Assembly: GCA_016178705.1 (NCBI GenBank)
Contig: JACOST010000019.1
Coordinates: 62,001-126,000 of the forward strand
Direction of reading: 5' to 3'
Length of the DNA stretch: 64,000 nt
From: Deltaproteobacteria bacterium
GTDB taxonomy: Bacteria > Desulfobacterota > Binatia > HRBIN30 > JACQVA1
Position 1 is the stretch's first letter, and the number at the start of each line of letters is the position of its first letter. Below the pieces are notes generated by a model. It did no database searches. It was not told the origin of the DNA and was given only the letters and a program-made list of their open reading frames with translations. The position numbers and the translations under genes are program-made. Positions 1 through 64,000 of the stretch are shown one piece after another.

Positions 1-1
1 C

Positions 2-385
2 ATTTGCCAGGGCCTGCTACTTGCCGCCACGGTCGAGCGCGCCAACGGCGAGGTCTATTGGATCGCCGATGCGCGTCCCTATACCATCAACGAAATCGTC
101 GACACGGTGCAGGAGGTTCTCACGACCAACTTCGGCATCGCCTGCGCGTCGCGCCGGCTGAAGCTGCCGGCGCTGGCCGGTGAGATCGCGCGACTAGGAG
201 ACGGCACGCTGCAAGCCATCGGCATCTACAACCAGAAGCTGCACGTGTTGAGCGAAATGGGTCACACCATCGCGTGCTCGATCGAGAAGGCCAAGCGCGA
301 GTTGGGTTACGCACCGGCCGTTTCGCTGCGCGACGGCATGCTGCGGTCGATCGAGTGGTGCCTGGAGAACGGCTTGCGCTTCTAA
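2..385 (+). CDS. NAD-dependent epimerase/dehydratase, C-terminal part (5' end outside window)
   Basis: The reading frame is open from the first bases and ends at TAA 383-385; about 127 residues are visible, so the N-terminal Rossmann half lies upstream of the window. The tail (EKAKRELGYAP followed by SLRDGMLRSIEWCLENG) is typical of extended-SDR sugar-nucleotide epimerases, where this segment closes the substrate lobe. The next gene belongs to the same superfamily and starts 24 bases later, so the two are probably co-transcribed and act on sugar nucleotides or a related NAD(P)-linked substrate. Without the catalytic half the substrate cannot be assigned. Confidence 0.8.
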   Translation: MCQGLLLAATVERANGEVYWIADARPYTINEIVDTVQEVLTTNFGIACASRRLKLPALAGEIARLGDGTLQAIGIYNQKLHVLSEMGHTIACSIEKAKRELGYAPAVSLRDGMLRSIEWCLENGLRF

Positions 386-408
386 GGCGCGAAGGAGACG
401 GCACGCGG

Positions 409-1443
409 ATGGCAACGGTACTCATCACCGGCGGCTCGGGATACTTCGGCTGCTTGCTGCGCGACCGCTTGCGGGAAACCGGCGCGTCGGTCCGCATCTT
501 CGATGTGGTCGACGTCGAGGATCGACCGTCGGAGGTCGAGTTCATTCGCGGCGATATCCGCGACCTGGATGCCGTCCGACGCGCGTGCGCCAACGTCGAG
601 GTTGTCTACCACAACGTCGCGCAGGTGCCGCTGGCGAAGGATCGCCACCTATTCTGGGCGGTCAACTGCGGCGGCACGGAGAACTTGCTGCACGCGGCGC
701 GCGATGCGCGCGTGCGCAAGGTCGTGCACACGTCGTCGAGCGCTGTGTTCGGTGTACCGGCGCGCAATCCGGTGGACGACACCGTCGCGCCGAACCCGAT
801 GGAAGCCTACGGCCGCGCCAAGTTGGAAGCCGAGCGCGTCGTGCAACGCTACGTCGGCGAACACGGGCTCGACGTGTCGATCATTCGCCCGCGCACGATC
901 CTCGGACACGGGCGCCTGGGAATTTTCCAGATCCTGTTCGATTGGATCGAGGAAGGGAAAAACATTCCGGTGCTCGGACGCGGCGACAACATTTACCAGT
1001 TCGTTCACGCCGACGACCTGGCGGCCGCGTCGATCAAAGCGGCGGCGCGCCCTGGCTTCGGCATCTACAACATCGGCGCGGAGACGTTCGGCACCATGCG
1101 GGCCACGCTCGAAGCACTGTGCCGTCACGCGGCGACGGGCAGTCAGGTTTATTCCGTCCCCATGGGCTTGGCGATCGCGGCCATGAAGCTCACCAGCGCG
1201 CTGCGGTTGTCGCCGCTCGGGCCGTATCACTCGCTGATGTACGGCCGCAGTTTGTATTTCGACATCACTCGGCCGAAGGCCGAGCTCGATTGGCAGCCGC
1301 GGTGGTCGAGCGACGAAATGATCTGCGAGTCGTACGACTGGTACCTGGGGCACAAGCAGCAGGTGTTGCACTCGTCGGGCGCGTCGCATCACCGCTCAGC
1401 GGTGAAGCAGGGGATTCTGAAATTGGTGAAGCAATTTTCGTGA
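409..1443 (+). CDS. NAD-dependent epimerase/dehydratase (extended SDR)
   Basis: A 344-residue protein. The N-terminal TGGSGYFG is the TGxxGxxG dinucleotide-binding loop. A serine-rich strand (HTSSSAVFG) and a Y-x3-K pair (EAYGRAKLE) supply the SDR catalytic residues, followed by RPRTILG of the substrate lobe. The ATG at 409 is chosen because AAGGAG (392-397) sits at ribosome-binding distance and the glycine loop follows at once; a longer in-frame extension would prepend residues overlapping the previous gene. It probably oxidises, reduces or epimerises a nucleotide sugar or a 3-beta-hydroxysteroid-like substrate. The neighbouring epimerase and downstream glycosyltransferases favour the sugar role, which is inference. 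Confidence 0.85.
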   Translation: MATVLITGGSGYFGCLLRDRLRETGASVRIFDVVDVEDRPSEVEFIRGDIRDLDAVRRACANVEVVYHNVAQVPLAKDRHLFWAVNCGGTENLLHAARDARVRKVVHTSSSAVFGVPARNPVDDTVAPNPMEAYGRAKLEAERVVQRYVGEHGLDVSIIRPRTILGHGRLGIFQILFDWIEEGKNIPVLGRGDNIYQFVHADDLAAASIKAAARPGFGIYNIGAETFGTMRATLEALCRHAATGSQVYSVPMGLAIAAMKLTSALRLSPLGPYHSLMYGRSLYFDITRPKAELDWQPRWSSDEMICESYDWYLGHKQQVLHSSGASHHRSAVKQGILKLVKQFS

Positions 1444-1592
1444 GACGGTTGGACGTAAGACGGAAGACGTAAAACGGGAGACGCCAGGCGTTGGAGCATC
1501 TCCGTCTCACGTCACGTCTTCACGTCTCCCGTCTCGCGTCCCCCGTCTCACGTCTCACGTCTCGCGTCTCCCGTCTTCCGTCCTACGCGAAT
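1441..1592. repeat. CGTCTCC-type palindromic repeat block, locus 1
   Basis: Directly after the epimerase stop, a purine-side arm of units such as AGACGGAAGACG (1441-1483) is followed by a short spacer and then a pyrimidine-side arm of degenerate 7-9-base CGTCTCC / CGTCTCA / CGTCTTC units to about 1592. The arms are roughly reverse complementary, so the block can fold as a long imperfect hairpin. The same design recurs at 4789-4980, 5775-6275 and 13600-13808. No coding role is supported. Confidence 0.8.
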
Positions 1593-1796
1593 CGCCAGTT
1601 GCGTCCCCGCTCGCAGGTACTCAGTCCGAAGAAAAGAATTCAACGCAGAGTCGCCGAGGCGCCGAGCCGCAGGGGTAGGGTCCGATTGCTCGGCATGAAC
1701 GAAGGTGGACTATTTTCGGATTGCACGACGCGGCAACTTACCCAGGCCGACTGGTGCCGGCAAGCGGGGAAGGCGTGACGATCATCCTCGCGCAAG

Positions 1797-1960
1797 GACG
1801 CGAAGGCGCAAAGAACAGATGGAGCGATCAAAGAGAGATTCCTTCGTCTTCTCCCTTCGTACGCTTCGTGTACTTCGTGGTGAGGATCTTGACCGGTTCG
1901 GCTGTGCGGCTTGGCGTCTTTGCGCGAGACACGTTTGCCTATTTTGGGCGAAGCCCGGGG
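1797..1960. repeat. Dispersed ~160-bp repeat, copy A
   Basis: This block is nearly identical, in the same orientation, to 4046-4202. It opens with GACGCGAAGGCGCAAAG and closes with CTTGGCGTCTTTGCGCGAG, so its ends are inverted repeats, and the centre carries CTTCGTGTACTTCGTGGTG. Sequences of this look (CACGAAGTACACGAAG and relatives) are familiar as interspersed repeats in environmental bacterial genomes. The small ORFs crossing it are not convincing. The rest of 1593-2025 shows a similar CGCAGAGTCGCCGAGGCGCC stretch near 1643 and no gene. Confidence 0.85.
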
Positions 1961-2025
1961 AAATCCACGACGACGGCCGCCAGAGAGGCGTTGACTTGAC
2001 CATCTTTCTAGGCCAGATACTGGCC

Positions 2026-2271
2026 ATGCTGAAGATCAACATCCACGAGGCGAAGACTCACCTCTCGCGCTACCTCGCGCGCGTTGCCAAGGGTGAATCG
2101 ATCCTGCTCTGCAACCGCAACGTTCCGGTTGCGGAGATTCGGCCGCTTCCCGCTCCGCGGAAAACCAGCCGACCCATCGGGTTGGCGAAGGGAACGTTTA
2201 CTGTTCCCGCCAGTTTCTTCGAGCCCTTGCCGGAAGACCTCCAACGCGTCTTCGCTGGCGAGCACGCATGA
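2026..2271 (+). CDS. Type II antitoxin, Phd/YefM (VapB-like) family
   Basis: An 81-residue protein beginning MLKINIHEAKTHLSRYL, the standard N-terminus of Phd/YefM antitoxins, which dimerise, bind the operon promoter and neutralise a toxin with a disordered C-terminal tail. The middle (ILLCNRNVPVAEIRPL) matches the family's second strand and helix. The stop overlaps the next start (ATGA at 2268-2271), the usual coupling of antitoxin and PIN toxin. The partner here is broken, so this is an antitoxin surviving without an active toxin. An ORF extending upstream into the dispersed repeat was rejected as the start because the family motif begins at 2026. Confidence 0.85.
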   Translation: MLKINIHEAKTHLSRYLARVAKGESILLCNRNVPVAEIRPLPAPRKTSRPIGLAKGTFTVPASFFEPLPEDLQRVFAGEHA

Positions 2272-2657
2272 AGCTCCTCTTGGATTGGATACGTGCACAT
2301 TTCTCTGGATCGCCGCCGACGCACCAGACTTGTCTTCGAGGGTCCGCGATCTTTTTCGCGACCCGGCCAATGAGCCGTATCTCAGCGCCGTTTCGGTCTG
2401 AGAGATTGTGGTGAAGCATGCGCTCGGGCGCCTTCCCCTCCCGGAGGCACCCGAGCGATTCGTTCCGGAGCAACGCCACCGCATGGCATCGAGCCTTTGC
2501 CGCTCGACGAAGATGCCGCCCTGCATTTGGCGCGTCTGCCCGCTTGCATCGTGATCCATTCGATCGCATGCTGGTCTGTCAGGCGCTCGTCCATGGCCTC
2601 GCCATCCTGACGCCCGATCCGCTCATCAGCCAGTATCCGGTACGCTGCACTTGGTGA
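2268..2657 (+). pseudogene. Decayed VapC-like PIN-domain toxin
   Basis: Starting at the overlapping ATG (MKLLLD), the frame breaks where TTGGA is duplicated in tandem (TTGGATTGGATACG). Removing one copy restores MKLLLDTCTFLWIAAD, the PIN N-terminus with its first catalytic Asp. The frame then reaches SAVSV followed by TGA (2399-2401), where VapC homologues have Trp (TGG). It continues EIVVKHALGRLPLPEAPERF, shifts near 2490 to GIEPLPLDEDAALHLARLP, and shifts again near 2548 to RDPFDRMLVCQALVHG, ending at TGA 2655-2657. At least three frameshifts and one nonsense change make an active ribonuclease very unlikely. Sequencing error could explain one lesion but hardly all. Confidence 0.85.
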
Positions 2658-2807
2658 AGCGCCGCGGGTGCGGAGCGCGAGTCAACCCTGATCCGAAAGT
2701 AGAAGCCACCGATAAACAGCGACAAGCTGCTGAAGGACATCGCGCACGCAGTGAAACGGATCCGGCATCGCGCGCGCGGCCGCGTATGCTGGATGTATGC
2801 ACGCGAA

Positions 2808-3965
2808 TCACGGCCAGAGTGATCCGTTCGCCACGGCGTCGAGAAAGTCGCCGACCGGCAAGACGTCGATGCCGTCGCGGGTTCGCGCGCGCCGTCCGCC
2901 CGGGTGCACGAGGATGCGGCGCGCAAGCCCTTTGAGTCCCTCAACCGCGCGCAAGCCGCGCAAGGCATCGTCGTCGATGGTGGTGGCCACCTTCGCCTCG
3001 ATCGCCAACCACTCCCGCCCACGCGCGAGCAGGAAGTCCACCTCCGTCCGCGCCGCCTCGGCGGGGGCCCAGTAGTACCATTCCTCGAACAGCCCATGAT
3101 AGTCGCGATGGCTGCGCAGGACCCCGGCGACCCATCCTTCAAACAAGGCGCCGCGCTCTTCCGCCGCCGGCGGCGCGAACTGATTCTTGAGCGCCCGGAC
3201 AATCCCAGCGTCGACCCAGTACCACTTCGGATGCCGCTTCTCACGCACGCGCATGCGGGCCGCATACGCGGGCAGTCGAAACGCGAGCAGGGTGTCTTCC
3301 AATATCTCGAGGTAGCCCGTCACTGTCGTGCGCGCCACGCCGGCATCACGCGCAAGCGTCGCCGTGTTCAGCGTTTGCCCGTGGAACAGCGCTGCGATCG
3401 GCAGAAAGCGGGCGAACCCGGGCAAGCTGCGCACCAGCGCCTCGGCTTGCACCTCTTCCTTCAGGTACATCCGAACGTACGCTTGCAGCGCCTCACGGCG
3501 TTCCGGCGCCTGCCAGATGATCGGCAGACTCCCGGTCGTCAGCACGGTCTCCAACGCAAACGCATGTCCCAGCTCAGCCGGGACCAAGGGATGCAGCTCG
3601 CGCCGTGCCGCGCGTCCCGCCAACAGGTTGGTCCCATGTTGCTTGAGTTTGCGCGCGCTCGACCCGCACAGCACGAAACGCAGTCGCCGTTCCTCGATGA
3701 ACCGATGCACCTCGTTCAGCAACTGCGGCAGCCGCTGGATCTCGTCGACGCACACCGTCGTCCCGGGTCGCAGCGCGCGCAGCTCGTCGGCGAACTGCCC
3801 CGGTCGCACGAGATAGGCGTGGTAGAGCGCCTCATCCAGCAGATCGATGCGATGCGCGGTCGGTAGTTGCGTGCGCACCCACGTGCTCTTGCCAGTGCCG
3901 CGCGGCCCGAACAGAAAGAAGGACTGCTTCGGGACCTCCAGCAAGCGAGGAAACAGGGTTGCCAT
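2808..3965 (-). CDS. AAA-type ATPase with DUF4143 C-terminal domain
   Basis: A 385-residue protein. GPRGTGKS near residue 20 is the Walker A loop, and TTVCVDEIQRLP near 70 is Walker B. The C-terminal half is the DUF4143 region, with TEVDFLL followed by WLAIEAK, the acid and ExK spacing of a restriction-endonuclease-like fold. Family members are widespread, often mobile, and of unsettled function; links to toxin-antitoxin or defence loci are proposed. Here it lies between a decayed VapBC and an orphan DUF433 antitoxin. A perfect 10-bp inverted repeat (3968-3977 / 3989-3998) stands immediately before its start and could be an operator or attenuator. Confidence 0.85.
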   Translation of the reverse strand: MATLFPRLLEVPKQSFFLFGPRGTGKSTWVRTQLPTAHRIDLLDEALYHAYLVRPGQFADELRALRPGTTVCVDEIQRLPQLLNEVHRFIEERRLRFVLCGSSARKLKQHGTNLLAGRAARRELHPLVPAELGHAFALETVLTTGSLPIIWQAPERREALQAYVRMYLKEEVQAEALVRSLPGFARFLPIAALFHGQTLNTATLARDAGVARTTVTGYLEILEDTLLAFRLPAYAARMRVREKRHPKWYWVDAGIVRALKNQFAPPAAEERGALFEGWVAGVLRSHRDYHGLFEEWYYWAPAEAARTEVDFLLARGREWLAIEAKVATTIDDDALRGLRAVEGLKGLARRILVHPGGRRARTRDGIDVLPVGDFLDAVANGSLWP

Positions 3966-3967
3966 AT

Positions 3968-4000
3968 CGTCGTCATTCTACGCCGTAAAATGACGACGTA
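3968..4000. promoter_or_regulatory. Palindromic element upstream of the DUF4143 ATPase
   Basis: CGTCGTCATT (3968-3977) and AATGACGACG (3989-3998) form a perfect 10-bp inverted repeat with an 11-base loop, two bases upstream of the ATPase start codon on the minus strand. The overlapping 22-bp motif TACGCCGTAAAATGACGACG plus TA (3979-4000) recurs at 4752-4773. An operator, a leader hairpin, or a mobile-element end are all possible; the sequence does not decide. Confidence 0.5.
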
Positions 4001-4045
4001 CTAGTCACGATGCGAGATCAGCAGATCTCGATCACTTCGCGAAAA

Positions 4046-4202
4046 GACGCAAAGGCGCAAAGAACAGATGGAGCGATCAAAGAGAGATTCCTTCGTCTTC
4101 TCCCTTCGTGCGCTTCGTGTACTTCGTGGTGAGGACCGTGACTGGTTCGGCTTCGCGGCTTGGCGTCTTTGCGCGAGACACTCTTGCCTTTGCCAAAGCC
4201 CG
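4046..4202. repeat. Dispersed ~160-bp repeat, copy B
   Basis: Second direct copy of the 1797-1960 element, starting GACGCAAAGGCGCAAAG and ending after CTTGGCGTCTTTGCGCGAG. The identical core includes a stretch around GGAGCGATCAAAGAGAG. It fills most of the 320-base gap between the ATPase and the DUF433 gene; the gap holds no credible gene. Confidence 0.85.
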
Positions 4203-4287
4203 AGAAGAGTTGCGACGACGTGCGAGTTACCTAGGCGGGGACGCGCCGCACCTTTCTTGGTTTGATCGCGTCCACGGCACGCATTCG

Positions 4288-4512
4288 TCAAGCAGCACGC
4301 GCACCGCTCACCACAAGCTCACGTGCTTGTTCCAAGACCGCGACTGCCTTCTCTCGGCTGACCGTCGGGAAGTCATCCAGGAACTCGTCGAGTGAGTGCT
4401 TGCCTTCCAGGTAGTCAAAGAGGGCTTGAACGGGCACACGCGTGCCGACGAAGACGGGTGCACCGCTCATGATTTCAGGATCGCAGTGAATGACTGACTT
4501 TCGCGTCCCCAT
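4288..4512 (-). CDS. DUF433-family antitoxin-like protein (orphan)
   Basis: A 74-residue protein with the complete DUF433 signature: IHCDPEIMSGAPVFVGTRVP followed by a short helix pair (FDYLEGKHSLDEFLDDFP) and a C-terminal helix. DUF433 proteins are small winged-helix antitoxins normally encoded just before a DUF5615 PIN-like toxin. Downstream on this strand there is only repeat DNA (4046-4202), so the toxin is missing. The ATG at 4512 is chosen because GGAG lies about 9 bases upstream and the domain starts there; an upstream in-frame extension to 4710 looks non-coding. Confidence 0.8.
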   Translation of the reverse strand: MGTRKSVIHCDPEIMSGAPVFVGTRVPVQALFDYLEGKHSLDEFLDDFPTVSREKAVAVLEQARELVVSGARAA

Positions 4513-4751
4513 AGTGATTTTCTCCGCAGGGCAACCTATCACGCGACCACTCGTGGGCCTAGCGTCAGAAAGCTTTTCGCTGGTCGCGTGGGCCACTGGA
4601 GAACCCCTCTCGTCAACCGATCTCTCGGTGCCCCTTGCGCAAACGACGGCGCGCGACTGGGGCGCGGCGGCGACGCATCTGCGCCAGCAACTGGTCGACC
4701 GGCGGGGCACCGGGCGAGCGAGTCAACTTGGTTGCGATACCGCTGTCACTT

Positions 4752-4773
4752 TACGCCGCAAAATGACGGCGTA
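4752..4773. repeat. 22-bp palindromic direct repeat, second copy
   Basis: TACGCCG (4752-4758) and CGGCGTA (4767-4773) are perfect inverted arms around CAAAATGA. The same 22-bp element, with two substitutions and in the same orientation, occurs at 3979-4000. The two copies bracket a ~770-bp segment containing the dispersed repeat and the orphan DUF433 gene. No other function is visible in 4513-4788. Confidence 0.65.
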
Positions 4774-4788
4774 CCAATCTCGGGACAG

Positions 4789-4980
4789 GAGACGTGAAGC
4801 GTGAGACGTAAGACGGAAGGCATGGGATACCTCTCTCCGTCTCCCGTCTCCCGTCTCTCGTCTCCCGTCTCCCGTCTCCCGTCTTACGTCTCCCGTCTCC
4901 CGTCTCCCGTCTCTCGTCTCCCGTCTCCCGTCTCTCGTCTCCCGTCTCCCGTCTCCCGTCTTACGTCCTTACGCTTCACG
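4789..4980. repeat. CGTCTCC-type palindromic repeat block, locus 2
   Basis: A purine-side arm (GGAGACGTGAAGCGTGAGACG and on to about 4822) is separated by a spacer around GGCATGGGATACC from a long pyrimidine-side arm in which CGTCTCC heptamers and CGTCTTA / CGTCTCT variants repeat some twenty times up to the stop codon of the methyltransferase. It is the cleanest tandem version of the family, with several exact heptamers in a row. Confidence 0.9.
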
Positions 4981-5776
4981 CCTGACAAATCGCCAGCAGA
5001 TCGAGTGAGCCCTCGGGATTCGTACTGATGTGAAAGTCATCGATACCAATGGCGTCGGTAGCACCATCGGCGCGCGCGATGTTTTGCCGCACCAGACGCG
5101 CGAGCTTCGGATACACCCATTCGATCAGCGCCTGCGGTAGCACTCGGCGCAATCCCAACGGATCGAGGCGCAAGATCTTGCCGGCCTGAACTCCGCGCGC
5201 GCGCTCAAAGGCCATCACCTTCTCGTTGCCGCACACGCCGTGCATGTCCACCTGCGCAAATGTCGCCCGCAGCAGCGTCGCCAGTTCATCGGCGACGTAC
5301 TCGTGCAGGTGATACGGATTCTCGACGAACGAGTTGAGTCGATTGGGCGTGATCACGATCAGGCGTCCGTCGGACTGCAACACGTGCCGCGCTTGTTCGA
5401 GGAACGGACGCGGATCGTCGAGGTGCTCGATCACCTGGAAGTTGCACACGACATCGAAATGCTCGCCGAGCACACTCAGTCGCTGCAACTCGCACGCGCG
5501 ATACATCAGGTTCGGCGCCTGATAGCGACGCGCAGCCACCGCGATGGTGTCGGCTGATCGATCAACTCCGATCGCCCGCAGCGCCGTCTGGGCCAACAAG
5601 TGCGTGCCGTAGCCATCGCCGCAGCCGGCATCGAGCACGGTCTTGCCGCGCACCTGCTCTTGCGCAAATCGATACGCCACGATGTGACGCGCAAAGTCCG
5701 CCGCGAACAGCGGATCGCCCGCGACCAGCCGCTCGCCGGTAAAGATGCCGCCTTGTGATTCGTCGGAGTGGGACAT
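4976..5776 (-). CDS. Class I SAM-dependent methyltransferase
   Basis: A 266-residue protein. DAGCGDGYG near residue 50 is motif I of the Rossmann methyltransferase fold, IGVDRS is the acidic strand-2 end that binds the SAM ribose, and VVCNFQVIEHLDDP is the motif seen in type-11/UbiE-like enzymes. It should methylate a small molecule or sugar; a glycan or lipid-linked substrate fits the flanking epimerase and glycosyltransferase genes, but that is inference. Its 3' end runs into repeat block 2 and its 5' end into the next repeat arm, so it is isolated between repeat blocks rather than tightly operonic. Confidence 0.85.
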   Translation of the reverse strand: MSHSDESQGGIFTGERLVAGDPLFAADFARHIVAYRFAQEQVRGKTVLDAGCGDGYGTHLLAQTALRAIGVDRSADTIAVAARRYQAPNLMYRACELQRLSVLGEHFDVVCNFQVIEHLDDPRPFLEQARHVLQSDGRLIVITPNRLNSFVENPYHLHEYVADELATLLRATFAQVDMHGVCGNEKVMAFERARGVQAGKILRLDPLGLRRVLPQALIEWVYPKLARLVRQNIARADGATDAIGIDDFHISTNPEGSLDLLAICQA

Positions 5777-5835
5777 GGGGAGACGGAAGACGGGAGACGT
5801 TAGACGTTGGACGGGAGACGGGAAACGTTGGACGA
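5775..5835. repeat. CGTCTCC-type repeat, locus 3, purine-side arm
   Basis: Units such as AGACGGAAGACGGGAGACG run from just upstream of the methyltransferase start into the 3' end of the four-helix-bundle gene. The complementary pyrimidine-side arm lies at 6198-6275 on the other side of that gene, so here the palindrome carries a gene in its loop. Confidence 0.85.
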
Positions 5836-6195
5836 AATGGTGGCGCGGAGTTTTCGGAGAAGTCCCGCGAGCATCTGATCGATTCGTTGCATCATGTCCT
5901 CCAAGAGCGGAATTGCCTGGCTCGCCAGGTAGCCGAGTCGGCGGCTGATTTCCACTTGCGTGTCCAATTCGCTCAAGGAGCCGCGCGCGATATGCACGAA
6001 ATTGGCGAACTCCTTCTTAGTCTGTCGCGCCGCTCCCTCCGCGATATTGCTCGCCACACTTACCGCGGCGCGTCGCATCTGGGAAATCAATCCGTAGCGC
6101 TCAGCGTCGGGATATGCACTCGTGAGACGGTACACCTCCACCACTAGATGAACACTCATCTGCCACACTTCGAGACGCTTATGCGGTTTGTCCAT
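5800..6195 (-). CDS. Four-helix-bundle protein (23S rRNA intervening-sequence protein family)
   Basis: A 131-residue protein. RLEVWQMSVHLVVEVYRLT, then LISQMRRAAVSVASNIAEG, then KKEFANFVHIARGSLSELDT are the family's conserved helices. Members form pentameric four-helix bundles and are found free-standing, inside 23S rRNA intervening sequences, and as Avd accessory proteins of diversity-generating retroelements. No reverse transcriptase or rRNA is nearby, so a function cannot be assigned. The start at 6195 (MDKPHKRLEVW) excludes residues encoded by the repeat. The last about 14 residues (NVSRLPSNV) are encoded by the purine-side repeat arm, so the array has captured or created the C-terminus. 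Confidence 0.85.
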   Translation of the reverse strand: MDKPHKRLEVWQMSVHLVVEVYRLTSAYPDAERYGLISQMRRAAVSVASNIAEGAARQTKKEFANFVHIARGSLSELDTQVEISRRLGYLASQAIPLLEDMMQRIDQMLAGLLRKLRATISSNVSRLPSNV

Positions 6196-6197
6196 CC

Positions 6198-6275
6198 CGG
6201 TTCTCCCGTCTCCCGTCCCCACGTCTTCCGTCTTCCGTCTCCCGTCCTCACGTCTCCCGTCTCCCGTCCTACTCC
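6198..6275. repeat. CGTCTCC-type repeat, locus 3, pyrimidine-side arm
   Basis: CCGTCTCCCGTCC, CGTCTTCCGTCTTCCGTC and further units lie immediately 5' of the four-helix-bundle gene and run into the stop codon of the next minus-strand gene at 6269. Together with 5775-5835 it forms inverted arms enclosing one small gene. Confidence 0.85.
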
Positions 6276-9200
6276 CCGCCCTTCTTGATCGCGGCGATGG
6301 CGCGCACGGCGTAGCCGGCGACGCGATCGTTACCGTCGTGGGCGAGCGAGGTCAGCGCGGGGACGCTCTGCTCGGCGCGCAAACGGCCGAGTCCCCACGC
6401 GGCCGCGATACGCACTTCCGATGTGCGATCGGTCAGGCCCGCTTGCAACGCTTCGAGTAGTTTCGGATCGGTGATTCCGGCCGCCATCCAATATGCCACC
6501 GCGCGAGTATCGTCGTCGGTGACTCGCATGAGATCGAGGACAGCAGTGCGGCCCCGTTGGGGCGCCTGGGCGTACAAGTTCATCGTCAACACGGCGGGCA
6601 CCAACGAGTCGCGTGACAGCAACGCCGTGATCGCCGGCAAAGCCTGCGCGCCGACGCCCAACTCGAACAGACTGTGGGCCGCGTCGGATCGCAAAAACGG
6701 CGACTCGTTGTCGTCGCCCAGCACCCGCAGGAGAAACGGGACGACCGTGCGATTGCCGAGGCGGCCAGCCATGCGGATTCCGAACGCCCGCAGCGCCGGC
6801 AACTCCCACGGGTTGTCCATCCAGTTGATTAGCTGCGCAACGTCGAGCATTCTGCCGATCTCGGCAAACTCCTCGCGATCGGACGGGGCGTACCAGTAGT
6901 CCTCCACCCAGGCGCGCGAGACGATGGTGAACAGATTGCCGACGAGCTGACCCAGTGTGCCGAAGTCGGGCGCCGATTTGTAGGCGCGGAGCAACGGTGC
7001 GATCGCGCGCACATCTCCCGTCTCGGAGATTGCGCGCGTGAACAACTCACGTACGTCCGGGTCAAGCGCCGCGCCCTCCAGTGTCGTCGCCAGGGCGGCG
7101 GCGCCGGCGGCGCTGCGACTCTTGCGGATCAACTTCACCACCAGCGCTTGGGTCGCGGGATCGAGCGCAGCAACCGCGTCCGCAAGCGGCCCGATGTCAG
7201 AAGACGGCAGGCCGGCCAGCGCGGCGTCCAAACGCGCCGCCGCCGCGGAGCCGTCGTAGGCCAACTCGGCGCGCCACAGCGGTACGGTCTCGGTGAGCTG
7301 GCGCTCGTGGCTGATGTCGGCGTTGGCGATGCGCGGCGTGATGTCGTTCGGGCCGAGGATGTCGAACATACCGATACGCCGAGCCAGGCGGTAGCGATCG
7401 GTGACGTAGCGGCGAAGATTGAAGTAGTACACCGGCGCCGACATGAAGAAGAGTTCGTGCGCATGCAGGGTGACGATGAAGCGCGGCGGCCGCTCACGCA
7501 GCGCGTCGATCACCTCAGCTTCAACGTCTCGCCCCGGCCAGCCGGGATAAAAGTAGCCGTGGCGGGTTGGGTTCTGGCGGTCGGCCAAGAAACTGACGAG
7601 GTCGATCGCGGGGAAGGTGAACACGTGGTCTTGTGGCCGCGCATTCTCGCGCAGGTACTGCGCAGTGGCCCCGAGTTCCTGCATCTGCTCGCCCGCCGCG
7701 GGCTCGATCACCAGCGGCGCGCGCGGGCTATCGAGACGCACCAGTGCGGTAGCATCGTGCGTCCACCAGGCCCGCGCCAGGTACTCGATGCGCATCAGTG
7801 CCGGCGCCAGAAGGATGCCCGCAGCGATGTACACCGGTGCGAACACAGCCGCCGCCGTGATCGCACGGCCACGCGGCGTGCGCGCGCCGGTCTGCCACAG
7901 GCGCACCAGCGCGTGCAGCAACCACGCACCGAGAATCAGGATGCCCGGGCTCGCGGGCACCAAGTGCATGAAGTCGGTGCGGGGATAGAGTTGCATGTGC
8001 ATCAACACGCCCGACACCACCAGAATGAACAACGTACCGGAAAAGCGCGAAACCCGCGCCGGCGCTGCGCCCGCCAGCGACCCGTTCGCGCCACTCCGGC
8101 GCGTCCGCACGATGAAGGCGACGATCGCCACCCAGCCGGTCAACAAGACCCAACTGAAAGCCAGGTTGCGGACGCGCATCACCAGCGAGGGTTGAAACCC
8201 TTCGATCATCGGCGGCGGATGCCGCAAGAGCGAGGCGCTCACCACCGCGCCCGCCAATACGCCAACGATCACCACGAGACGAAGCGGGAGCCAGCCGCGG
8301 CGTACGCAGCGGCCGATCAGGTACAGCGCCGCCAAGCCGAGCGCGGCGGCCCAGTCCCACGTGCTGTACCAGGGATACGGCATGAAGTAGAAGCGATCGA
8401 AGTTGGTGCCGATGAACAGCACCGCGCGCAAAAACGGCCAGGTGCTGAGATGGTTCCAGAAGTACGCCACCCACGGAGTGATCACGGCGCCGAAGCCGAG
8501 GCCGAGCACGATCAGATCGCGCCACAGCGCGAGTGGCTTCACCGGACGCGCCACCGCGCGCGCCGCCGGCACCAGCATCTTGTAGGCAGCAACGATCAGC
8601 AGCGGCAGCGCGAAGATCCGCACTTCGCGCCACCCGCCACCCGCGCCCTTGAGGAACAATTGCGTGAGCCCGATCAATAGCACCAGCGGAATCAGCCAGC
8701 GCAGCAGGCGCTCGCTACCGATCAACAACCAGCGCAACCCGCGAGCGGGCGTCGCGGGCGCGCTCGGGGCTTGCAGGCGCGTGAGCACCAGCAACAGAAA
8801 GCTCAAGTTCAGCAGCCCGCTGTTGGGCTTGAAGGTGAACACGACACCGGCGCAGACGCCGGCAACCAGCCAGTGCCAGGCGTGGTTGCGCTCCCACCAG
8901 CGCACCGCGGCAATCACGCTCAATAGCCAGAAGAGCGTTACGTACCAGATCGGGTACGGGATATTGAAAGCGGCGAACTGCCCGTCGTAGTACGGGATCA
9001 AGGCGATGTAAGCGAGGCCGGCAATGGCGGCCGCCAGCCGCGACGCCCCGAGACGCCGCCCCAACCAATACATGCAGAAGACGCTCAGCCCGTTGATCAC
9101 CGCCAGACACAAACGAATCGCCACGACGTTCACGCCGAAGAGCCAGAACACCGCCGCGTTCCAGTAGAAAATCCCCGGCGTGTAGCCGGCGTGAAAGTCG

Positions 9201-9421
9201 TCGTAGAGAATCTGACCGAGGTACGTGCGGTAGATTTGATACAGCAGCGTCCCCTCGTCGTCGACGTTCAAGCCGTACCACGCCAATGAGATGAAGTAGG
9301 CCGCCGGCAGCAGCAACATGAGTGCGGTCGGCCAATGCCGTTTGGGCGCGCGGCGGGCGGCGATCGGCGCCACCGCGTTGCTTTTGCTCTCTGAAATCAT
9401 TGGCACATCTTGAGGGCGCAT
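6269..9421 (-). CDS. Membrane GT-C-type glycosyltransferase fused to C-terminal HEAT repeats
   Basis: About 1050 residues. After a short cytoplasmic tail, some ten or more hydrophobic helices span residues about 30-570. An acidic DDEG in the first extracytoplasmic loop (near residue 55) followed by YTPGIFYWNA is typical of GT-C/GT39-like enzymes, which use polyprenyl-phosphate sugars outside the inner membrane. Residues about 580-720 form a soluble segment, and the last about 300 are alpha-helical HEAT-like repeats (for example PFLLRVLGDDNESPFLRSDA and SEVRIAAAWGLGRL). The gene follows a paralogue of the same design with 25 bases between stop and start, so they are co-transcribed. The start could also be GTG 9424; no strong ribosome-binding site distinguishes them. 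Acceptor and donor are unknown. Confidence 0.75.
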   Translation of the reverse strand: MRPQDVPMISESKSNAVAPIAARRAPKRHWPTALMLLLPAAYFISLAWYGLNVDDEGTLLYQIYRTYLGQILYDDFHAGYTPGIFYWNAAVFWLFGVNVVAIRLCLAVINGLSVFCMYWLGRRLGASRLAAAIAGLAYIALIPYYDGQFAAFNIPYPIWYVTLFWLLSVIAAVRWWERNHAWHWLVAGVCAGVVFTFKPNSGLLNLSFLLLVLTRLQAPSAPATPARGLRWLLIGSERLLRWLIPLVLLIGLTQLFLKGAGGGWREVRIFALPLLIVAAYKMLVPAARAVARPVKPLALWRDLIVLGLGFGAVITPWVAYFWNHLSTWPFLRAVLFIGTNFDRFYFMPYPWYSTWDWAAALGLAALYLIGRCVRRGWLPLRLVVIVGVLAGAVVSASLLRHPPPMIEGFQPSLVMRVRNLAFSWVLLTGWVAIVAFIVRTRRSGANGSLAGAAPARVSRFSGTLFILVVSGVLMHMQLYPRTDFMHLVPASPGILILGAWLLHALVRLWQTGARTPRGRAITAAAVFAPVYIAAGILLAPALMRIEYLARAWWTHDATALVRLDSPRAPLVIEPAAGEQMQELGATAQYLRENARPQDHVFTFPAIDLVSFLADRQNPTRHGYFYPGWPGRDVEAEVIDALRERPPRFIVTLHAHELFFMSAPVYYFNLRRYVTDRYRLARRIGMFDILGPNDITPRIANADISHERQLTETVPLWRAELAYDGSAAAARLDAALAGLPSSDIGPLADAVAALDPATQALVVKLIRKSRSAAGAAALATTLEGAALDPDVRELFTRAISETGDVRAIAPLLRAYKSAPDFGTLGQLVGNLFTIVSRAWVEDYWYAPSDREEFAEIGRMLDVAQLINWMDNPWELPALRAFGIRMAGRLGNRTVVPFLLRVLGDDNESPFLRSDAAHSLFELGVGAQALPAITALLSRDSLVPAVLTMNLYAQAPQRGRTAVLDLMRVTDDDTRAVAYWMAAGITDPKLLEALQAGLTDRTSEVRIAAAWGLGRLRAEQSVPALTSLAHDGNDRVAGYAVRAIAAIKKGGE

Positions 9422-9446
9422 CACGGGGGCGCATCATGGGGGCGCA

Positions 9447-12437
9447 TCATGGGCGGCCCTGCTCCAACCATGTCAGCGCGTCGCGCGCAAACTCGCGAAC
9501 CTGTTCGCTCGGATCGTCGGCTGCAACTCGCGCCAGGTCAGCCCGCGCGCCGGTGACGCCGAGATATCCCAAACTCCACGCGCAGGCGCAGCGAACCCGG
9601 GGCGCGGCGTCGCTCAGTCCAGGGCGCAACACGACTTCGTACGCAGCGTCACCGAGCGCCGCGGCAATGAACGCAATCGTCTCGCGTTGCTTGTCGTTAC
9701 CAGTACGAAACGTCTCCGCCAACCGCACGCGCGCTGCGTCGGGGTGAGCGCGGCTCCAGGCCAACACCACGCTGGGTAGGAACATCTCGTCGTGGGTCAA
9801 GCCGCGCAGCAACGGCTCAACCACTCCGTCGCGTACACCCAGGCGCACCAGCGCGTCGCCGGCCACCAGCTGCAAGCCGAGTTCGTCCTCGGCAATCAAG
9901 CGCCGCAAGTCATCTGCCGCCGCCGACTCGCCACGCACACCAGCGATCCAGGCACCGACCAGGCGCAGCCGATCGTTGTCGCTGGCGATCCAAGCCAGCG
10001 CAGCCGTGCCGGCATGTGGATCGTCGCGCACCGCGGTAGCCCCTAAATCGTTCGGTACGAACAGGTATGCACCGATCACTGCGCGCAGCGTGATATTGAA
10101 CAACGCGGTGTCGAGCTCATCACGCGGGCGACCGTCGAGTCGTTCGCGGGCGACAATCAGCGGCGGCAGGGCGGTGGCATCAGCCAATTCGCCGATCGTC
10201 CGAATCGCCAGCAAGGCGACGCGTCCCGCCAGCGTCCCATCACGCAGCGCTTCGGCGAGCTGCCGGCCGGTGTCAGCGTCGCGCGTCGCGCGCGCGGCCA
10301 CCAGCGCGCGACCTTGCAGCGCCCCATCGTTCACCTCATGCCAGCATGGGGTGAGCGCGGTTCCGCTATCGGGCATCTCGGCCTCGGCCCACGCGACAGC
10401 CGCCGCGCAATCCATTTCCTGGATCGCGTTGCCGTGCATCGTCTCGGCAGGCAGGGCATCGCCGCGCATGGCCTCCGTCACCGTGGCCATATCGCTCTCG
10501 CCGTCCATCCCTCTCCGGCGGAGGAGATCAAAGCGTCCGAAGCGAGCGATCGGTTGATAGTGCTGTTGCACGTAGGTCCGCAGGAGAAAGTAGTACAGCG
10601 GTGCGTGGCCGATGAAGAGCTGCACATCGCCGAAAGCGATCAGGGGCGTGCGCCGCGCCTGCACCGCGTTGATGATCTGCGCCTCGACGATGTGATCGGG
10701 CCAACCAGGATGAAAGTGCCCGTAGCGGGCTGGCGTGTGCCGGCCGGAGAGAAAGTTGATGAAGTGCAAATTGGGGAAGCCCAGCAGCGTATCCTCGGGC
10801 CTTGTCGCGTGTTGGATGAACTCCACGGTCTGCTGCAGTGTCCGCAGGCGTTCGCGCCGTCCACGCTCCAACACGATGGGGGCGCGCGCCAGGTCCAACT
10901 GAGCGAGCGCGGAAGGATTCGACGTTTGCAGTCGCCACGCCACGACCACGTTCGGCGCCGCCAGCGCCACGATCATCGTATAGACCGGCAGCGCTGCAGC
11001 CATCGCCCAACGCGTCGACCCCAACCACAGCCGTGCGAGACGCCAGTAGCACCAACTGCCGAGCATCAGCGTGAGTGGTGCGGTGAGTACCCAGTGGAAG
11101 TAGTCGCTGCGTGGGTAGATGCTGAGATACAAGAGGGGCGCGCCGATCGCGAGCGCGACCAGCCCAAGTCGCCCGCGCCGATCTACCGTCGGATCAGTCG
11201 TATTCGTGATCGTGCCCGCGGCGACGACGACGCCGGCCCAGTGAACCAACAGCGCGACACCGAAACTCACGTGTTGCCAGCGCTGCATGAACGCCAGCCA
11301 TGGTCCTTCCGGCATCGGCGCAATGGCGAGGACGGTCGCCACCGCCGCCAAAGCGATCACCAGCGCCGCGGCACTGATGCGCGCCGGCGCGATCCGCGAT
11401 CGGCGAATCGCCCAGCCACCTACCAGCGCGGCGCCGGCGGCACCCAGCATCGCAGCATCACCGAAGTCGAGCGCGCGGATCGGGATGTAGAAGAAGAGTT
11501 CGTGGCCGCTGCCGATGAAGAGCACTTGGCGCATGAATGCCGCGGTGCCCAACTGGGCAAGATAGTACAGCATCCACGGCAGCGTGACGGCGAGGAACCC
11601 GCCGAGCAACGCCAGCGCCGCGGCGGGAAACGCCGCCGAGTCGAGCGCCTGCGGGATTTTTCGCCGCGCCGTCATCGCCCGTACCACAACCAGCGCAAAG
11701 ACCGGCCACAGCAGAAGGCGCGCGTCGCGATTCACGAGTCGGAAGCCAAACACGGCGGCGATCGCGGCGGTGACTCCAACCAGCAGAGTCCACCACAACA
11801 GCCGCTGCCAGCGTGAACCATTCGCTGCACTGAGCCACACCAGCGTCAGCCCCAGCGCCGCGAGATTGAAGGCGCCCGTGTTGGGTTTGAACGCGCAGCC
11901 GATTCCTGCCAGCACCCCGGCCCACAGCGCCCAGCGCGCGGCACCACTGCGCACACAGCGCATCAACGCCAGCGTACTGGCCACCCAAGTGAGCACCACA
12001 TACCAAGCTGGGTACGGAATATTGAAGGTCGCGAACTCGCCGGGGAACACCGGCAGCAGGGCCGCGAACGCGAGCGGCGCGAGGGCGGCGAACAGCGGCG
12101 GCATCAGCGTGCGCGCCAGACGATAGAGGCCGAACAGCGTCAGCGTGTTCACCACCACCAATCCCCAGCGCAGCACCAAGATGTTGGCTCCGAACAGCTG
12201 CAGCAGGAGCGCGTTGAAGTAAAAGAATCCGGGCGTGTATCCGCTGCCGAAGTCGAGGTACGGCCTATGGCCGGAGAATGTCCGGTAGATCAGATAGACG
12301 ACATCACCGTCTTCGCCGAGATTGTAGCCGTACGGCACGAAGCTCGCGAAATAGACTGCACCCAGGCCGGCCACGAGCCACGCCCGCCAATCCAGCCACT
12401 CTCGCCAACCGTGCGGTTCGGCGGCCGCGTTACCCAC
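9447..12437 (-). CDS. Membrane GT-C-type glycosyltransferase fused to HEAT repeats (paralogue)
   Basis: 996 residues with the same architecture as the gene that follows it. EDGD and YTPGFFYFNA occur in the first loop, FNIPYPAWYV and FKPNTG in shared membrane segments, then a soluble region and C-terminal HEAT-like helices (for example APRVRCACAWSLGYLG). It starts at GTG 12437 and overlaps the end of the GT4 gene by 8 bases, implying translational coupling. The paired paralogues may add successive or alternative sugars to a lipid-linked glycan or protein. The HEAT tail suggests a docking surface, which is inference. Confidence 0.75.
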   Translation of the reverse strand: MGNAAAEPHGWREWLDWRAWLVAGLGAVYFASFVPYGYNLGEDGDVVYLIYRTFSGHRPYLDFGSGYTPGFFYFNALLLQLFGANILVLRWGLVVVNTLTLFGLYRLARTLMPPLFAALAPLAFAALLPVFPGEFATFNIPYPAWYVVLTWVASTLALMRCVRSGAARWALWAGVLAGIGCAFKPNTGAFNLAALGLTLVWLSAANGSRWQRLLWWTLLVGVTAAIAAVFGFRLVNRDARLLLWPVFALVVVRAMTARRKIPQALDSAAFPAAALALLGGFLAVTLPWMLYYLAQLGTAAFMRQVLFIGSGHELFFYIPIRALDFGDAAMLGAAGAALVGGWAIRRSRIAPARISAAALVIALAAVATVLAIAPMPEGPWLAFMQRWQHVSFGVALLVHWAGVVVAAGTITNTTDPTVDRRGRLGLVALAIGAPLLYLSIYPRSDYFHWVLTAPLTLMLGSWCYWRLARLWLGSTRWAMAAALPVYTMIVALAAPNVVVAWRLQTSNPSALAQLDLARAPIVLERGRRERLRTLQQTVEFIQHATRPEDTLLGFPNLHFINFLSGRHTPARYGHFHPGWPDHIVEAQIINAVQARRTPLIAFGDVQLFIGHAPLYYFLLRTYVQQHYQPIARFGRFDLLRRRGMDGESDMATVTEAMRGDALPAETMHGNAIQEMDCAAAVAWAEAEMPDSGTALTPCWHEVNDGALQGRALVAARATRDADTGRQLAEALRDGTLAGRVALLAIRTIGELADATALPPLIVARERLDGRPRDELDTALFNITLRAVIGAYLFVPNDLGATAVRDDPHAGTAALAWIASDNDRLRLVGAWIAGVRGESAAADDLRRLIAEDELGLQLVAGDALVRLGVRDGVVEPLLRGLTHDEMFLPSVVLAWSRAHPDAARVRLAETFRTGNDKQRETIAFIAAALGDAAYEVVLRPGLSDAAPRVRCACAWSLGYLGVTGARADLARVAADDPSEQVREFARDALTWLEQGRP

Positions 12438-13593
12438 CAGACGCCACCGCCGAGTCGTTCTCGAACCACGTCATACGCTCGCCTTGCGGTTCTCCGCCGG
12501 CAATCTCCTCGATGCACTGCGCGGTCGCGTCGGCAACCCCGTCCCACGAGAACCGCTCCGCCCAGCGTCGCGCCGCGCGCCCGAGCTGACGTCGACGCGT
12601 GTGATCGCGAAGCACGTCGACGGTGACACGCGCGAGCGCCGCGACATCCCCGTGCGGAATCAAGATGCCCGTGTGTCCGTCGACCACGGCGTCGCGCAGC
12701 CCGGGGACGTTGCCGGCCACCGTCGGTATGCCGCACGCGCCGGCTTCCACCACCGTGAGACCCCACCCTTCCTTCTCGGAGGCGTTCAGGACCAGATGCG
12801 CCGTGTGCATCGCGCTGATCTTCTCTCCCTCGCTCACGAAGCCGGTGCAGGTGACGGACGCGTTCAACCCAAGCTGCTGCACGTCGCCGCGGACGGCAGC
12901 CAGACCGGTGCCGCCGCCGACGATGATGAGCTGCACGTCAGGAATCTGCGCGCGCACTTGCGCGAACGCACGCAGGATCAGGTCGATGCGTTTGTAGGGC
13001 TCGACCCGGCCCAGGCAAAGCAATGTGGGCGGTCCGTCCGGTTCGCGTGCCGGCGGATGGAAGCGCGCGCAGTCGACGCCGTTGGGCACGATGCGGATGC
13101 GTTCGCGCCGGATGCCGCGCGCGATGAGGTCCAATTTCGTGCTGGGTGACACCGCGATGAACTCGCGATCGCGATAGACGTAGGGAATCAACCATTCGGA
13201 AGCGACCACGACCGCCGCGACCGCCCACGGTACCTGCCGAAACGCCGTCGTCCCGAACAAGTGATGGGTGATCGGCAGGACCGGTGCACGAGCATAGACG
13301 GGCGAGCAGAAGGGCAGCTTGCAGAGATGCTCGATGATCACCGTGTCCGGCGTGAGCAGGCGCCGCACCTGCGTCGGCAAGCGCAAGTAGTAAGTAAAGC
13401 GGTTGCCCATGCGCACGATGCGGATAGCGTCGATCACTTCCTCTGCGGGTGCACCGGCGACACGCGTGCACAGTAACGTGGCTCGATACCCCTTCGCCAC
13501 CAGACGGCGCGTCACCTCGAACAGATTGACTTCCGCACCGCCCGCGTTCGGATGCCGAATGTCGCGTTCGTTCAAGATCAGGAGATGACGCAT
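12430..13593 (-). CDS. Glycosyltransferase family 4 (GT-B fold)
   Basis: 387 residues. The N-terminal HPNAGGAEVNLFEVTRRL is the GGxE-type acceptor loop of GT4 enzymes, IVPNGVDCARFHP is the linker motif, LLCLGRVEPYKRIDLI begins the donor domain, and SEKEGWGLTVVEAGACG contains the EX7E-type donor-binding glutamates. It is cytoplasmic and should transfer a nucleotide-activated hexose to a lipid-linked or small acceptor. Its 3' end overlaps the first GT-C gene, linking cytoplasmic and periplasmic glycan assembly in one operon. The start at 13593 gives MRHLLILNERD, the expected first strand. Confidence 0.85.
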   Translation of the reverse strand: MRHLLILNERDIRHPNAGGAEVNLFEVTRRLVAKGYRATLLCTRVAGAPAEEVIDAIRIVRMGNRFTYYLRLPTQVRRLLTPDTVIIEHLCKLPFCSPVYARAPVLPITHHLFGTTAFRQVPWAVAAVVVASEWLIPYVYRDREFIAVSPSTKLDLIARGIRRERIRIVPNGVDCARFHPPAREPDGPPTLLCLGRVEPYKRIDLILRAFAQVRAQIPDVQLIIVGGGTGLAAVRGDVQQLGLNASVTCTGFVSEGEKISAMHTAHLVLNASEKEGWGLTVVEAGACGIPTVAGNVPGLRDAVVDGHTGILIPHGDVAALARVTVDVLRDHTRRRQLGRAARRWAERFSWDGVADATAQCIEEIAGGEPQGERMTWFENDSAVASGG

Positions 13594-13599
13594 GCCAGG

Positions 13600-13808
13600 G
13601 GTCGGAGTAGGGGGCTGGGGTTAGGGGTAAGGATGGTCAGGGGTGAGGGGTCGGAGCCACTTACGCTTTGCCGTTCACCACTAACACTCTACCCCTTACC
13701 GTTCACCCCTTACCGTCTTCCATACCGTTCACCACTAACGTTTAGCGTCTCACGTCTTCCGTTTCACGTCTTCCGTTTCCCGTCTCACGTCCAACGTCTC
13801 CCGTCTCA
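13600..13808. repeat. CGTCTCC/CCGTTCACC-type palindromic repeat block, locus 4
   Basis: A purine-side arm (GGGGTTAGGGGTAAGG, GGGGTGAGGGGTCGG) at about 13600-13655 is followed by a pyrimidine-side arm of CCGTTCACCACTAAC / CCCCTTACCGTTCACC units and then CGTCTTCCGTTTCACGTC-type units up to the stop of the next gene at 13806. It mixes a second repeat word with the CGTCTCC family, as if two arrays had fused. It fills the 212-base gap between the GT4 and GT2 genes. Confidence 0.8.
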
Positions 13809-14540
13809 CAGCCGCCCCAAGCGATCCGCGATGCGCAACCACCACACAATCCACAGCGCTTCGAGGGCGATGCGCTTATTCATTTTGGAGTCGCCGGTCG
13901 TGCGGTCCATGAAGATGATGGGCACTTCTTTGATGCGGTAGCCCTGGCGCCACGCCCGATAGGTCATCTCGATCTGGAAGGCATACCCGTTAGAGCGGAC
14001 ACGGTCGAGCGGAATGCGTTCGAGCACCTCACGTCGCCAGCACTTGAAGCCGCCGGTGACGTCGCGGTTAGGCAAGCCGGTGACGAATCGCGAATACCAG
14101 TTGCCGTAGTAGCTCAGCAACAACCGCTCGATTGGCCAATTCACGACGGTGATGCCGTTGAGGTAGCGCGAGCCGAGGACGATGTCGTAGTCGCGGATGT
14201 GGCGCAGAAACTCGCTCAGCATTTCGACCGGGTGCGAGAAGTCGGCATCCATTTGGACGACATAGTCCGCACCGTTTTGCAGCGCTTGTTTGAAGCCGGC
14301 TTTGTAAGCGGGTCCGATGCCCTGCGGCTCGGGGCGGCTGAGGACCGTGACGCGATTGTTGGTGGCACCGATCTCGCGCACGATGTCGGCGGTGCCATCG
14401 GGCGAGTTGTCGTCGACCACGAGCACGGAGATGCCGGGGTCCTGCAGCAACACAGCAGGAATCAGGCTTCCGATGTTCTCCCGCTCCCGATAAGTCGGGA
14501 TCACGACGGTGGTCTGTGGCGACGATGCACTCATACTCAT
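13806..14540 (-). CDS. Polyprenol-phosphate mannose synthase-like GT2
   Basis: 244 residues. VVIPTYRERENIGSLIPAVL, VLVVDDNSPDGTADIV and VVQMDADFSHP are the hallmark motifs of DPM1/Ppm1-like GT2 enzymes; the DxD (DAD) binds Mn and the nucleotide sugar. The length equals single-domain DPM1 without the membrane GtrA-like extension. It should make polyprenyl-phosphate mannose or glucose at the cytoplasmic face, the donor class used by the GT-C enzymes encoded just downstream, which makes a coherent pathway (inference). A truncated relative of its first 70 residues lies at 17280-17498. Confidence 0.9.
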   Translation of the reverse strand: MSMSASSPQTTVVIPTYRERENIGSLIPAVLLQDPGISVLVVDDNSPDGTADIVREIGATNNRVTVLSRPEPQGIGPAYKAGFKQALQNGADYVVQMDADFSHPVEMLSEFLRHIRDYDIVLGSRYLNGITVVNWPIERLLLSYYGNWYSRFVTGLPNRDVTGGFKCWRREVLERIPLDRVRSNGYAFQIEMTYRAWRQGYRIKEVPIIFMDRTTGDSKMNKRIALEALWIVWWLRIADRLGRL

Positions 14541-14589
14541 TCAGCGGCGAACGGAGGTTTGTAAGCTGGGTAACCGAAGGTTTGCAAGC

Positions 14590-16743
14590 TCAGTCCGCTC
14601 CGTAACCTAGTGCTCGAAGCCGCTCGCGGGTTGACTCGTCGGGCTCTGCTTTCTCAGCCGCAGCCGGCGGCTCGATGTACCAGACGAACACAGTTGGATC
14701 TAAGGCCGTCGGAGAGCACTCTGGTGCCTCGGTTGGTGGGATCGTCGAGCCCGGTAAGTCAAGCACGACCATCGAGCCGCCGGCGGCGACGCTGTCGCGA
14801 CCGACTCGGATCTGTGGCGTGTCTCCGCTCGGAAGCGTATTGGCATGCAGCGTCGGCCGAACGGCTTGAAACACTATTTCGTCTTGATCGCGACGAGTGA
14901 CATCGATCAACTTGCCAAAGGACTCCCGCTGTAGCGTCACGGGGCCAACCACGGCTTCAAGGTGAGCCTGATGAGCGCCGTCAGGTCCGTCGATACGGTC
15001 GTCAGATTCAATTCCGACCGGCTCAACTTTGCCATCGACCGCATCGATGTCCAACTTCACGCGCTGCGATGTAGCGCCACCGCACACTCTGATGTGCCAT
15101 CCTGTTTGCGCCCTGGAGAAGCGTGCTTCTAGCAAGCGCAGCAGTTCAGCTTGTTGCACAGGTTGTGTGATAGCCCGCTGTTCGCCGGGGTCAGTGCCTA
15201 GGTCGAAGAGCAGTGTTGCCTGCTCCGGCCGCACTTTACGGATTAGCTTATAGCCGGCAGCGAGAACCCCATACGTGAACGTCCCATCAAGCTGAGTAAA
15301 CGCTGTCATCAGCGGTCGAGCCGCGCCGCGACCATCGACTAGGTTCAACAGACTGTGGCCCTCGATCCCGGGTGGAGGTGGCCACGCAAACGTCTCGGCC
15401 AGTGTCGGCAGAACATCCACGAGCGAAACGAAGCCATTGATGCGCCGCCCCGCACTGCGTTGCTTGGGAAGCTTGATGATGAGCGGGACGTGGAGGAGCT
15501 CTTCATAGACGGTCTTGCCGTGAAACGTACCGCCGTGTTCCTTAAACTCTTCGCCGTGGTCGCCCACAACCACAATCGCCGCATCATCATAGAGACCGCG
15601 GTGCCGCAGCTCTTCTAGAAACCGGCCAACCGCCGAATCAGCGTGCCGAATCTCACCGTCGTATCGACGAATCGAGGCGCGTATCACTGCATCTGAATCC
15701 GTCGGTGCGGGGTTTCGGCCAGGGCTGTTTGGCGAATAGTCGGGAAAGAGTTGTCGCGCCGATTCCACCGGTGGGTCGTATGGGCTGTGCGGATCGTTTA
15801 CGTGCAGATAGAGGAACAGCGGAAGTTGCGCTTCATCGATTGCGCGTTCTGCAAGAGCGAAGACTTTCCGCGCATCGGAATTGCCCCCCCAGTGCTCGGA
15901 GTCCGAATCGACGAATCTGCCAAAACCAGACGCCAAGCCCCACAGCGGTAAAATGTTTGGGTTCGTGCTGATTGCGACGGTCTGAAATCCCTCTCTTCGT
16001 GCGACCGCTGCCCAGGTAGTAATTTCTGGAGACAGCTTGTCCACGCGATCGACCACCCGATGCTGATCGGGGTCGAGGCTCGTCAACAACGATGTGACGG
16101 CGGGTCTGGTCCATGGCGCGGGAGTATGAGCATCAACAAACGTGATCCCGTCGTGACCCAATTCTTCCAGCGCCGGAGTAGTGGCGAGGTGGTATCCCAG
16201 CAGCGACGTATGATCGGCTCGCAGCGTGTCGATCAGCACGACGATTGCAAGGTCAGGCTTGGCTTGGCGCGGCTCCGGCTCAATTGCAGGATCAGCGAGC
16301 AGAACGTGTCCCTGCGGCTCCCCACGCGCGGAGAAGGTAAGTCGCTGGCCCGCGAGGATGCCGCGCCCAACCGCAACCGTCTGCCACCTGAGGTTCGTCG
16401 CGACAGCCACGGTCGCGAGATGCACGGCAGGCGTTGCCAGGTTGCTTGAGACACTGACTTCTAGCTCCAGCGTATTCTCTCTTGAAACTGATTGTTCCGC
16501 CGCGAATGCCAAACGCAGTCGCCCGGAGATCTTTGCCTCGTATGAAACCTGCGCTCCCGGTGCCAAGCGGATCGCAGGCCGCGTATCGCCTGCAACCGTA
16601 GCTGGTACGACCGCAGTGACTGACGAGCTCGTTGGCGGCGAATCGAGGAGGCACTGGCGCGCGGCGGGCTCTTCCCAATGACACCCGCTGACCGCAAACA
16701 GTACGCACGCCCCAAAAAAACGCGGGACAGTCACGACATTCAC
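14590..16743 (-). CDS. Alkaline-phosphatase-superfamily (sulfatase-like) lipoprotein
   Basis: 717 residues. GTG 16743 is preferred because it overlaps the upstream stop as GTGA and gives a lipoprotein signal ending LFAVSGC. Residues about 160-500 are a sulfatase-like hydrolase core: IDTLRADHTS carries the first metal Asp, PAPWTRPA places Thr at about 212 where sulfatases have Cys/Ser, and VVGDHGEEFKEHG is the second metal loop. A Thr nucleophile without a C-x-P-x-R formylglycine motif points to a phosphoryl-group transferase or hydrolase (phosphoethanolamine/phosphoglycerol type) rather than a sulfatase. An N-terminal beta-rich region (about 35-155) and a long C-terminal part are unassigned. 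Context suggests periplasmic decoration of a glycan. Confidence 0.75.
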   Translation of the reverse strand: MNVVTVPRFFGACVLFAVSGCHWEEPAARQCLLDSPPTSSSVTAVVPATVAGDTRPAIRLAPGAQVSYEAKISGRLRLAFAAEQSVSRENTLELEVSVSSNLATPAVHLATVAVATNLRWQTVAVGRGILAGQRLTFSARGEPQGHVLLADPAIEPEPRQAKPDLAIVVLIDTLRADHTSLLGYHLATTPALEELGHDGITFVDAHTPAPWTRPAVTSLLTSLDPDQHRVVDRVDKLSPEITTWAAVARREGFQTVAISTNPNILPLWGLASGFGRFVDSDSEHWGGNSDARKVFALAERAIDEAQLPLFLYLHVNDPHSPYDPPVESARQLFPDYSPNSPGRNPAPTDSDAVIRASIRRYDGEIRHADSAVGRFLEELRHRGLYDDAAIVVVGDHGEEFKEHGGTFHGKTVYEELLHVPLIIKLPKQRSAGRRINGFVSLVDVLPTLAETFAWPPPPGIEGHSLLNLVDGRGAARPLMTAFTQLDGTFTYGVLAAGYKLIRKVRPEQATLLFDLGTDPGEQRAITQPVQQAELLRLLEARFSRAQTGWHIRVCGGATSQRVKLDIDAVDGKVEPVGIESDDRIDGPDGAHQAHLEAVVGPVTLQRESFGKLIDVTRRDQDEIVFQAVRPTLHANTLPSGDTPQIRVGRDSVAAGGSMVVLDLPGSTIPPTEAPECSPTALDPTVFVWYIEPPAAAEKAEPDESTRERLRALGYGAD

Positions 16744-17270
16744 GGCAGGTGGTAGGCGACGTTGGCCCCATAGAGACACACACCGGGGCTGGTCAGCACC
16801 AGTTGCAGGACATACGTGCCGCCATGGCCAGGGATCGTGGGCGGAGCGAAGCTGGCCGTTGTGAGGCTCTCCACCTCATCCTCACCGTCTCCGGTGCCGA
16901 TCGACAGCGGCGTCATGCCCAGCACCTCGAATGAATCGAGCGCTCGGCGCGCCAGCGACATCATGCCGAAGCCCTCGCGGTTACGGTCCTTGATGCGAGC
17001 GGTGATACGCTCGACGACGGCGGTCCCGTCGATCGGCAAGGTCGCCACAAAGTACGCCGCACCCTTGGTCACGCAGAGCCGTCCGAGCCCACCCTGCTCG
17101 ACGACGTAGCTCACCCCGCTGTTCGCCGGCAGAAACTGGATGGGCGCGAGCTGGAGTTCCTTGGCTAACACTGTCGGCGTGGCGTCCTCCGCACGCACAA
17201 CTGACCCACCGAATGCTGCAACCCACCCGCTGGCGAACCCCACGATCCACACACTTCGCAGTCGCGTCAC
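16740..17270 (-). CDS. Secreted hypothetical protein
   Basis: 176 residues from GTG 17270. An N-terminal basic-hydrophobic stretch ending VVRAEDA looks like a Sec signal peptide, so the protein is probably periplasmic or surface exposed. The rest is beta-rich with two Cys (GRLCVTKG and SPGVCLYG) that could form a disulfide. I recognise no family. Its stop overlaps the next start as GTGA, so it is translationally coupled to the phosphatase-superfamily lipoprotein, and the two probably work together. Confidence 0.65.
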   Translation of the reverse strand: MTRLRSVWIVGFASGWVAAFGGSVVRAEDATPTVLAKELQLAPIQFLPANSGVSYVVEQGGLGRLCVTKGAAYFVATLPIDGTAVVERITARIKDRNREGFGMMSLARRALDSFEVLGMTPLSIGTGDGEDEVESLTTASFAPPTIPGHGGTYVLQLVLTSPGVCLYGANVAYHLP

Positions 17271-17279
17271 GTTACACCA

Positions 17280-17498
17280 CTAGCGCGCCACCCGCGGATT
17301 GGCGGCTGCGAGTTCGCGCACGATGTCGGCAGTCCCGTCAGGCGAGTTGTCGTCAACAACGAGCACGGAGATGCCGGCATCTTGCTGCAACACGGCCGGC
17401 AACACGGCCGGCAACACGGCCGGGATGATGCGGCCGATGTTCTCACGCTCCCGGAAGGTCGGGATCACCACGACGGTATGTTTCGACGACTCGCTCAC
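17280..17498 (-). pseudogene. Truncated GT2 (DPM1-like) fragment
   Basis: 72 residues repeating the beginning of the GT2 at 13806-14540: HTVVVIPTFRERENIGRIIP and then ISVLVVDDNSPDGTADIVRE. It stops at TAG 17280-17282 just after NPRVAR, before the DxD motif, so it cannot be catalytic. A 12-base unit is expanded in tandem, giving PAVLPAVLPAVL where the intact copy has one PAVL. It is read as a duplicated, truncated 5' end, perhaps left when the secreted protein and lipoprotein genes were inserted. Confidence 0.75.
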
Positions 17499-17823
17499 GC
17501 ACGCACACCTCTCGGATCAGAAGCACCGGCCCCGCTGCCCCTGACATAGCTCCGCCATGACCGCAACGCCCGCTGCTGGCAATCTGCTGCTTGTAAACTG
17601 CATGGGTCAACTTTTGCAAGCCAATTTGGCGGAGGTCTGAGCGCGATGGGCCGAGTACCGAGAGACACCCAGCAAGCCGCAAAGCCCACATTCTGACCAC
17701 TTGGCGCGAAATTACATTGTCATACCCCGGAAGCCCGTGTTACCAAGGATAACTGTGCGCGAAGCCGATGCCGCGAAGCCCAAGGCGGTGAAGCCAATGT
17801 CGCAAAGCCGAGAGGGGGTTTGG
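17499..17823. other. Divergent intergenic region
   Basis: About 325 bases between the minus-strand GT2 fragment and the plus-strand propeller/cytochrome gene. Short ORFs here lack motifs. Near 17756-17812 the word AAGCC recurs at 9-14-base intervals (GCGAAGCC, GCGAAGCCC, GTGAAGCC, GCAAAGCC), which could be an iterated operator. GAGAGGGGG at about 17812 is the ribosome-binding site for the next gene. I cannot place promoter boxes with confidence. Confidence 0.4.
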
Positions 17824-20800
17824 ATGGAGTTCCGATCGTTGCAACGAGTAGGTGCCCGATTGTTGTGTGCTACCAGCCTGCTGTTCGCTAGCGCTGGTGT
17901 CGCCGGCGCCGCGTCTTTTGTCGAGTTCGAGACCGGGCAGGTCCGTCCCCTCGCCTTTTCACCCGACCACACCAAACTCTACGCCATCAACACGCCCGAC
18001 AACCGAGTCGAGATCTACGACGTCGGCGGGCCGAACTACCTGACGCACACCGGCTCGGTGCAGGTCGGCATGGAGCCGGCCGCAGTGGCGGCACGCAACG
18101 CCACCGAGCTGTGGGTGGTGAATCATCTGTCCGACAGCGTCTCGATTGTTGATCTCAGCGCCAATCCCCCGCGAGTGACGCGGACGCTGCTGGTCGGCGA
18201 CGAACCGCGTGACATTGTGTTCGCCGGCCCCGGGGGCAATCGCGCCTTCATCACCACGGCGCATCGCGGACAAAACAATCCCAACGACCCGCAGCTCACC
18301 ACCCCGGGCACCGGACGCGCCGATGTCTGGGTGTTCGACGCTACCAACCTCGGCGCTGCGCTCGGCGGGACGCCGATGACGATCATCACGCTGTTCGCCG
18401 ACACGCCGCGCGCGCTGGCGGTCAGCGCCGACGGTAACACGGTCTATGCGGCGGCTTTTCATTCCGGCAATCAGACCACCACCGTCGCGGAAGCGTTTGT
18501 GTGCAACGGTGGCGCGGGCGCCGTCCCGTGTACGGTTGGCGGCCTCTCGATGCCCGGCGGATTGCCGGCCCCTAACGTCAACGTCGAGAACCGACCGCAG
18601 CCGGAAGTCGGCTTAGTCGTGAAGTTCAATCCCAACACCAGCGCGTGGGAAGACGAACTCGGGCGCAACTGGAACAACGCGGTGCGATTCAGCCTGCCCG
18701 ACAAAGACGTGTTCCTCCTCGATGCCACCGCCAATCCGCCCGTCCCGGTGGCCGGCAACGCCGGCTTCTACGCCGGCGTCGGCACGGTGCTGTTCAACAT
18801 GGCGGTGAACCCGGTGAACGGGAAGGTTTACGTCTCCAACACCGAAGCCTTGAATGAGAACCGCTTCGAGGGCCCCGGCATTCTGGCTGGCCACACCGTG
18901 CGCGGCCACTTGCACGAGAGCCGCATCAGCGTGCTCGCCGGCGGCAGCGCGCAGGCGCGCCACTTGAACAAGCACATCAACTACGCCGTGGTCCCCGGTC
19001 CCGCGACCGAGAACGCCAAGAGCCTGGCCTTCCCGCTCGGCATGGCGGTGTCGTCCAACGGCGTCGACCTGTGGGTCGCCGCGTACGGTTCGAGTAAGAT
19101 CGGTCACTTCACCACTGCCCAGATCGAGGCCGACACGTTCGTACCCGACACCGCAAACCAATACGCGGTCAGCGGTGGCGGCCCGAGCGGCTTGCTGCTC
19201 GATGAGAGCAACAACTGTCTCTACGTGTCGACGCGTTTCGACAACTCGATTTCGGTGGTGTGCCCGAACGCGGCGCCTCCCACCGAAAAGGCGCATTTGC
19301 CCTTGCACAACCCGGAGCCGGCCAGCGTCGTCAATGGCCGGCGCTTCCTCTTCGACGCGTCGTTCACCTCCAGCCATGGCGACTCCGCCTGCGCCAGCTG
19401 TCACGTGTTCGGCGATTTCGACAGTCTCGCGTGGGACCTCGGAAATCCCGACGATAACTTGCTCAACAACCCCGGCCCGTTCATCATTTCATTCCCCGAC
19501 AATCCGCCGTCGCTCTATCGCAACTTCCATCCGATGAAAGGACCGATGACGACGCAGAGCTTGCGCGGCATGGCCGGCCACGGCCCGATGCACTGGCGCG
19601 GCGATCGCACAGGCGGCAACGACGCGCCGAGCGTGCAACCCAACAGCGGCGCGTTCGACGAGGACGCGGCGTTCAAGAAGTTCAACGTCGCCTTCGCCGG
19701 ACTGCTGGGCCGCAGCGGCCCGCTCACCTCGCCCGAGATTCAGGCGTTCACCGACTACATCCTGCAAGTTACTTACCCGCCCAATCCCGTGCGGGCGCTC
19801 AACAACGGGCTCACGCCAGATCAACAGGCCGGGCGCAATTTCTATTTCGGACCGATCTCCGACACGATCCAGCCTTGCAACGGTTGTCACGTACTGAATC
19901 CGAGCCTCGGCTTCTTCGGCGGCGACGGCCGCTCAACATTCGAAGGTGAGACCCAGCACTTCAAGGTGCCGCACCTGCGCAACCTTTATCAAAAGGTCGG
20001 CATGTTCGGCTTCCTGTCAGGCCCTGGCGGTGGTCCCGCGTTCCAAGGCGATCAAGTGCGCGGCTTTGGCTTTCTGCATGATGGCGCCATCGACACGCTC
20101 TTCCGTTTTCACAGCGGCGCGGTCTTCCAATTCCCCGGTGGTGATCCGCAACGGCGGCAAGTCGAGCAATTCATGTTTGCGTTCGACAGCAATCTCGCCC
20201 CGATCGTCGGCCAACAGATCACCCTCACCAATAGCAACGGTGGCGTCGCCGGGCCGCGCATTGATTTGCTGATCGCGCGCGCTGCAGCGAACGAGTGCGA
20301 TCTGACCGTCAAGGGCACCGTGTCAGGCGAGTCGCGCGGCTGGTACCGCACGGCAGCCGGCACGTTCCGCAGCGATCGCGTCGCCGAGCCACTGCTGAGC
20401 GACGCCGCGCTGCGCACGCGCGCCAGCACCGCCGGCCAGGAGCTCACCTACACCTGCGTACCACCAGGCTCCGGCCTTCGTGTCGGCGTCGACCGCGACG
20501 AAGACGGGTTCTTCGATCGTGACGAGCTCGACTTCGGTTCCGATCCCGCCGACGCCGCCAGTCAGCCACTCGGCTGCGGCAATGGCTATCTCAATGCCGG
20601 CGAACAATGCGACGACGGCAACAACATCAGTGGCGACGGCTGCAGCGCCGCGTGTCGCTATGAGCTGATCCCCGGCAACGTCTTTGGTTCGACCGTCTCG
20701 GACAATCGCGCCTGCGTGCTCGAATGGGCAGTGGTCAATCCGACCAACACGCCATGGGCGGATCGCCGCGGGCGCCGCAACTACATCCAGAGCTGCACCA

Positions 20801-21222
20801 ACAACAACGCCAGTTGTGACTTCGACCTCGACGGCAGCAATCGCACCTGCGAGTTCCACGTGGTGGCGTGCCTGAACAACGTCGACCCGCAATTGCCGGG
20901 CTGCATTCAACAAGGTGTGGCCGATCCGGTGCGGGTGCTTCTGCCCAACGCGACGCGTGATCCCGCCAACAACACGAACCTGGTGCAGGCGCTGCAAGAC
21001 CTGCGCGATCCGGTCACCGGCGCGACCGGAGTCATCTTGCCGATCGACACGCCGCAGACCGGCCAATGCACGGCGCCGTTCTCGATCCGTGTCCCGGTGC
21101 GCGGCACCATCGCGCACCCGGTTGCCGGTCGTGGGTACCTGCGCACCCTCGAGCGCTCGTACCAAAATTCGCCTCGAACATTGATCGACGTCGACGGGTT
21201 GACGCTGATCTGCAACCCGTGA
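17824..21222 (+). CDS. Secreted YncE-like beta-propeller / di-heme cytochrome c protein with Myxococcus Cys-rich repeat
   Basis: 1132 residues. A signal peptide ends near GVAGAAS. Residues about 30-480 are propeller repeats (for example PLAFSPDHTKLYAINTPDNR). Two c-type heme sites follow, CASCH near 522 and CNGCH near 684, inside a cytochrome-c-peroxidase/MauG-like region (FKVPHLRNLYQ, FLHDGAIDTL). CGNGYLNAGEQCDDGNN near 918 is the DUF4215-type Cys-rich repeat common in myxobacteria. The end is a unique, Cys-containing domain. The ATG at 17824 has GAGAGGGGG upstream and begins the signal peptide; an earlier in-frame start would bury it. Probably an extracytoplasmic electron-transfer or oxidase protein. 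A strong hairpin follows the gene. Confidence 0.8.
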   Translation: MEFRSLQRVGARLLCATSLLFASAGVAGAASFVEFETGQVRPLAFSPDHTKLYAINTPDNRVEIYDVGGPNYLTHTGSVQVGMEPAAVAARNATELWVVNHLSDSVSIVDLSANPPRVTRTLLVGDEPRDIVFAGPGGNRAFITTAHRGQNNPNDPQLTTPGTGRADVWVFDATNLGAALGGTPMTIITLFADTPRALAVSADGNTVYAAAFHSGNQTTTVAEAFVCNGGAGAVPCTVGGLSMPGGLPAPNVNVENRPQPEVGLVVKFNPNTSAWEDELGRNWNNAVRFSLPDKDVFLLDATANPPVPVAGNAGFYAGVGTVLFNMAVNPVNGKVYVSNTEALNENRFEGPGILAGHTVRGHLHESRISVLAGGSAQARHLNKHINYAVVPGPATENAKSLAFPLGMAVSSNGVDLWVAAYGSSKIGHFTTAQIEADTFVPDTANQYAVSGGGPSGLLLDESNNCLYVSTRFDNSISVVCPNAAPPTEKAHLPLHNPEPASVVNGRRFLFDASFTSSHGDSACASCHVFGDFDSLAWDLGNPDDNLLNNPGPFIISFPDNPPSLYRNFHPMKGPMTTQSLRGMAGHGPMHWRGDRTGGNDAPSVQPNSGAFDEDAAFKKFNVAFAGLLGRSGPLTSPEIQAFTDYILQVTYPPNPVRALNNGLTPDQQAGRNFYFGPISDTIQPCNGCHVLNPSLGFFGGDGRSTFEGETQHFKVPHLRNLYQKVGMFGFLSGPGGGPAFQGDQVRGFGFLHDGAIDTLFRFHSGAVFQFPGGDPQRRQVEQFMFAFDSNLAPIVGQQITLTNSNGGVAGPRIDLLIARAAANECDLTVKGTVSGESRGWYRTAAGTFRSDRVAEPLLSDAALRTRASTAGQELTYTCVPPGSGLRVGVDRDEDGFFDRDELDFGSDPADAASQPLGCGNGYLNAGEQCDDGNNISGDGCSAACRYELIPGNVFGSTVSDNRACVLEWAVVNPTNTPWADRRGRRNYIQSCTNNNASCDFDLDGSNRTCEFHVVACLNNVDPQLPGCIQQGVADPVRVLLPNATRDPANNTNLVQALQDLRDPVTGATGVILPIDTPQTGQCTAPFSIRVPVRGTIAHPVAGRGYLRTLERSYQNSPRTLIDVDGLTLICNP

Positions 21223-21228
21223 GCAAGC

Positions 21229-21262
21229 GACGATGGACCGGCCACAGGGTCGGTCCATCGTC
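21229..21262 (+). terminator. Hairpin terminator after the propeller/cytochrome gene
   Basis: GACGATGGACCG (21229-21240) and CGGTCCATCGTC (21251-21262) are perfect 12-bp complementary arms with a 10-base loop, 6 bases after the stop codon. There is no clear T tract, as is common in GC-rich genomes. Confidence 0.7.
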
Positions 21263-21360
21263 CGCTTCATTGCGAGCGGTCCCGCCGACTTGTCACGAAC
21301 GGCCGGGGCAGGTAAAGGAGCCTCCTGTTAGGTTCCTGTCCGAGAGGAGGACGTAAGAGT

Positions 21361-22089
21361 ATGGATGCCCGAACTATGCGTCGCATAAAGCGCACGATGC
21401 CGCTTGCACTTCTCGCACTAGTGGCTGCTTGTGGCCCCAGTGCTGACGATGTTTCCGAACTGCGTAGCCAGCAGAAACAGATCCTCGCCAAGCTCAACGA
21501 CCTCGAAAAGAAGATTGACGCGCGTCCGGCCGCACCGCAGGGCGCGCGCCCGCAGGTCGACCCCAACAAGGTTGTCGATGTTCCGATCGCCAAATCGCCG
21601 GTGAGAGGCGCTAAAGATGGCCGGGTGATCATCGCCGAGTTCTCTGACTTCCAATGACCCTTCTGCTCGCAGTCCGCCGGTCTGGTGGACCAAATCCTCA
21701 AGGAGTACCCGAAGGACGCGCAGTTCGTGTACAAGCAGTACCCGCTGCCGATGCACCCGTTTGCGATGGACGCGGCGAAGGCGTCACTGGCCGCGAGTAG
21801 GCAAGGCAAGTTCTGGGAGATGCACGATCAACTGTTCGCCAACAACAAGGCTCTGCAAGCCGACAAGCTGAAGGAGTACGCCCAGAAGATCGGCCTCGAT
21901 GCCGCCAAGTTCGAAGCCGACATGAAGTCCCCGGAGATTCAGCAGCAGGTCCAAGACGAAATTAAGCTCGGCAACGACGTCGGGGTCACCGGCACACCGA
22001 CCATCTTCGTAAACGGCAAGCGCCTGATGAACCGGTCGCCGGAAGGCTTCCGTGCGATGATCGATGAGATCATAAAGAAGCCGAGCTAA
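21361..22089 (+). CDS. DsbA-like thioredoxin-fold lipoprotein, probable selenoprotein (UxxC)
   Basis: 242 residues if TGA 21655-21657 is read as selenocysteine. ATG 21361 follows GAGGAGG. The signal peptide ends LVAAC, a lipobox. Residues about 27-50 form a short coiled coil (ELRSQQKQILAKLNDLEKK). The thioredoxin-fold domain begins VIIAEFSDFQ, then TGA, then PFCSQSAG: DsbA-family proteins have CPFC exactly there. After it come the helical insert and GVTGTPTIFVNG with the cis-Pro. The frame is intact on both sides and the only lesion is at the catalytic Cys. A stem-loop with loop GGTCT lies at 21672-21690. A nonsense mutation or sequencing error is the alternative. Likely role: envelope thiol-disulfide chemistry. 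Confidence 0.8.
21655..21690 (+). promoter_or_regulatory. SECIS-like element at the in-frame UGA
   Basis: After UGA (21655-21657) and a 14-base spacer, GTCCGCC (21672-21678) pairs with GGTGGAC (21684-21690) in a 7-bp stem with one G-U pair and the loop GGTCT. The loop matches the GGUCU core of the Escherichia coli fdhF SECIS. Bacterial SECIS hairpins sit inside the coding region directly downstream of UGA with G in the first loop positions, and bind SelB. No selA, selB, selC or selD gene is in the window. Confidence 0.7.
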
Positions 22090-22224
22090 CCTCCGGAGTC
22101 CGTGCCGCGCCGCTCAGACGCGCCACCGACCATTCGCGCGCCAGAGCTTGCCCTTCCGGCCAACTTCGCTTGGCGGACCTGCAACATTCGTGTAGGTTGG
22201 CTCAACCTGGAAGATGGGGGTTCT

Positions 22225-24132
22225 ATGCGAGCGTACCTCGTGCGAGTGGGATTGAAGACTTCGGCAAATGTCCTGATCGTGGCATTGTGCGCGGGGTTGG
22301 CGGCCTGTGGTGATGGCGGTGATGGAAATGGTGGCGGCGCCGCCGTCGATACGGCCACTCCAGTAGCCACGGCCACCGCGACGCGGGTGCCACCCACCGC
22401 AACCAACGTCCCAACCGCAACCGCTATACCGGCCACCGCAACCAACGTTCCTACGCTTACGACCGTGCCGACCAACACCGCAACACCGGTGCCGAATACC
22501 CCGACCGCCACCGCAACCACCGTGGTATCGGGACAGTGCGCCGATGCACCGAAGGCGTACGCCAGCACCTTCGCCGGAATTCAGGATGTGATCTTCGAAC
22601 GTCGCGGCTGCACCGAGTCGGCCTGCCACGGCGCGGCACAGCAAGGCGGATTGGACCTCCGATCTGATGTAGCCTACGACAACTTGATAGAGGTAGGTTC
22701 CAGCGAGAGCAGCCTCGATCGCATACGCCCCGGCGACAAGGACCGCAGCTATCTCTTCCTCAAGCTCGCGGCCGCCACCAAACCGAGCATCTTGCCTCCG
22801 GGCACGCAGATCTCCGGTGCACCGATGCCGAACGGCCTCCCGGCGCTCAGCGAGGACGAACTCGAAATCGTTCGCCTATGGATCCTCAACGGCGCACCCA
22901 AGACCGGCACCGTGGAAGGCACAGCGGCCCTGCTGGGCGCTTGCCTCCCGCCACCCGAACCGATCGTTATCAAACCCCTCGATCCGCCGGCGACCGGCGA
23001 AGGCATTCAACTCGAGATGCCGCCATGGAAGTTGGAGGCGCATAGCGAGCACGAGATCTGCTTCGCCACGTACTACGACATCAGTCAGCAAGTGCCGCCC
23101 GAGTTTCTCGATCCTGCTACAGGCACCGCGTTCCTGTTCGACAGCAGCGAGCTGCGCCAAGACGCGCAGAGCCATCACTTGATTCTCAACCGCTACGTGG
23201 GCTCGATTGACGATATCAACGATCCCTCGCTGGGAGACTGGACGTGCAGCGGCGGCGCGCACGACAGCGACGCTTGCGATCCGACGGATGTTCACGCCTG
23301 TGGCACCGACGGCTTCTGCCGCAGCCAGATCCGCCAGTCGTTCGCCTGCATTGGCTTCGGCCCGTCAGTAGGCGGGCAGTCCTTCTACGCCATCGGCGGT
23401 TCGCAAACGGCGCAGTCGTACACCCACTACATCCCCGGGGTGTACGCACAGATTCCCACCAAAGGCGTCCTGTACTGGAACTCGCACGCCTTCAATTTGA
23501 CCGACCAAGACACGATGATGCACGCGCGGCTGAACTACTACTTCGCCAAGGATCCGCGCCATTCAGTGCGACCCATCTTCGACACGAGAATGATTTTCGC
23601 CGCCAACGCGCCGCCGTACACGACCCAGACGATCTGTAACGACTTCGTGCTGCCGCAGGGCGCCCGGCTGTTCAACTTGTCGTCGCACACCCATCGCCAC
23701 GGCAAGCACTTTACGATCGCTCTGTCCGACGGCACCCAACTCTACGAGAGTTTCGTCTACAACGATCCGGTCGATACTACGTTCAACCCGCCGTTGATGT
23801 TCGACTCGCCCGATCCCGTGCAGCGCACGCTGCACTTCTGCTCGCTCTACAACAACGGCATGAACAGCGACGGTTCACCCGACCCCGACTTCGTCACGCG
23901 CCGATCGCACGTGCCCGACAGCGCCCGCAATACCTTCGGCCTGTGCACGCCCGTGGCCTGCACCAAGGGTAAGGTCGGAGCCGCATGTCATGGCACCAAG
24001 GATCACCACACCTGCGACACCGCGGAAGGCGCCAACGACGGTTTCTGCGACGCATGCCCGATCACTGGCGGTGAGAGCACCGAGAACGAAATGTTCATCT
24101 TGATCGGTTCGTACTACCTCGACGAAGAGTAA
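22225..24132 (+). CDS. Copper type II monooxygenase-like lipoprotein with cytochrome-like motif
   Basis: 635 residues. ATG 22225 opens a lipoprotein signal ending AGLAAC; a Gly/Asp stretch and a Thr/Ala/Pro linker (residues about 35-90, with repeated ATNVPT words) act as a stalk. GCTESACHGAAQQGGLDL near 135 resembles planctomycete-type cytochrome c but spaces the cysteines CX4CH. The large remainder has His clusters of Cu-dependent ascorbate monooxygenase folds: SHHLILNRYVG near 315 and SSHTHRHGKHFTIAL near 490. Several Cys follow. It should be an envelope-anchored copper oxidoreductase. A bidirectional hairpin follows the stop. Confidence 0.7.
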   Translation: MRAYLVRVGLKTSANVLIVALCAGLAACGDGGDGNGGGAAVDTATPVATATATRVPPTATNVPTATAIPATATNVPTLTTVPTNTATPVPNTPTATATTVVSGQCADAPKAYASTFAGIQDVIFERRGCTESACHGAAQQGGLDLRSDVAYDNLIEVGSSESSLDRIRPGDKDRSYLFLKLAAATKPSILPPGTQISGAPMPNGLPALSEDELEIVRLWILNGAPKTGTVEGTAALLGACLPPPEPIVIKPLDPPATGEGIQLEMPPWKLEAHSEHEICFATYYDISQQVPPEFLDPATGTAFLFDSSELRQDAQSHHLILNRYVGSIDDINDPSLGDWTCSGGAHDSDACDPTDVHACGTDGFCRSQIRQSFACIGFGPSVGGQSFYAIGGSQTAQSYTHYIPGVYAQIPTKGVLYWNSHAFNLTDQDTMMHARLNYYFAKDPRHSVRPIFDTRMIFAANAPPYTTQTICNDFVLPQGARLFNLSSHTHRHGKHFTIALSDGTQLYESFVYNDPVDTTFNPPLMFDSPDPVQRTLHFCSLYNNGMNSDGSPDPDFVTRRSHVPDSARNTFGLCTPVACTKGKVGAACHGTKDHHTCDTAEGANDGFCDACPITGGESTENEMFILIGSYYLDEE

Positions 24133-24151
24133 TCCTCGGTAAGCCCACGGG

Positions 24152-24189
24152 GGGCCCAGCGCGCAGCGATGTCGCGACGCGCTGGGCCC
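24152..24189. terminator. Bidirectional hairpin terminator between convergent genes
   Basis: GGGCCCAGCGCG (24152-24163) and CGCGCTGGGCCC (24178-24189) are perfect 12-bp arms with a 14-base loop, filling the gap between the plus-strand lipoprotein gene and the minus-strand phosphatase-family gene, so it can end both transcripts. Confidence 0.75.
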
Positions 24190-25209
24190 TCACCCCCCAC
24201 AGTTGAACTCAGTCAGCACCAAATCGTGATCGGATACCCGCGCCCCGTTCCACTGCGCGGGAATCACCTGCGGTGAACCGACAGGCTCCAGTCCGCGCGC
24301 GAACAGCCAATCGAGTTTCAACCAGTAGGTCGGGTCGAGTATCCCCATCGGTACACTCGTCGGCACGGCCGGAGCGTTGACTTCGTCGACGAGAAACCCC
24401 GCCGCGCGCACGTCCCGGAACAATGGCTCGTACGGCTCCGGGCAGCGCAAGCGCTGCGGCTCCGCGCGCAGATATTCCGGCACGGCGAAGATCTGCGCGG
24501 TTTCACCCGCATCGATGGTCGAGGTATTGAGGTCCCCGCCGATGATGGCGCGCGGGCGGTTGCGAAGCGCGTCGAGCAGGGCGCGCATCTGATCGCGTCG
24601 GCCGTCTGGTGTGGTGCGATTTTCCAGGTGCGTACAGGCCAGAGTCAGCGGGCCGCGCGCGGTGTCGATCTCGGCGAGCAGCGCGGCACGTCCACCGATC
24701 CGCGCTTGCGCGCCTTCCGCCCAACTGCAGCGCACCGGGAGTCGCAGCACGCGGGCATTGTGCAGCGGCCAGCGACTGAGGATGGCATTGCCGTGCAAGC
24801 TCCACGTGTTCTCGTCCGGCACGTCCAACTCCGCCGCCTCGCCTTTGGTTAGTTCGAGAAACTCGATCGCGAACGCGTACCCGAGCCCGAGCCGCGCGGC
24901 GAGTTCGCGGGCGACGTGCCGATTGCCCGAGCGCGCCATGCCCCAGTCGACTTCATTGAGCAGCAGGATGTCGGCATCGCGCAACGCCGGATGCGTCGTC
25001 AGCAACGAGTAGATGCCTTCGAAGCGGTTGCCGCGCTCGGCGTTGAAGACGACGATCTTCAACACTTGCGGCGGAGCCGAGGGCGGCGGCGGCACCGCGT
25101 CGATCGCATCGAGCCATGCCAACTCCTGCCGCAACTCCGTCGAACGCGTCCCCACCTGCGCCCGCAGCGTCGCGATCTCAGCGGCGGAGAGCTGGGGGAT
25201 CACGGTCAT
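24190..25209 (-). CDS. Endonuclease/exonuclease/phosphatase family protein
   Basis: 339 residues. IVVFNAERG gives the metal-binding Asn of the first motif, LLLNEVDWG the conserved Glu, CTHLENRTTPDGRRDQM the His loop, IIGGDLNTST the GDxN motif, and ARVSDHDLVLTEF the terminal SDH motif. The set is complete, so it should be a Mg-dependent phosphodiesterase or phosphatase acting on DNA, a phosphoinositide-like or a sphingomyelin-like substrate; sequence alone does not choose. There is no signal peptide. It lies 37 bases after argJ on the same strand. Confidence 0.8.
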   Translation of the reverse strand: MTVIPQLSAAEIATLRAQVGTRSTELRQELAWLDAIDAVPPPPSAPPQVLKIVVFNAERGNRFEGIYSLLTTHPALRDADILLLNEVDWGMARSGNRHVARELAARLGLGYAFAIEFLELTKGEAAELDVPDENTWSLHGNAILSRWPLHNARVLRLPVRCSWAEGAQARIGGRAALLAEIDTARGPLTLACTHLENRTTPDGRRDQMRALLDALRNRPRAIIGGDLNTSTIDAGETAQIFAVPEYLRAEPQRLRCPEPYEPLFRDVRAAGFLVDEVNAPAVPTSVPMGILDPTYWLKLDWLFARGLEPVGSPQVIPAQWNGARVSDHDLVLTEFNCGG

Positions 25210-25246
25210 GTTCGTCAGTCACTGGGGCGCACGCTGGCAACTGCGT

Positions 25247-26464
25247 TCACGTCCGGTAGTCTGAATTGAAGCGCACGTAATCCACGCTGAGATCCGACGC
25301 CATGCGGTGAGCGACGGCGCGGCCCGCGTGCAGGTCGATGGTCAAACTGAACTCAGGCCGCGCAACGACCTTCGAGGCGCGCGCTTCGACCGAACCGACG
25401 ACTTCGACGCCGCGCCGGACGACCTGCACATCATCGAGGAACACGTCGAGCTTCGCCGGTTCGAACACCGCGCCACTGTAGCCGGCAGCGCACACGATGC
25501 GGCCCGTGTACGGATCGCCGCCGAAGAACGCCGCCTTGCACAGCGGCGAGCGCGCGATCGCATCCGCGACACGCTCGGCATCCGCAACGGTCCGCGCGCG
25601 CCGGACGGTGATGTCGATCAGTTTCGTCGCGCCCTCCCCGTCTTTCACCACCATGCGCGCCAGCGTGCGCATGATCCGCCCGACCGCACCCGCGAACGCG
25701 GCGAAGTCGCGCGCCGTCGATTTCAGCTCTCGATTGCCGGCGACGCCATTGGCGAGCAGCAGCACCGTATCGTTGGTGCTGGTATCGCCATCGACGACGG
25801 CCGCGTTGAACGATTGCGGCAGACTCAGGTCGAGTACTTTTCGAAGCGCAGTGCGCGACACGCGCGCATCGGTGAGAATGTAGCTCAACAAGGTTGCGTG
25901 CGGCACCATGCGGGGCGCGATCATGCCCGCACCCTTCGCCATCCCGGCGATCGTCACGTCGCGCCCATCGAGCATGAGTCCCTCGACGGCAAACTTCGGA
26001 AACGCGTCGGTGGTCATGATGCCTTCGAGCGCGCGATGGAAACCGTCGGCACTGAGATCGCGGCAGGCAGCGGTCACTCCTTTGCGGACGGCCTCCCGCG
26101 GCAACTGCACGCCGATGCGACCGGTCGACGACGGGATGACCAGGTTCCGACTGATCCCCAATTGTTGTGCGGCCAGCGCGCACAGCTCGCGGGCGAGTCG
26201 CAAGCCATCGCGGCCAGTGTACGCATTGGCGTTGCCGCTATTCACCAGCACCGCCTGCACCCTGCCACCGCGGATGCGTTCCTTGCCGAGCAGCACCGGT
26301 GCCGCTTGCACGCGATTGGTCGTGAACGCCGCCACCGCGGTGGCCGGCTCATCCGACACAATCAACCCGATGTCGCGCTTGCCGCTGGCCTTCAACCCAC
26401 ACGCCGCCGCGCCGAAGCGGTAGCCCGGCACGCGAATGGGAACCTGCTTCACGTCGATCTTCAT
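25247..26464 (-). CDS. argJ: Bifunctional glutamate N-acetyltransferase / ornithine acetyltransferase
   Basis: 405 residues, the normal length. ArgJ transfers acetyl from N-acetylornithine to glutamate in the cyclic arginine pathway. LVNSGNANAYTG, GMAKGAGMIAP, HATLLSYILTDA (the Ala-Thr autocleavage site, whose Thr is the nucleophile), VDGDTSTNDT and the C-terminal VRFNSDYRT are all present, so it should self-process into alpha and beta chains. The family occurs in mono- and bifunctional forms and sequence inspection cannot separate them. No other arg gene is in the window. Confidence 0.95.
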   Translation of the reverse strand: MKIDVKQVPIRVPGYRFGAAACGLKASGKRDIGLIVSDEPATAVAAFTTNRVQAAPVLLGKERIRGGRVQAVLVNSGNANAYTGRDGLRLARELCALAAQQLGISRNLVIPSSTGRIGVQLPREAVRKGVTAACRDLSADGFHRALEGIMTTDAFPKFAVEGLMLDGRDVTIAGMAKGAGMIAPRMVPHATLLSYILTDARVSRTALRKVLDLSLPQSFNAAVVDGDTSTNDTVLLLANGVAGNRELKSTARDFAAFAGAVGRIMRTLARMVVKDGEGATKLIDITVRRARTVADAERVADAIARSPLCKAAFFGGDPYTGRIVCAAGYSGAVFEPAKLDVFLDDVQVVRRGVEVVGSVEARASKVVARPEFSLTIDLHAGRAVAHRMASDLSVDYVRFNSDYRT

Positions 26465-26506
26465 CGAGCGCGTTCGTATCCGAGCGAGACGGTATCGGCA
26501 AGTGTG

Positions 26507-26568
26507 GTGATGGCGGCGGAACTTGGATACGGTGGCGCGCCGGAGAGCACGAGGTATGCCGGAGACTC
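26507..26568 (+). repeat. Duplicated upstream/start segment, copy 1
   Basis: GTGATGGCG, GGAACTTGGATACGGTGGCG and ACGAGGTATGCCGGAGAC match 29473-29540 in order, including the ATG and the codons for MPET that start the hydrolase gene there. Here the copied ATG (26556) gives an 8-codon ORF, MPETPERS, whose TGA overlaps the start of the next gene (ATGA at 26579-26582). Confidence 0.7.
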
Positions 26569-26578
26569 CGGAAAGATC

Positions 26579-27421
26579 ATGACGGTACGCGCGATCGCCT
26601 ATCCGCGGATTTGGCGCGTCGCCGCTGCGGTGTTGATCACGATCAGCGGCGCGAGTGTCCCTGTCATGCTCGGCGCGGTGTTGACTCGGACGCGCCCGAT
26701 CACACCGCAGATGCTCATCCAGGCATTCTCGGTTCTCGCCATCGCGCCGGCCGTCGCGGGCTGGCTCATCGAACGCGCGTTCGCGGCGCGGCTGGAAATC
26801 AAAGACGGAGCGCTGGTGATCGACCGCGGTGAGGCGCGCGTCGAGATACCGTGCGGCGCCATCGCTCGCATCACGCCGTGGGTGATTCCACTGCCGGGTA
26901 GCGGGCTGTCTCTCGGTTTACGATCGGGCCGAAGGGTTCGCTACGGATTGCATCTCGCGGATCCGAGCGTCGTGTTGGAAATGCTCACGCGGGCGGGTGG
27001 GCCGCAAAGCGCGTTGACCTTGCTCCAGCATCCCAGCGTGGTTTATGCGCGCGCCAAGCATCGCGCGCGCTGGCGCTGGTATCATCTCGTTTTCAAGTTC
27101 GTCGTCTTCGCACTGGTCCCGACGCTGCCGCTGTTCCGCGTGCAACAGCTCATCGTCTGGGGCGATCCGTTTGGGCAGTACTATCTACGCGGGCTCCAGC
27201 CATACGCGCAGGAGTTTGGTCTGTACTGGGCGCAAGTAGCGATCGCTCTCGTTCTCTACGCAGGCGTGTGGCGGGGGTTGGCGGAAGCGGCGGCATTGCT
27301 GGCGGCCTGGGCCGCACCCTCGCGTGCGGCGAGGGTGCGACAGGTCGCGGAGGTCGGCTGTAGCGTGCTGTACTACGCGGGCGTTCCAGCCCTCCTCATC
27401 CGGCATTTTCTGCCGTGGTGA
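26579..27421 (+). CDS. Multi-pass membrane protein of unknown function
   Basis: 280 residues. Hydrophobic segments near residues 10-35 and 40-60 are followed by a soluble beta-rich portion (LEIKDGALVIDRGEARVEIP) like a bacterial PH-like domain, then three more helices toward the C-terminus (for example FKFVVFALVPTLPLF). I recognise no family with confidence. The start at 26579 is taken because the copied 8-codon ORF ends on it; a longer in-frame start at 26507 (MAAELGYGG) is possible. It is convergent with the secreted SGNH hydrolase, 4 bases away. Confidence 0.6.
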   Translation: MTVRAIAYPRIWRVAAAVLITISGASVPVMLGAVLTRTRPITPQMLIQAFSVLAIAPAVAGWLIERAFAARLEIKDGALVIDRGEARVEIPCGAIARITPWVIPLPGSGLSLGLRSGRRVRYGLHLADPSVVLEMLTRAGGPQSALTLLQHPSVVYARAKHRARWRWYHLVFKFVVFALVPTLPLFRVQQLIVWGDPFGQYYLRGLQPYAQEFGLYWAQVAIALVLYAGVWRGLAEAAALLAAWAAPSRAARVRQVAEVGCSVLYYAGVPALLIRHFLPW

Positions 27422-27425
27422 AGCG

Positions 27426-28529
27426 TCACGGGGTGGCCGGGTTGTACGTCGACAGTCCCCAGCCCATGCGCTCGTGACCGAACTGATTCCAGACCGGGTT
27501 CTTGCCGTTGACGAACTGACTCGGCGTGAAGTCCGGCGGCGCGGAACCCGAACCGTTGCCAAACAGGCTGAGCCCGACGATGCCGCCATCGTACGTCGGA
27601 TGTGTGTCGTCCGACTGGATGTAGTCGTAGCTCGTGCTGGCGGTGGCGAAATGGGTATTCGCGTCGCGCAGCGTAGATTTCAGCGTCACCGTGATGCGGG
27701 TTACGTACGCGCTCTCGGTCTCGCCTTGGACGTACTTGAGCGCATCGGAGTCGACCTGGCCGTCGCCATTCGAGTCATAGTCGGCGCCCATGAAGTTCGC
27801 GAAGGTGTCGGCGCACTTGAACCCATAGGTGTTGGCGTAGTTGCACGCGCGCCAGTTGCTCTTGGCGAGATAGGGCAGGAACTTGTCGCGCAGGTTGACC
27901 TTCTGCCCGGTGCCGGAATCGGTGCACGAGCTGAGCTTATTGTCGGCGTTGTAGCCCGGGTAGTAGATGTTGGCGATCACCTTGAGCTTGGTGCCGGAAT
28001 AGGCGTTGGCATTGATGAAGGACATCGCGTTCTGTTGATAGGTGCTACAGTTCGTGAGCGCCGTGCTGAGCACGCCGTAGTTGCATGTGCCGGTCTGCCC
28101 GGCGAAGCTGCTGCGCGCCTGCAGAAAGTCATTGCCGCACATTTCGAAGGTGACGATGCGGGTGTTGGTCGACTGCATGTACGACTTCTCCCCGACGATC
28201 TTGTTGTTGTAGATGTCGTCGGCCTTGGCGCCCGACTTACAGCGCCGGACGACCTCCACATCGGTCCCCCAGTAATTCGAGGCATAGTCGCCTTGGACGT
28301 TGGGCGCAGACCAGACCGCAACGTCGAAGAGACCGCCCTCATAGCCCGCGTAAATCGAGTCGCCGTACGCGACAACCCGATACTTCGTTGATGTCCCCGA
28401 CCGGTCGATCGTCCACGAAACATTCTGCGTGATGGTGCTCGCCACGGCGCTGGAACTCGCGGCGATGACGGCCGCAAACGCGAGCGCATACGACACCACC
28501 CCATGACACCGACTCCCTCTTCGATCCAT
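27426..28529 (-). CDS. Secreted SGNH/GDSL-type hydrolase
   Basis: 367 residues. A signal peptide ends near SAVAS. VVAYGDSIYAGYEG is block I with the Ser nucleophile, FEMCGNDF matches block III (GxND), and SDDTHPTYDG is the catalytic DxxH. Several extra Cys suggest disulfides, consistent with export. Such enzymes are esterases or lipases, or remove acetyl groups from glycans. AAAGGGGGG precedes the ATG at 28529, a good ribosome-binding site. The insert between blocks III and V (DSNGDGQVDSDALKYV) has a calcium-loop look. Confidence 0.8.
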   Translation of the reverse strand: MDRRGSRCHGVVSYALAFAAVIAASSSAVASTITQNVSWTIDRSGTSTKYRVVAYGDSIYAGYEGGLFDVAVWSAPNVQGDYASNYWGTDVEVVRRCKSGAKADDIYNNKIVGEKSYMQSTNTRIVTFEMCGNDFLQARSSFAGQTGTCNYGVLSTALTNCSTYQQNAMSFINANAYSGTKLKVIANIYYPGYNADNKLSSCTDSGTGQKVNLRDKFLPYLAKSNWRACNYANTYGFKCADTFANFMGADYDSNGDGQVDSDALKYVQGETESAYVTRITVTLKSTLRDANTHFATASTSYDYIQSDDTHPTYDGGIVGLSLFGNGSGSAPPDFTPSQFVNGKNPVWNQFGHERMGWGLSTYNPATP

Positions 28530-28649
28530 GCGTCCCCCCCTTTCAACGTGCGCTCTTCAGCACACCGGATAGTGTATTCGCTGTGCCGCGTAGCACGCAG
28601 AAGAAATCCACGTCAAGAAAAAAAACGGGCCGACGGGCGAAACCAGTGG

Positions 28650-29390
28650 CTAGTGCTGAGGGTGAGCGCGCTGCGGTCGGTCGGACAATGCATCCGGAGT
28701 GGCTCCGGCTTCCGGGACATCCAGAATTCGGGCTGGCATTCCAGGTGGTGCCATCTCGGCCGGTACGACACGATCTTCGGGCAACGGAATCGGCTCGCCG
28801 CGTTCGTCGACGGGGTTGTAGTCCGGATGGAACATGAGGATCGCCGGCAGTTGATAGCCATCATCGGTTGTCTGGTAGTGCCGAACATATCCAGGCGGGA
28901 GTTCGAAGTCCTCGGGCACGACAAGTCCCTGCTTGATCGGCTTGGTGCCGGGTGGGGGAAACAGGGCGATGCCTGCCGGTTCTTGCGGGGTTGTCTTGGG
29001 ATCGGGTTCAGACCCTGCTGCCCGAGGTTCCGATGGTGCACCCGTTGGCGGCGCGGCAGCGGCAGTCGGTTCCTTGCGCTCGCTGCGCGCTGAAGGATCG
29101 TTCGTGTGATCCGCGGCGATCCGAGCCGGCGTGGGCGCCGCGGCGACCTTCATCGGCACCGCGGTGCTGCGAAGTACGGGCGGCTTGCCGTTCGGACCGG
29201 CGGCGCGAGCATCAGTCGGCGGGTTGAGCGCTTGTCCCAGCCAAGGGCCGACGACCACAAACACCGCCAAGCCGGCAATCACGATCGCCAACGCGAGCAG
29301 CCATATGCTCTTGCGTACGCCCGAGAACTCGATCGTCCGCACGCCATCGTCGTCGATCTGCGGTGGGATGCGAGGATTGCGGTCCGCCAT
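28650..29390 (-). CDS. Single-pass membrane protein with Pro-rich periplasmic region
   Basis: 246 residues. After about 28 soluble residues comes one transmembrane helix (SIWLLALAIVIAGLAVFVVV), then an Ala/Pro-rich stretch (residues about 60-140) and a region ending in a Pro-rich tail. HYQTTDDGYQLPAILMFHPD near 180 is the only compact segment. It resembles periplasm-spanning linker proteins, but no family is recognised. The start at 29390 is chosen so that the TM helix lies near the N-terminus. Confidence 0.6.
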   Translation of the reverse strand: MADRNPRIPPQIDDDGVRTIEFSGVRKSIWLLALAIVIAGLAVFVVVGPWLGQALNPPTDARAAGPNGKPPVLRSTAVPMKVAAAPTPARIAADHTNDPSARSERKEPTAAAAPPTGAPSEPRAAGSEPDPKTTPQEPAGIALFPPPGTKPIKQGLVVPEDFELPPGYVRHYQTTDDGYQLPAILMFHPDYNPVDERGEPIPLPEDRVVPAEMAPPGMPARILDVPEAGATPDALSDRPQRAHPQH

Positions 29391-29472
29391 CGGTGTCAGC
29401 CCGATTGGGTATCTATCGAAACGGGCCGAGCATGCAAGTCTGCGGTATGAGCGGCGCATCACCCCCGGTTTG

Positions 29473-29540
29473 CGTGATGGCGTAGGTAGTGGAACTTGGA
29501 TACGGTGGCGCGCGGAGGATACGAAGGTATGCCCGAGACC
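29473..29540 (+). repeat. Duplicated upstream/start segment, copy 2
   Basis: Counterpart of 26507-26568, containing GGAACTTGGATACGGTGGCG and the ATG at 29529 of the hydrolase gene. Because the coding start MPET belongs to an intact gene here, this is probably the source copy. Confidence 0.7.
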
Positions 29541-30332
29541 ACACTCGCACACTCGGATTCGCTGGAAGACTTCGAACGACGGCAGGTCATGCTGCAAGGG
29601 AAGACTAAGCTTGTCTTCGTTGCAGGAACGGGTCCCGCGGTCATCGTGATGACCGAGATGCCCGGCATCTCACCGCAGGTTGCGCGCTTCGCGCGCTGGG
29701 TCCGCGACGCCGGCTTCACCGTGTGGATGCCGAATCTGTTCGGGGTGCCGGGACGGTCGCTGTCGATGGGCTATGCCCTCACCTCGATCATCAAAGGGTG
29801 CGTCAGCGCCGAGTTCCGCGCCTTTGCCGCCAACGCGTCGAGCCCGGTCACGCAGTGGTTGCGGGCACTGGCAGCGCACGCTCATCCTCTGTGCGGCGGC
29901 AAGGGGGTTGGGGCGATCGGGATGTGTTTCACCGGCAACTTCGCCTTGTCGATGATGCTCGAACCGGCGATGCTGGCGCCGGTGCTGTCGCAACCGTCGT
30001 TGCCGATGGCGAAAGCGGGTGGCATGCACATCGCGCCGGACGAATTGCAAGCGGTCAAGGCGCGCCTCGACCGCGAGGATCTCACCGTGCTCGCCTATCG
30101 CTTCGAGGGCGACAGCTTCTGCCGCGCCGCGCGCTTCGCCGCCTATCAGCAAGCGTTGGGCGACCGCTTCCAGGCGCGGGTTCTCCCCGACAGCTGCGCC
30201 AACCCGGATGCCCCGATGAAAAACCCACACAGCGTGGTGACGCTGCATCTGATCGATGAGCAAAATCAGCCGACGCGCAAGGCCGTCGATGAGATCCTCG
30301 GGTTCTTCAAGATGCGGTTGATGGGAGAGTGA
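29529..30332 (+). CDS. Dienelactone hydrolase-family protein
   Basis: 267 residues with an alpha/beta-hydrolase fold. VIVMTEMPGISPQVARFARW is the oxyanion/early-helix motif of the family, GAIGMCFTGNFAL carries the Cys nucleophile (GxCxG) that distinguishes dienelactone hydrolases from Ser hydrolases, and an Asp (EGDSF) and His (NPHSVVTLHL) complete the triad. It could hydrolyse dienelactones from aromatic breakdown or related esters. The next alpha/beta hydrolase begins 34 bases downstream on the same strand. Confidence 0.8.
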   Translation: MPETTLAHSDSLEDFERRQVMLQGKTKLVFVAGTGPAVIVMTEMPGISPQVARFARWVRDAGFTVWMPNLFGVPGRSLSMGYALTSIIKGCVSAEFRAFAANASSPVTQWLRALAAHAHPLCGGKGVGAIGMCFTGNFALSMMLEPAMLAPVLSQPSLPMAKAGGMHIAPDELQAVKARLDREDLTVLAYRFEGDSFCRAARFAAYQQALGDRFQARVLPDSCANPDAPMKNPHSVVTLHLIDEQNQPTRKAVDEILGFFKMRLMGE

Positions 30333-30366
30333 ACCAACCTTCAGCAGTGAAAGCAGGAGAGCTGCG

Positions 30367-31239
30367 GTGAAGCCATCGCAAGTCGCAGACGAATTCCGCA
30401 ACAAACACTTCATCGACGTGGGTCACGCCAGGGTATGCTACCGCAAGGTCGGCGACGGCCCTGTCCTCCTCCTCTTGCACGGATTTCCTCTCTCCGGACT
30501 GACCTGGCGAAGAATAGTCCCGGAACTCTCGCAGCGGTTCACTTGCTACACGTTCGATTTGATTGGGCTCGGAGACTCGACCTCATCCGACGCCGCAGAT
30601 TTGTCTTCCCCGGGGCAGGCCGCCGTGTTCCAAGGAGTGCTGCGCGAGCAAGGCGTCTCGTCGTACGCCTTGATGGGCAATGACACGGGCGGCTGGATCG
30701 CCCGTGAGTTGGCACTGCTCGAACCCGAGCGGGTCACGCACCTGCTTCTGACCAACACGGAGATTCCCGGTCACCGACCGCCGTGGATTCCGCTCTACCA
30801 ACGTCTCGTGCGGCTACCCGGCACTGCCTTCGTGATGCGGCGCATGCTGGCGTCGCGAGGTATTCGCCGTTCCGCCATGGGATTCGGCGGCTGTTTCGAC
30901 AATCTTGATTTGATCGACGGAGAATTCACCGAGCTGTTCCTCGCGCCGATTCTCGATTCTCCCGATCGTCTCGCCTCGATGTTTCAATTTTTGATGCAGA
31001 TGAAGTTCGAGCGACTCGATCGTTTCCGCGAGCTGCACGGCAAGCTATCGATGCCGGTTGCATTCGTGTGGGGAGCGGCCGATCCGACCTTCTTCGAGGA
31101 CATCGCTCGCGCGATGGTATCGCAGTTCCCCAATGTCACCTGGTTTCGATCGATCCCGAATGCGAAACTTTTCCTGCACGAGGAACAGCCCGAAGCGGTG
31201 GCGAAGGCGGCCATCGAGTTTCTGACAGGAGCTGCATAG
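30367..31239 (+). CDS. Alpha/beta hydrolase, Asp-nucleophile type (haloalkane dehalogenase-like)
   Basis: 290 residues from GTG 30367, with AGGAG upstream. LLLLHGFPLSGLTWR is the HG oxyanion motif, ALMGNDTGGWIAREL the nucleophile elbow with Asp in place of Ser (GxDxG), WGAADPTFF the acid region, and LFLHEEQPEAVA the catalytic His. An Asp elbow is characteristic of haloalkane/fluoroacetate dehalogenases and epoxide hydrolases, so C-halogen or epoxide hydrolysis is likely; the substrate is unknown. It is probably in one operon with the dienelactone hydrolase. Confidence 0.8.
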   Translation: MKPSQVADEFRNKHFIDVGHARVCYRKVGDGPVLLLLHGFPLSGLTWRRIVPELSQRFTCYTFDLIGLGDSTSSDAADLSSPGQAAVFQGVLREQGVSSYALMGNDTGGWIARELALLEPERVTHLLLTNTEIPGHRPPWIPLYQRLVRLPGTAFVMRRMLASRGIRRSAMGFGGCFDNLDLIDGEFTELFLAPILDSPDRLASMFQFLMQMKFERLDRFRELHGKLSMPVAFVWGAADPTFFEDIARAMVSQFPNVTWFRSIPNAKLFLHEEQPEAVAKAAIEFLTGAA

Positions 31240-31290
31240 CTAGGATCTCGGAACGCGCGCGCGTACCGGGATCGCGTGGATGTCGCGGTT

Positions 31291-31533
31291 TTAGGCGGCG
31301 TGGCGCCGCACGGTCCGTCCGCGGGGCAACGCTGCGTCGATGGCAAGCAGGACGCGTAGCGCCTCGTTGACCGCCTGCGAGTCAGGGAAGCGGGCTGCCA
31401 AGTCGGGCGCGAGGATACGCAGCAGTTCGGAGGCCTTCTTCGCCTTTGCGGCAAGCCTGCCACGTCGCGCTTTGGCCCAGTTGTAACGACCCAAGTGCCC
31501 TTCGGGAAGTTTAGCAGGGTCAACCTTCTTCAT
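31291..31533 (-). CDS. Small antitoxin-like protein (orphan)
   Basis: 80 residues, basic N-terminal half, ending FPDSQAVNEALRVLLAIDAA. The FPDS-x-VNEALR-x-L segment is typical of small antitoxin-like proteins usually paired with a PIN toxin. No toxin gene overlaps or follows; the next minus-strand gene upstream is a membrane desaturase homologue ending 13 bases before it. The ribosome-binding site (AGAAG) is weak. The call rests on one motif. Confidence 0.5.
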   Translation of the reverse strand: MKKVDPAKLPEGHLGRYNWAKARRGRLAAKAKKASELLRILAPDLAARFPDSQAVNEALRVLLAIDAALPRGRTVRRHAA

Positions 31534-31545
31534 GTTTCTTCTGTA

Positions 31546-32652
31546 CTAAACCGACGCGCGCGGCGGACGGAACGGATAGACGAGCTGCGCCCAGTACGTT
31601 GCCGGCAGTGGGTCGCCCGCGACGCCCATGTGCTTCGGCCAACCGTCGCGGGGAAGGTACTGAGTTCCAAACAGTCGATCGAGCCACGGCAAGTGCACCG
31701 CGAAGTTCTTGTCGAGGGACTCTCCGTCGGATGCGTGGTGGAACTGGTGGTAGCGGGGCATCGCGATGATCTGCTCTAGCCAGCCAAAGCGAAAGCGGAC
31801 ATTGGCGTGGAGCAAGACGGCGTGTAACGCGACGAATGCCACGTAAGCCTGAACCGCCGATGCGGAAAAGCCACAGACGAAGAGTGGCAGGAACATCACC
31901 GCCCGTACGATCACGATTTCAAGGATGTGCAGGCGCGAGCCGGCGAGCCAGTCCATCTGACGCGGCGAATGGTGCACCGCGTGCGCGCGCCACAAGAAAG
32001 GTACTCGGTGAAAGAGGCGGTGCGTCCAGTAGAAGAACAAGTCGGACACGAACACGATTTCGACGAACTGCACGGGTAGCGGCTGCGAGGTGATCGCGGC
32101 CTCGAAGGAGGGATGGCGCGCCCAGGCGAAAAAGGCGGTCGCGGGGGCCACCGTGAAGAAAACGAAGACCTGAATCAGCACGTGACCTATGAAAAAATAG
32201 ACGAGATCGGTCGAAAACTCGTCGCGCAGGATGGGCTGCGAAACGCGCGGAAACAGTCGTTCGATGGGCACGAATAGCACCGACATTAGAAGCAGGTCGA
32301 GCAGGAACCAATCGAGGCCTAGGTAGTTGGACTTTGCGACCGGCACCTCGACCGGGACTTCCCAGCCGCCCAACAGGACCGCGATGGTTGCCAGCAAGAG
32401 GCCGGCGAGTCCAAGCGCCTTGCTCTTGCGTAGTACGATACTCAAAAGGCCGAGCACGAAGCCTGTCACGATTCCGGCTTGGATCAGCCCACGCACGATA
32501 CCCATCGGGTAGATCGCCCGAAGCTCCGGGGTGGTGAGCTGGGCGGGAAAGAGCAGGCAGAGAACCGCACCGAGCCCCATCGCGCCCAACACGATCGACG
32601 CACTGCCGCTGATCCATCCCGAGCCAAACTTGCGTGGCTCGGCGCTACTCAT
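31546..32652 (-). CDS. Fatty acid hydroxylase / sterol desaturase-family membrane di-iron enzyme
   Basis: 368 residues with about seven transmembrane helices. Three His clusters, HRLFH, HAVHH and HQFHH, match the eight-His di-iron site of the family, which includes C-4/C-5 sterol oxidases, carotenoid hydroxylases and alkylglycerol monooxygenase. ATG 32652 overlaps the stop of the CarF-like gene by 8 bases, so the start is fixed by coupling. Two membrane di-iron oxygenases in one unit suggests successive oxidations of a lipid, perhaps an ether lipid. This is inference from CarF biology. Confidence 0.85.
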   Translation of the reverse strand: MSSAEPRKFGSGWISGSASIVLGAMGLGAVLCLLFPAQLTTPELRAIYPMGIVRGLIQAGIVTGFVLGLLSIVLRKSKALGLAGLLLATIAVLLGGWEVPVEVPVAKSNYLGLDWFLLDLLLMSVLFVPIERLFPRVSQPILRDEFSTDLVYFFIGHVLIQVFVFFTVAPATAFFAWARHPSFEAAITSQPLPVQFVEIVFVSDLFFYWTHRLFHRVPFLWRAHAVHHSPRQMDWLAGSRLHILEIVIVRAVMFLPLFVCGFSASAVQAYVAFVALHAVLLHANVRFRFGWLEQIIAMPRYHQFHHASDGESLDKNFAVHLPWLDRLFGTQYLPRDGWPKHMGVAGDPLPATYWAQLVYPFRPPRASV

Positions 32653-33352
32653 GAGCCAGGCCCGGGTCGATGGGCCGCATGCCCAGGCAGGCCAGCACGG
32701 CTTCCGCGCGCGAGACGGCGCGGTCGAGCCACCAATTGGACCAGCCCGAGACGACAGCGTAAGAGCGCTCTCGTGAGCCATGGTGGTGGACGATGTGCCG
32801 TTCCGGAGCGATCAGCACACCGACCCGCTGAAGGAAGCGCACGACGTAAGGCGGACCGTCGCTGTGCGCCCATGCATGAATTTGGTTCGTGAGGCAGAGG
32901 GTGATCGACGCGGCGGTCAAGGAGCCGTTCACGACGCTGTGCCACACGGACGCAGACTGCTGCGACCCGAGCGACGACAACGCCAGCACCAAGAGCGGCA
33001 AAGCTGCAAGGCAATTGTTGCCGTTGCGCTCGAACCAGCCGTGGCGTCCCAGTGCGGCCGGGTCCACATGATGCTCGCGAAAAGGTGCGATAACCATCGT
33101 GCCAATCAGTGGTGTACTCGGCTGGAAGTACGTATCGCAAAACCAATGAATCAGCCCGGAAGCGACGTCGGCCGCGAGGAACCCGAGTGGCAGTCCGAGC
33201 ACGTACGGAACTGGGCCATGGTCCGTTGCCGCTGTCGTTATGCGTACGACGAGCGCGGACGCCATCGCCGAGGCAAGCGTCACGTACACGGCGTCCGCGA
33301 TTGCGGTCACCCGACGCCGTGGTGGAGTCTGATCGATGCATCGCGTGATCAT
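32645..33352 (-). CDS. CarF/TMEM189-like plasmanylethanolamine desaturase
   Basis: 235 residues. ADVASGLIHWFCDTY, FREHHVDP, IHAWAH and PERHIVHHHG reproduce the His-rich motifs of the TMEM189/Kua family. The family includes Myxococcus CarF and human PEDS1, which install the vinyl-ether bond of plasmalogens and in Myxococcus are needed for photo-oxidative stress signalling. There are several transmembrane helices. It overlaps the sterol-desaturase-like gene and was probably transcribed first. Plasmalogen synthesis would be notable here; the ether-lipid substrate supply is not encoded in the window. Confidence 0.8.
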   Translation of the reverse strand: MITRCIDQTPPRRRVTAIADAVYVTLASAMASALVVRITTAATDHGPVPYVLGLPLGFLAADVASGLIHWFCDTYFQPSTPLIGTMVIAPFREHHVDPAALGRHGWFERNGNNCLAALPLLVLALSSLGSQQSASVWHSVVNGSLTAASITLCLTNQIHAWAHSDGPPYVVRFLQRVGVLIAPERHIVHHHGSRERSYAVVSGWSNWWLDRAVSRAEAVLACLGMRPIDPGLAHE

Positions 33353-33559
33353 GATGACACCCCAGCGTCAATGTCGCTCAAATCGGCACGGCAACGCAAG
33401 TGCGAGAAGCTCGCTGGCCCAGTGGCGGCTGATGGGCCGGCGCGATATCTATCAACCGCCGCATCCACGCGAAGCTTGACGCGCGGTCGGCGAATTCAGT
33501 AGTTCGATCTTCGTCGGCGTTGCCGCCCAGTGTCGCGGCAGCTTGGAGTAGACCAGACA

Positions 33560-34675
33560 ATGCGCCCAGAAACCCATATCGCTATCGCTGAAACCGAAGA
33601 CGAGAAGCGTGCCGTCTACCGCTTCCGCTACGACATCTACGTGAAGGAGATGGGCCGCTACCAGACCACTGCCGACCACGAGCACCGGATGTTGGTCGAG
33701 GATTGCGACGCTCACAGCCGGATCTTCTACGCGACGGAAGACGGCAACGTCGTCGCGACGCTCCGCCTCACCTGGGGCGGTGACGCGCCGCTGCCGCCGC
33801 GCATGATCGAGCAGTACCACCTCGCGCCGTTTCTCGCCGAGCTGCCGCCGGCGGCGATCGCGGTCGGCGAACGCGGCATGGTCACCCCGCGCTTGCGCAG
33901 CAGCGACTTGTTCCTGCGGCTGATCGGCGCCGCGTTTCATTTCGTCAACGATCGGCGCATCCAGCTCTTCTTCGGCGACTGCGAACCGCACTTGTTGAAC
34001 CTCTATCTCGGCCTCGGATACCGCACCTACTCCAAGAAGAACGTCAACAGCGCCGAGGCCGGCTATCTCATTCCCATCGTCTACGTGCCGGAGGACCTCG
34101 CCTACGTGCGGCCCCTCAACTCGCCGTTGCTCGAACACCTACGGGATTTCGGCGACGAGGCCCGTGTGCCACCGTGCGTCGAGCGAATTGTGGCCGAGGG
34201 CAGCGGCGTGCGCAGCCGGCGACTGATGGAGTCCGCTGCCTACTGGGGAGAGGTGCACGGCGCGCTCAGCGAACTTGAGGCGAACCGCATCTCGGCCTTC
34301 GATGGCATGACGGAGGACGATGCGGCGCGCTGCCTCGATCGCAGCACCATCATCCAGTGCAGCGCCGGCGATCACGTGCTCAAACGGGGCGGCGTCGCTC
34401 GCAATCTTTTCGTCGTCCTCGCCGGCACCGTCGAAGTGCGCGACGGCGAGATCGTGCAGGCGGTGCTTGGTCCAGGCGATGTCTTCGGCGAAATGGCCTT
34501 CCTCTTAGAACGGCCGCGCACGAAAGACGTGTACGCGGTGACCGACGGTGTCCGCGTGCTCAGCCTCAGCGAGAGCACGCTCCGCCAGATGATCAACGGC
34601 GATCCCACCGTCGCCGCCCACTTGCTGCTCAACATCTCCAAGATGCTCTGCCTGCGGCTTCTGAAACAAAGCTAG
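33560..34675 (+). CDS. FeeM-like N-acyl amino acid synthase (GNAT) fused to cyclic-nucleotide-binding domain
   Basis: 371 residues. Residues 1-220 resemble autoinducer-synthase/FeeM GNATs: YRFRYDIYVKEMGRY, then VGERGMVTPRLRSSDLF, then YLGLGYRTYSK. These use acyl-ACP to acylate an amino acid or amine. Residues about 255-365 are a Crp-type cNMP-binding beta-roll: CSAGDHVLKRGGVARNLFVV and GPGDVFGEMAFLLERPRT. The latter is the phosphate-binding cassette, with Glu and Arg in place, so cAMP/cGMP control of acyltransfer is plausible. ATG 33560 is chosen over an upstream TTG/ATG-like start because the GNAT fold begins there. Confidence 0.8.
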   Translation: MRPETHIAIAETEDEKRAVYRFRYDIYVKEMGRYQTTADHEHRMLVEDCDAHSRIFYATEDGNVVATLRLTWGGDAPLPPRMIEQYHLAPFLAELPPAAIAVGERGMVTPRLRSSDLFLRLIGAAFHFVNDRRIQLFFGDCEPHLLNLYLGLGYRTYSKKNVNSAEAGYLIPIVYVPEDLAYVRPLNSPLLEHLRDFGDEARVPPCVERIVAEGSGVRSRRLMESAAYWGEVHGALSELEANRISAFDGMTEDDAARCLDRSTIIQCSAGDHVLKRGGVARNLFVVLAGTVEVRDGEIVQAVLGPGDVFGEMAFLLERPRTKDVYAVTDGVRVLSLSESTLRQMINGDPTVAAHLLLNISKMLCLRLLKQS

Positions 34676-34718
34676 CGTCGCTATTGTTCCGGGCCGCGGC
34701 CAGAAGACGATTGCTGCT

Positions 34719-35099
34719 TCATTGACCGAGTGCCCACACGGCTATTGCACCCCCCAATAGAAGGCAGCCGTGTACCCAGCGGGGATAACTCCATTCTTGG
34801 GCGCGGATCGAGTGGCGTGGAAAGCAGAGTCTCCACGCGCCGGACAGGGCAAGTGCCGCGAAGAGTATCCAAAAGTACCGCCCGCGCCACCAGAGGCACG
34901 GAACAGAAAGCACCAAGAGCCATCCTCCCACGAACCGCACGAGGCCAGGCTTGCTCATCCAGCGCGCCGTCTGGGACTGCAAAGCAATGTGGCACAGAGC
35001 AGACATCAGCAGGAAAGTCGCAACGATGTCGATGTAAATCGACTGTGTCACGCTACCGACTCCAGACTCGACGACGCTCGCCGCATAGCACCACAACAA
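34719..35099 (-). CDS. Small multi-pass membrane protein
   Basis: 126 residues with about four hydrophobic helices (IVATFLLMSALCHIAL, FVGGWLLVLSVPCLWW, FWILFAALALSGAW, WVHGCLLLGGAIAVWAL) separated by short basic loops. No family is recognised; the layout is that of small DUF-type inner-membrane proteins. The start could be further in. It is convergent with the FeeM-CNB gene, with 43 bases between them. Confidence 0.5.
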   Translation of the reverse strand: MLWCYAASVVESGVGSVTQSIYIDIVATFLLMSALCHIALQSQTARWMSKPGLVRFVGGWLLVLSVPCLWWRGRYFWILFAALALSGAWRLCFPRHSIRAQEWSYPRWVHGCLLLGGAIAVWALGQ

Positions 35100-35223
35100 C
35101 TCCCCGCCAAACGATCCGCTGGGTTCTCCACCCCGCCCGCCGCCGCCCTTGCAGCGGTGGGATTCGCCGCACGGTTAGCGAAGACGAGCGAACCGGCTAG
35201 TCCACTCCGAGTCTGCACACGCG

Positions 35224-35682
35224 CTACGCCCTCGCCAAGAAATCGGCCGCCGTCGGAACGACGCGGATGTATCCGGCTCCGCCTTTCACCTGGCCGTAGT
35301 AGCGCAGGCGTAGGCGCCACTTGTCAGCATTGAGCAGTTCCGCGACGAGCGCGCGCGGCGACAGGTAATACTTCGCAAGGATACGGAGCAACACTCGCCA
35401 CGAAGGCAGTCCGGAAACACATGTGGCGGACCCGCGCAGGCGAAGGCATCGCGCCGGGACCGGGGCGCGCTCGCCGCTAAACAGCAACACGACCGCGGGG
35501 TTCTGCGTAACATTCTTCCCCGCGCGCGATGCTGCTCCGGTCGTGACATAGAGCGCACCGCCGTCGACGACGAACCACAAGGGCGTCACGAATGGACGCC
35601 CTTTCGGCGACAGCGTCGCCACCTGCACGACGAGCGAGCCGCGTACAAACGCTTGCACCTCCGCATCAGTCGGCGACGCCAT
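35224..35682 (-). CDS. Pyridoxamine 5'-phosphate oxidase-family (split-barrel flavin) protein
   Basis: 152 residues. VQVATLSPKGRPFVTPLWFV and the following GGALYVTTGAASRAGKNV are the FMN/F420 split-barrel strands; members bind FMN, F420 or heme and often act as oxidoreductases on small substrates. It follows the related gene 35686-36102 with only 3 bases between stop and start, so they are one operon and may form a heterodimer, since the fold is normally dimeric. The specific substrate is unknown. Confidence 0.75.
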   Translation of the reverse strand: MASPTDAEVQAFVRGSLVVQVATLSPKGRPFVTPLWFVVDGGALYVTTGAASRAGKNVTQNPAVVLLFSGERAPVPARCLRLRGSATCVSGLPSWRVLLRILAKYYLSPRALVAELLNADKWRLRLRYYGQVKGGAGYIRVVPTAADFLARA

Positions 35683-35685
35683 CGC

Positions 35686-36102
35686 TCATTCCTCGTGGAT
35701 CGTGCCGTAGTCCCAGGCGAGGACTCGCTTCGTCTTGATCATGTACCAGTCCAACCCGTCCGCATCCGTTTGCGCGACGCGTTCCGCCACACCGCGCACA
35801 GAGAGACCGCGGAGCTGAAACCAGTACGGCCCGTCATCGATAACCAACACCACTTCGCGATGCGTCAGATCCGGCGCGACATCCGCCGACACACCGAGCT
35901 GGTACACGTCCGCTCTGCACCGAGCCCGTGCGGGTACGACATCGACGGCCCCGCTATCGACGAACGCCACCGACGCGCGCGCTGGACCATCACGCAAATC
36001 GTTGAGCACCGCCGGCTCGACGTCACGCGTCACCCACGGTCGCGAGCCAGCCTGCTTATTCATCGGCTGTACAGTGCCTCGCACGCTCGGTATCTCGCTC
36101 AT
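35686..36102 (-). CDS. Split-barrel flavin-family protein (PNPOx-like), divergent
   Basis: 138 residues. The segment REVVLVIDDGPYWFQLRGLSVRG and the preceding VSADVAPDLTH resemble the C-terminal strands of the split-barrel fold; the N-terminal half (LNDLRDGPARASVAFVDSG) resembles its first strands. Similarity is weaker than in its downstream neighbour. Start choice: MSEIP at 36102 has GCGAGG close by, while MNKQ at 36063 is also possible. Confidence 0.55.
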   Translation of the reverse strand: MSEIPSVRGTVQPMNKQAGSRPWVTRDVEPAVLNDLRDGPARASVAFVDSGAVDVVPARARCRADVYQLGVSADVAPDLTHREVVLVIDDGPYWFQLRGLSVRGVAERVAQTDADGLDWYMIKTKRVLAWDYGTIHEE

Positions 36103-36332
36103 CCTCGCTGGTCCCCCTCATCTCAACGGCTGGCTCCGCGGCAGGCCGGCTCGATTCATTCAGCGCAATCCCGACGCGTACCTTGCGCGGCGCCTCGATT
36201 GAGGTCAAGGGCTTCGGCAACCCTCGTACGGGTTTGACAGGCGCCGGCATCGGCACTAGCTAGCGGCGGTCGGAACTCAGAGAGACGGCTCGTGTGTCGC
36301 TCAACCTCCATGCAGATGGAAGGAGATTGGTG

Positions 36333-37670
36333 ATGTCGAAGATCGCGCAAGTTCTCGTGCATGCCGCGCTGGCGATGGCGCTCACTCGCACGCTGTGGGC
36401 GGCGGAGTCCGGCGGCGCGAACGATCTCAAGCCCGGCGATGTGCTCAACCAGACGAACTGGCAGAAAGCCGAAGGTCTGTTGCCGCCGGAGATCCTCAAG
36501 CATTACCAGACCGGCGAGTATGTGAATCCGATCGCCGATTGGCCCAACGGCAAGTACGTCGTCCCTCCCGATTTTCGCGCCGCGAGTGAGAAGAATGCCG
36601 GACAGCTCGACCTCAGTGCGACCGGAACAGTCATCGAAAAGGGTTCAGGCAAGCAACCGCTATATGTTCTCGGCTACCCCTTTCCGATCATCGACCCGAA
36701 CGATCCCAAAGCTGGCGCGAAGGTGGTTTGGAACTACTTCTATCGCACCTGGTACTTCGGCACGCTGCATGCCGAGTCCCAACTCAACTGGATTGGGCCA
36801 CGCGGTCTCGACCGGCGCGCCGACGTCGACTCGAACTTCGAGTACTACGACGGCGTGCCGGAAGCCGAGCGATTGCCCAATGCCGAAAACTTCAGCGTCC
36901 GGTTTCTGACCGTCAGCGTGTCGCCGGCGGATCTCAATGGCACGGCAGCGCTGAGTTGGCGCTACCGCGATGCCACCAAGCGCGATTCGAACTGGGCGTT
37001 CATACCGGCGCTGCGCCGCGTGCGCGCGGTGAGCCCGGCCAATCGCTCCGACGGGTTCCTCGGCTCGGACATGAGTCAAGACGACGGGCCGTTCTTCGAC
37101 GGCAAGCCGGAGGACTTCTCGTGGAGTCTCAAGGGCGAGGCCGATCAATTCCGCCTCGTCGACCCGCTCAGTTTGAAGGGCGAGTCGGACCAGGTGTGGT
37201 CCCCCGGCCGCGGCTGGCGTGGGAATTGGCCGGACCTCAAGTTCATCGGCTACATGGATTCAGACTGGAAGGGCATCGCCTGGGCTCCGGTGACCGGCGC
37301 CCTCGCCAAGCGCCGCTTCTGGGTGGTGGACGGCACGCCGAAAGATCGCTACTACCTCTACGGCCACTTCATACTCTACATCGACAAGGAGACGTTCCAA
37401 GGCGCCTGGAATCGCAAGTTCAGTTGGCAGGGCGAGTTGCTCAATACGCTGCAGGTGATGGCGTACCTTCCGAAGGCGTTCACGCGGCCCGATGGCAAGG
37501 TCGACTACAATCAGGGATCGAACATGGCGTTCCAGTGCGCCGAGAACATCAAGCGCAACCAGGCGACGGTCGCGGGGATCAAGTCGAGCCCCAAGTCGGG
37601 CTTCGACGGCCGCATAGTCTTTCCCCCCACGTTCTTCGACGTCAATTCGTTGGGGCAACACGGGAAATGA
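36333..37670 (+). CDS. DUF1329-family exported protein
   Basis: 445 residues. ATG 36333 follows AAGGAG. A signal peptide ends at LWAAES. LKPGDVLNQTNWQKAEGLLP, WNYFYRTWYFG, YRDATKRDSNWAFIPALRRV and YMDSDWKG match DUF1329, an outer-membrane/periplasmic beta-rich family related to lipoprotein-carrier folds. It is often encoded near lipid, steroid or hydrocarbon catabolism and transport genes. A role in moving hydrophobic substrates across the envelope is a reasonable inference, and the following thiolase-like, SDR and oxygenase genes fit that theme. Confidence 0.85.
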   Translation: MSKIAQVLVHAALAMALTRTLWAAESGGANDLKPGDVLNQTNWQKAEGLLPPEILKHYQTGEYVNPIADWPNGKYVVPPDFRAASEKNAGQLDLSATGTVIEKGSGKQPLYVLGYPFPIIDPNDPKAGAKVVWNYFYRTWYFGTLHAESQLNWIGPRGLDRRADVDSNFEYYDGVPEAERLPNAENFSVRFLTVSVSPADLNGTAALSWRYRDATKRDSNWAFIPALRRVRAVSPANRSDGFLGSDMSQDDGPFFDGKPEDFSWSLKGEADQFRLVDPLSLKGESDQVWSPGRGWRGNWPDLKFIGYMDSDWKGIAWAPVTGALAKRRFWVVDGTPKDRYYLYGHFILYIDKETFQGAWNRKFSWQGELLNTLQVMAYLPKAFTRPDGKVDYNQGSNMAFQCAENIKRNQATVAGIKSSPKSGFDGRIVFPPTFFDVNSLGQHGK

Positions 37671-37701
37671 CGGCGAGGATCGATCCGCCGCCACCAATCG
37701 G

Positions 37702-38865
37702 TTAAGGCAAATCTTTCGCCAACACCATCGCACCGGCGATGGGGCCGCCACCGTTGGCGGCGAAAGCGATCTTCGCATCATGCACCTGACGCGCACCACA
37801 GGCACCGCGCAGTTGTTGCACGGCCTCCAAGATTGCGCCGACACCGTGGCTGCGCCCTTCGGAGAGATTGCCGCCATGGGTGTTCGTCGGCAGCGACCCA
37901 CCAAGTTCGATCGCGCCGCTGGCAATGAAGGGACCGCCCTCGCCTTTCTTGCAGAAGCCCGCGTCCTCCAACCAACACAGCCCGAGGAAGGAAAAGCCGT
38001 CGTAGAGTTCGGCGACGTCGACATCCTGCGGTGACAGCCCCGACTCCGCCCAGACGTGATCGGAGACTTCCTTCGAGGCCATCGTGGTCAAGTCCGGCCA
38101 CATCTCCCACTCTTCCATCGTGCCGTCGCGGCGGGCGCAACCGAGAATGTAAATTGGTTGCTGCTTGAGATCGCGCGCACGTTCGAGAGTGGTGATCACC
38201 AGCGCGCCGGCACCGTCGATGGGGAAGTCGCAATCGAGCTTACGAAACGGCTCGCTGATCCACGGCGAGCGATAGTAGTCGTCGAGCGTGAGCGGCGTGC
38301 GCAGCGTTGCCCGTGGATTGAGGCCGGCGTGTTTGCGCGTGTTGACTACCAACTTGCCGAGGTGCTCGCAGGTAGTACCGTACTCGTAGAAGTGGCGCTG
38401 CGCCCACAGTGCCAGCCACTGCGCGGTCATCGAATGACCGTACGGCACAGTGAACTGCTGAATGCCGCCGACCAGCGGCGCGTTGTTCGCCGCACCCGGC
38501 GGCACACCGCGCTTCCACTTGTTGGCTTTGTAGGTCAGCACGGTCTGGCACTGACCGCTGCGAATCGCTTCGACGGCGGTGTGAATGCTCGTCATCGCCG
38601 CTGGCGCCAGCGCCATCAGATCTTCGCGCAGTTTGAGTCGCTCTTCGTTCAACCCGACGCCGGGGATGACTTGCGACAGCTCAGCGTGTTCGTAGGCACC
38701 GAGATAGGTCGCAACGCCGTCGACGTCGTTCGGAGTCAGGCCGGCATCACGGATCGCTTCATCGCACGCGGCAATCGCCAGCTCGTGGCCATCAGCTTCC
38801 AACGACCGAGCAAACTCGGAATAGCCGATGCCGACGATGGCGACGGGTTGCGGACGCATCATCAT
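37702..38865 (-). CDS. Thiolase-fold protein lacking catalytic cysteines (Ltp2-like aldolase candidate)
   Basis: 387 residues. The fold is shown by VAIVGIGYSEFARS at the N-terminus, FPIDGAGALVITTLERA in the middle and NTHGGNLSEGRSHGVGA near 340. The canonical nucleophile Cys is absent: the segment before AVEAIRSG reads APAAMTSIH. The C-terminal Cys motif is replaced by FAANGGGPIAG. Such proteins (sterol-carrier-protein-X/Ltp2 group) are not thiolases; some are retro-aldolases cutting steroid side chains with a DUF35 partner. No DUF35 gene is adjacent. Start at the MMMR run, near 38865; the exact Met is uncertain. Confidence 0.8.
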   Translation of the reverse strand: MMMRPQPVAIVGIGYSEFARSLEADGHELAIAACDEAIRDAGLTPNDVDGVATYLGAYEHAELSQVIPGVGLNEERLKLREDLMALAPAAMTSIHTAVEAIRSGQCQTVLTYKANKWKRGVPPGAANNAPLVGGIQQFTVPYGHSMTAQWLALWAQRHFYEYGTTCEHLGKLVVNTRKHAGLNPRATLRTPLTLDDYYRSPWISEPFRKLDCDFPIDGAGALVITTLERARDLKQQPIYILGCARRDGTMEEWEMWPDLTTMASKEVSDHVWAESGLSPQDVDVAELYDGFSFLGLCWLEDAGFCKKGEGGPFIASGAIELGGSLPTNTHGGNLSEGRSHGVGAILEAVQQLRGACGARQVHDAKIAFAANGGGPIAGAMVLAKDLP

Positions 38866-38913
38866 TCGCTCAGATTGATTTCGGCTGTACGCGGAATGAC
38901 CCAGCCCGGTGCA

Positions 38914-39666
38914 CTAGCCATCCAGCAGCGCGTTGAGCGCCTTGGTGCGCGCCTCGCGCACCATCATGACGTTGCGGATGGCTTCGCGGCAGCGACGCTG
39001 CACCGTCGCGGTGCTCACCACCTTGCGGAACAAGGCTTCGGCTTTGTCGCCGTGATCCGGTTCGGCATAGGCGTGCACTTCGAAGTTCTTGACGGTCATG
39101 CCGTAGTGCTGCTTGAGCCCCTCGTACATCACCTTGGCGTAGCCGCTGCGCGCCGCCAGGCGTTCGCCGGCGAAGCCGAACACCGCCAGGCCTTCTTCAT
39201 ACGAGCGGCGCACGTAGTAGAGCATGGTGAAGGTGACGGCGATGGTTTCCGGCAACGGCGCATACCCATCGAGATCCGCAGCGCTGAGACCGAGCTGTTG
39301 GCACCACTCCCATTTCATCGAGACGTGATTGGGATCACGCAGGTAACCCACCTCGTCGGCGAAGTTCTGGCACCAGTGCGCGTAGTGCTCGGAGTAATCC
39401 ATGGTCAGCGACCACGCGTCGGGGGCATTGGCAATGAACGTCGCAAACTCCGGCGTCATCCACTTGCCGAGGTAGTAGTACTCCTTGGCCAGTTGGGTCA
39501 CGACCGGCAGCGGTGCGGTGCCGGCGCCGATCGCCGCAGTGATCCGGTCGCGGGTGCACATGACCTCCGCGATCATGCGGTCGAGATCCTGCAAGTACGT
39601 GTCGACGTCCTGCGGCGATTCGACGGCGCGCGACTTGATGACGTTCTTGAATGCCGATGTGGTCAT
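38914..39666 (-). CDS. Heme-oxygenase-like di-iron/iron redox enzyme (PqqC/CADD/UndA-like)
   Basis: 250 residues, all alpha. AKEYYYLGKWMTPEF, EHYAHWCQNFADEVGY and FEVHAYAEPDHGDKAEAL give the Glu and His ligands expected of iron-containing heme-oxygenase-fold oxidases, a family including PqqC, UndA and CADD. Reaction and substrate cannot be read from the sequence. ATG 39666 is chosen because upstream in-frame residues lack family similarity. It is divergent from the SDR gene across 207 bases that must hold both promoters. Confidence 0.65.
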   Translation of the reverse strand: MTTSAFKNVIKSRAVESPQDVDTYLQDLDRMIAEVMCTRDRITAAIGAGTAPLPVVTQLAKEYYYLGKWMTPEFATFIANAPDAWSLTMDYSEHYAHWCQNFADEVGYLRDPNHVSMKWEWCQQLGLSAADLDGYAPLPETIAVTFTMLYYVRRSYEEGLAVFGFAGERLAARSGYAKVMYEGLKQHYGMTVKNFEVHAYAEPDHGDKAEALFRKVVSTATVQRRCREAIRNVMMVREARTKALNALLDG

Positions 39667-39873
39667 GGCGATGTTTTCATGGAATGTCCCCCGACAAACC
39701 AACCCGAGTGCGATCAAACGAGTCCGCCGTTGCGCGCTGCATGTGAGTTCGACCTTGACGGCGTCTTTTCGCCCCTGATAGGAGTCAAGCGATCGATTGA
39801 ATTTGCACGCGGCTTGTAACCTGAGATCAACGAGGGTGTCAATGCGGTCGGGGCGACGCGAAGGAGAGAGACC

Positions 39874-40659
39874 ATGCGGCTGAAGGATCAAGTGGCAGTC
39901 ATCACCGGTGGCGGACAGGGGATCGGGCGTGCGTACGCGTTGCGCTTCGTTGGCGAGGGCGCCAAGGTGGTGGTTGCCGAGATCAACGAGGACAACGGCC
40001 GCAAGGTCGTCGACGAGATCAAGGGCCTGGGCGGCGACGCGCTATACGTAAAGACCGACGTCGCCAACGAGGACAGCACCAAGGCGATGGCCGCCAAGGC
40101 GCACGAGCGCTTCGGTAAGATCGACATCTTGCTGAACAACGCGGCAATCTTCTACGGCCTCGATACGCAGGACTCGTCGTTGAAGTACTTCAACAAGATC
40201 CTGTCGGTGAATCTCACCGGCGTGTGGTTGTGTACCCGCGCGGTTGAGCCGTACATGAAGCGGCAGAAGAAGGGCAAGATCGTCAATCAGTCATCGACCG
40301 CCGCCTTCATGGGCAACGTCGGCGCGGTCGATACCAGCGACCCCGACAAGCCGTCGCCGCCGTTCCACTACAGCGTGGCGAAGATGGGCGTGAACGGCCT
40401 GACCAAGTACTTCGCCGGTGCGCTCGGGCCGTGGGGTATCAACGTCAACGCGATCGCGCCCGGCCTAACGATGACCGAGGCGACGAAGTCGGTGGTACCC
40501 GAAGAAATGATGAGCATGCTGGTGATGTTCACCGCGTTGAAGAAGTCATTGCAGCCGGAAGACCTCACCGGTACGGCCGTCTTCCTCGCGTCAGCAGACA
40601 GCGATCTCATGACCGGCCAGGTGCTGGTGGTCGATGCCGGCATGATCATGTTGGGGTGA
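39874..40659 (+). CDS. Short-chain dehydrogenase/reductase
   Basis: 261 residues, classical SDR. TGGGQGIGRAYA is the NAD(P) loop, VVVAEINEDN an acidic strand end favouring NAD, NNAAIFYGL the central NNAG-like motif, VNQSSTAAF the catalytic Ser, and FHYSVAKMG the YxxxK pair. GAAGGAGAG precedes the ATG. It should oxidise a secondary alcohol, possibly in the lipid or steroid pathway suggested by neighbours. The length and motifs are complete. Confidence 0.9.
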   Translation: MRLKDQVAVITGGGQGIGRAYALRFVGEGAKVVVAEINEDNGRKVVDEIKGLGGDALYVKTDVANEDSTKAMAAKAHERFGKIDILLNNAAIFYGLDTQDSSLKYFNKILSVNLTGVWLCTRAVEPYMKRQKKGKIVNQSSTAAFMGNVGAVDTSDPDKPSPPFHYSVAKMGVNGLTKYFAGALGPWGINVNAIAPGLTMTEATKSVVPEEMMSMLVMFTALKKSLQPEDLTGTAVFLASADSDLMTGQVLVVDAGMIMLG

Positions 40660-40674
40660 ACGGCGCGGGGCGGT

Positions 40675-41409
40675 ATGGCAGGATCGACGGGTCGCGGACA
40701 AGCGCGGGCGAGTTCACCGGCAGATGACGTGCAGTGCATGATCGTGAGCGCGGACCGCGGCTTTCGCCAGGCAATGACCAAGCTGTTGGCGACATCGCCG
40801 GGGTTGGCAGCACAGGCGACGCCGCCGAGCGTCGCCGCCGTTGGAAGGCTCCTCCGCACGGGCAAACAACACATCGCACTCATTGACCTCAGCCTCGCAC
40901 ATCACGACGGTTCTCGCAGCATCAGAGCGATTCGTAGCGTGAGCCCGCAGACGGTCATCGTGTTTCTCCCTCCGCTGGCGCAGTTCGCGACTTCGCGAGC
41001 ATCATCCGGAACTCCCCGATCGGTCGATCGCGCGACCGGCGTCGCACTGGCGGCAGCGTTGCGAACCCTCGGGCCCTCGGACCAGGATATGGACGACGTG
41101 GTGCGTACGCTGACCGTGCGACAGCGACACGTCGTGGGCTTCCTGGCCAGAGGCTGGACCAATCATCAAGTAGCCCAGCAATGCGGTATGGGGATCAAGA
41201 CCGTCAAGACGCACCTCACCGCCATCTACCGTCGGTTCGGCATGGTGCGTCGTGCGGAGTTGCAGGCGGCCCTCCGCCGCTCTCGTTTGCTTGCGCGCGA
41301 CACTCGCAAGGTCTCCCCTCCGGCTCCGCGTCCGACTGTGAAGGACCGCACAAATCTGCGACTCAGTGATCTCATGCGCCGACCAAAACGGGGAGGATCC
41401 CATGCTTGA
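40675..41409 (+). CDS. LuxR-type response regulator with degenerate receiver
   Basis: 244 residues. The N-terminal part (about 20-115) resembles a receiver domain (CMIVSADRGFRQAMTKLLA, then HIALIDLSLAHHDG with a possible phospho-Asp), but its acidic pocket and the Lys near the end are not clear. Residues about 145-205 are a LuxR/NarL HTH: LTVRQRHVVGFLARGWTNHQ then MGIKTVKTHLTAIYRRFGM. It probably activates transcription. Its last codons overlap the universal-stress gene by 8 bases, so the two are coupled. No histidine kinase is adjacent. Confidence 0.8.
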   Translation: MAGSTGRGQARASSPADDVQCMIVSADRGFRQAMTKLLATSPGLAAQATPPSVAAVGRLLRTGKQHIALIDLSLAHHDGSRSIRAIRSVSPQTVIVFLPPLAQFATSRASSGTPRSVDRATGVALAAALRTLGPSDQDMDDVVRTLTVRQRHVVGFLARGWTNHQVAQQCGMGIKTVKTHLTAIYRRFGMVRRAELQAALRRSRLLARDTRKVSPPAPRPTVKDRTNLRLSDLMRRPKRGGSHA

Positions 41410-41857
41410 GCGCTTCAAAACCGTACTCGTCACCACCGACTTCTCCGAACACGGCGATCACGCCATCGCGCACGCGTTTCGTATTGCGGCCGACAACGGG
41501 TGCCCGGTGGTGTTGTGCCACGTGATCGAGACCGTCGTCACTCCGAGTCCGCTCTACGCGCAGTACTACCCCACTGACCTCATCACCCCGGAGATTCGCG
41601 CGCGCGCCGAGCAGGATGCCACGCAGGCGCTGCTCGATCGGGTGCCGAAGGCGAAGCCGTTGAGCGACGTGGCGCACTCGGTGAAATTGGCGCACGGCAG
41701 CCCGGCGCGCGAGATCGTCCACCTCGGCGAGACCGTCGGCGCTGATCTCATCGTCATCTCGACGCGCGGCCACACCGGCCTCAAGCACATCGTCCTGGGC
41801 AGCGTCGTCGAACGGGTTATCCGCCACGCCCATTGCGCGGTGTTGGTGGTGCGATGA
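41402..41857 (+). CDS. Universal stress protein A family
   Basis: 151 residues, a single UspA domain. KTVLVTTDFSEHGDHAIAHA opens the fold; ISTRGHTGLKHIVLGSVVER is the ATP-binding Gly loop (G-x2-G then G-S). Such proteins dimerise and act in stress survival. It is coupled to the preceding LuxR regulator by overlap at 41402-41409, which suggests joint regulation. A hairpin (41884-41917) follows. Confidence 0.85.
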   Translation: MLERFKTVLVTTDFSEHGDHAIAHAFRIAADNGCPVVLCHVIETVVTPSPLYAQYYPTDLITPEIRARAEQDATQALLDRVPKAKPLSDVAHSVKLAHGSPAREIVHLGETVGADLIVISTRGHTGLKHIVLGSVVERVIRHAHCAVLVVR

Positions 41858-41883
41858 TGATCGTGAGTCGTAATTCGTGAACC

Positions 41884-41917
41884 GTGAATCGTAGTCGGCC
41901 GGCCGCGCACGATTCAC
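41884..41917 (+). terminator. Hairpin after the universal stress gene
   Basis: GTGAATCGT (41884-41892) and ACGATTCAC (41909-41917) are perfect 9-bp arms with a palindromic GGCCGGCC in the loop. Preceding bases (GTGAGTCGTAATTCGTGAACC) are imperfect tandem versions of the arm, so it may be either a terminator or another short repeat palindrome. Confidence 0.5.
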
Positions 41918-41993
41918 GCACACGATCGGCGACTACACCTTGATACCCTCTGCACGTCGGCGTAGGCTCCGAAACACACGAGGAGTTCCGACG

Positions 41994-43634
41994 ATGACGC
42001 AACTGCAAGCGGCCCGCCAAGGACTGATCACCACCGAGATGTGCCGAGTGGCGCAGCGCGAGAACGTCAAGCCGGAGTTCATCCGCGACGAAGTCGCGCG
42101 CGGTCGACTCGTGATCCCCGCCAACACGCGGCACCTCGCCGGCAGCGCCGGTCAAACCCAGGCGGCCACCAACGGCGGCGCACTCACCGAGGTGCCGCCG
42201 AGCGGCCATCCCGGTGCGCGCACTAACGGACAGTACTGGGTCAACCAAACTGTCACGCAGCGCTGGGCGGTGGTCAACGACCCCAACATGTTGCGCGGCC
42301 AGCGCGCCCCCAAGCGGCTCGATCCGATGGGCATCGGGCGCATGATCACAACCAAGGTGAACGCGAATATCGGCGCGTCGCCGGTCAGCAGCAACACCAC
42401 CGAAGAAGTCGAGAAACTGCTGTGGGCGCAGAAGTACGGCGCCGATACACTGATGGACCTGTCCACCGGCGGCAATCTCAACGAATGCCGTCAAGCGATC
42501 ATCGATCACAGCACGATCCCGATCGGCACCGTGCCGATCTACAGCATGATCATCGGGCGGCGGATCGAGGACCTTTCCTATGACCTCATTCTGAAGGAGA
42601 TCGAGCGCCAAGCTCAGCAAGGCGTCGACTACTTCACGATCCACGCCGGCGTGCTGCTGGAGCATCTGCCGCTGATCAGAAACCGCGTCACCGGCATCGT
42701 GTCGCGCGGCGGCTCGTTGCTGGCGAAGTGGATGATCACCCACAACAAGCAGAACCCGATGTACGAGCTGTTCGACGAGATCAGCGCGATCATGCGCGAG
42801 TACGACGTGACGTACTCACTCGGCGACGGGCTGCGTCCCGGTTGCTTGGCTGACGCGTCCGATCCGGCGCAGCTCGCCGAGCTCCACACGATGGGCGAGC
42901 TGGTGCAGCGCGCGCGCGCGGCCGGAGTGCAAGCGATGGTCGAAGGGCCCGGGCATGTCCCGCTCGATCAGATCGCGTTCAACATGCAGCTCGAACAGCG
43001 CGTCTGCGACGACGCACCGTTTTACGTGCTCGGGCCGCTCGTCACCGACGTGTTTCCCGGCTACGACCATATCACCAGCGCCATCGGCGCGACTGAAGCC
43101 GCGCGCGCCGGCGCGGCGATGCTGTGCTACGTCACACCGAAAGAACACGTCGGCCTTCCCAAGGCGCAAGACGTCAAGGCCGGCTGCATCGCCTACAAGA
43201 TCGCCGCGCATGCCGGCGACATCGCTCGCGGCATCAACGGTGCGCGGCAGTGGGACGACGACCTGTCGCGCGCGCGCGCCGCGTTGAACTGGCCGAAGCA
43301 ATTCGAGTTGGCCTTCGACGGTGAGACCGCGCGCGCGTTGCACGACGAAGACCTCGAAGTCGACACCGATTTCTGCGCCATGTGCGGCCACGATTGGTGC
43401 AGCATGCGCATCTCGAAAGAAATCGAAGCATTTGCCAGCGGCAAGGATCCCAACTTCCAACCAGCGCACAAGTCGATGCGCAGCCCCGGCGTGAGCGAAG
43501 AAGGCCACGCGCTACTGGAACAACGCGGCACGCTCCCGGTCGTCGACGGCAAACACGCGTGCCATAGCGAACTGACCGCCGACAGTGAGGTCGCGCGCGC
43601 CGTTCAAGCCGAAGCGCTGCGACCGGTCGAGTAA
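41994..43634 (+). CDS. thiC: Phosphomethylpyrimidine synthase
   Basis: 546 residues. This radical-SAM enzyme turns aminoimidazole ribotide into hydroxymethylpyrimidine phosphate for thiamine. [61 protein letters not shown] and [18 protein letters not shown] are all conserved, and [11 protein letters not shown] near 462 holds the 4Fe-4S cysteines. It lacks the long N-terminal extension of some homologues, beginning [20 protein letters not shown] lies upstream of the ATG. I looked for a TPP riboswitch in 41858-41993 and could not find its core. Confidence 0.97.
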
Positions 43635-43704
43635 GCCGTCGTCGTCGACAGCGGCGACCCGATTGTTTAGCGCTTTGGTCAGCGTTCGCCGGCGTTGAGT
43701 CACG

Positions 43705-44256
43705 ATGGACCCTCGCTACACGATCGCTACTGCCCGTCCGCAGGATATTCGCGCGCTCGCTGCAATCGAGCGCGCCGCGGCCATTCTCCTTCACGGCCAT
43801 GCTCCAGCGTCGGTCCTAGACGAAACGACCAACGAGAGCGACTTCCGCGAGGCGCAGGCCGACGGCCACCTCTGGGTTGCCCTCGCCGATGGCACGCCGA
43901 TCGGGTTCGCCTTGATTGAGCTGCTCGCTGAGGACTTGCCGCATCTCGAAGAAATTGACGTCCACCCTCAACACGGCCGGCGCGGCGTTGGGACCGCGCT
44001 CATGCGAACGGTGTGCGGGTGGGTTGCGCAGTCGGGCTATTCCGAACTGACCCTTACCACCTTTCGCGCCGTATCTTGGAATATGCCCTTTTACTCCCGG
44101 CTCGGCTTCGAGGAGGTACCGGCCAACGAATTGCGGCCCGAGCTGGCCGCGGTTGTTCTAAACGAAGCGGCCCGCGGTCTCGATCCCCAACGTCGGGTGG
44201 CGATGAGATACCGAGTGCGACGCCCAGGCGGTACACCGCGTGCAGCCCAAGTATGA
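43705..44256 (+). CDS. GNAT-family N-acetyltransferase
   Basis: 183 residues. HPQHGRRGVGTALMRTVCGW is the acetyl-CoA pyrophosphate loop (Q/R-x2-G-x-G/A); EEIDVHP precedes it and NMPFYSRLGFEEVP is the C-terminal motif B. The substrate amine is unknown. It ends overlapping the start of the following membrane protein by 17 bases. Confidence 0.85.
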   Translation: MDPRYTIATARPQDIRALAAIERAAAILLHGHAPASVLDETTNESDFREAQADGHLWVALADGTPIGFALIELLAEDLPHLEEIDVHPQHGRRGVGTALMRTVCGWVAQSGYSELTLTTFRAVSWNMPFYSRLGFEEVPANELRPELAAVVLNEAARGLDPQRRVAMRYRVRRPGGTPRAAQV

Positions 44257-45841
44257 CCGTTTGCCCATGTGGGCACCGGCGACGGCGATCGTATTGTTCA
44301 CGGCGGCGGCGTGCGCGCCGCTCGTCTTCGGCGGGGCGGTGGTCGGACACGACCTCTACGTGCACCTGTCGCGGGTTGAGGGCTTCAATCGCGCGCTGCA
44401 TGAGGGCTGCTGGTATCCGCGCTGGCTACCGGACGTGAATGCCGGCCACGGCGGCCCGACGTTCCTCTTCTACTTTCCAGCGTTCTATTACGTCACCGCA
44501 ATCGTTCACGCGCTGCGCCCGCATGTGTATCAAGCAACCCTGATCGCGGTGACGTTGTGGTGGGCCGGCGGTCTTAGCGCGATGTACGCCTTTCTCGTGC
44601 GCCACCTGGGCGCGCGCGCCGCACTGGTGGGCACATTCGCGTACGCAGTGCTGCCGTACCGCGCAATCCAGCTCTATCAGCGCAGCGCCTTGACGGAGAT
44701 GGCGGGTCTCGTGTGGATCCCGCTGCTGTTTCATAGCGTGGATGCTCTCGCACTCGGGGCAGGATCGGGAATGGGATTCACGCTCGCACTCGCCGGCCTC
44801 CTCTACACTCATCACGGTATCGCACTCATGGTGTTCGCACCGATCATCGGCTATGCGGCGCTCGAAATACCGGCTGGAAGGCGGCAGCGTGGCGCAGCGG
44901 CGGCCCTCGTCGGCATCGGGCTGGCCGCACCCAGTTGGTTGCCCGAAGTGCTCGAACGAAAGTACACGCTCATGGGAGCACCGGATCTGAAACTCTTCCG
45001 CTTTGAATACTGGATGAGCTTCCTCTTTGATTCACGTTTCAATTTGCTGCCCGACTTCAACGCGATGCTCGAACACGCCGCGCTGTTGTATGCGGTCGGG
45101 GCTGTGCTCGCCCTGGCGTGGTTGGCGACAACGCGCGGCCTGCCGCAACGCGCCTGGTGGGGATTCTTCGTAGTCGTCGCCGTGGCAAGCCTATGGCTGC
45201 AACATCCCAGCTCGAACTTCGTCTGGCAGGCGATCCCACCGCTTCAGCTCCTCGATCTCCCCTGGCGCTTGCAGACTCTCAACACGTTCGCCGGCGCGGT
45301 CCTCATCGGCGGTATGGCAGCGAAGCAATCTATCTGGCGCCTCGCCGCCGGCGCGCTGCTCTTGGCGTCGGTCGGGCTGAGTCTTACCGAGTCGATTGCA
45401 CATCGACGCATCGAACCCGAGATCGCATCCTGGCGCCACCCGCCGCGCGCATTTGGTGACCATGTGTACTACCAACCGCGCTGGATCCCGGTGCAAGGCT
45501 TCACCGATGCCGGCGATGCAGTCGCCGACGGCGCCGAGGTGCAGCTGGTGTCGTTGAACTGCTCCCGCCAGCTCTACCGCGTGCGGGCGCGACAGGATAC
45601 TGACTTGCACGTACCGACTTTCTATTTCCCGGGATGGACAGCGACGATCGATGCCGCGCCCGCGACGCTCGCGCTGCGGCCGAGCGATGGTGAGATTTCG
45701 GTCCCCGTGACGACCGGGGAACACCTGGTGACGCTCGAGTTTCGGAACACCTGGCCGCGAACGCTCGCCGCCCTGACAATGATCGTCGCCGGAGCCGTCC
45801 TGGCCTGGCTCCGGCACTCGCGATCGCATCCCGGAGCGTAG
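44240..45841 (+). CDS. Multi-pass membrane protein, PTPS-related / GT-C-like
   Basis: 533 residues from GTG 44240. About ten transmembrane helices. GHDLYVHLSRVEGFNRAL in the first loop and WYPRWLPDVNAGHGGPTFLF are the typical opening of 6-pyruvoyl-tetrahydropterin-synthase-related membrane proteins, a misnomer for GT-C-like integral membrane proteins. The C-terminal about 110 residues are a periplasmic beta domain (FPGWTATIDAAPATLALRPS) like the end of YfhO proteins. It overlaps the GNAT gene and lies 4 bases before a YfhO gene, so the two probably act together in surface glycan glycosylation. Confidence 0.75.
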   Translation: MQPKYDRLPMWAPATAIVLFTAAACAPLVFGGAVVGHDLYVHLSRVEGFNRALHEGCWYPRWLPDVNAGHGGPTFLFYFPAFYYVTAIVHALRPHVYQATLIAVTLWWAGGLSAMYAFLVRHLGARAALVGTFAYAVLPYRAIQLYQRSALTEMAGLVWIPLLFHSVDALALGAGSGMGFTLALAGLLYTHHGIALMVFAPIIGYAALEIPAGRRQRGAAAALVGIGLAAPSWLPEVLERKYTLMGAPDLKLFRFEYWMSFLFDSRFNLLPDFNAMLEHAALLYAVGAVLALAWLATTRGLPQRAWWGFFVVVAVASLWLQHPSSNFVWQAIPPLQLLDLPWRLQTLNTFAGAVLIGGMAAKQSIWRLAAGALLLASVGLSLTESIAHRRIEPEIASWRHPPRAFGDHVYYQPRWIPVQGFTDAGDAVADGAEVQLVSLNCSRQLYRVRARQDTDLHVPTFYFPGWTATIDAAPATLALRPSDGEISVPVTTGEHLVTLEFRNTWPRTLAALTMIVAGAVLAWLRHSRSHPGA

Positions 45842-45845
45842 CATC

Positions 45846-48101
45846 GTGGAGAGACACACCCGCGCAGCGCTTCTCGCCGGCGCTTCACTGCTAGGTTGGT
45901 CGCTGTGGTGCTGGTGGCGGCTGCTCGCCCCCATCCAGTTTCGCAGCCTCAGCATCATCAACCTCGACCTCTACAATGAGGTCGTACCCCGACTCGAATT
46001 CGCGATCCGTTCTCTGCGCGCCGGGCACCTGCCATTGTGGAACCCCTATCAAGCATGCGGAACTCCATTTCTCGCAATTCAACAGCACGGATTGTTCTAT
46101 CCTCTCAACCTCCCGCACATCCTCTTGCCTATCGGTGTCGCGCTCAGCGCCGTTGCGGTTATCCACTACGTCATCGCATTCTGGTCGACGTTCCTCTTGG
46201 CGCGTGACCTCGGCCTGTCAGTCGTTGCCGCGGTGATCGGTGGTGCCACCTTCAGTCTCGGTGGCGACATGGTCTGGCGGTTTTTTGGTCCGCCTCACCT
46301 TTACGCCATCACCTGGCTGCCGCTGCAACTGTTCCTCATCCGTCGACTCTGGCGAGGCGAGCGGCTCGCCCACAGCGCGACGTTGCTCGCGATCGTGTCC
46401 GCGCTGCAATACGTCGGCGGCTACCCGCAGTACAGCCTGTACGCCGCCTACATGATGGGGAGTTACATATTATGCTGCGTCATCACCGAACGAGATTTTA
46501 TGATGATGCGAGCGATCGCCGTGCTCGGCGCCACCACCTTGGCAGCCGGGTTGAGCGCCGTGCAACTGTTTCCGTCGATGGAGCTGATGCTCGATAGTCC
46601 ACGCCGACTCGGCACCCTGTCGAACTCGTTCCTCGCGGACGTCATTCCGCCCTGGGACGTGGTCGAAGGAATACTCCTTCACTCCCGCCCCCTGAGCGGT
46701 TGGGGGCGAGCGGCCTCGATCGGCATTGGTCCTCTCCTTCTCGCCATCACTGGATGGCGTCACTTGCCCCGATCGGATCGACTCTTCCTGCTCGCGTTGC
46801 TCATCGGCGCGCTCGTCTTTGGCGCCGTCGAGTTTCCCGGCCGACTCGAAATCTTGTCCTACGTACCAGGGGCGACTTGGTTCCGTCAGCCCTTTCGCGT
46901 CTTGGTCCTGGCCAGCTTGGCCCTCTCGTTGTTCGCCGCCGCGGGTGCGGACCAACTGTTGGCCGAGATCTCGACCACGGCCGTGCTGAGAGCGCTGGCC
47001 CCCGCACTCGCCGTCGTCGTCGCAGCGGCCGCGGCCTTCGTGGTCCGGGGTATGAACCCATGGCAACAGTACTGGCGCCTGGCCTGGATCGGCGCAGTAC
47101 CGGCAGCCATCATTGCGTCGCGGTGGCGGCCCGCGACACGCGCGGCGTTGCTGACCATCGCCGTTGCTTCGGAGCTCGTGCTCATGCACCAGAACTTCAT
47201 GGTGGTGCCGCACGTGGAACCCGATTTTTTGCCACACCCGGCACAGGCGATTGATTATCTGCACCGCTACCAAGGGCAGTGGCGAACCTATGTTGCGCAG
47301 ACACCGAGTTCTTTCGCTAATCCGATTCGGCAGCCGCCGATCAAGCTCGGCATGAGTGCCGAACTGTACACGATTGCGGACTACGAGAATCTGTTTCCGG
47401 CGGCATACGCAGAATTCGGAGCGGCACTGCAAAAGTCGGTCGTGCCGGAGCCGGCGCAAGGTCAAGTCTATGCCAACGCCGATACGATCGACCGTCGGTT
47501 GCTCGACCTCACCGGTGCCCGCTTCATCTTGGCGTCGGCCGCAGCGCCGTTTCTCAACACGCCCGATGCGAGCTATCGCCTCTTGATGCAAGAGCCGGGA
47601 TTTCGGCTGTACGAAAACCTCCAGGTGCTGCCCCGCGCGTTCGTCGTGCACGGCGTCGAATCTGTCCACAGTGTGACGGAGGCAATCCAGTGGTTGCGCG
47701 CCGGACACGCGGATCTCAAAACCGTCGCAGCAATCGAGCAACCCTTCGAACCGATGGCGAAGAACGACATCACAGGAGCGGGCGAAGCGGCGGCCAAAGG
47801 AGCGACCGAAGAAGCAGCATGGTTTGCACTCTACAAGCCGGAGTACGTCGTGATCGACTTCGAGGCGATGCAGTCGGGCTTTCTGATCCTCACCGATCAA
47901 TTCACCTCGGGATGGCACGCCCGTCTCGACGGGCAGTCGGCAGCGATCTACCGCGCCGACGGTGTCTTTCGCGCGGTACAGGTAGAGGCCGGCACTCATC
48001 GACTCGAATTCACATACGCGCCACTGTCATTTCGTATCGGTGTGGCGATGTCGCTGGTCTCGCTGGCGGTTGCCGCACTAGTCCTGTGGCGTTCGTGGTA
48101 A
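45846..48101 (+). CDS. YfhO-family membrane protein
   Basis: 751 residues from GTG 45846. LRAGHLPLWNPYQACGTPFL is the diagnostic first-loop motif of YfhO-like GT-C proteins, followed by about twelve transmembrane helices and a C-terminal periplasmic domain (TDQFTSGWHARLDGQSAAIY). YfhO in Bacillus glycosylates lipoteichoic acid; here a polyprenyl-sugar-dependent modification of an envelope polymer is inferred. It pairs with the preceding gene, whose C-terminal domain is similar. Confidence 0.8.
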   Translation: MERHTRAALLAGASLLGWSLWCWWRLLAPIQFRSLSIINLDLYNEVVPRLEFAIRSLRAGHLPLWNPYQACGTPFLAIQQHGLFYPLNLPHILLPIGVALSAVAVIHYVIAFWSTFLLARDLGLSVVAAVIGGATFSLGGDMVWRFFGPPHLYAITWLPLQLFLIRRLWRGERLAHSATLLAIVSALQYVGGYPQYSLYAAYMMGSYILCCVITERDFMMMRAIAVLGATTLAAGLSAVQLFPSMELMLDSPRRLGTLSNSFLADVIPPWDVVEGILLHSRPLSGWGRAASIGIGPLLLAITGWRHLPRSDRLFLLALLIGALVFGAVEFPGRLEILSYVPGATWFRQPFRVLVLASLALSLFAAAGADQLLAEISTTAVLRALAPALAVVVAAAAAFVVRGMNPWQQYWRLAWIGAVPAAIIASRWRPATRAALLTIAVASELVLMHQNFMVVPHVEPDFLPHPAQAIDYLHRYQGQWRTYVAQTPSSFANPIRQPPIKLGMSAELYTIADYENLFPAAYAEFGAALQKSVVPEPAQGQVYANADTIDRRLLDLTGARFILASAAAPFLNTPDASYRLLMQEPGFRLYENLQVLPRAFVVHGVESVHSVTEAIQWLRAGHADLKTVAAIEQPFEPMAKNDITGAGEAAAKGATEEAAWFALYKPEYVVIDFEAMQSGFLILTDQFTSGWHARLDGQSAAIYRADGVFRAVQVEAGTHRLEFTYAPLSFRIGVAMSLVSLAVAALVLWRSW

Positions 48102-48115
48102 CGGAGGAGGCGCGG

Positions 48116-48541
48116 ATGACCAATGACCGGGGATACTCAATGAACAAATCGCACGTTGAAGGCGGATGTCTGTGCGGCTCGATCCGCTATCAAGGTGAGG
48201 GCGAACCAAGCAACCTCACCTTGTACCACTGCCGCAGTTGTCGGAAGGCCACGGGGTCACCGATCATCGCGTGGGTGACCTTTCCGGCAAGCGGCTTCTC
48301 GTTTGTGTCCGGCACACCGACCGAGTACCGCTCGTCGCCCAAGGTTGTCCGTGCCTTCTGCGCAGCGTGCGGCACACCGCTCACGTATCGACACGCAAAC
48401 TATCCGTCCTCAGTTGACGTGACCACGTGCAGCCTCGACGATCCCGAGTCGTTCGCCCCAACCGACCATACCTTCTTCAGCCATCGACTGCGCTGGCTGC
48501 GCGTCAACGATCATCTGCCGGCACGTTCCGATCGTTCGTGA
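48116..48541 (+). CDS. GFA-family zinc protein
   Basis: 141 residues. GGCLCGSIRY, YHCRSCRKATGS and AFCAACGTPLTY are the seven-Cys zinc motifs of the GFA (formaldehyde-activating-like) family; assigned reactions are uncertain beyond Paracoccus Gfa. GGAGGAGG at ideal spacing supports ATG 48116, so the in-frame extension upstream, which overlaps the YfhO gene, is not used. It is convergent with the enoyl-CoA hydratase gene. Confidence 0.85.
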   Translation: MTNDRGYSMNKSHVEGGCLCGSIRYQGEGEPSNLTLYHCRSCRKATGSPIIAWVTFPASGFSFVSGTPTEYRSSPKVVRAFCAACGTPLTYRHANYPSSVDVTTCSLDDPESFAPTDHTFFSHRLRWLRVNDHLPARSDRS

Positions 48542-48564
48542 ACAGGCGTCTGCGCTTGTCGCGA

Positions 48565-49368
48565 TCAGTCCTCGAAACGTGGTGGCCGCTTGTGCTTGCG
48601 AGCGGTGATCGCCTCTTGCAGGTTCTGCGTCGTCAGCCGCACGAGGAGTTGGTTGCGGTTCTCTAGATCGATGGCGGCCTCCAGGCTGCCGGTCTCGAGA
48701 TTGGACCACAGCACTTTCTTCGTCATGGCGAGACCGTGCGGACTGTAGCCGCACATTTGCTCGGCGAGAGCGAGCGCTGTAGCGCGCAGTTCCGCATCCG
48801 GCACCACGCGTGACACGAGGCCGAGCCGCAGCGCCTCGGCGGCATCGACTTCGCGGCCGCTGAGGATGATGTCCCACGCGGGCGCCGCACCGAGCAAGCG
48901 CGGCAGCAACCAGCTCACGCCCAACTCGGTGCCGGTGAGGCCGTTGTTGATGCCGGCGCCGCGGAAGGTCGCCGACGCGCCAGCGATGCGAATGTCGGCG
49001 CCGAGCGTGAGGCACATGCCGCCACCGTAGGCCGGCCCATTCACCGCCGCGATCACCGGCTGCGGAATCGCGCGCAGCCTCGGCACCAGATTGGACATGA
49101 ACTCCATCGCGCGAATCGCAATCCGCGCCATCGTAAGCCCCTCGCATCCCGGCGGCATCCCGTGATCTTCCAGGTCGAGGCCGGAGCAAAAGCCGCGGCC
49201 CGCGCCGGTCAGCACCGCGACCCAGGTGTCGTTGTCGGCACCGACTTCGTTGATTGCGTCGTAAAGCGGCACCACGGTGTCGAACGACATCGCGTTCAAC
49301 CGCTCGGGACGGTTCATCACAATCAGGCTCACATGCGGGAGAGGTTTCTCGATACTCACGAACGACAT
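48565..49368 (-). CDS. Enoyl-CoA hydratase/isomerase
   Basis: 267 residues, crotonase fold. AVLTGAGRGFCSGLDLED and GPAYGGGMCLTLGADIRIA build the oxyanion hole, and AGINNGLTGTELGVSW is the following loop, where a Glu (GTELG) may be the catalytic base. ATG 49368 gives the expected MSFVSIEKPLPHVSLIVMNR. It should hydrate or isomerise an acyl-CoA in fatty-acid or aromatic/steroid breakdown. It is divergent from the gene at 49418. Confidence 0.9.
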   Translation of the reverse strand: MSFVSIEKPLPHVSLIVMNRPERLNAMSFDTVVPLYDAINEVGADNDTWVAVLTGAGRGFCSGLDLEDHGMPPGCEGLTMARIAIRAMEFMSNLVPRLRAIPQPVIAAVNGPAYGGGMCLTLGADIRIAGASATFRGAGINNGLTGTELGVSWLLPRLLGAAPAWDIILSGREVDAAEALRLGLVSRVVPDAELRATALALAEQMCGYSPHGLAMTKKVLWSNLETGSLEAAIDLENRNQLLVRLTTQNLQEAITARKHKRPPRFED

Positions 49369-49417
49369 GGCCGCCCGCTTTCCAGACGCCGCTGACCGTG
49401 TCAAGGATTGGACTGCG

Positions 49418-50149
49418 ATGACGGAAGCGCGAACGAACCAAGCGGCGCGCAACAACGCGGCGTGGTGCGACGCGGTGTGTCGCGCCCACGGTCGACCGGG
49501 CGAGTTCTGGGACGGGATCTGGATCAACCGCCATGAAACACCTCGCTTCTATCCCAATGCGGTGACGCTGTCAGCCACAGCATCGGCCGCACAGCTTGAG
49601 CAGATCGATGATCTCACCCGAGCCCCGCTCGTGGGTGAGTGGGCAGTCAAAGACAGTTTTTGCACCCTCGATCTCGTTCCGCATGGATTCCGCGTTCTGT
49701 TCACCGCGGACTGGACCTGGCGACCGCCGTCGCGGCCGCGACCGAACGACGCGATTGCCGGCGCGCGTTGGGTGCGCATGCGCACCGCGGCAGATCTCGC
49801 GGCGTGGGAAGCGGCGCGGAGCGGCAAGCCCGCTACCGCAGACATCTTCCGACCGGCCCTCCTCGACGACGAGACCATCTCCGTGTTCGCTGCTTGTCGG
49901 GAAGGACGGATCGTCGCCGGCGGTATAGCGAATCGGACCGGGGAAGTTGTCGGTCTCTCGAACCTGTTTGTACCAGCGCACGATGGCGATGCGTTTCGCG
50001 CGGATTGTGTTGCCGCCGTGATTGCCGCGTTTCCGGATCTCCCTATCGTCGGCTACGAGCACGGTGAGGATCTCGCCACGGCCCGGGCCCTCGGTTTCGA
50101 AACAGTCGGACCGCTGAGAGTGTGGGTGCGGGCGTTGACCTCCGACTGA
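49418..50149 (+). CDS. Conserved hypothetical protein, GNAT-like C-terminal half
   Basis: 243 residues. No catalytic motif is clear, but the C-terminal half (SVFAACREGRIVAGGIANRT, then VVGLSNLF, then ALGFETVGPLRVWVR) follows the strand order of acetyltransferases that lack the classic Q-x2-G-x-G loop. ATG 49418 fits the start of compact sequence (MTEARTNQAARNN). It is convergent with malQ and divergent from the enoyl-CoA hydratase. Function unknown. Confidence 0.6.
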   Translation: MTEARTNQAARNNAAWCDAVCRAHGRPGEFWDGIWINRHETPRFYPNAVTLSATASAAQLEQIDDLTRAPLVGEWAVKDSFCTLDLVPHGFRVLFTADWTWRPPSRPRPNDAIAGARWVRMRTAADLAAWEAARSGKPATADIFRPALLDDETISVFAACREGRIVAGGIANRTGEVVGLSNLFVPAHDGDAFRADCVAAVIAAFPDLPIVGYEHGEDLATARALGFETVGPLRVWVRALTSD

Positions 50150-50165
50150 GCGCTCGCCCTCTTGC

Positions 50166-51698
50166 TCACGACTCGCGCGTGCGGCCGGTTGCGACGGCGG
50201 CTTGTCGTAGAGCTGCTGTCGCTGCGCGCAGCTCCGGAGCGTCAGCCAACTGTTCCACTGATACGGGCATGCGCCAGTTCCAGTTCTGATTGCTCGGCGT
50301 GTCGGGTACGTTGATGCGGTCCGGCCACCCAAAGAGATCCTGGATCGGAAGGATCACGAGTGCGGAACCTGCTTCGTACAGGCTCGCGATGATGCGCGAG
50401 TACACCGCCGCGGCGAGCGTGGGTGATTCGACATTCGCGGCGATACCCAACGCGGCCAGCGCGGCCGTGCGATCAGCCGGGGCGAGTCCTCTCCACCACT
50501 CGACGAGCGTGCCGGTGTCGTGCGTACCGGTGGTTGCAACCGACAACTGATCGTACGTACGCGGATCGCAGAACGTACCGTTCGCCCGCTCCCAGCGGAA
50601 CACCTTGTAGCCGGGAATCCCACGACGATGCAGCGTCGCACGCACCCAATCAGGCACGGTGCCAAGGTCCTCCGCGATCGGCACTGCGTCTCCGCTGGCT
50701 TCAATGACGGCGCTGAGAAACGCCTCGCCCTGCTGTTGTTGCTCGGGTTCGGCGGCCGGAACGAACCCGCGCGGCCGAGCGGGGTCATGCGGGATCGCGT
50801 AGCTGCGGAAGAAGCCGATGATGTGATCGATGCGAAAGAGATCGTAGAGCGTCGCCGCGTGCTGGGCGCGGCGACGCCACCACGCGAAGTTGGTCGCGCG
50901 TACGCGTGGCCAATTGTACATCGGCAGGTTCCAGCTCTGTCCGGATTCGCTGAAGTCGTCGGGCGGCGCACCGACCGAGCAGGTGGGATCGAACTCATCT
51001 TGCCGCGCCCACACGTCGGCGCTGTCGCGCCCGATGACGAACGGCAGATCGCCCATCAGCCGCACCGCCTGCGCCGCCGCCGCGCGGCGCACGCGCTGCC
51101 ACTGCTCGGCCGCTTGCCATTGCACGTAGCGGAAGAACTCGATGCGCGCCGCCAAGCGAGCCGCCGCTTGCGCCAACGCCTGCGGTTCGCGCCGCTTCAA
51201 CGCTTCGGGCCACTCCTCCCAGGCACTCGCGCCAAACGACTCTTTCAACGCTTGATAGAGCGCGTAGTCGTCGAGCCAATCGCGATTGGTGTCGAGGAAC
51301 GTCCCCAATCGCTTCCGCGCGGCGGACCGTCCCGTGCTTTGAAATGTATCGAAGGCCTCCGCGAGCGCTTCTAGCTTGGCCGCGCGGATGGCACTGCGCG
51401 GCAGCGGTCCGGTGTCGCCGTCGATCGGTACAACGCTCGGCGCATGCGGGACGGCGTGCAGACTGAGGTAGAGGGGGTCGATGGCGAACGCGCTGAGCGC
51501 GTTGTACGGACTCGCCTCGCCGGGCACGGTCTCGGTGATCGGCAACAGTTGTACGACACGCTGCCCAAAACTGGCGGCCCACTTCACTAGCGGCACGAGA
51601 TCGAGAATCTCGCCGATGCCGGCGTCGCGGCCGCTGCGCAACGAAAACAGCGGAACCACGAACCCCGCGCAGCGATCGTACGGCGATGGTCGCGGCAT
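50166..51698 (-). CDS. malQ: 4-alpha-glucanotransferase (amylomaltase, GH77)
   Basis: 510 residues, the standard bacterial length. SPYNALSAFAIDPLYLSL, GDLPFVIGRDSADVWA, LFRIDHIIGFFRSY (nucleophile Asp), PIAEDLGTVPDWV (acid/base Glu) and TGTHDTGTLVEWW (third Asp) are all intact. It disproportionates maltodextrins, so the organism probably stores or uses alpha-glucans. It faces away from the GH1 gene and no maltose transporter is nearby. Confidence 0.95.
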   Translation of the reverse strand: MPRPSPYDRCAGFVVPLFSLRSGRDAGIGEILDLVPLVKWAASFGQRVVQLLPITETVPGEASPYNALSAFAIDPLYLSLHAVPHAPSVVPIDGDTGPLPRSAIRAAKLEALAEAFDTFQSTGRSAARKRLGTFLDTNRDWLDDYALYQALKESFGASAWEEWPEALKRREPQALAQAAARLAARIEFFRYVQWQAAEQWQRVRRAAAAQAVRLMGDLPFVIGRDSADVWARQDEFDPTCSVGAPPDDFSESGQSWNLPMYNWPRVRATNFAWWRRRAQHAATLYDLFRIDHIIGFFRSYAIPHDPARPRGFVPAAEPEQQQQGEAFLSAVIEASGDAVPIAEDLGTVPDWVRATLHRRGIPGYKVFRWERANGTFCDPRTYDQLSVATTGTHDTGTLVEWWRGLAPADRTAALAALGIAANVESPTLAAAVYSRIIASLYEAGSALVILPIQDLFGWPDRINVPDTPSNQNWNWRMPVSVEQLADAPELRAATAALRQAAVATGRTRES

Positions 51699-51893
51699 TG
51701 AATCAGGCTCAGTCGTCCCGGTGGTGCGCGGAGAAGATTCGTCCCGTCATCGTGTCCGCCTCGAAGAACGGCGCGACCCTACAGCGCGGCGCGCGCGAGG
51801 GTCAAGCTGCACCGAGGCGGCCGCGGGCGTGCTTTCAATTCCTCGCCGCCTCCGCTACACCCGCACGCAGTCAACCAACTCTGGAGGTGAGCG

Positions 51894-52280
51894 ATGAGTG
51901 TTGCCATCGTCTGTACCGCGCTGCTTGGTCTGCTGGTGTTTGCCCTCGGCTTCGCCGTGTCGGCGACGCGCGGCTCAACCGGCACCAACTTCGGTTACAA
52001 GCCCGACCCTGCCGACCGGCTCTACAAACTCGTCCGCGCGCACGGCAACGCGACCGAGTACTGCCCGATGATGGCGATCCTGATTCTCCTCATCGGCGCG
52101 CACCAGCCGTCGACGTGGATGATATGGACGTTCGTCGCAGCCACCGCACTGCGCTACTGCCACGCGGCGGGGATGATCCTGTCTCCCACGCTGGACAAAC
52201 CCTACCCGTTACGCTTCGTCGGCGCGCTCGGGACCTACCTTGCCGGCTTCGCACTCGTCGTTGCGGCACTCATGGCGTGA
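51894..52280 (+). CDS. MAPEG-family membrane protein
   Basis: 128 residues with four transmembrane helices. HGNATEYCPMMAILILL matches the GNxxEYxP region of MAPEG proteins, which in eukaryotes are glutathione-dependent transferases and peroxidases of lipid metabolism; bacterial members are poorly known. TCTGGAGGTGAGCG before the ATG is a good ribosome-binding site. Confidence 0.8.
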   Translation: MSVAIVCTALLGLLVFALGFAVSATRGSTGTNFGYKPDPADRLYKLVRAHGNATEYCPMMAILILLIGAHQPSTWMIWTFVAATALRYCHAAGMILSPTLDKPYPLRFVGALGTYLAGFALVVAALMA

Positions 52281-52308
52281 CCCGATCGTCGACAGTGAGC
52301 CGTCCGCA

Positions 52309-53601
52309 ATGAGCAGCCAGACCCAGAGCGACTGGACTCCGCTGCTGCCGCGCGAGCCGCTGACCATCCCTCCCGATTTCATATGGGGCGTCGCGTCGTC
52401 CGCGTTTCAATCGGAGGGCGGCGAAGTCCCGAACGACTGGGTCGCAGCTGCGCGCGCGGGACGCGTCCCGGGGAATCCTGGCAACGGCTTCTGGAATTGC
52501 TTCGCCGACGACTTTGCGCAGGTCGCGGCGCTCGGTGTTCGTCACTATCGGCTTTCAGTCGAGTGGAGCCGCGTCGAGCCCGAACGTAGACGCTACGATG
52601 AAGTCGCGCTCGACCGTTACCGCACCATGTGCGACGCCGCTGTCGCGGCTGGACTCACGCCGTGGGTCAATCTGTTTCATTTCACGCATCCGCTTTGGGT
52701 TGCTGAATCGGGCGGGTTGCAGAACGCAGCCAATCGCGACGCGTTCGTTCGCTACGTCGACCGCGTCGCCCGCGCACTCAGCGGGCACGCGCGACACTTC
52801 CATACACAGAACGAGTCGATGGTGTACGTGCTGGCGTCATACTTCTTGGGCGAGAACCCGCCGTTCGTGCGCGATCCCGCCATCGCCTACGAGATGGCGC
52901 GCCACGTCCTGTGGCTGCACGCCAGCAGTTACGCCGTGCTCCATGAGATCGTAGCCGACGTGACGGTGGCTACGATCGAAGTTTATTTGCCGTTGATCGC
53001 CGAGACCGCGGCGTTTGCGCCCGCCGTGGAACTCTTCGACCGGTGGTACCACGGTGCGCTGTTGCAGGGGCTCGCCTCGGGCATCATTGACCTTCCGGGA
53101 CGAGATCCAGAGACGGTCCCCGCCTTGCGCGGCGCCGTCGACCTCTACGGCTTCAACTACTATTCGGCATCGTCGCTGGGCCCAAACGGAGTTGGGACAT
53201 ATGCCGAGCATGCCACCGCTCCGACCGACACGATGGGACGAAAGGTCTGCCCCGAATTCCTGGAGCGCGGGCTGACGCGCGTGGCCGCCGCCCTTCCCGG
53301 CGTGCCGCTCGTCGTCACCGAGAACGGCTGCCCAACTCGCGACGAAGCCTTCCGCATCCGCTACCTCGCCGCGCACCTGGCGGCTCTGCTCCGCGCGCGT
53401 GACGGCGGCGTCGACGTTCGCGGCTACTTCCACTGGACCGCGGTCGACAACTACGAATGGCATCACGGTTTCAGTGACGCCCGCTTCGGCCTCATCGGCT
53501 TCGATCCGGTCACGCTGCGGCGTCAAGTGAAGGACTCTGGCCGTTGGCTGGCGCGCGTGATCGCATGCGGCCGACTCGACCCCAGCGACTGGCCGAGTTG
53601 A
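52309..53601 (+). CDS. Glycoside hydrolase family 1 (beta-glucosidase-like)
   Basis: 430 residues. FIWGVASSAFQSEGG is the GH1 opening, HYRLSVEWSRVEP the conserved second strand, FHTQNESMVYV supplies the acid/base Glu (family TxNEP, here NES), VDLYGFNYYS the middle motif and VVTENGCPTRD the nucleophile Glu. ATG 52309 is preferred over upstream in-frame codons by motif position. No signal peptide, so it is cytoplasmic. The NEP-to-NES change and the lack of insertions suggest an unusual sugar specificity. The stop overlaps the next start (TGATG). Confidence 0.85.
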   Translation: MSSQTQSDWTPLLPREPLTIPPDFIWGVASSAFQSEGGEVPNDWVAAARAGRVPGNPGNGFWNCFADDFAQVAALGVRHYRLSVEWSRVEPERRRYDEVALDRYRTMCDAAVAAGLTPWVNLFHFTHPLWVAESGGLQNAANRDAFVRYVDRVARALSGHARHFHTQNESMVYVLASYFLGENPPFVRDPAIAYEMARHVLWLHASSYAVLHEIVADVTVATIEVYLPLIAETAAFAPAVELFDRWYHGALLQGLASGIIDLPGRDPETVPALRGAVDLYGFNYYSASSLGPNGVGTYAEHATAPTDTMGRKVCPEFLERGLTRVAAALPGVPLVVTENGCPTRDEAFRIRYLAAHLAALLRARDGGVDVRGYFHWTAVDNYEWHHGFSDARFGLIGFDPVTLRRQVKDSGRWLARVIACGRLDPSDWPS

Positions 53602-54215
53602 TGCAGACCACGGGATTTGGAACCGGCGTCTCGTGCTCCCGTCGGCGCCTGGCCGCGCGCATCGGCACCTTCATCGCTGCTGCGTTGATCGCAAGCGCAT
53701 CACGCTTCAGCCGCGCGGCCGAGATCGAAGGCGTGACCTTCAGCGATCGCGTCGAGACGCACGGCACCGTGCTGCGGCTCAACTGCACCGGCTTGTTGCG
53801 CTACATGGTTGTCATCAAGGGCTACGTGGCGGCACTTTATCTGGCACCAGGCGAGCAGCCCGACGAAGTGTTGTCGGACCTCTCCAAGCGACTTGAGATC
53901 AACTACTTCTACGCAATCAAAGGCCTCGACTTCACCGAGGCAACGGATCGCGGGATCGCCGCCAACGTGGATGCCGCGACGGCTGCACGCTTGCGGCCGC
54001 GCATCGATCAATTGAACGCGCTCTACGAGGACGTGCGACCGGGCGACCGCTATTCGCTCACCTATGTGCCGGGAGCCGGTACGGAACTCGCGCTCAATGG
54101 AACGCCGAAGGGCACGATCGCGGGCGCCGACTTCGCTGCGGCGCTGTTTGCAATCTGGCTTGGGCCACATGCACTCGACGACTCGCTGAAGTCGCAGCTC
54201 CTTCATTGCTCCTGA
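53601..54215 (+). CDS. Chalcone isomerase-like exported protein
   Basis: 204 residues. An N-terminal signal (IGTFIAAALIASASRFSRAAE) precedes a chalcone-isomerase-like domain: GVTFSDRVETHGTVLRLNCT, VVIKGYVAALYLAPGEQP, LEINYFYAIKGLDFTEATDR, PGDRYSLTYVPGAGTELALN. Bacterial members are not flavonoid enzymes and are thought to bind fatty acids or other small lipids. ATG 53601 overlaps the GH1 stop (TGATG), indicating coupling. Confidence 0.75.
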   Translation: MQTTGFGTGVSCSRRRLAARIGTFIAAALIASASRFSRAAEIEGVTFSDRVETHGTVLRLNCTGLLRYMVVIKGYVAALYLAPGEQPDEVLSDLSKRLEINYFYAIKGLDFTEATDRGIAANVDAATAARLRPRIDQLNALYEDVRPGDRYSLTYVPGAGTELALNGTPKGTIAGADFAAALFAIWLGPHALDDSLKSQLLHCS

Positions 54216-54225
54216 GCTACCGCGC

Positions 54226-54789
54226 GTGATTCGGCCTATGAGGGATGCGCCGCCGGCTATGGTCCGTTTGATCAATTTCGGAGCCTTCTATCTTGGTTGG
54301 TTCGCCTGCGTCGTGGGCGCCGCGCGCGGCTTGCCCTTGGCGGGACCGGCGGTCGTGGTGGCGTTGATCGCCGTGCACCTGCTGTTGGCACCGCATCGTG
54401 TCGGCGAGTTGCGTCTGATCGCGGCCGTCGGCGCGCTCGGTTTTTTGATCGACAGCGTGCAAGCCGCATTGGGTGTCTTCACCTTCGCCGGTCAGCCCGG
54501 AGTCTGGCTCTGTCCCCTGTGGCTAGCGTCGCTGTGGCTGATCTTCGCGACGACGCTGAACGGTTCGATGAATTGGTTGACAGGTCGCTATGCGCTCGGC
54601 GCCGCACTCGGTGCGATCAGCGGCCCGCTGAGCTACTGCGCGGCGGTCCGGATCGGCGTGATCGAATTTCCGAGCATGGCCATGAGTGTGACCGCGCTCG
54701 CAGTGGTGTGGGCACTGACGGTGCCGACGCTCTTGTTGCTGCGTGATCGGATCACGCTGCCACCCGCCGTGGCGCTACCGGTACGGTGA
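54226..54789 (+). CDS. DUF2878-family membrane protein
   Basis: 187 residues with about six transmembrane helices. WLCPLWLASLWLIFATTLN is the family hallmark, followed by NWLTGRYALGAALGAISGPL. Function unknown; DUF2878 genes are often beside lipid and small-molecule genes. It starts at GTG 54226 or at one of two later Met; the gap to the chalcone-isomerase-like gene is only 10 bases, so the GH1-CHI-DUF2878 genes are one transcript. Confidence 0.8.
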   Translation: MIRPMRDAPPAMVRLINFGAFYLGWFACVVGAARGLPLAGPAVVVALIAVHLLLAPHRVGELRLIAAVGALGFLIDSVQAALGVFTFAGQPGVWLCPLWLASLWLIFATTLNGSMNWLTGRYALGAALGAISGPLSYCAAVRIGVIEFPSMAMSVTALAVVWALTVPTLLLLRDRITLPPAVALPVR

Positions 54790-54927
54790 GATCGCTACTG
54801 ATTTGCCGATTCGCGACGTAGTGCGCGAAAGTGCCGACCAGTCGTCTGTTCCAAGCCCAATCAAAGGAGAAGCCTTGAGCCCGATCCGCGCCGCTTCCCG
54901 GGATGCGCGTTGGCTGGCGCGGAGCCG

Positions 54928-56523
54928 CTATGGGCGGACCGACTGGCGAATGAGGTGGGCCAGGCTATTGATAAACGCGGTGATGGCGTTCTGATCAACC
55001 GCCAAACCAGGCGCCGTATCGGCCGGAGCCGTGGGTGTCCGGGTGGGTCGACGCGTTGGCGTCCGCGTGGGTCGTCGCGTTGGCGTGCGTGTTGGCCGCC
55101 GCGTTGGTGTGCGTGTCGGCCGGCGGATGCTACCGCGGGTTGGGGTGCGCGTGGGTATGCTGGTTGTCGTTCGCGTGGCAAACCGCGCTCCGGCTGGCGT
55201 GGGTGTGCGCACCACCAACGCGGTCGCCGTTGGGGTCGGGGTCGACGAGGTAGCGCCGCTGCTGGAGGTCACCGGGGTTGGGGTTGGAGTGGCGGCAATC
55301 ACCGCTGGCGCGCGGTCGGGATACATGAAGGTAACCGCGGCGATGTCGTCGCTACCCAGGCCGGCGCAGCGGCCGTCGAAGTGTGCGGTGGCCGCCATTG
55401 TGGCACTGCTATCGGTGGCGTGCCCCAAGCCGATGGCGTGCCCCAATTCATGCGTGGCCACTTCCGCCAGATTGCACGTGGTCCAGAATGGACAGTTCTC
55501 CCACCCGTTGTTGAACATCACCTTCCCGGTCACGATCTTGTGAAACGTCGTGCCGCTGACCTCGGTGGTCTCCCATGAACTGCAGTAGCTGCCCACCGCC
55601 AGGACGCCCCCGCAGTTCACCGGGTCGGTGACTTCGTTGTACGGGTCGTTGAAGATCAGTCGGCTGCCGCCCCCACACCCCGCGAGCGGCATCGGGTCCA
55701 TCAACCCGCCGTCTCCGAGCTGCAGATTCGTTCCCGCCACAGTCGACCACGCCGCGAACGCTTGGTTCAGCGCCATGCGCGAGTCGGCGGGGCCGATCGC
55801 CATATCGCCGGTGCGATCGATCTGAAACGCCACCACCTGCCCCGCATCCGGCTCGAACCAGCGCGCCGGCGTGCCCAGAAACGTGAACGCGCTGAGCTGT
55901 TGCTGGCGTACGCGCTGCGTGAGTTCCGCCGGCTGCATGACGATTGCCGGGCCGTACGCGCTGCTTGCCGACGGCCCGCGGCGGGCAATGCGGGCAATCA
56001 CTTCGTCCAACTCAAGCGTCTCGGGTTGCGGGTTGGTTTCGACGTGCCCCGTGTGACGATCGAGCACGGTCACGCCGCTGCCATATGACCGGCGCACCAA
56101 GCGCTGGCGTCTGCCGGCGTGGAGCGTGTACTTGCCCATCGCCATACTGGTAGTGCGCAAGGTGCCATCGACGTTTTGACTGACGAACACCAGCACCCGC
56201 TCCCCGACGTGGTACTGCGGGCTGCCGTAAAGGCGTTCGCTGCGACCCGGCAGTTCTCCCCCCGCCTCGCGGAGCACCAATTCGCCTGCGGGCAGACTGC
56301 CCGCGACGATCGCGCTCGGCGTCAGATGCACGTAGGTCTGCACGCCGCCGGTGGCGTCATTCGCCGCGGCTTCGATCCCGCTCACCGTGCCGGTCACCAC
56401 GGCCACTGATTGCGCCGCCAGCTCGCTCTCGTCTTGCAGCACGAACGTCGTCGCCTTCGTCCGCGCAGAGATGAGGAGCAGACTGATGGAGCACCCGAAA
56501 AGCCAACCCAACCGCACACGCAT
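54928..56523 (-). CDS. Secreted matrixin-type zinc metalloprotease with Pro/Thr/Arg-rich tail
   Basis: 531 residues. A signal peptide (MRVRLGWLFGCSISLLLISA) is followed by a roughly 230-residue pro-like region and a catalytic domain with HELGHAIGLGH near 375, the HExxHxxGxxH zinc motif. The Met-turn is then likely the Met of VTFMYPDR. From about 430 the tail is Pro/Thr rich and carries four RRPTRTPT octapeptides encoded by a 24-bp tandem repeat. A C-terminal helix (NAITAFINSLAHLIRQSV) may be an anchor or sorting segment. ATG 56523 is chosen at the signal peptide. Likely a surface or secreted protease acting with the adhesin-like genes upstream. Confidence 0.8.
   Translation of the reverse strand: MRVRLGWLFGCSISLLLISARTKATTFVLQDESELAAQSVAVVTGTVSGIEAAANDATGGVQTYVHLTPSAIVAGSLPAGELVLREAGGELPGRSERLYGSPQYHVGERVLVFVSQNVDGTLRTTSMAMGKYTLHAGRRQRLVRRSYGSGVTVLDRHTGHVETNPQPETLELDEVIARIARRGPSASSAYGPAIVMQPAELTQRVRQQQLSAFTFLGTPARWFEPDAGQVVAFQIDRTGDMAIGPADSRMALNQAFAAWSTVAGTNLQLGDGGLMDPMPLAGCGGGSRLIFNDPYNEVTDPVNCGGVLAVGSYCSSWETTEVSGTTFHKIVTGKVMFNNGWENCPFWTTCNLAEVATHELGHAIGLGHATDSSATMAATAHFDGRCAGLGSDDIAAVTFMYPDRAPAVIAATPTPTPVTSSSGATSSTPTPTATALVVRTPTPAGARFATRTTTSIPTRTPTRGSIRRPTRTPTRRPTRTPTRRPTRTPTRRPTRTPTAPADTAPGLAVDQNAITAFINSLAHLIRQSVRP
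55025..55130. repeat. 24-bp tandem repeat coding RRPTRTPT
   Basis: Four in-frame copies of a 24-base GC-rich unit in the tail of the metalloprotease. On the plus strand they read as GTTGGCGTGCGTGTTGG-like words. Length changes here would keep the frame and vary the linker. Confidence 0.8.
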
Positions 56524-56968
56524 GATGGATGCGAGTTGAGCGAGCGCTGTGCCACGCACCACGCGCCAATCGTGTCGTCACGCTTTGATCGCAGCCGTAG
56601 AGGATCTCAACGTTCACTTGTCGGCATAGCATCGAGCCGCCATTTCCATGTCACCACCATCTTCGTCTGGGCCTATTTCAACACGGCGTGCGCACTAGAA
56701 TGCCGCGTGCACAATGCCTCCGCACATGCCAGGGCGAGTCGGACACGCATGCGTAGTCACGACGCATACGCCATGCGGATTTGTCGGTTTCCGCGAGCCC
56801 TACCGAAGGGACAGAGCCAAGGGTGGCGTCGCGCGTGCATGAGGTTCCAAGGGCCGGGCCGCAGGGAAGGTCCTCGCACCGCGTCGCAAGCTTGAACCGC
56901 GCGCTAGGCATAGAAATGCGCGGCGCGTCGCCGCCTGATGTGGACAGAGACCAGGGTCTAGGTAGGAG
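56524..56968. other. Intergenic region upstream of the metalloprotease
   Basis: About 445 bases without a credible gene. It must hold the promoter of the minus-strand metalloprotease. Small ORFs here lack motifs, start context and codon pattern. I see no repeat or RNA structure besides the terminator at 56969-57016. Confidence 0.5.
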
Positions 56969-57016
56969 TGGCCCGGGACGCTGGCACGGCAATCAACGCG
57001 CGCGCGCCCCGGGCCA
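56969..57016 (-). terminator. Hairpin terminator after the thioester/EGF gene
   Basis: TGGCCCGGG (56969-56977) and CCCGGGCCA (57008-57016) are perfect 9-bp arms, 15 bases beyond the stop codon of the large minus-strand gene. The loop is long (30 bases) and contains CGCGCGCGCG. Confidence 0.6.
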
Positions 57017-57029
57017 AATCAGCGGGTTG

Positions 57030-57875
57030 GCTCAATCGCTGCGATCGATAAACAAGGTGCGGCGGTTCACCAACGCCTTGGCGTTGTAGCGCCCTTCCCA
57101 GCACAGGCCGTTGTTGTTTTTGAGTTGCACGATCACCTGGTGATCTTGGTCCAGCGGCAGATCGGGGATGTAGGTGTTGACCCCGCGCGCGATGTAGAGC
57201 AGCCGCGCCTTCCCATCCTCCCCTTTGCTCAGACTCACCAGGCGCGCCCCGTTGTTCACCCCGTGAGGATCGAGGTAGCGATAGCCGCTTCGCGTCGACC
57301 GCCAACACGGCCGCGCCTGGTTGCAGTCGCTCAGCGCAGGGAGGTTGCTGCCCAGCACGAACGATGGGATGTCCCCGATCGAGTCATACATGCACAGATT
57401 GTAGATCGTCGAGTTGACCGGGTCGCCAAACTCCTCCTTGGTTGTAGCCGCACCCTGGTTCCATAGCCAGATGATCCCATCGAAGCGGCTGTCCGAGAGA
57501 TCGCGGAGCAGCAGCAGCGAGTGCTTCACCTTCGTCACGGAACGACATCCCGACAGCGGCGATACGGGGCAGAAGTCTTGAATCTCGACCCGCGGCGTCC
57601 GCGTCGGCTTGCGGGTGCGCGTACGAGTCGGCGTAGGCGTCCGTGTGATCGTGATCGTGGGGGTCACCGTGGGAGTGACTGTCACTACCGTCGCTGTCGG
57701 TGCCGGTTGATCGCAGGCGGCGCCGATGAATCCAGCCGTGCACGTACAGCCACCTGTCCCGGTCAGGCCGTCACTACACACTCCGTGGTCATTGCACGCA
57801 GTCGCTGCGCCACCCGGGCACGGGGCACAACTCGAACCGAAGTAACCAGCCGCACATTGATCGCAGTTCGTCCCC
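57030..57875. repeat. Paralogous 3' module, copy 1
   Basis: About 845 bases nearly identical to 62069-62911, encoding the last EGF-like unit, the Thr/Pro/Arg linker and the ~190-residue C-terminal domain of two large surface proteins. The protein segments differ at only a few positions, so the copies are recent or under gene conversion. Confidence 0.9.
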
Positions 57876-60800
57876 ACAGATCCGGTCGTGCAGACACACG
57901 TGTGACTGTTGATCCCATCGACACACGCTCCGCCGTGCTGACACGGGTTGGGGCTGCAGTCGTCGATGTTCGTCTGACAATTCGACCCCGAGAATCCTGT
58001 GGGGCAGGCGCAGGTGTAGCTGTTGATGCCGTCGGTGCAGACGCCGCCGTTGAGGCACGGATTCGGGCTGCAGTCATTGATGTTGATCTGGCAGTTCGTG
58101 CCGGTGAAGCCCGCAGTGCACTGGCAACTGTAGCCGTTCACGCCGTCGATACACGCCGCACCATTCTGACAGGGGTTCGGGGCGCAGTCGTTGACGTTCG
58201 TCTGGCAGTTGGTCCCCGTGTACCCGCTTGCGCACGTGCAGGTGTAGCTGTTGATACCATCGGTACAGACGCCGCCGTTGAGACACGGACTCGGGCTGCA
58301 CTCGTCGATGTTGGTCTGACAGTTGGCGCCGGTGAAGCCCGCCGGGCACTGGCAGGTGTGGCTGTTGATGCCGTCGACGCACGTACCACCGTTCTGACAA
58401 GGATTCGGTGCGCAGTCGTCGACGTTGGTCTGGCAGTTGACGCCTGCATAACCCGTGGCACAGGTGCAGGAGTAGCTGTTGATGCCGTCAGTGCAAGCGC
58501 CGCCGTTGAGACACGGATTCGGGCTGCAGTCATTGATATTGGTCTCGCAGTTGGCGCCACCGAAGCCGGCTGGGCATTGGCAGGAGTGGCTGTTCACCCC
58601 GTCCACGCACACGCCACCGTTCTGACATGGATTCGGCGAGCAATCGTCGATGTTGGTCTGACAATTGGCGCCAGCGTAGCCGACTGCGCACGTGCAGGTG
58701 TATCCGTTGACCAGGTCGGTGCATTGGCCACTGTTGAGGCACGGGTTCGGATCACAGTCGTTGATGTTGCTCTCGCAATTCTGGCCGGTGATGCCGGCGG
58801 GACAGTGGCAGGTGTAGCTATTGACTCCGTCGGTGCACGTCCCACCGTTCAGACACGGATTCGGCGCGCAGTCGTCGATGTTGGTCTGGCAGTTCACACC
58901 CGTGAACCCTGCCGGGCACTGGCAGGTATGGCTGTTCACGCCGTCGACACATGCACCGCCGTTCTGACACGGGTTCGGGCTGCAATCGTCAATGTTCGTC
59001 TGACAGTTGGTCCCCGCGTAACCCACTGCACAGGTGCAGGTGTACCCGTTGACTTGGTCGGTGCACAGGCTGCCGTTGAGGCACGGGTTGGGACTGCAGT
59101 CATTGATGTTCGTCTCGCAGTTCGCGCCCGTGAACCCGGCCGGGCACTGGCAGGTGTGGCTGTTCACGCCGTCGACACACGCGCCGCCGTTCTGACATGG
59201 ATTCGGTGCGCAGTCGTCGATGTTGGTCTGACAATTGGTTCCCGCGTAGCCCGCTGCGCACGTGCAGGTGTACCCGTTGACTTGATCGGTGCACTGGCCG
59301 CCGTTGAGGCACGGGTTGGGAGCGCAATCATTGATATTCGTTTCACAGTTCGCGCCGGCGAACCCGGCCGGGCACTGGCACGTGTAGCTGTTCACGCCAT
59401 CGACACACGCGCCGCCGTTCTGACATGGGTTCGGCGCGCAGTCGTCGATGTTGGTCTGACAATTCGAACCCGAGAACCCGGTTGCGCAGGTGCACGTGTA
59501 GGCGTTCACCCCATCGGTGCACACGCCACCATTCAGGCACGGATTAGGGGCGCAATCGTTGATGTCGATCTCGCAGTTCGCACCGGCGAAGCCGGCCGGA
59601 CACTGACAGGTGTGACTGTTCACCCCGTCAACGCACGCGCCGCCGTTCTGACATGGATTCGGCGTGCAGTCGTCGACGTTCGTCTGGCAGTTGGCCCCCG
59701 TGTACCCGCTTGGGCACGTACAGGTGTAGCTATTCACTCCGTCCGTACAACCCCCGCCGTTCTGACACGGGTTCGGGCTGCAATCGTCGATGTTGATGTC
59801 GCATCCGGCTCCGCTGAAGCCAGGCACACACGCGCAGGCACCGGTGCCGCCTTCGCCGTCACTGCACGTGCCTTGACCGTTGCAGGGATTGCTGGCGCCC
59901 CCCGGGCACTGTTGAGCGCACCCTGCACCGAAGAAACCCGCGTCGCAGGTGTTACCGAACTTCACCGTGGCGATCGAGTCGGAGCCCAAATCGAACTCGT
60001 ACGGATTGGTGGGGGTGGTGTTGCGCCAGCCAGTTTGGAGATCTTCTTGAACGCGGTAGTGCCCCGGCGGCAAATCGGAGAACACAACTTGCCCGCCGCT
60101 GGTCATTCCCTCGTTGAGCGGAATCCAGTTTCCGTTCACCAACCGCTGTAGCGTGATACGCCAGCCATCCAGGAACGCCTCGCTCCCCTCCTGAACGCCA
60201 TTACCATTGGTGTCATCGAACTTCTGCACCACGATCACGGAATAGATGATGTTGCCGAACACCGCCTGCTGAGCCCCGTTGGCCGCCAGCACCAACCACT
60301 GCGACGCCTCCGTCGTATTGTGCCAGTCTTGGTGTCCAGCCACCGGCGTCGGAAACACTTCATCGACGCGGTAGCATCCCGCCGCCCGGCTGCCAAAGCT
60401 CGCGTCGCCGTTCGAGTTGGTGGTAGCCGACGTCACGAAGGAACAGGGTGAGGCGCACCCCGCGCTACACAAGAGAAGGTTCATCGCCCAGTTTGAAAGG
60501 TTGGGCTCATCGGGGCCCTGAACCGTGTCGGCATTCGCATCGAGGAACTTGTGGGCCAGAATCGTCCCGCCCACGACCCATTGCTTGGTCGCATTCGCAA
60601 CCACGGTGGCGGTCGTGGGGGTTGCCAGTACGAGCTTCTGCTTGCCAGTGACGACCGGTTCGAAGACCGTGCCGGCCGGGAGTGGTGCCGTGAACGTCGC
60701 GGTGATGTTGGCCGTGCCCGCAGTACCCGCCGTGTTGGTTACAGTGAACGACGCGCTGCCGCTCGCATCGGTGACGGCAGTGGTTGCGCTGAGCTGGCCA

Positions 60801-61417
60801 AAGCTAGTGCTGAGGCTCACCGTCTGATTGGCCACCGGATCTCCACCATTCATGACGCTGATCGTCAGCGTGTGGACGCTGTTGCCGGGCAATACATTGA
60901 CCGCTGATGGCGGGTCGAGGGTCATCTGCGGAACGTCAGCCTGCGGATCAGGATTCGCCGGCACACTGTTGATGATGGCTTGAACTCGACTTGCGTGAGA
61001 GTCGGTCGTGACGAAACTATCTGAGAAGTACCACACCGCCGCTTGCCGCGACGCGTTCTCGGAGTTGCTCAATGTATTGTTTGGACCGAAGCCGTGATTG
61101 AGCAGCCACGTGATTTGGGCGGTCGTCGGACCGCCAGCGTTGAAGCAATCGCCCACGGAGATGTGATTCAGCAGGTTGATACAGAACGAGGGAACGTTCG
61201 TCTGGCTGCCGATCGTAGCGAAGATAACGCCCGCAAATCCGATGCGCTGGTTCGGGACGCCATTGATCGTACCGGTCACAGCTTCGCCGTGCCCCACCCC
61301 AGTCAGTTCGCCCGTGTTTGTCCCCGGACAAGCTGCGTGTGCCCGCACCGGAAGCACGAAGGCGAGCCCAGCCGTCGCAACCATCACGCCGAATACAACA
61401 CGCAGACTGTGTTTCAT
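57032..61417 (-). CDS. Giant surface protein: thioester domain, Ig/Cna-B-like modules, 17 EGF repeats
   Basis: 1461 residues; GAGGGGG precedes ATG 61417; the signal peptide ends VRAHA. Residues about 29-165 fit a thioester domain: Cys79 in [19 protein letters not shown], and Gln125 in [11 protein letters not shown], the Cys-Gln pair that forms an internal thioester in Gram-positive adhesins. Then an Ig/invasin-like domain ([20 protein letters not shown]), two SdrD/Cna-B-like domains ([20 protein letters not shown]), and from about 500 seventeen Notch-type EGF units ([10 protein letters not shown]) flanked by two variant EGF-like ones. A Thr/Pro/Arg linker and a Cys-containing C-terminal domain shared with 62071-63999 end it. 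Probably an adhesin. How it is anchored is not visible. Confidence 0.85.
57715..59850. repeat. Tandem EGF-like coding repeat array
   Basis: Seventeen units of about 114 bases (38 residues) with six Cys each. Units alternate between a form with [20 protein letters not shown] and a form with CLNGG[14 protein letters not shown], giving a higher-order period of about 228 bases, so the array probably grew by duplication of two-unit blocks. The NIDDC/NINDC start and the CxDxxxx[YH]xC pattern are those of calcium-binding EGF domains. Confidence 0.9.
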
Positions 61418-61503
61418 CTTGTCCCCCTCTTCACAAAACACATGCGAGCTTCGCCCGTCGGCGACTTAGTCTGAGCCCGACACGAGATCCGCGCCCCGTG
61501 CGT

Positions 61504-61695
61504 CTACCGCTCAGGCTGCGCGTCGCCGTCGCACTTGGCATCGCGGTGCGGGCCCGGTGTCGGAGTCGGGTTGATCACTGCCTGCGCAGAGGTCTGCGTC
61601 AGCGTCAGCACCGCCAACAGCAAGAGCGCCCCAGCGGTGGTGCGCAGCCAACGCCGACGCGCGCTGGGGTGAGTCGTAACCGTGTGGTCTTTCAT
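61504..61695 (-). CDS. Small secreted peptide
   Basis: 63 residues. GGAGGGG lies just upstream and its ATG overlaps the stop of the preceding gene (ATGA at 61692-61695), so it is translationally coupled. A basic start and hydrophobic core (RWLRTTAGALLLLAVLTLT) ending SAQA is a Sec signal; the mature part, VINPTPTPGPHRDAKCDGDA, is about 24 residues with one Cys and Pro/Thr words. No family recognised. Its place after the NHLP-like gene and before the giant surface gene is the main clue. Confidence 0.65.
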   Translation of the reverse strand: MKDHTVTTHPSARRRWLRTTAGALLLLAVLTLTQTSAQAVINPTPTPGPHRDAKCDGDAQPER

Positions 61696-62006
61696 TTTCC
61701 CCTCCGAGCCCTCCGGTCGCCTTGAGCAATTTTCGGCAGCCGCGCGCGATTGTCAGTTGTTCGAGCGGCCCAGTTGCTCCAGTAGTGGGCGCCATTCACG
61801 GAGGCGCGAACAATCCGTGAATCCAATCCTTTCGCAAAAACTTCGACGCGCTGTTCATCGAGAGCGAGAACGGCTTCCAGCTCACGCGCGGTGAGATCCA
61901 GCGACTGCTTCACGCAGATAGCGGCCGGATTCTCATAAAACCCCCGACGGAACTCGCCATCCGTCAGCAAACGCCCCAGCAATCCCTCCACCGTGCGTTG
62001 GCTCAT
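61692..62006 (-). CDS. NHLP-clan (Os1348-like) leader-type protein, possible RiPP precursor
   Basis: 104 residues from ATG 62006, with GGGGGAGG 8 bases upstream. The first about 70 residues (VEGLLGRLLTDGEFRRGFYE, then NPAAICVKQSLDLTARELEA) resemble the helical nitrile-hydratase-like leader of the Os1348 group: a LxDxxFR-x-x-x-x-NP start and LTxxELEAV. The remainder (VNGAHYWSNWAARTTDNRAR and a basic tail) could be a core or merely a linker. No maturase or exporter gene lies in the window, and the family is also found without such genes. The stop overlaps the next small gene as ATGA. Confidence 0.55.
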   Translation of the reverse strand: MSQRTVEGLLGRLLTDGEFRRGFYENPAAICVKQSLDLTARELEAVLALDEQRVEVFAKGLDSRIVRASVNGAHYWSNWAARTTDNRARLPKIAQGDRRARRGK

Positions 62007-62068
62007 CACATCATCCTCCCCCTAAACGGTACGCCTCCCATCGTTGTTCGCGCCGATTTCAGTCCGCA

Positions 62069-62911
62069 CTTCAATCGCTGCGATCGACAAACAAGGTGCG
62101 GCGGTTCACCAGCGCCTTGGCATTGTAGCGCCCTTCCCAACACATGCCGTTGCTGTTCTTGAGTTGCACGATCACTTGGTGATCTTGGTCCAGCGGCAGA
62201 GCCGGGATGTAGGTGTTCACCCCGCGCGCGATATACAGCATCCGCGCCTTCCCATCCTCGCCTTTGCTCAGCGTCACCAAGCGCGCCCCATTGTTCAACC
62301 CATGGGGATCGAGGTAGCGATAGCCGCTCTTGGTCGATCGCCAACACGGCCGCGCCTGGTTGCAGTCGCTCAGCGAGGGGAGATTGCTGCCGAGCACCAG
62401 CGACGGGGTATCCCCGATCGAGTCATACATGCACAGATTGTAGACCGTCGAGTTGACGGGATCGCCAAACTCCTCCTTCGTCGTGGCCGCGCCGTGGTTC
62501 CATAGCCAAATGATTCCATCAAAGCGGCTGTCCGAAAGATCGCGCAGTAGCAGCAGCGAGCGTTTCGCTTTCGTCACGGAACGACAGCCCGACAGCGGCG
62601 ACACGGCGCAGAAGTCTTGAATCTCGACCCGCGGTGTCCGCGTCGGCTTGCGGGTGCGCGTGGGAGTCGGCGTCACCGTCGGCGTGACCGTGATCGTGGA
62701 GGTCTCCACCGGCGTACTGGTCGGCACCGTTACTGTCGGTGCCGGTTGATCACAGGCGGCGCCGATGAATCCGACCGTACACGTACAGCCACCTGTCCCG
62801 GTCAGGCCGTCACTACACACTCCGTGGTCATTGCACGGAGTCGCCGCGCCACCCGGGCACGGGGCACAACTCGACCCGAAGTAACCGGCCGCACATTGAT
62901 CGCAGTTCGTC
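62069..62911. repeat. Paralogous 3' module, copy 2
   Basis: Counterpart of 57030-57875, the 3' part of the partial gene at the window end. Same order: EGF-like unit, Thr/Pro/Arg linker, C-terminal domain. Confidence 0.9.
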
Positions 62912-63999
62912 GCCGTAAAGCCGGCCGGACATTGGCACGTGTAGCTGTTCACGCCCCCAGTACACACACCGCCGTGCTGACACGGATTTCCCGTGCCGTT
63001 GCACGTTCCGCTCGTACACGTATCGGTCGGTGTACAAGCATTGCCGTCGTCGCAGGAGGTGCCATTGCCTTTCGCCGGATTCGAACACACTCCAGTGCCC
63101 GTGTCGCACGTTCCAACGTTGTGGCACTGGTCCAGCGCCGTGCACACCACCGGGTTGCTACCGGTGCAAGTGCCGGCTTGGCAGGTGTCGGTCTGGGTAC
63201 AGGCGTCAGCGTCGTCGCAGGAGGCGCCGGTGTTGGGCGTCTGCACGCATGCATCCGTCATCTCGTCACAGGATACCGGGTTACAGGCATCCACCACGAA
63301 CTGGCTTCGTAGTGTCAGGTTGTCGATCCGGAAGCCCTTGCCAGCGGTGGCGGGTGCGGCCGTGCCACCGGTCCGGAAGAGCACCGAATCAACCGTCCGG
63401 CTGACCTCGGACGGAAGCGACTCGTCGACCCACCGGAAGTAGTCCTCCCAGCTGGTTCCCGTGTGCAGCAGGACGCCGTCCACGTAGACCTTCACGATGT
63501 CGTTGTGAGGTCCCTCCAACGTGTCGAGTGTGATCTTAATTGTGTGCGGCACGGTCCGATCGAGTCCAGTCGCCACAGTCGTCAGATAGAAGCCATCCGA
63601 ACCCGAGCGTCCGTCAACATGGTTGGAGTTGCTGCCGAACGGTGCGAAATCCTGGTAGTCGTAGAAGTTGACCTCGAGCCCGCTTGGGGTGTCCTTCATC
63701 TGCACCCAGCTCATCCGAGCGCCGTCGCCGCGGTCGGGGCTTGCGACCACGGATAGACCGGGCTGCTCGGCACCGGGCACCGTCGAGGCAAAGCTCCATT
63801 CCGCTTCGAAGTGCGGCCGACGGACCCCGCCCGACAGACCGCCGTTGTTTGCCGTCGTCTCGCCCACTTCGTCCGACAGCGACTTCGAGAAAGTATGGTC
63901 GCTGAAGCACCCGCTCGTGACGGCGTTCGAGATCCGCAGGCTCTGGGCGCCGAAGCCGTTGGTTCCGCCGCTGCTACTCACCGCGTGGTCGTAAACCGC
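62071..63999 (-). CDS. Large surface protein with LamG-like domain, Cys-rich/EGF-like units and shared C-terminal domain (5' end outside window)
   Basis: The frame is open to the window edge (AVYDHAVSSSGGTNGFG), so the N-terminus is missing; about 642 residues are visible. The first about 230 residues are beta-rich, with SFASTVPGAEQPGLSVVASP and FYLTTVATGLDRTVPHTIKI, like LamG/concanavalin-A-type lectin folds. Then come Cys-rich CDDADACTQTDTCQAGTC-like units common in myxobacterial surface proteins, one EGF unit ([20 protein letters not shown]), a variant EGF, a Thr/Pro linker ([20 protein letters not shown]), and the ~190-residue C-terminal domain shared with the giant surface protein. The C-terminal domain has Cys pairs ([25 protein letters not shown]) and is unassigned. 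Confidence 0.8.
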   Translation of the reverse strand, partial: AVYDHAVSSSGGTNGFGAQSLRISNAVTSGCFSDHTFSKSLSDEVGETTANNGGLSGGVRRPHFEAEWSFASTVPGAEQPGLSVVASPDRGDGARMSWVQMKDTPSGLEVNFYDYQDFAPFGSNSNHVDGRSGSDGFYLTTVATGLDRTVPHTIKITLDTLEGPHNDIVKVYVDGVLLHTGTSWEDYFRWVDESLPSEVSRTVDSVLFRTGGTAAPATAGKGFRIDNLTLRSQFVVDACNPVSCDEMTDACVQTPNTGASCDDADACTQTDTCQAGTCTGSNPVVCTALDQCHNVGTCDTGTGVCSNPAKGNGTSCDDGNACTPTDTCTSGTCNGTGNPCQHGGVCTGGVNSYTCQCPAGFTATNCDQCAAGYFGSSCAPCPGGAATPCNDHGVCSDGLTGTGGCTCTVGFIGAACDQPAPTVTVPTSTPVETSTITVTPTVTPTPTRTRKPTRTPRVEIQDFCAVSPLSGCRSVTKAKRSLLLLRDLSDSRFDGIIWLWNHGAATTKEEFGDPVNSTVYNLCMYDSIGDTPSLVLGSNLPSLSDCNQARPCWRSTKSGYRYLDPHGLNNGARLVTLSKGEDGKARMLYIARGVNTYIPALPLDQDHQVIVQLKNSNGMCWEGRYNAKALVNRRTLFVDRSD

Positions 64000-64000
64000 G

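Follow-up and report, generated by a model that had tools for sequence, protein, structure and literature searches.

The gene at positions 21361–22089 (+ strand) of the window, the whole 64,000-nucleotide stretch of DNA analysed here, almost certainly puts selenocysteine (Sec) into the active site of a DsbA-like, predicted lipoprotein by means of an in-frame UGA. Frame analysis, homologues and conservation all support a product of 242 residues with the TGA read as Sec, and a probable ribosome-binding site, AGGAGG (21345–21350, + strand), lies 10 nt upstream of the ATG. The frame contains exactly two stops, the TGA at codon 99 (21655–21657, + strand) and the terminal TAA at codon 243. The preliminary description had held that the only break in an otherwise intact DsbA-family frame is a TGA at the first catalytic Cys, and reading the frame confirmed this. 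The surrounding peptide is EFSDFQ-U-PFC, with the predicted Sec as residue 99 at position 1 of U-P-F-C. The second residue of the active-site pair, Cys102 (TGC, 21664–21666, + strand), is invariant in alignment A3, as are Pro100 and Thr212-Pro213 (53 aligned proteins). Sec insertion at residue 99 is itself predicted from sequence, and this reading of the TGA is supported by the Sec machinery of the genome, the recurrence of TGA in homologues, a covarying hairpin and selection on the downstream sequence. Because a plain table-11 ORF listing cuts the gene at its active site, into 21361–21657 and 21685–22089, such enzymes are easily overlooked; read through the TGA, the gene extends the envelope redox enzymes by a Sec DsbA with a stalk and a predicted lipid anchor.

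To place the TGA in its family, we sampled 118 genomes, the window's own and 117 relatives. A homologue was found at E 1e-15 in 113 of the 118, and at least 25 genomes (own included) carry a homologue with one TGA, in at least 26 places. Among the matches listed, the TGA is the codon for the first Cys of CxxC in 26 of 26 such places. We fetched the loci of all 26 listed TGA places and of many Cys places, and in the resulting alignment the active-site codon is either Cys or TGA. The homologous frames spanning this codon include 33 of 180 with TGA (30 distinct genes), which is not a frequency because the sample was picked to include TGA genes and some loci overlap. An in-frame UGA where homologues carry Cys is one of the features by which bacterial selenoproteins are recognised.

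The nearest relative among the matches listed (G001) belongs to another genus of the same family and is 81% identical. It keeps the same single TGA and the hairpin described below, with no further stop. Beyond the TGA (143 codons), the window and this relative differ with a dN of 0.098 and a dS of 0.818 (dN/dS ∼0.12), and the differences fall 17, 12 and 47 times at the first, second and third codon positions. These sequence comparisons indicate that the region downstream of the TGA is under purifying selection. The TGA could instead be a true stop or a sequencing error, leaving a broken gene, and a hairpin that in the window alone lies within chance would suit such a reading. However, TGA and hairpin recur in other genomes, the frame holds no other internal stop and dN/dS past the TGA is low; we rejected a pseudogene or sequencing error on the basis of TGA recurrence, selection and covariation, and regard it as next to impossible.

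All four Sec genes sought were found in the window's genome (6.1 Mb, 33 contigs, 98% complete by tool estimate). selA (597 bits), selB (389 bits) and selD (407 bits) each score above their cut-offs, and tRNA-Sec scores 74.7 bits against a cut-off of 47, with the anticodon UCA assigned by ARAGORN. selB adjoins selA, and selD carries an in-frame TGA of its own (FSHGAG-U-ACK). We fetched 46 further tRNA places and read them with ARAGORN, giving 47 tRNAs together with tRNA-Sec. Within these 47, the anticodon UCA belongs to tRNA-Sec alone, while Trp has CCA and Cys has GCA; Ile-GAT and Ala-TGC were absent from the 47 tRNAs read, so the set is not fully complete. A reassigned code or suppressor tRNA was rejected because the sole UCA among the 47 is that of tRNA-Sec, and a reassigned code is also countered by the neighbouring frame at 17701–21222, which itself ends in TGA. 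A related alternative is that near-cognate readthrough or a different tRNA decodes UGA as Cys or Trp, which would agree with Cys as the usual residue at the position of codon 99. We consider this highly improbable, given that tRNA-Sec is the sole UCA tRNA found in the incomplete list, that the hairpin associates with TGA genes and that Sec machinery genes are present.

Across the sampled genomes, selA is found in 24 of 25 TGA genomes versus 70 of 93 others among the matches listed (one-sided Fisher p 0.015), and in 16 of 17 versus 12 of 24 of the 41 genomes hand-picked for a close match (p 0.003); we treat this association as only supportive because the genomes are related and the TGA genomes were counted among the matches listed. 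One genome with TGA, G047, has a tRNA-Sec (81.4 bits) without selA and with no selB above cut-off. An assembly gap may explain this, because selA lies next to selB both in G034 and in the genome of the window. For its part, G034 has selA and selB, with no tRNA-Sec above cut-off among the 150 of 813 candidates scored. Two genomes with a Cys gene and without selA were checked for the other machinery genes: there is a tRNA-Sec match of 50.8 bits, just above the cut-off of 47, in G021 and a selB fragment at a contig end in G008.

A SECIS-type hairpin follows the TGA at 21672–21690 (+ strand), as assessed by folding, a model test and covariation. Its stem, GTCCGCC/GGTGGAC, pairs 21672–21678 with 21684–21690 around the loop GGTCT (21679–21683), which we take to be equal to the core of the E. 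coli fdhF SECIS. The spacer between TGA and stem is 14 nt (21658–21671), and the loop begins 21 nt past the TGA. The 14-base spacer, 7-bp stem and loop reported earlier are therefore all present. The calculated energy is −11.9 kcal/mol in a 46-nt context and −10.9 kcal/mol for the hairpin alone. According to a figure legend in PMC13188914, the bSECIS model specifies a loop of 3–9 nt, a stem of 4–16 bp, a G within loop positions 1–2, a UGA-loop spacing of 16–37 nt and an MFE ≤ −7.5 kcal/mol. The values at 21655–21690 lie inside these ranges (loop 5, stem 7, GG, 21 nt, −10.9 kcal/mol).

By itself, the window hairpin is within chance. An equally stable bSECIS-type hairpin follows 56 of the 1715 TGA triplets that the window's two strands contain, and the 46-nt hairpin context has a z of −0.80; on these grounds we rejected the hairpin as stand-alone proof of Sec. 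It rises above chance because the TGA is exactly placed, because TGA and hairpin recur together and because the stem covaries in relatives. With a strict no-bulge measure, a hairpin at or below −7.5 kcal/mol is found in 17 of 30 distinct Sec genes versus 3 of 139 Cys genes. The other 13 Sec homologues fall short of this value, one of them at −1.5; of the 26 close Cys genes, 2 attain it. The difference in hairpin energy between Sec and Cys genes gave a Mann-Whitney p of 6e-16, which is indicative only, because the sequences share kinship.

Covariation was measured in two sets. The first was an alignment of 16 distinct close Sec sequences, for which no gaps were needed. Pairing holds in 91.1% of its cells, and covariation scores 0.324 versus 0.186 when shuffled, with 0 of 500 shuffles as high. 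Two other measures do not rise above shuffled data: three pairs changed on both sides (matched by 157 of 500 shuffles) and five further pair types occurred (matched by 416 of 500). In 8 of the 16 sequences the second outermost stem pair fails. The second set comprised 19 distinct 19-base hairpins, of which 13 belong to the close set and 6 come from Sec genes that are more divergent. In this set, which leans towards structure because its hairpins were located by loop pattern, 88.7% of cells pair and the score is 0.649 versus 0.212 when shuffled (0 of 500 as high). Six of the seven stem pairs change on both sides, a count matched by 32 of 500 shuffles, and shifting the partner strand along abolishes the covariation signal.

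The catalytic residue has changed repeatedly within the family. With the catalytic residue masked, we built a quick tree from those of the 180 frames that were distinct, long enough and scored at least 140 bits, which gave 73 rows (27 Sec). On this tree a minimum of 7 changes between Sec and Cys is needed, and the well-supported branches force at least 3. Among the matches listed, G017, G023, G050 and G083 each have a Sec copy right beside a Cys copy. Such adjacent copies, with and without the hairpin, are natural pairs for testing what Sec buys in disulfide exchange.

The predicted protein has three parts. A lipoprotein signal peptide (21361–21432, + strand) carries the lipobox V-A-A-C, read by eye, with Cys24 as the residue expected to be lipidated; comparable lipoboxes were found in many homologues by regular expression, and lipid modification of the Sec protein is likewise predicted. 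Next comes an amphipathic helix, residues 28–54 (21442–21522, + strand), the putative oligomerising stalk. The AlphaFold2 model (mean pLDDT 90.9) consists of this helix, a linker and the DsbA domain. Heptad a/d positions of the helix are occupied by V31, L34, Q38, I41, L45, L48 and I52, an arrangement equalled by 7 of 20000 shuffles. The model and the heptad test thus bear out the coiled-coil stalk of the preliminary description. Additionally, 35 of 36 homologues with a recognisable lipobox (Sec and Cys rows) have a 28-residue segment matched by ≤ 10 of 1000 shuffles, the best segment having been preselected. The third part is a DsbA-like thioredoxin-fold domain, residues 78–236 (21592–22068, + strand), assigned by Pfam (Thioredoxin_4 93.5 bits, DSBA 90.0 bits), the model and Foldseek. 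Its best fold matches are 3gyk, Wolbachia alpha-DsbA2 (6eez), BdbD, C. crescentus ScsC and C. diphtheriae DsbA. The invariant Thr212-Pro213 (21994–21999, + strand) is the expected Thr-cis-Pro facing the active site.

We favour, with moderate confidence and by analogy, a role as isomerase or reductase working with DsbD; on balance the protein is probably a membrane-tethered, oligomeric, selenium-dependent enzyme of this type, probably recharged by DsbD. SelB with Sec-tRNA(UCA) would bind the hairpin just past the UGA at 21655–21657 and Sec would be inserted, giving the active site U99-P-F-C102 within the DsbA-fold domain. In the envelope, this domain would be joined to the lipid anchor through the heptad-repeat helix. 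That helix probably drives oligomerisation, which would make the protein an isomerase or reductase rather than an oxidase, by analogy with P. mirabilis ScsC (PmScsC), C. crescentus ScsC (CcScsC) and Wolbachia alpha-DsbA2. In the part of PMC6450060 available, DsbA-like proteins with helical N-terminal extensions are described as oligomers with isomerase activity, and alpha-DsbA2 loses its isomerase activity once the extension is removed; CcScsC is described as trimeric in the corresponding part of PMC8900818. A DsbD-type protein encoded in the same genome (619 residues, PF02683 150.9 bits, flanking DsbD domains by sequence reading) may keep the Sec protein reduced. With Sec at the attacking position, exchange could be faster, or an oxidised site could be repaired more readily.

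Since a VKOR-DsbA fusion with Cys is also encoded in the genome, an oxidising partner exists besides the reducing one, and an oxidase role is possible. The Sec protein would then be a DsbA-type disulfide oxidase near the membrane, re-oxidised by VKOR or another oxidant, as its DsbA-family domain and the presence of BdbD among the close fold matches could also suggest. However, the N-terminal heptad stalk and the Thr-Pro motif resemble those of isomerases, the VKOR already bears a DsbA domain of its own, and the window protein reaches 27.9 bits with the E. coli DsbA equivalog NF008198 against a cut-off of 279. We therefore rate an oxidase as rather unlikely.

The neighbouring genes bear on a further alternative. 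Upstream lies a beta-propeller protein with two CxxCH motifs (17701–21222). The downstream gene (22102–24132, + strand) encodes 676 residues with 21 Cys and CTESACH, HH and HTH motifs, and searches with its product found nothing in Pfam at 0.001 or, by sequence, in the PDB at 0.1. We call it copper-type since its HH and HTH motifs presumably recall copper monooxygenases. The Sec gene had been described as lying beside envelope cytochrome and copper proteins; both are indeed adjacent in the window, but they are mostly not conserved, and within the order argJ is more often the neighbour. We compared neighbourhoods in 8 of the 14 relatives at family or order level, namely the ones whose locus had been fetched. 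Near the DsbA gene, argJ is present in six of the eight, the copper-type gene in one (G007) and the propeller gene in none, although most flanks are only ∼1.5 kb and missing neighbours are therefore soft evidence. In the window, argJ lies at 25247–26464, past two other genes. Across these eight relatives, the idea that the gene forms a functional unit with its cytochrome and copper-type neighbours is unsupported as a general rule.

The copper-type gene downstream, together with its homologue beside the Cys version in G007, would fit a Sec protein that serves in metal handling or oxidant repair, for example by binding copper(I), and not in protein folding; the title of one paper likewise states that CcScsC binds copper(I). 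Such a role is improbable, as the copper-type neighbour recurs in one of eight relatives and the domain has a fold that serves thiol-disulfide exchange in general. The isomerase or reductase reading remains the one we prefer. A fuller version of it is more tentative, though a real possibility: a Sec-dependent, membrane-tethered, coiled-coil oligomeric isomerase in a lineage switching repeatedly between Sec and Cys, with paired copies perhaps being selenium-replete and selenium-poor versions.

Other Sec DsbA genes and related loci were also seen. In G018, one gene (L155:3261–4478, + strand) joins a VKOR membrane domain to a DsbA domain with TGA in place of the first active-site Cys codon (EFVDFR-U-PAC). 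Another Sec DsbA gene lies ∼1.3 kb away, and in the seven related loci, L148–L154, a matching motif has Cys. L148–L155 also show a second architecture, in which the Sec DsbA domain is fused to an N-terminal region resembling SurA or a rotamase (codons such as L148:2629, + strand). These fusions have a hairpin of their own, with stem GAGTGC and loop AGTCT in L148–L154, and the window's genome encodes a Cys protein of the same clade at G000:C31:353177. A Myxococcota MAG has the same layout of lipobox, helix-like stalk and Sec DsbA domain (L071:2769, + strand), with the hairpin GAGAGTC-GGTCC-GACTCTC. In a Chloroflexi MAG, a lipoprotein-like frame (L119:4383–6251, + strand) carries DsbA domains in tandem: in both of the first two, TGA takes the place of the first Cys codon, and a third related domain behind them has a Ser codon there. 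The loop in this frame is a different one, CGTGA. Lastly, the uncultured bacterium O_MB67 has seven regularly spaced DsbA-like active-site motifs with Cys in a single frame, its TGA read through (L068, 2895–6783, + strand), which is perhaps a multi-domain protein or a gene array.

That Sec DsbA-like proteins are known in some bacteria, as stated at the outset, is borne out by published selenoprotein lists: they appear in the portions available of PMC1794560, PMC1088965, PMC9312934 and PMC2398784. In the available text of PMC13188914, a 2026 review, the high-confidence predicted selenoproteins include "DsbA-like protein form 1" (PF01323, UxxC), credited to the study numbered 59, and "DsbG-like protein" (NF041057, UxxC), and the functions of such selenoproteins are called largely uncharacterised. 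A literature search for "selenolipoprotein" found no paper, and PMC12013277 contains no Dsb terms. The window protein resembles form 1 in its PF01323 score (90.0 bits against a cut-off of 25.6), in U99-P-F-C102 as an instance of UxxC and in the SECIS-type hairpin right after the UGA. By description it differs from form 1 (example NIP15863.1) in its lipobox and heptad-repeat stalk. NF041057, the Rcas_1661 family of thioredoxin-like (seleno)lipoproteins, comprises lipoproteins with a U-x-x-C DsbA-like domain, a layout also predicted for the window protein, and window residues 15–236 align with nearly the whole profile (3–246). The score of 77.1 bits, however, is below the equivalog cut-off of 190, and we rejected membership. 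The Chloroflexi frame in L119 is a member (396 bits, above the cut-off) with two Sec domains and no evident coiled coil by eye.

The stalked isomerases P. mirabilis ScsC, C. crescentus ScsC and Wolbachia alpha-DsbA2 share the DsbA fold and a helical N-terminal extension with the window protein, which has the fold with its Thr-Pro motif and the extension at residues 28–54. In CcScsC the motif is Thr191-cis-Pro192, according to the part of PMC8900818 available, compared with Thr212-Pro213 here. Those enzymes use a catalytic Cys, as described in the available parts of PMC6450060 and PMC8900818, whereas the window protein has a predicted Sec and lipid anchor. The closest solved structure is 3gyk, a thioredoxin-like oxidoreductase from Silicibacter pomeroyi, which is the best match by both sequence (E 1.3e-18) and Foldseek (E 6.1e-12, TMt 0.84). 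It is 26% identical in the fold alignment, and its solved chain (174 residues) starts near the catalytic domain. The preliminary description had expected a membrane-anchored form with a coiled-coil stalk to be distinctive; the predicted stalk is supported, but Sec thioredoxin-like lipoproteins already form a named family, NF041057. Since Sec DsbA-like proteins and this family are known, the kind is not new, and the window gene is a well-supported new member of it with an unusual stalked design.
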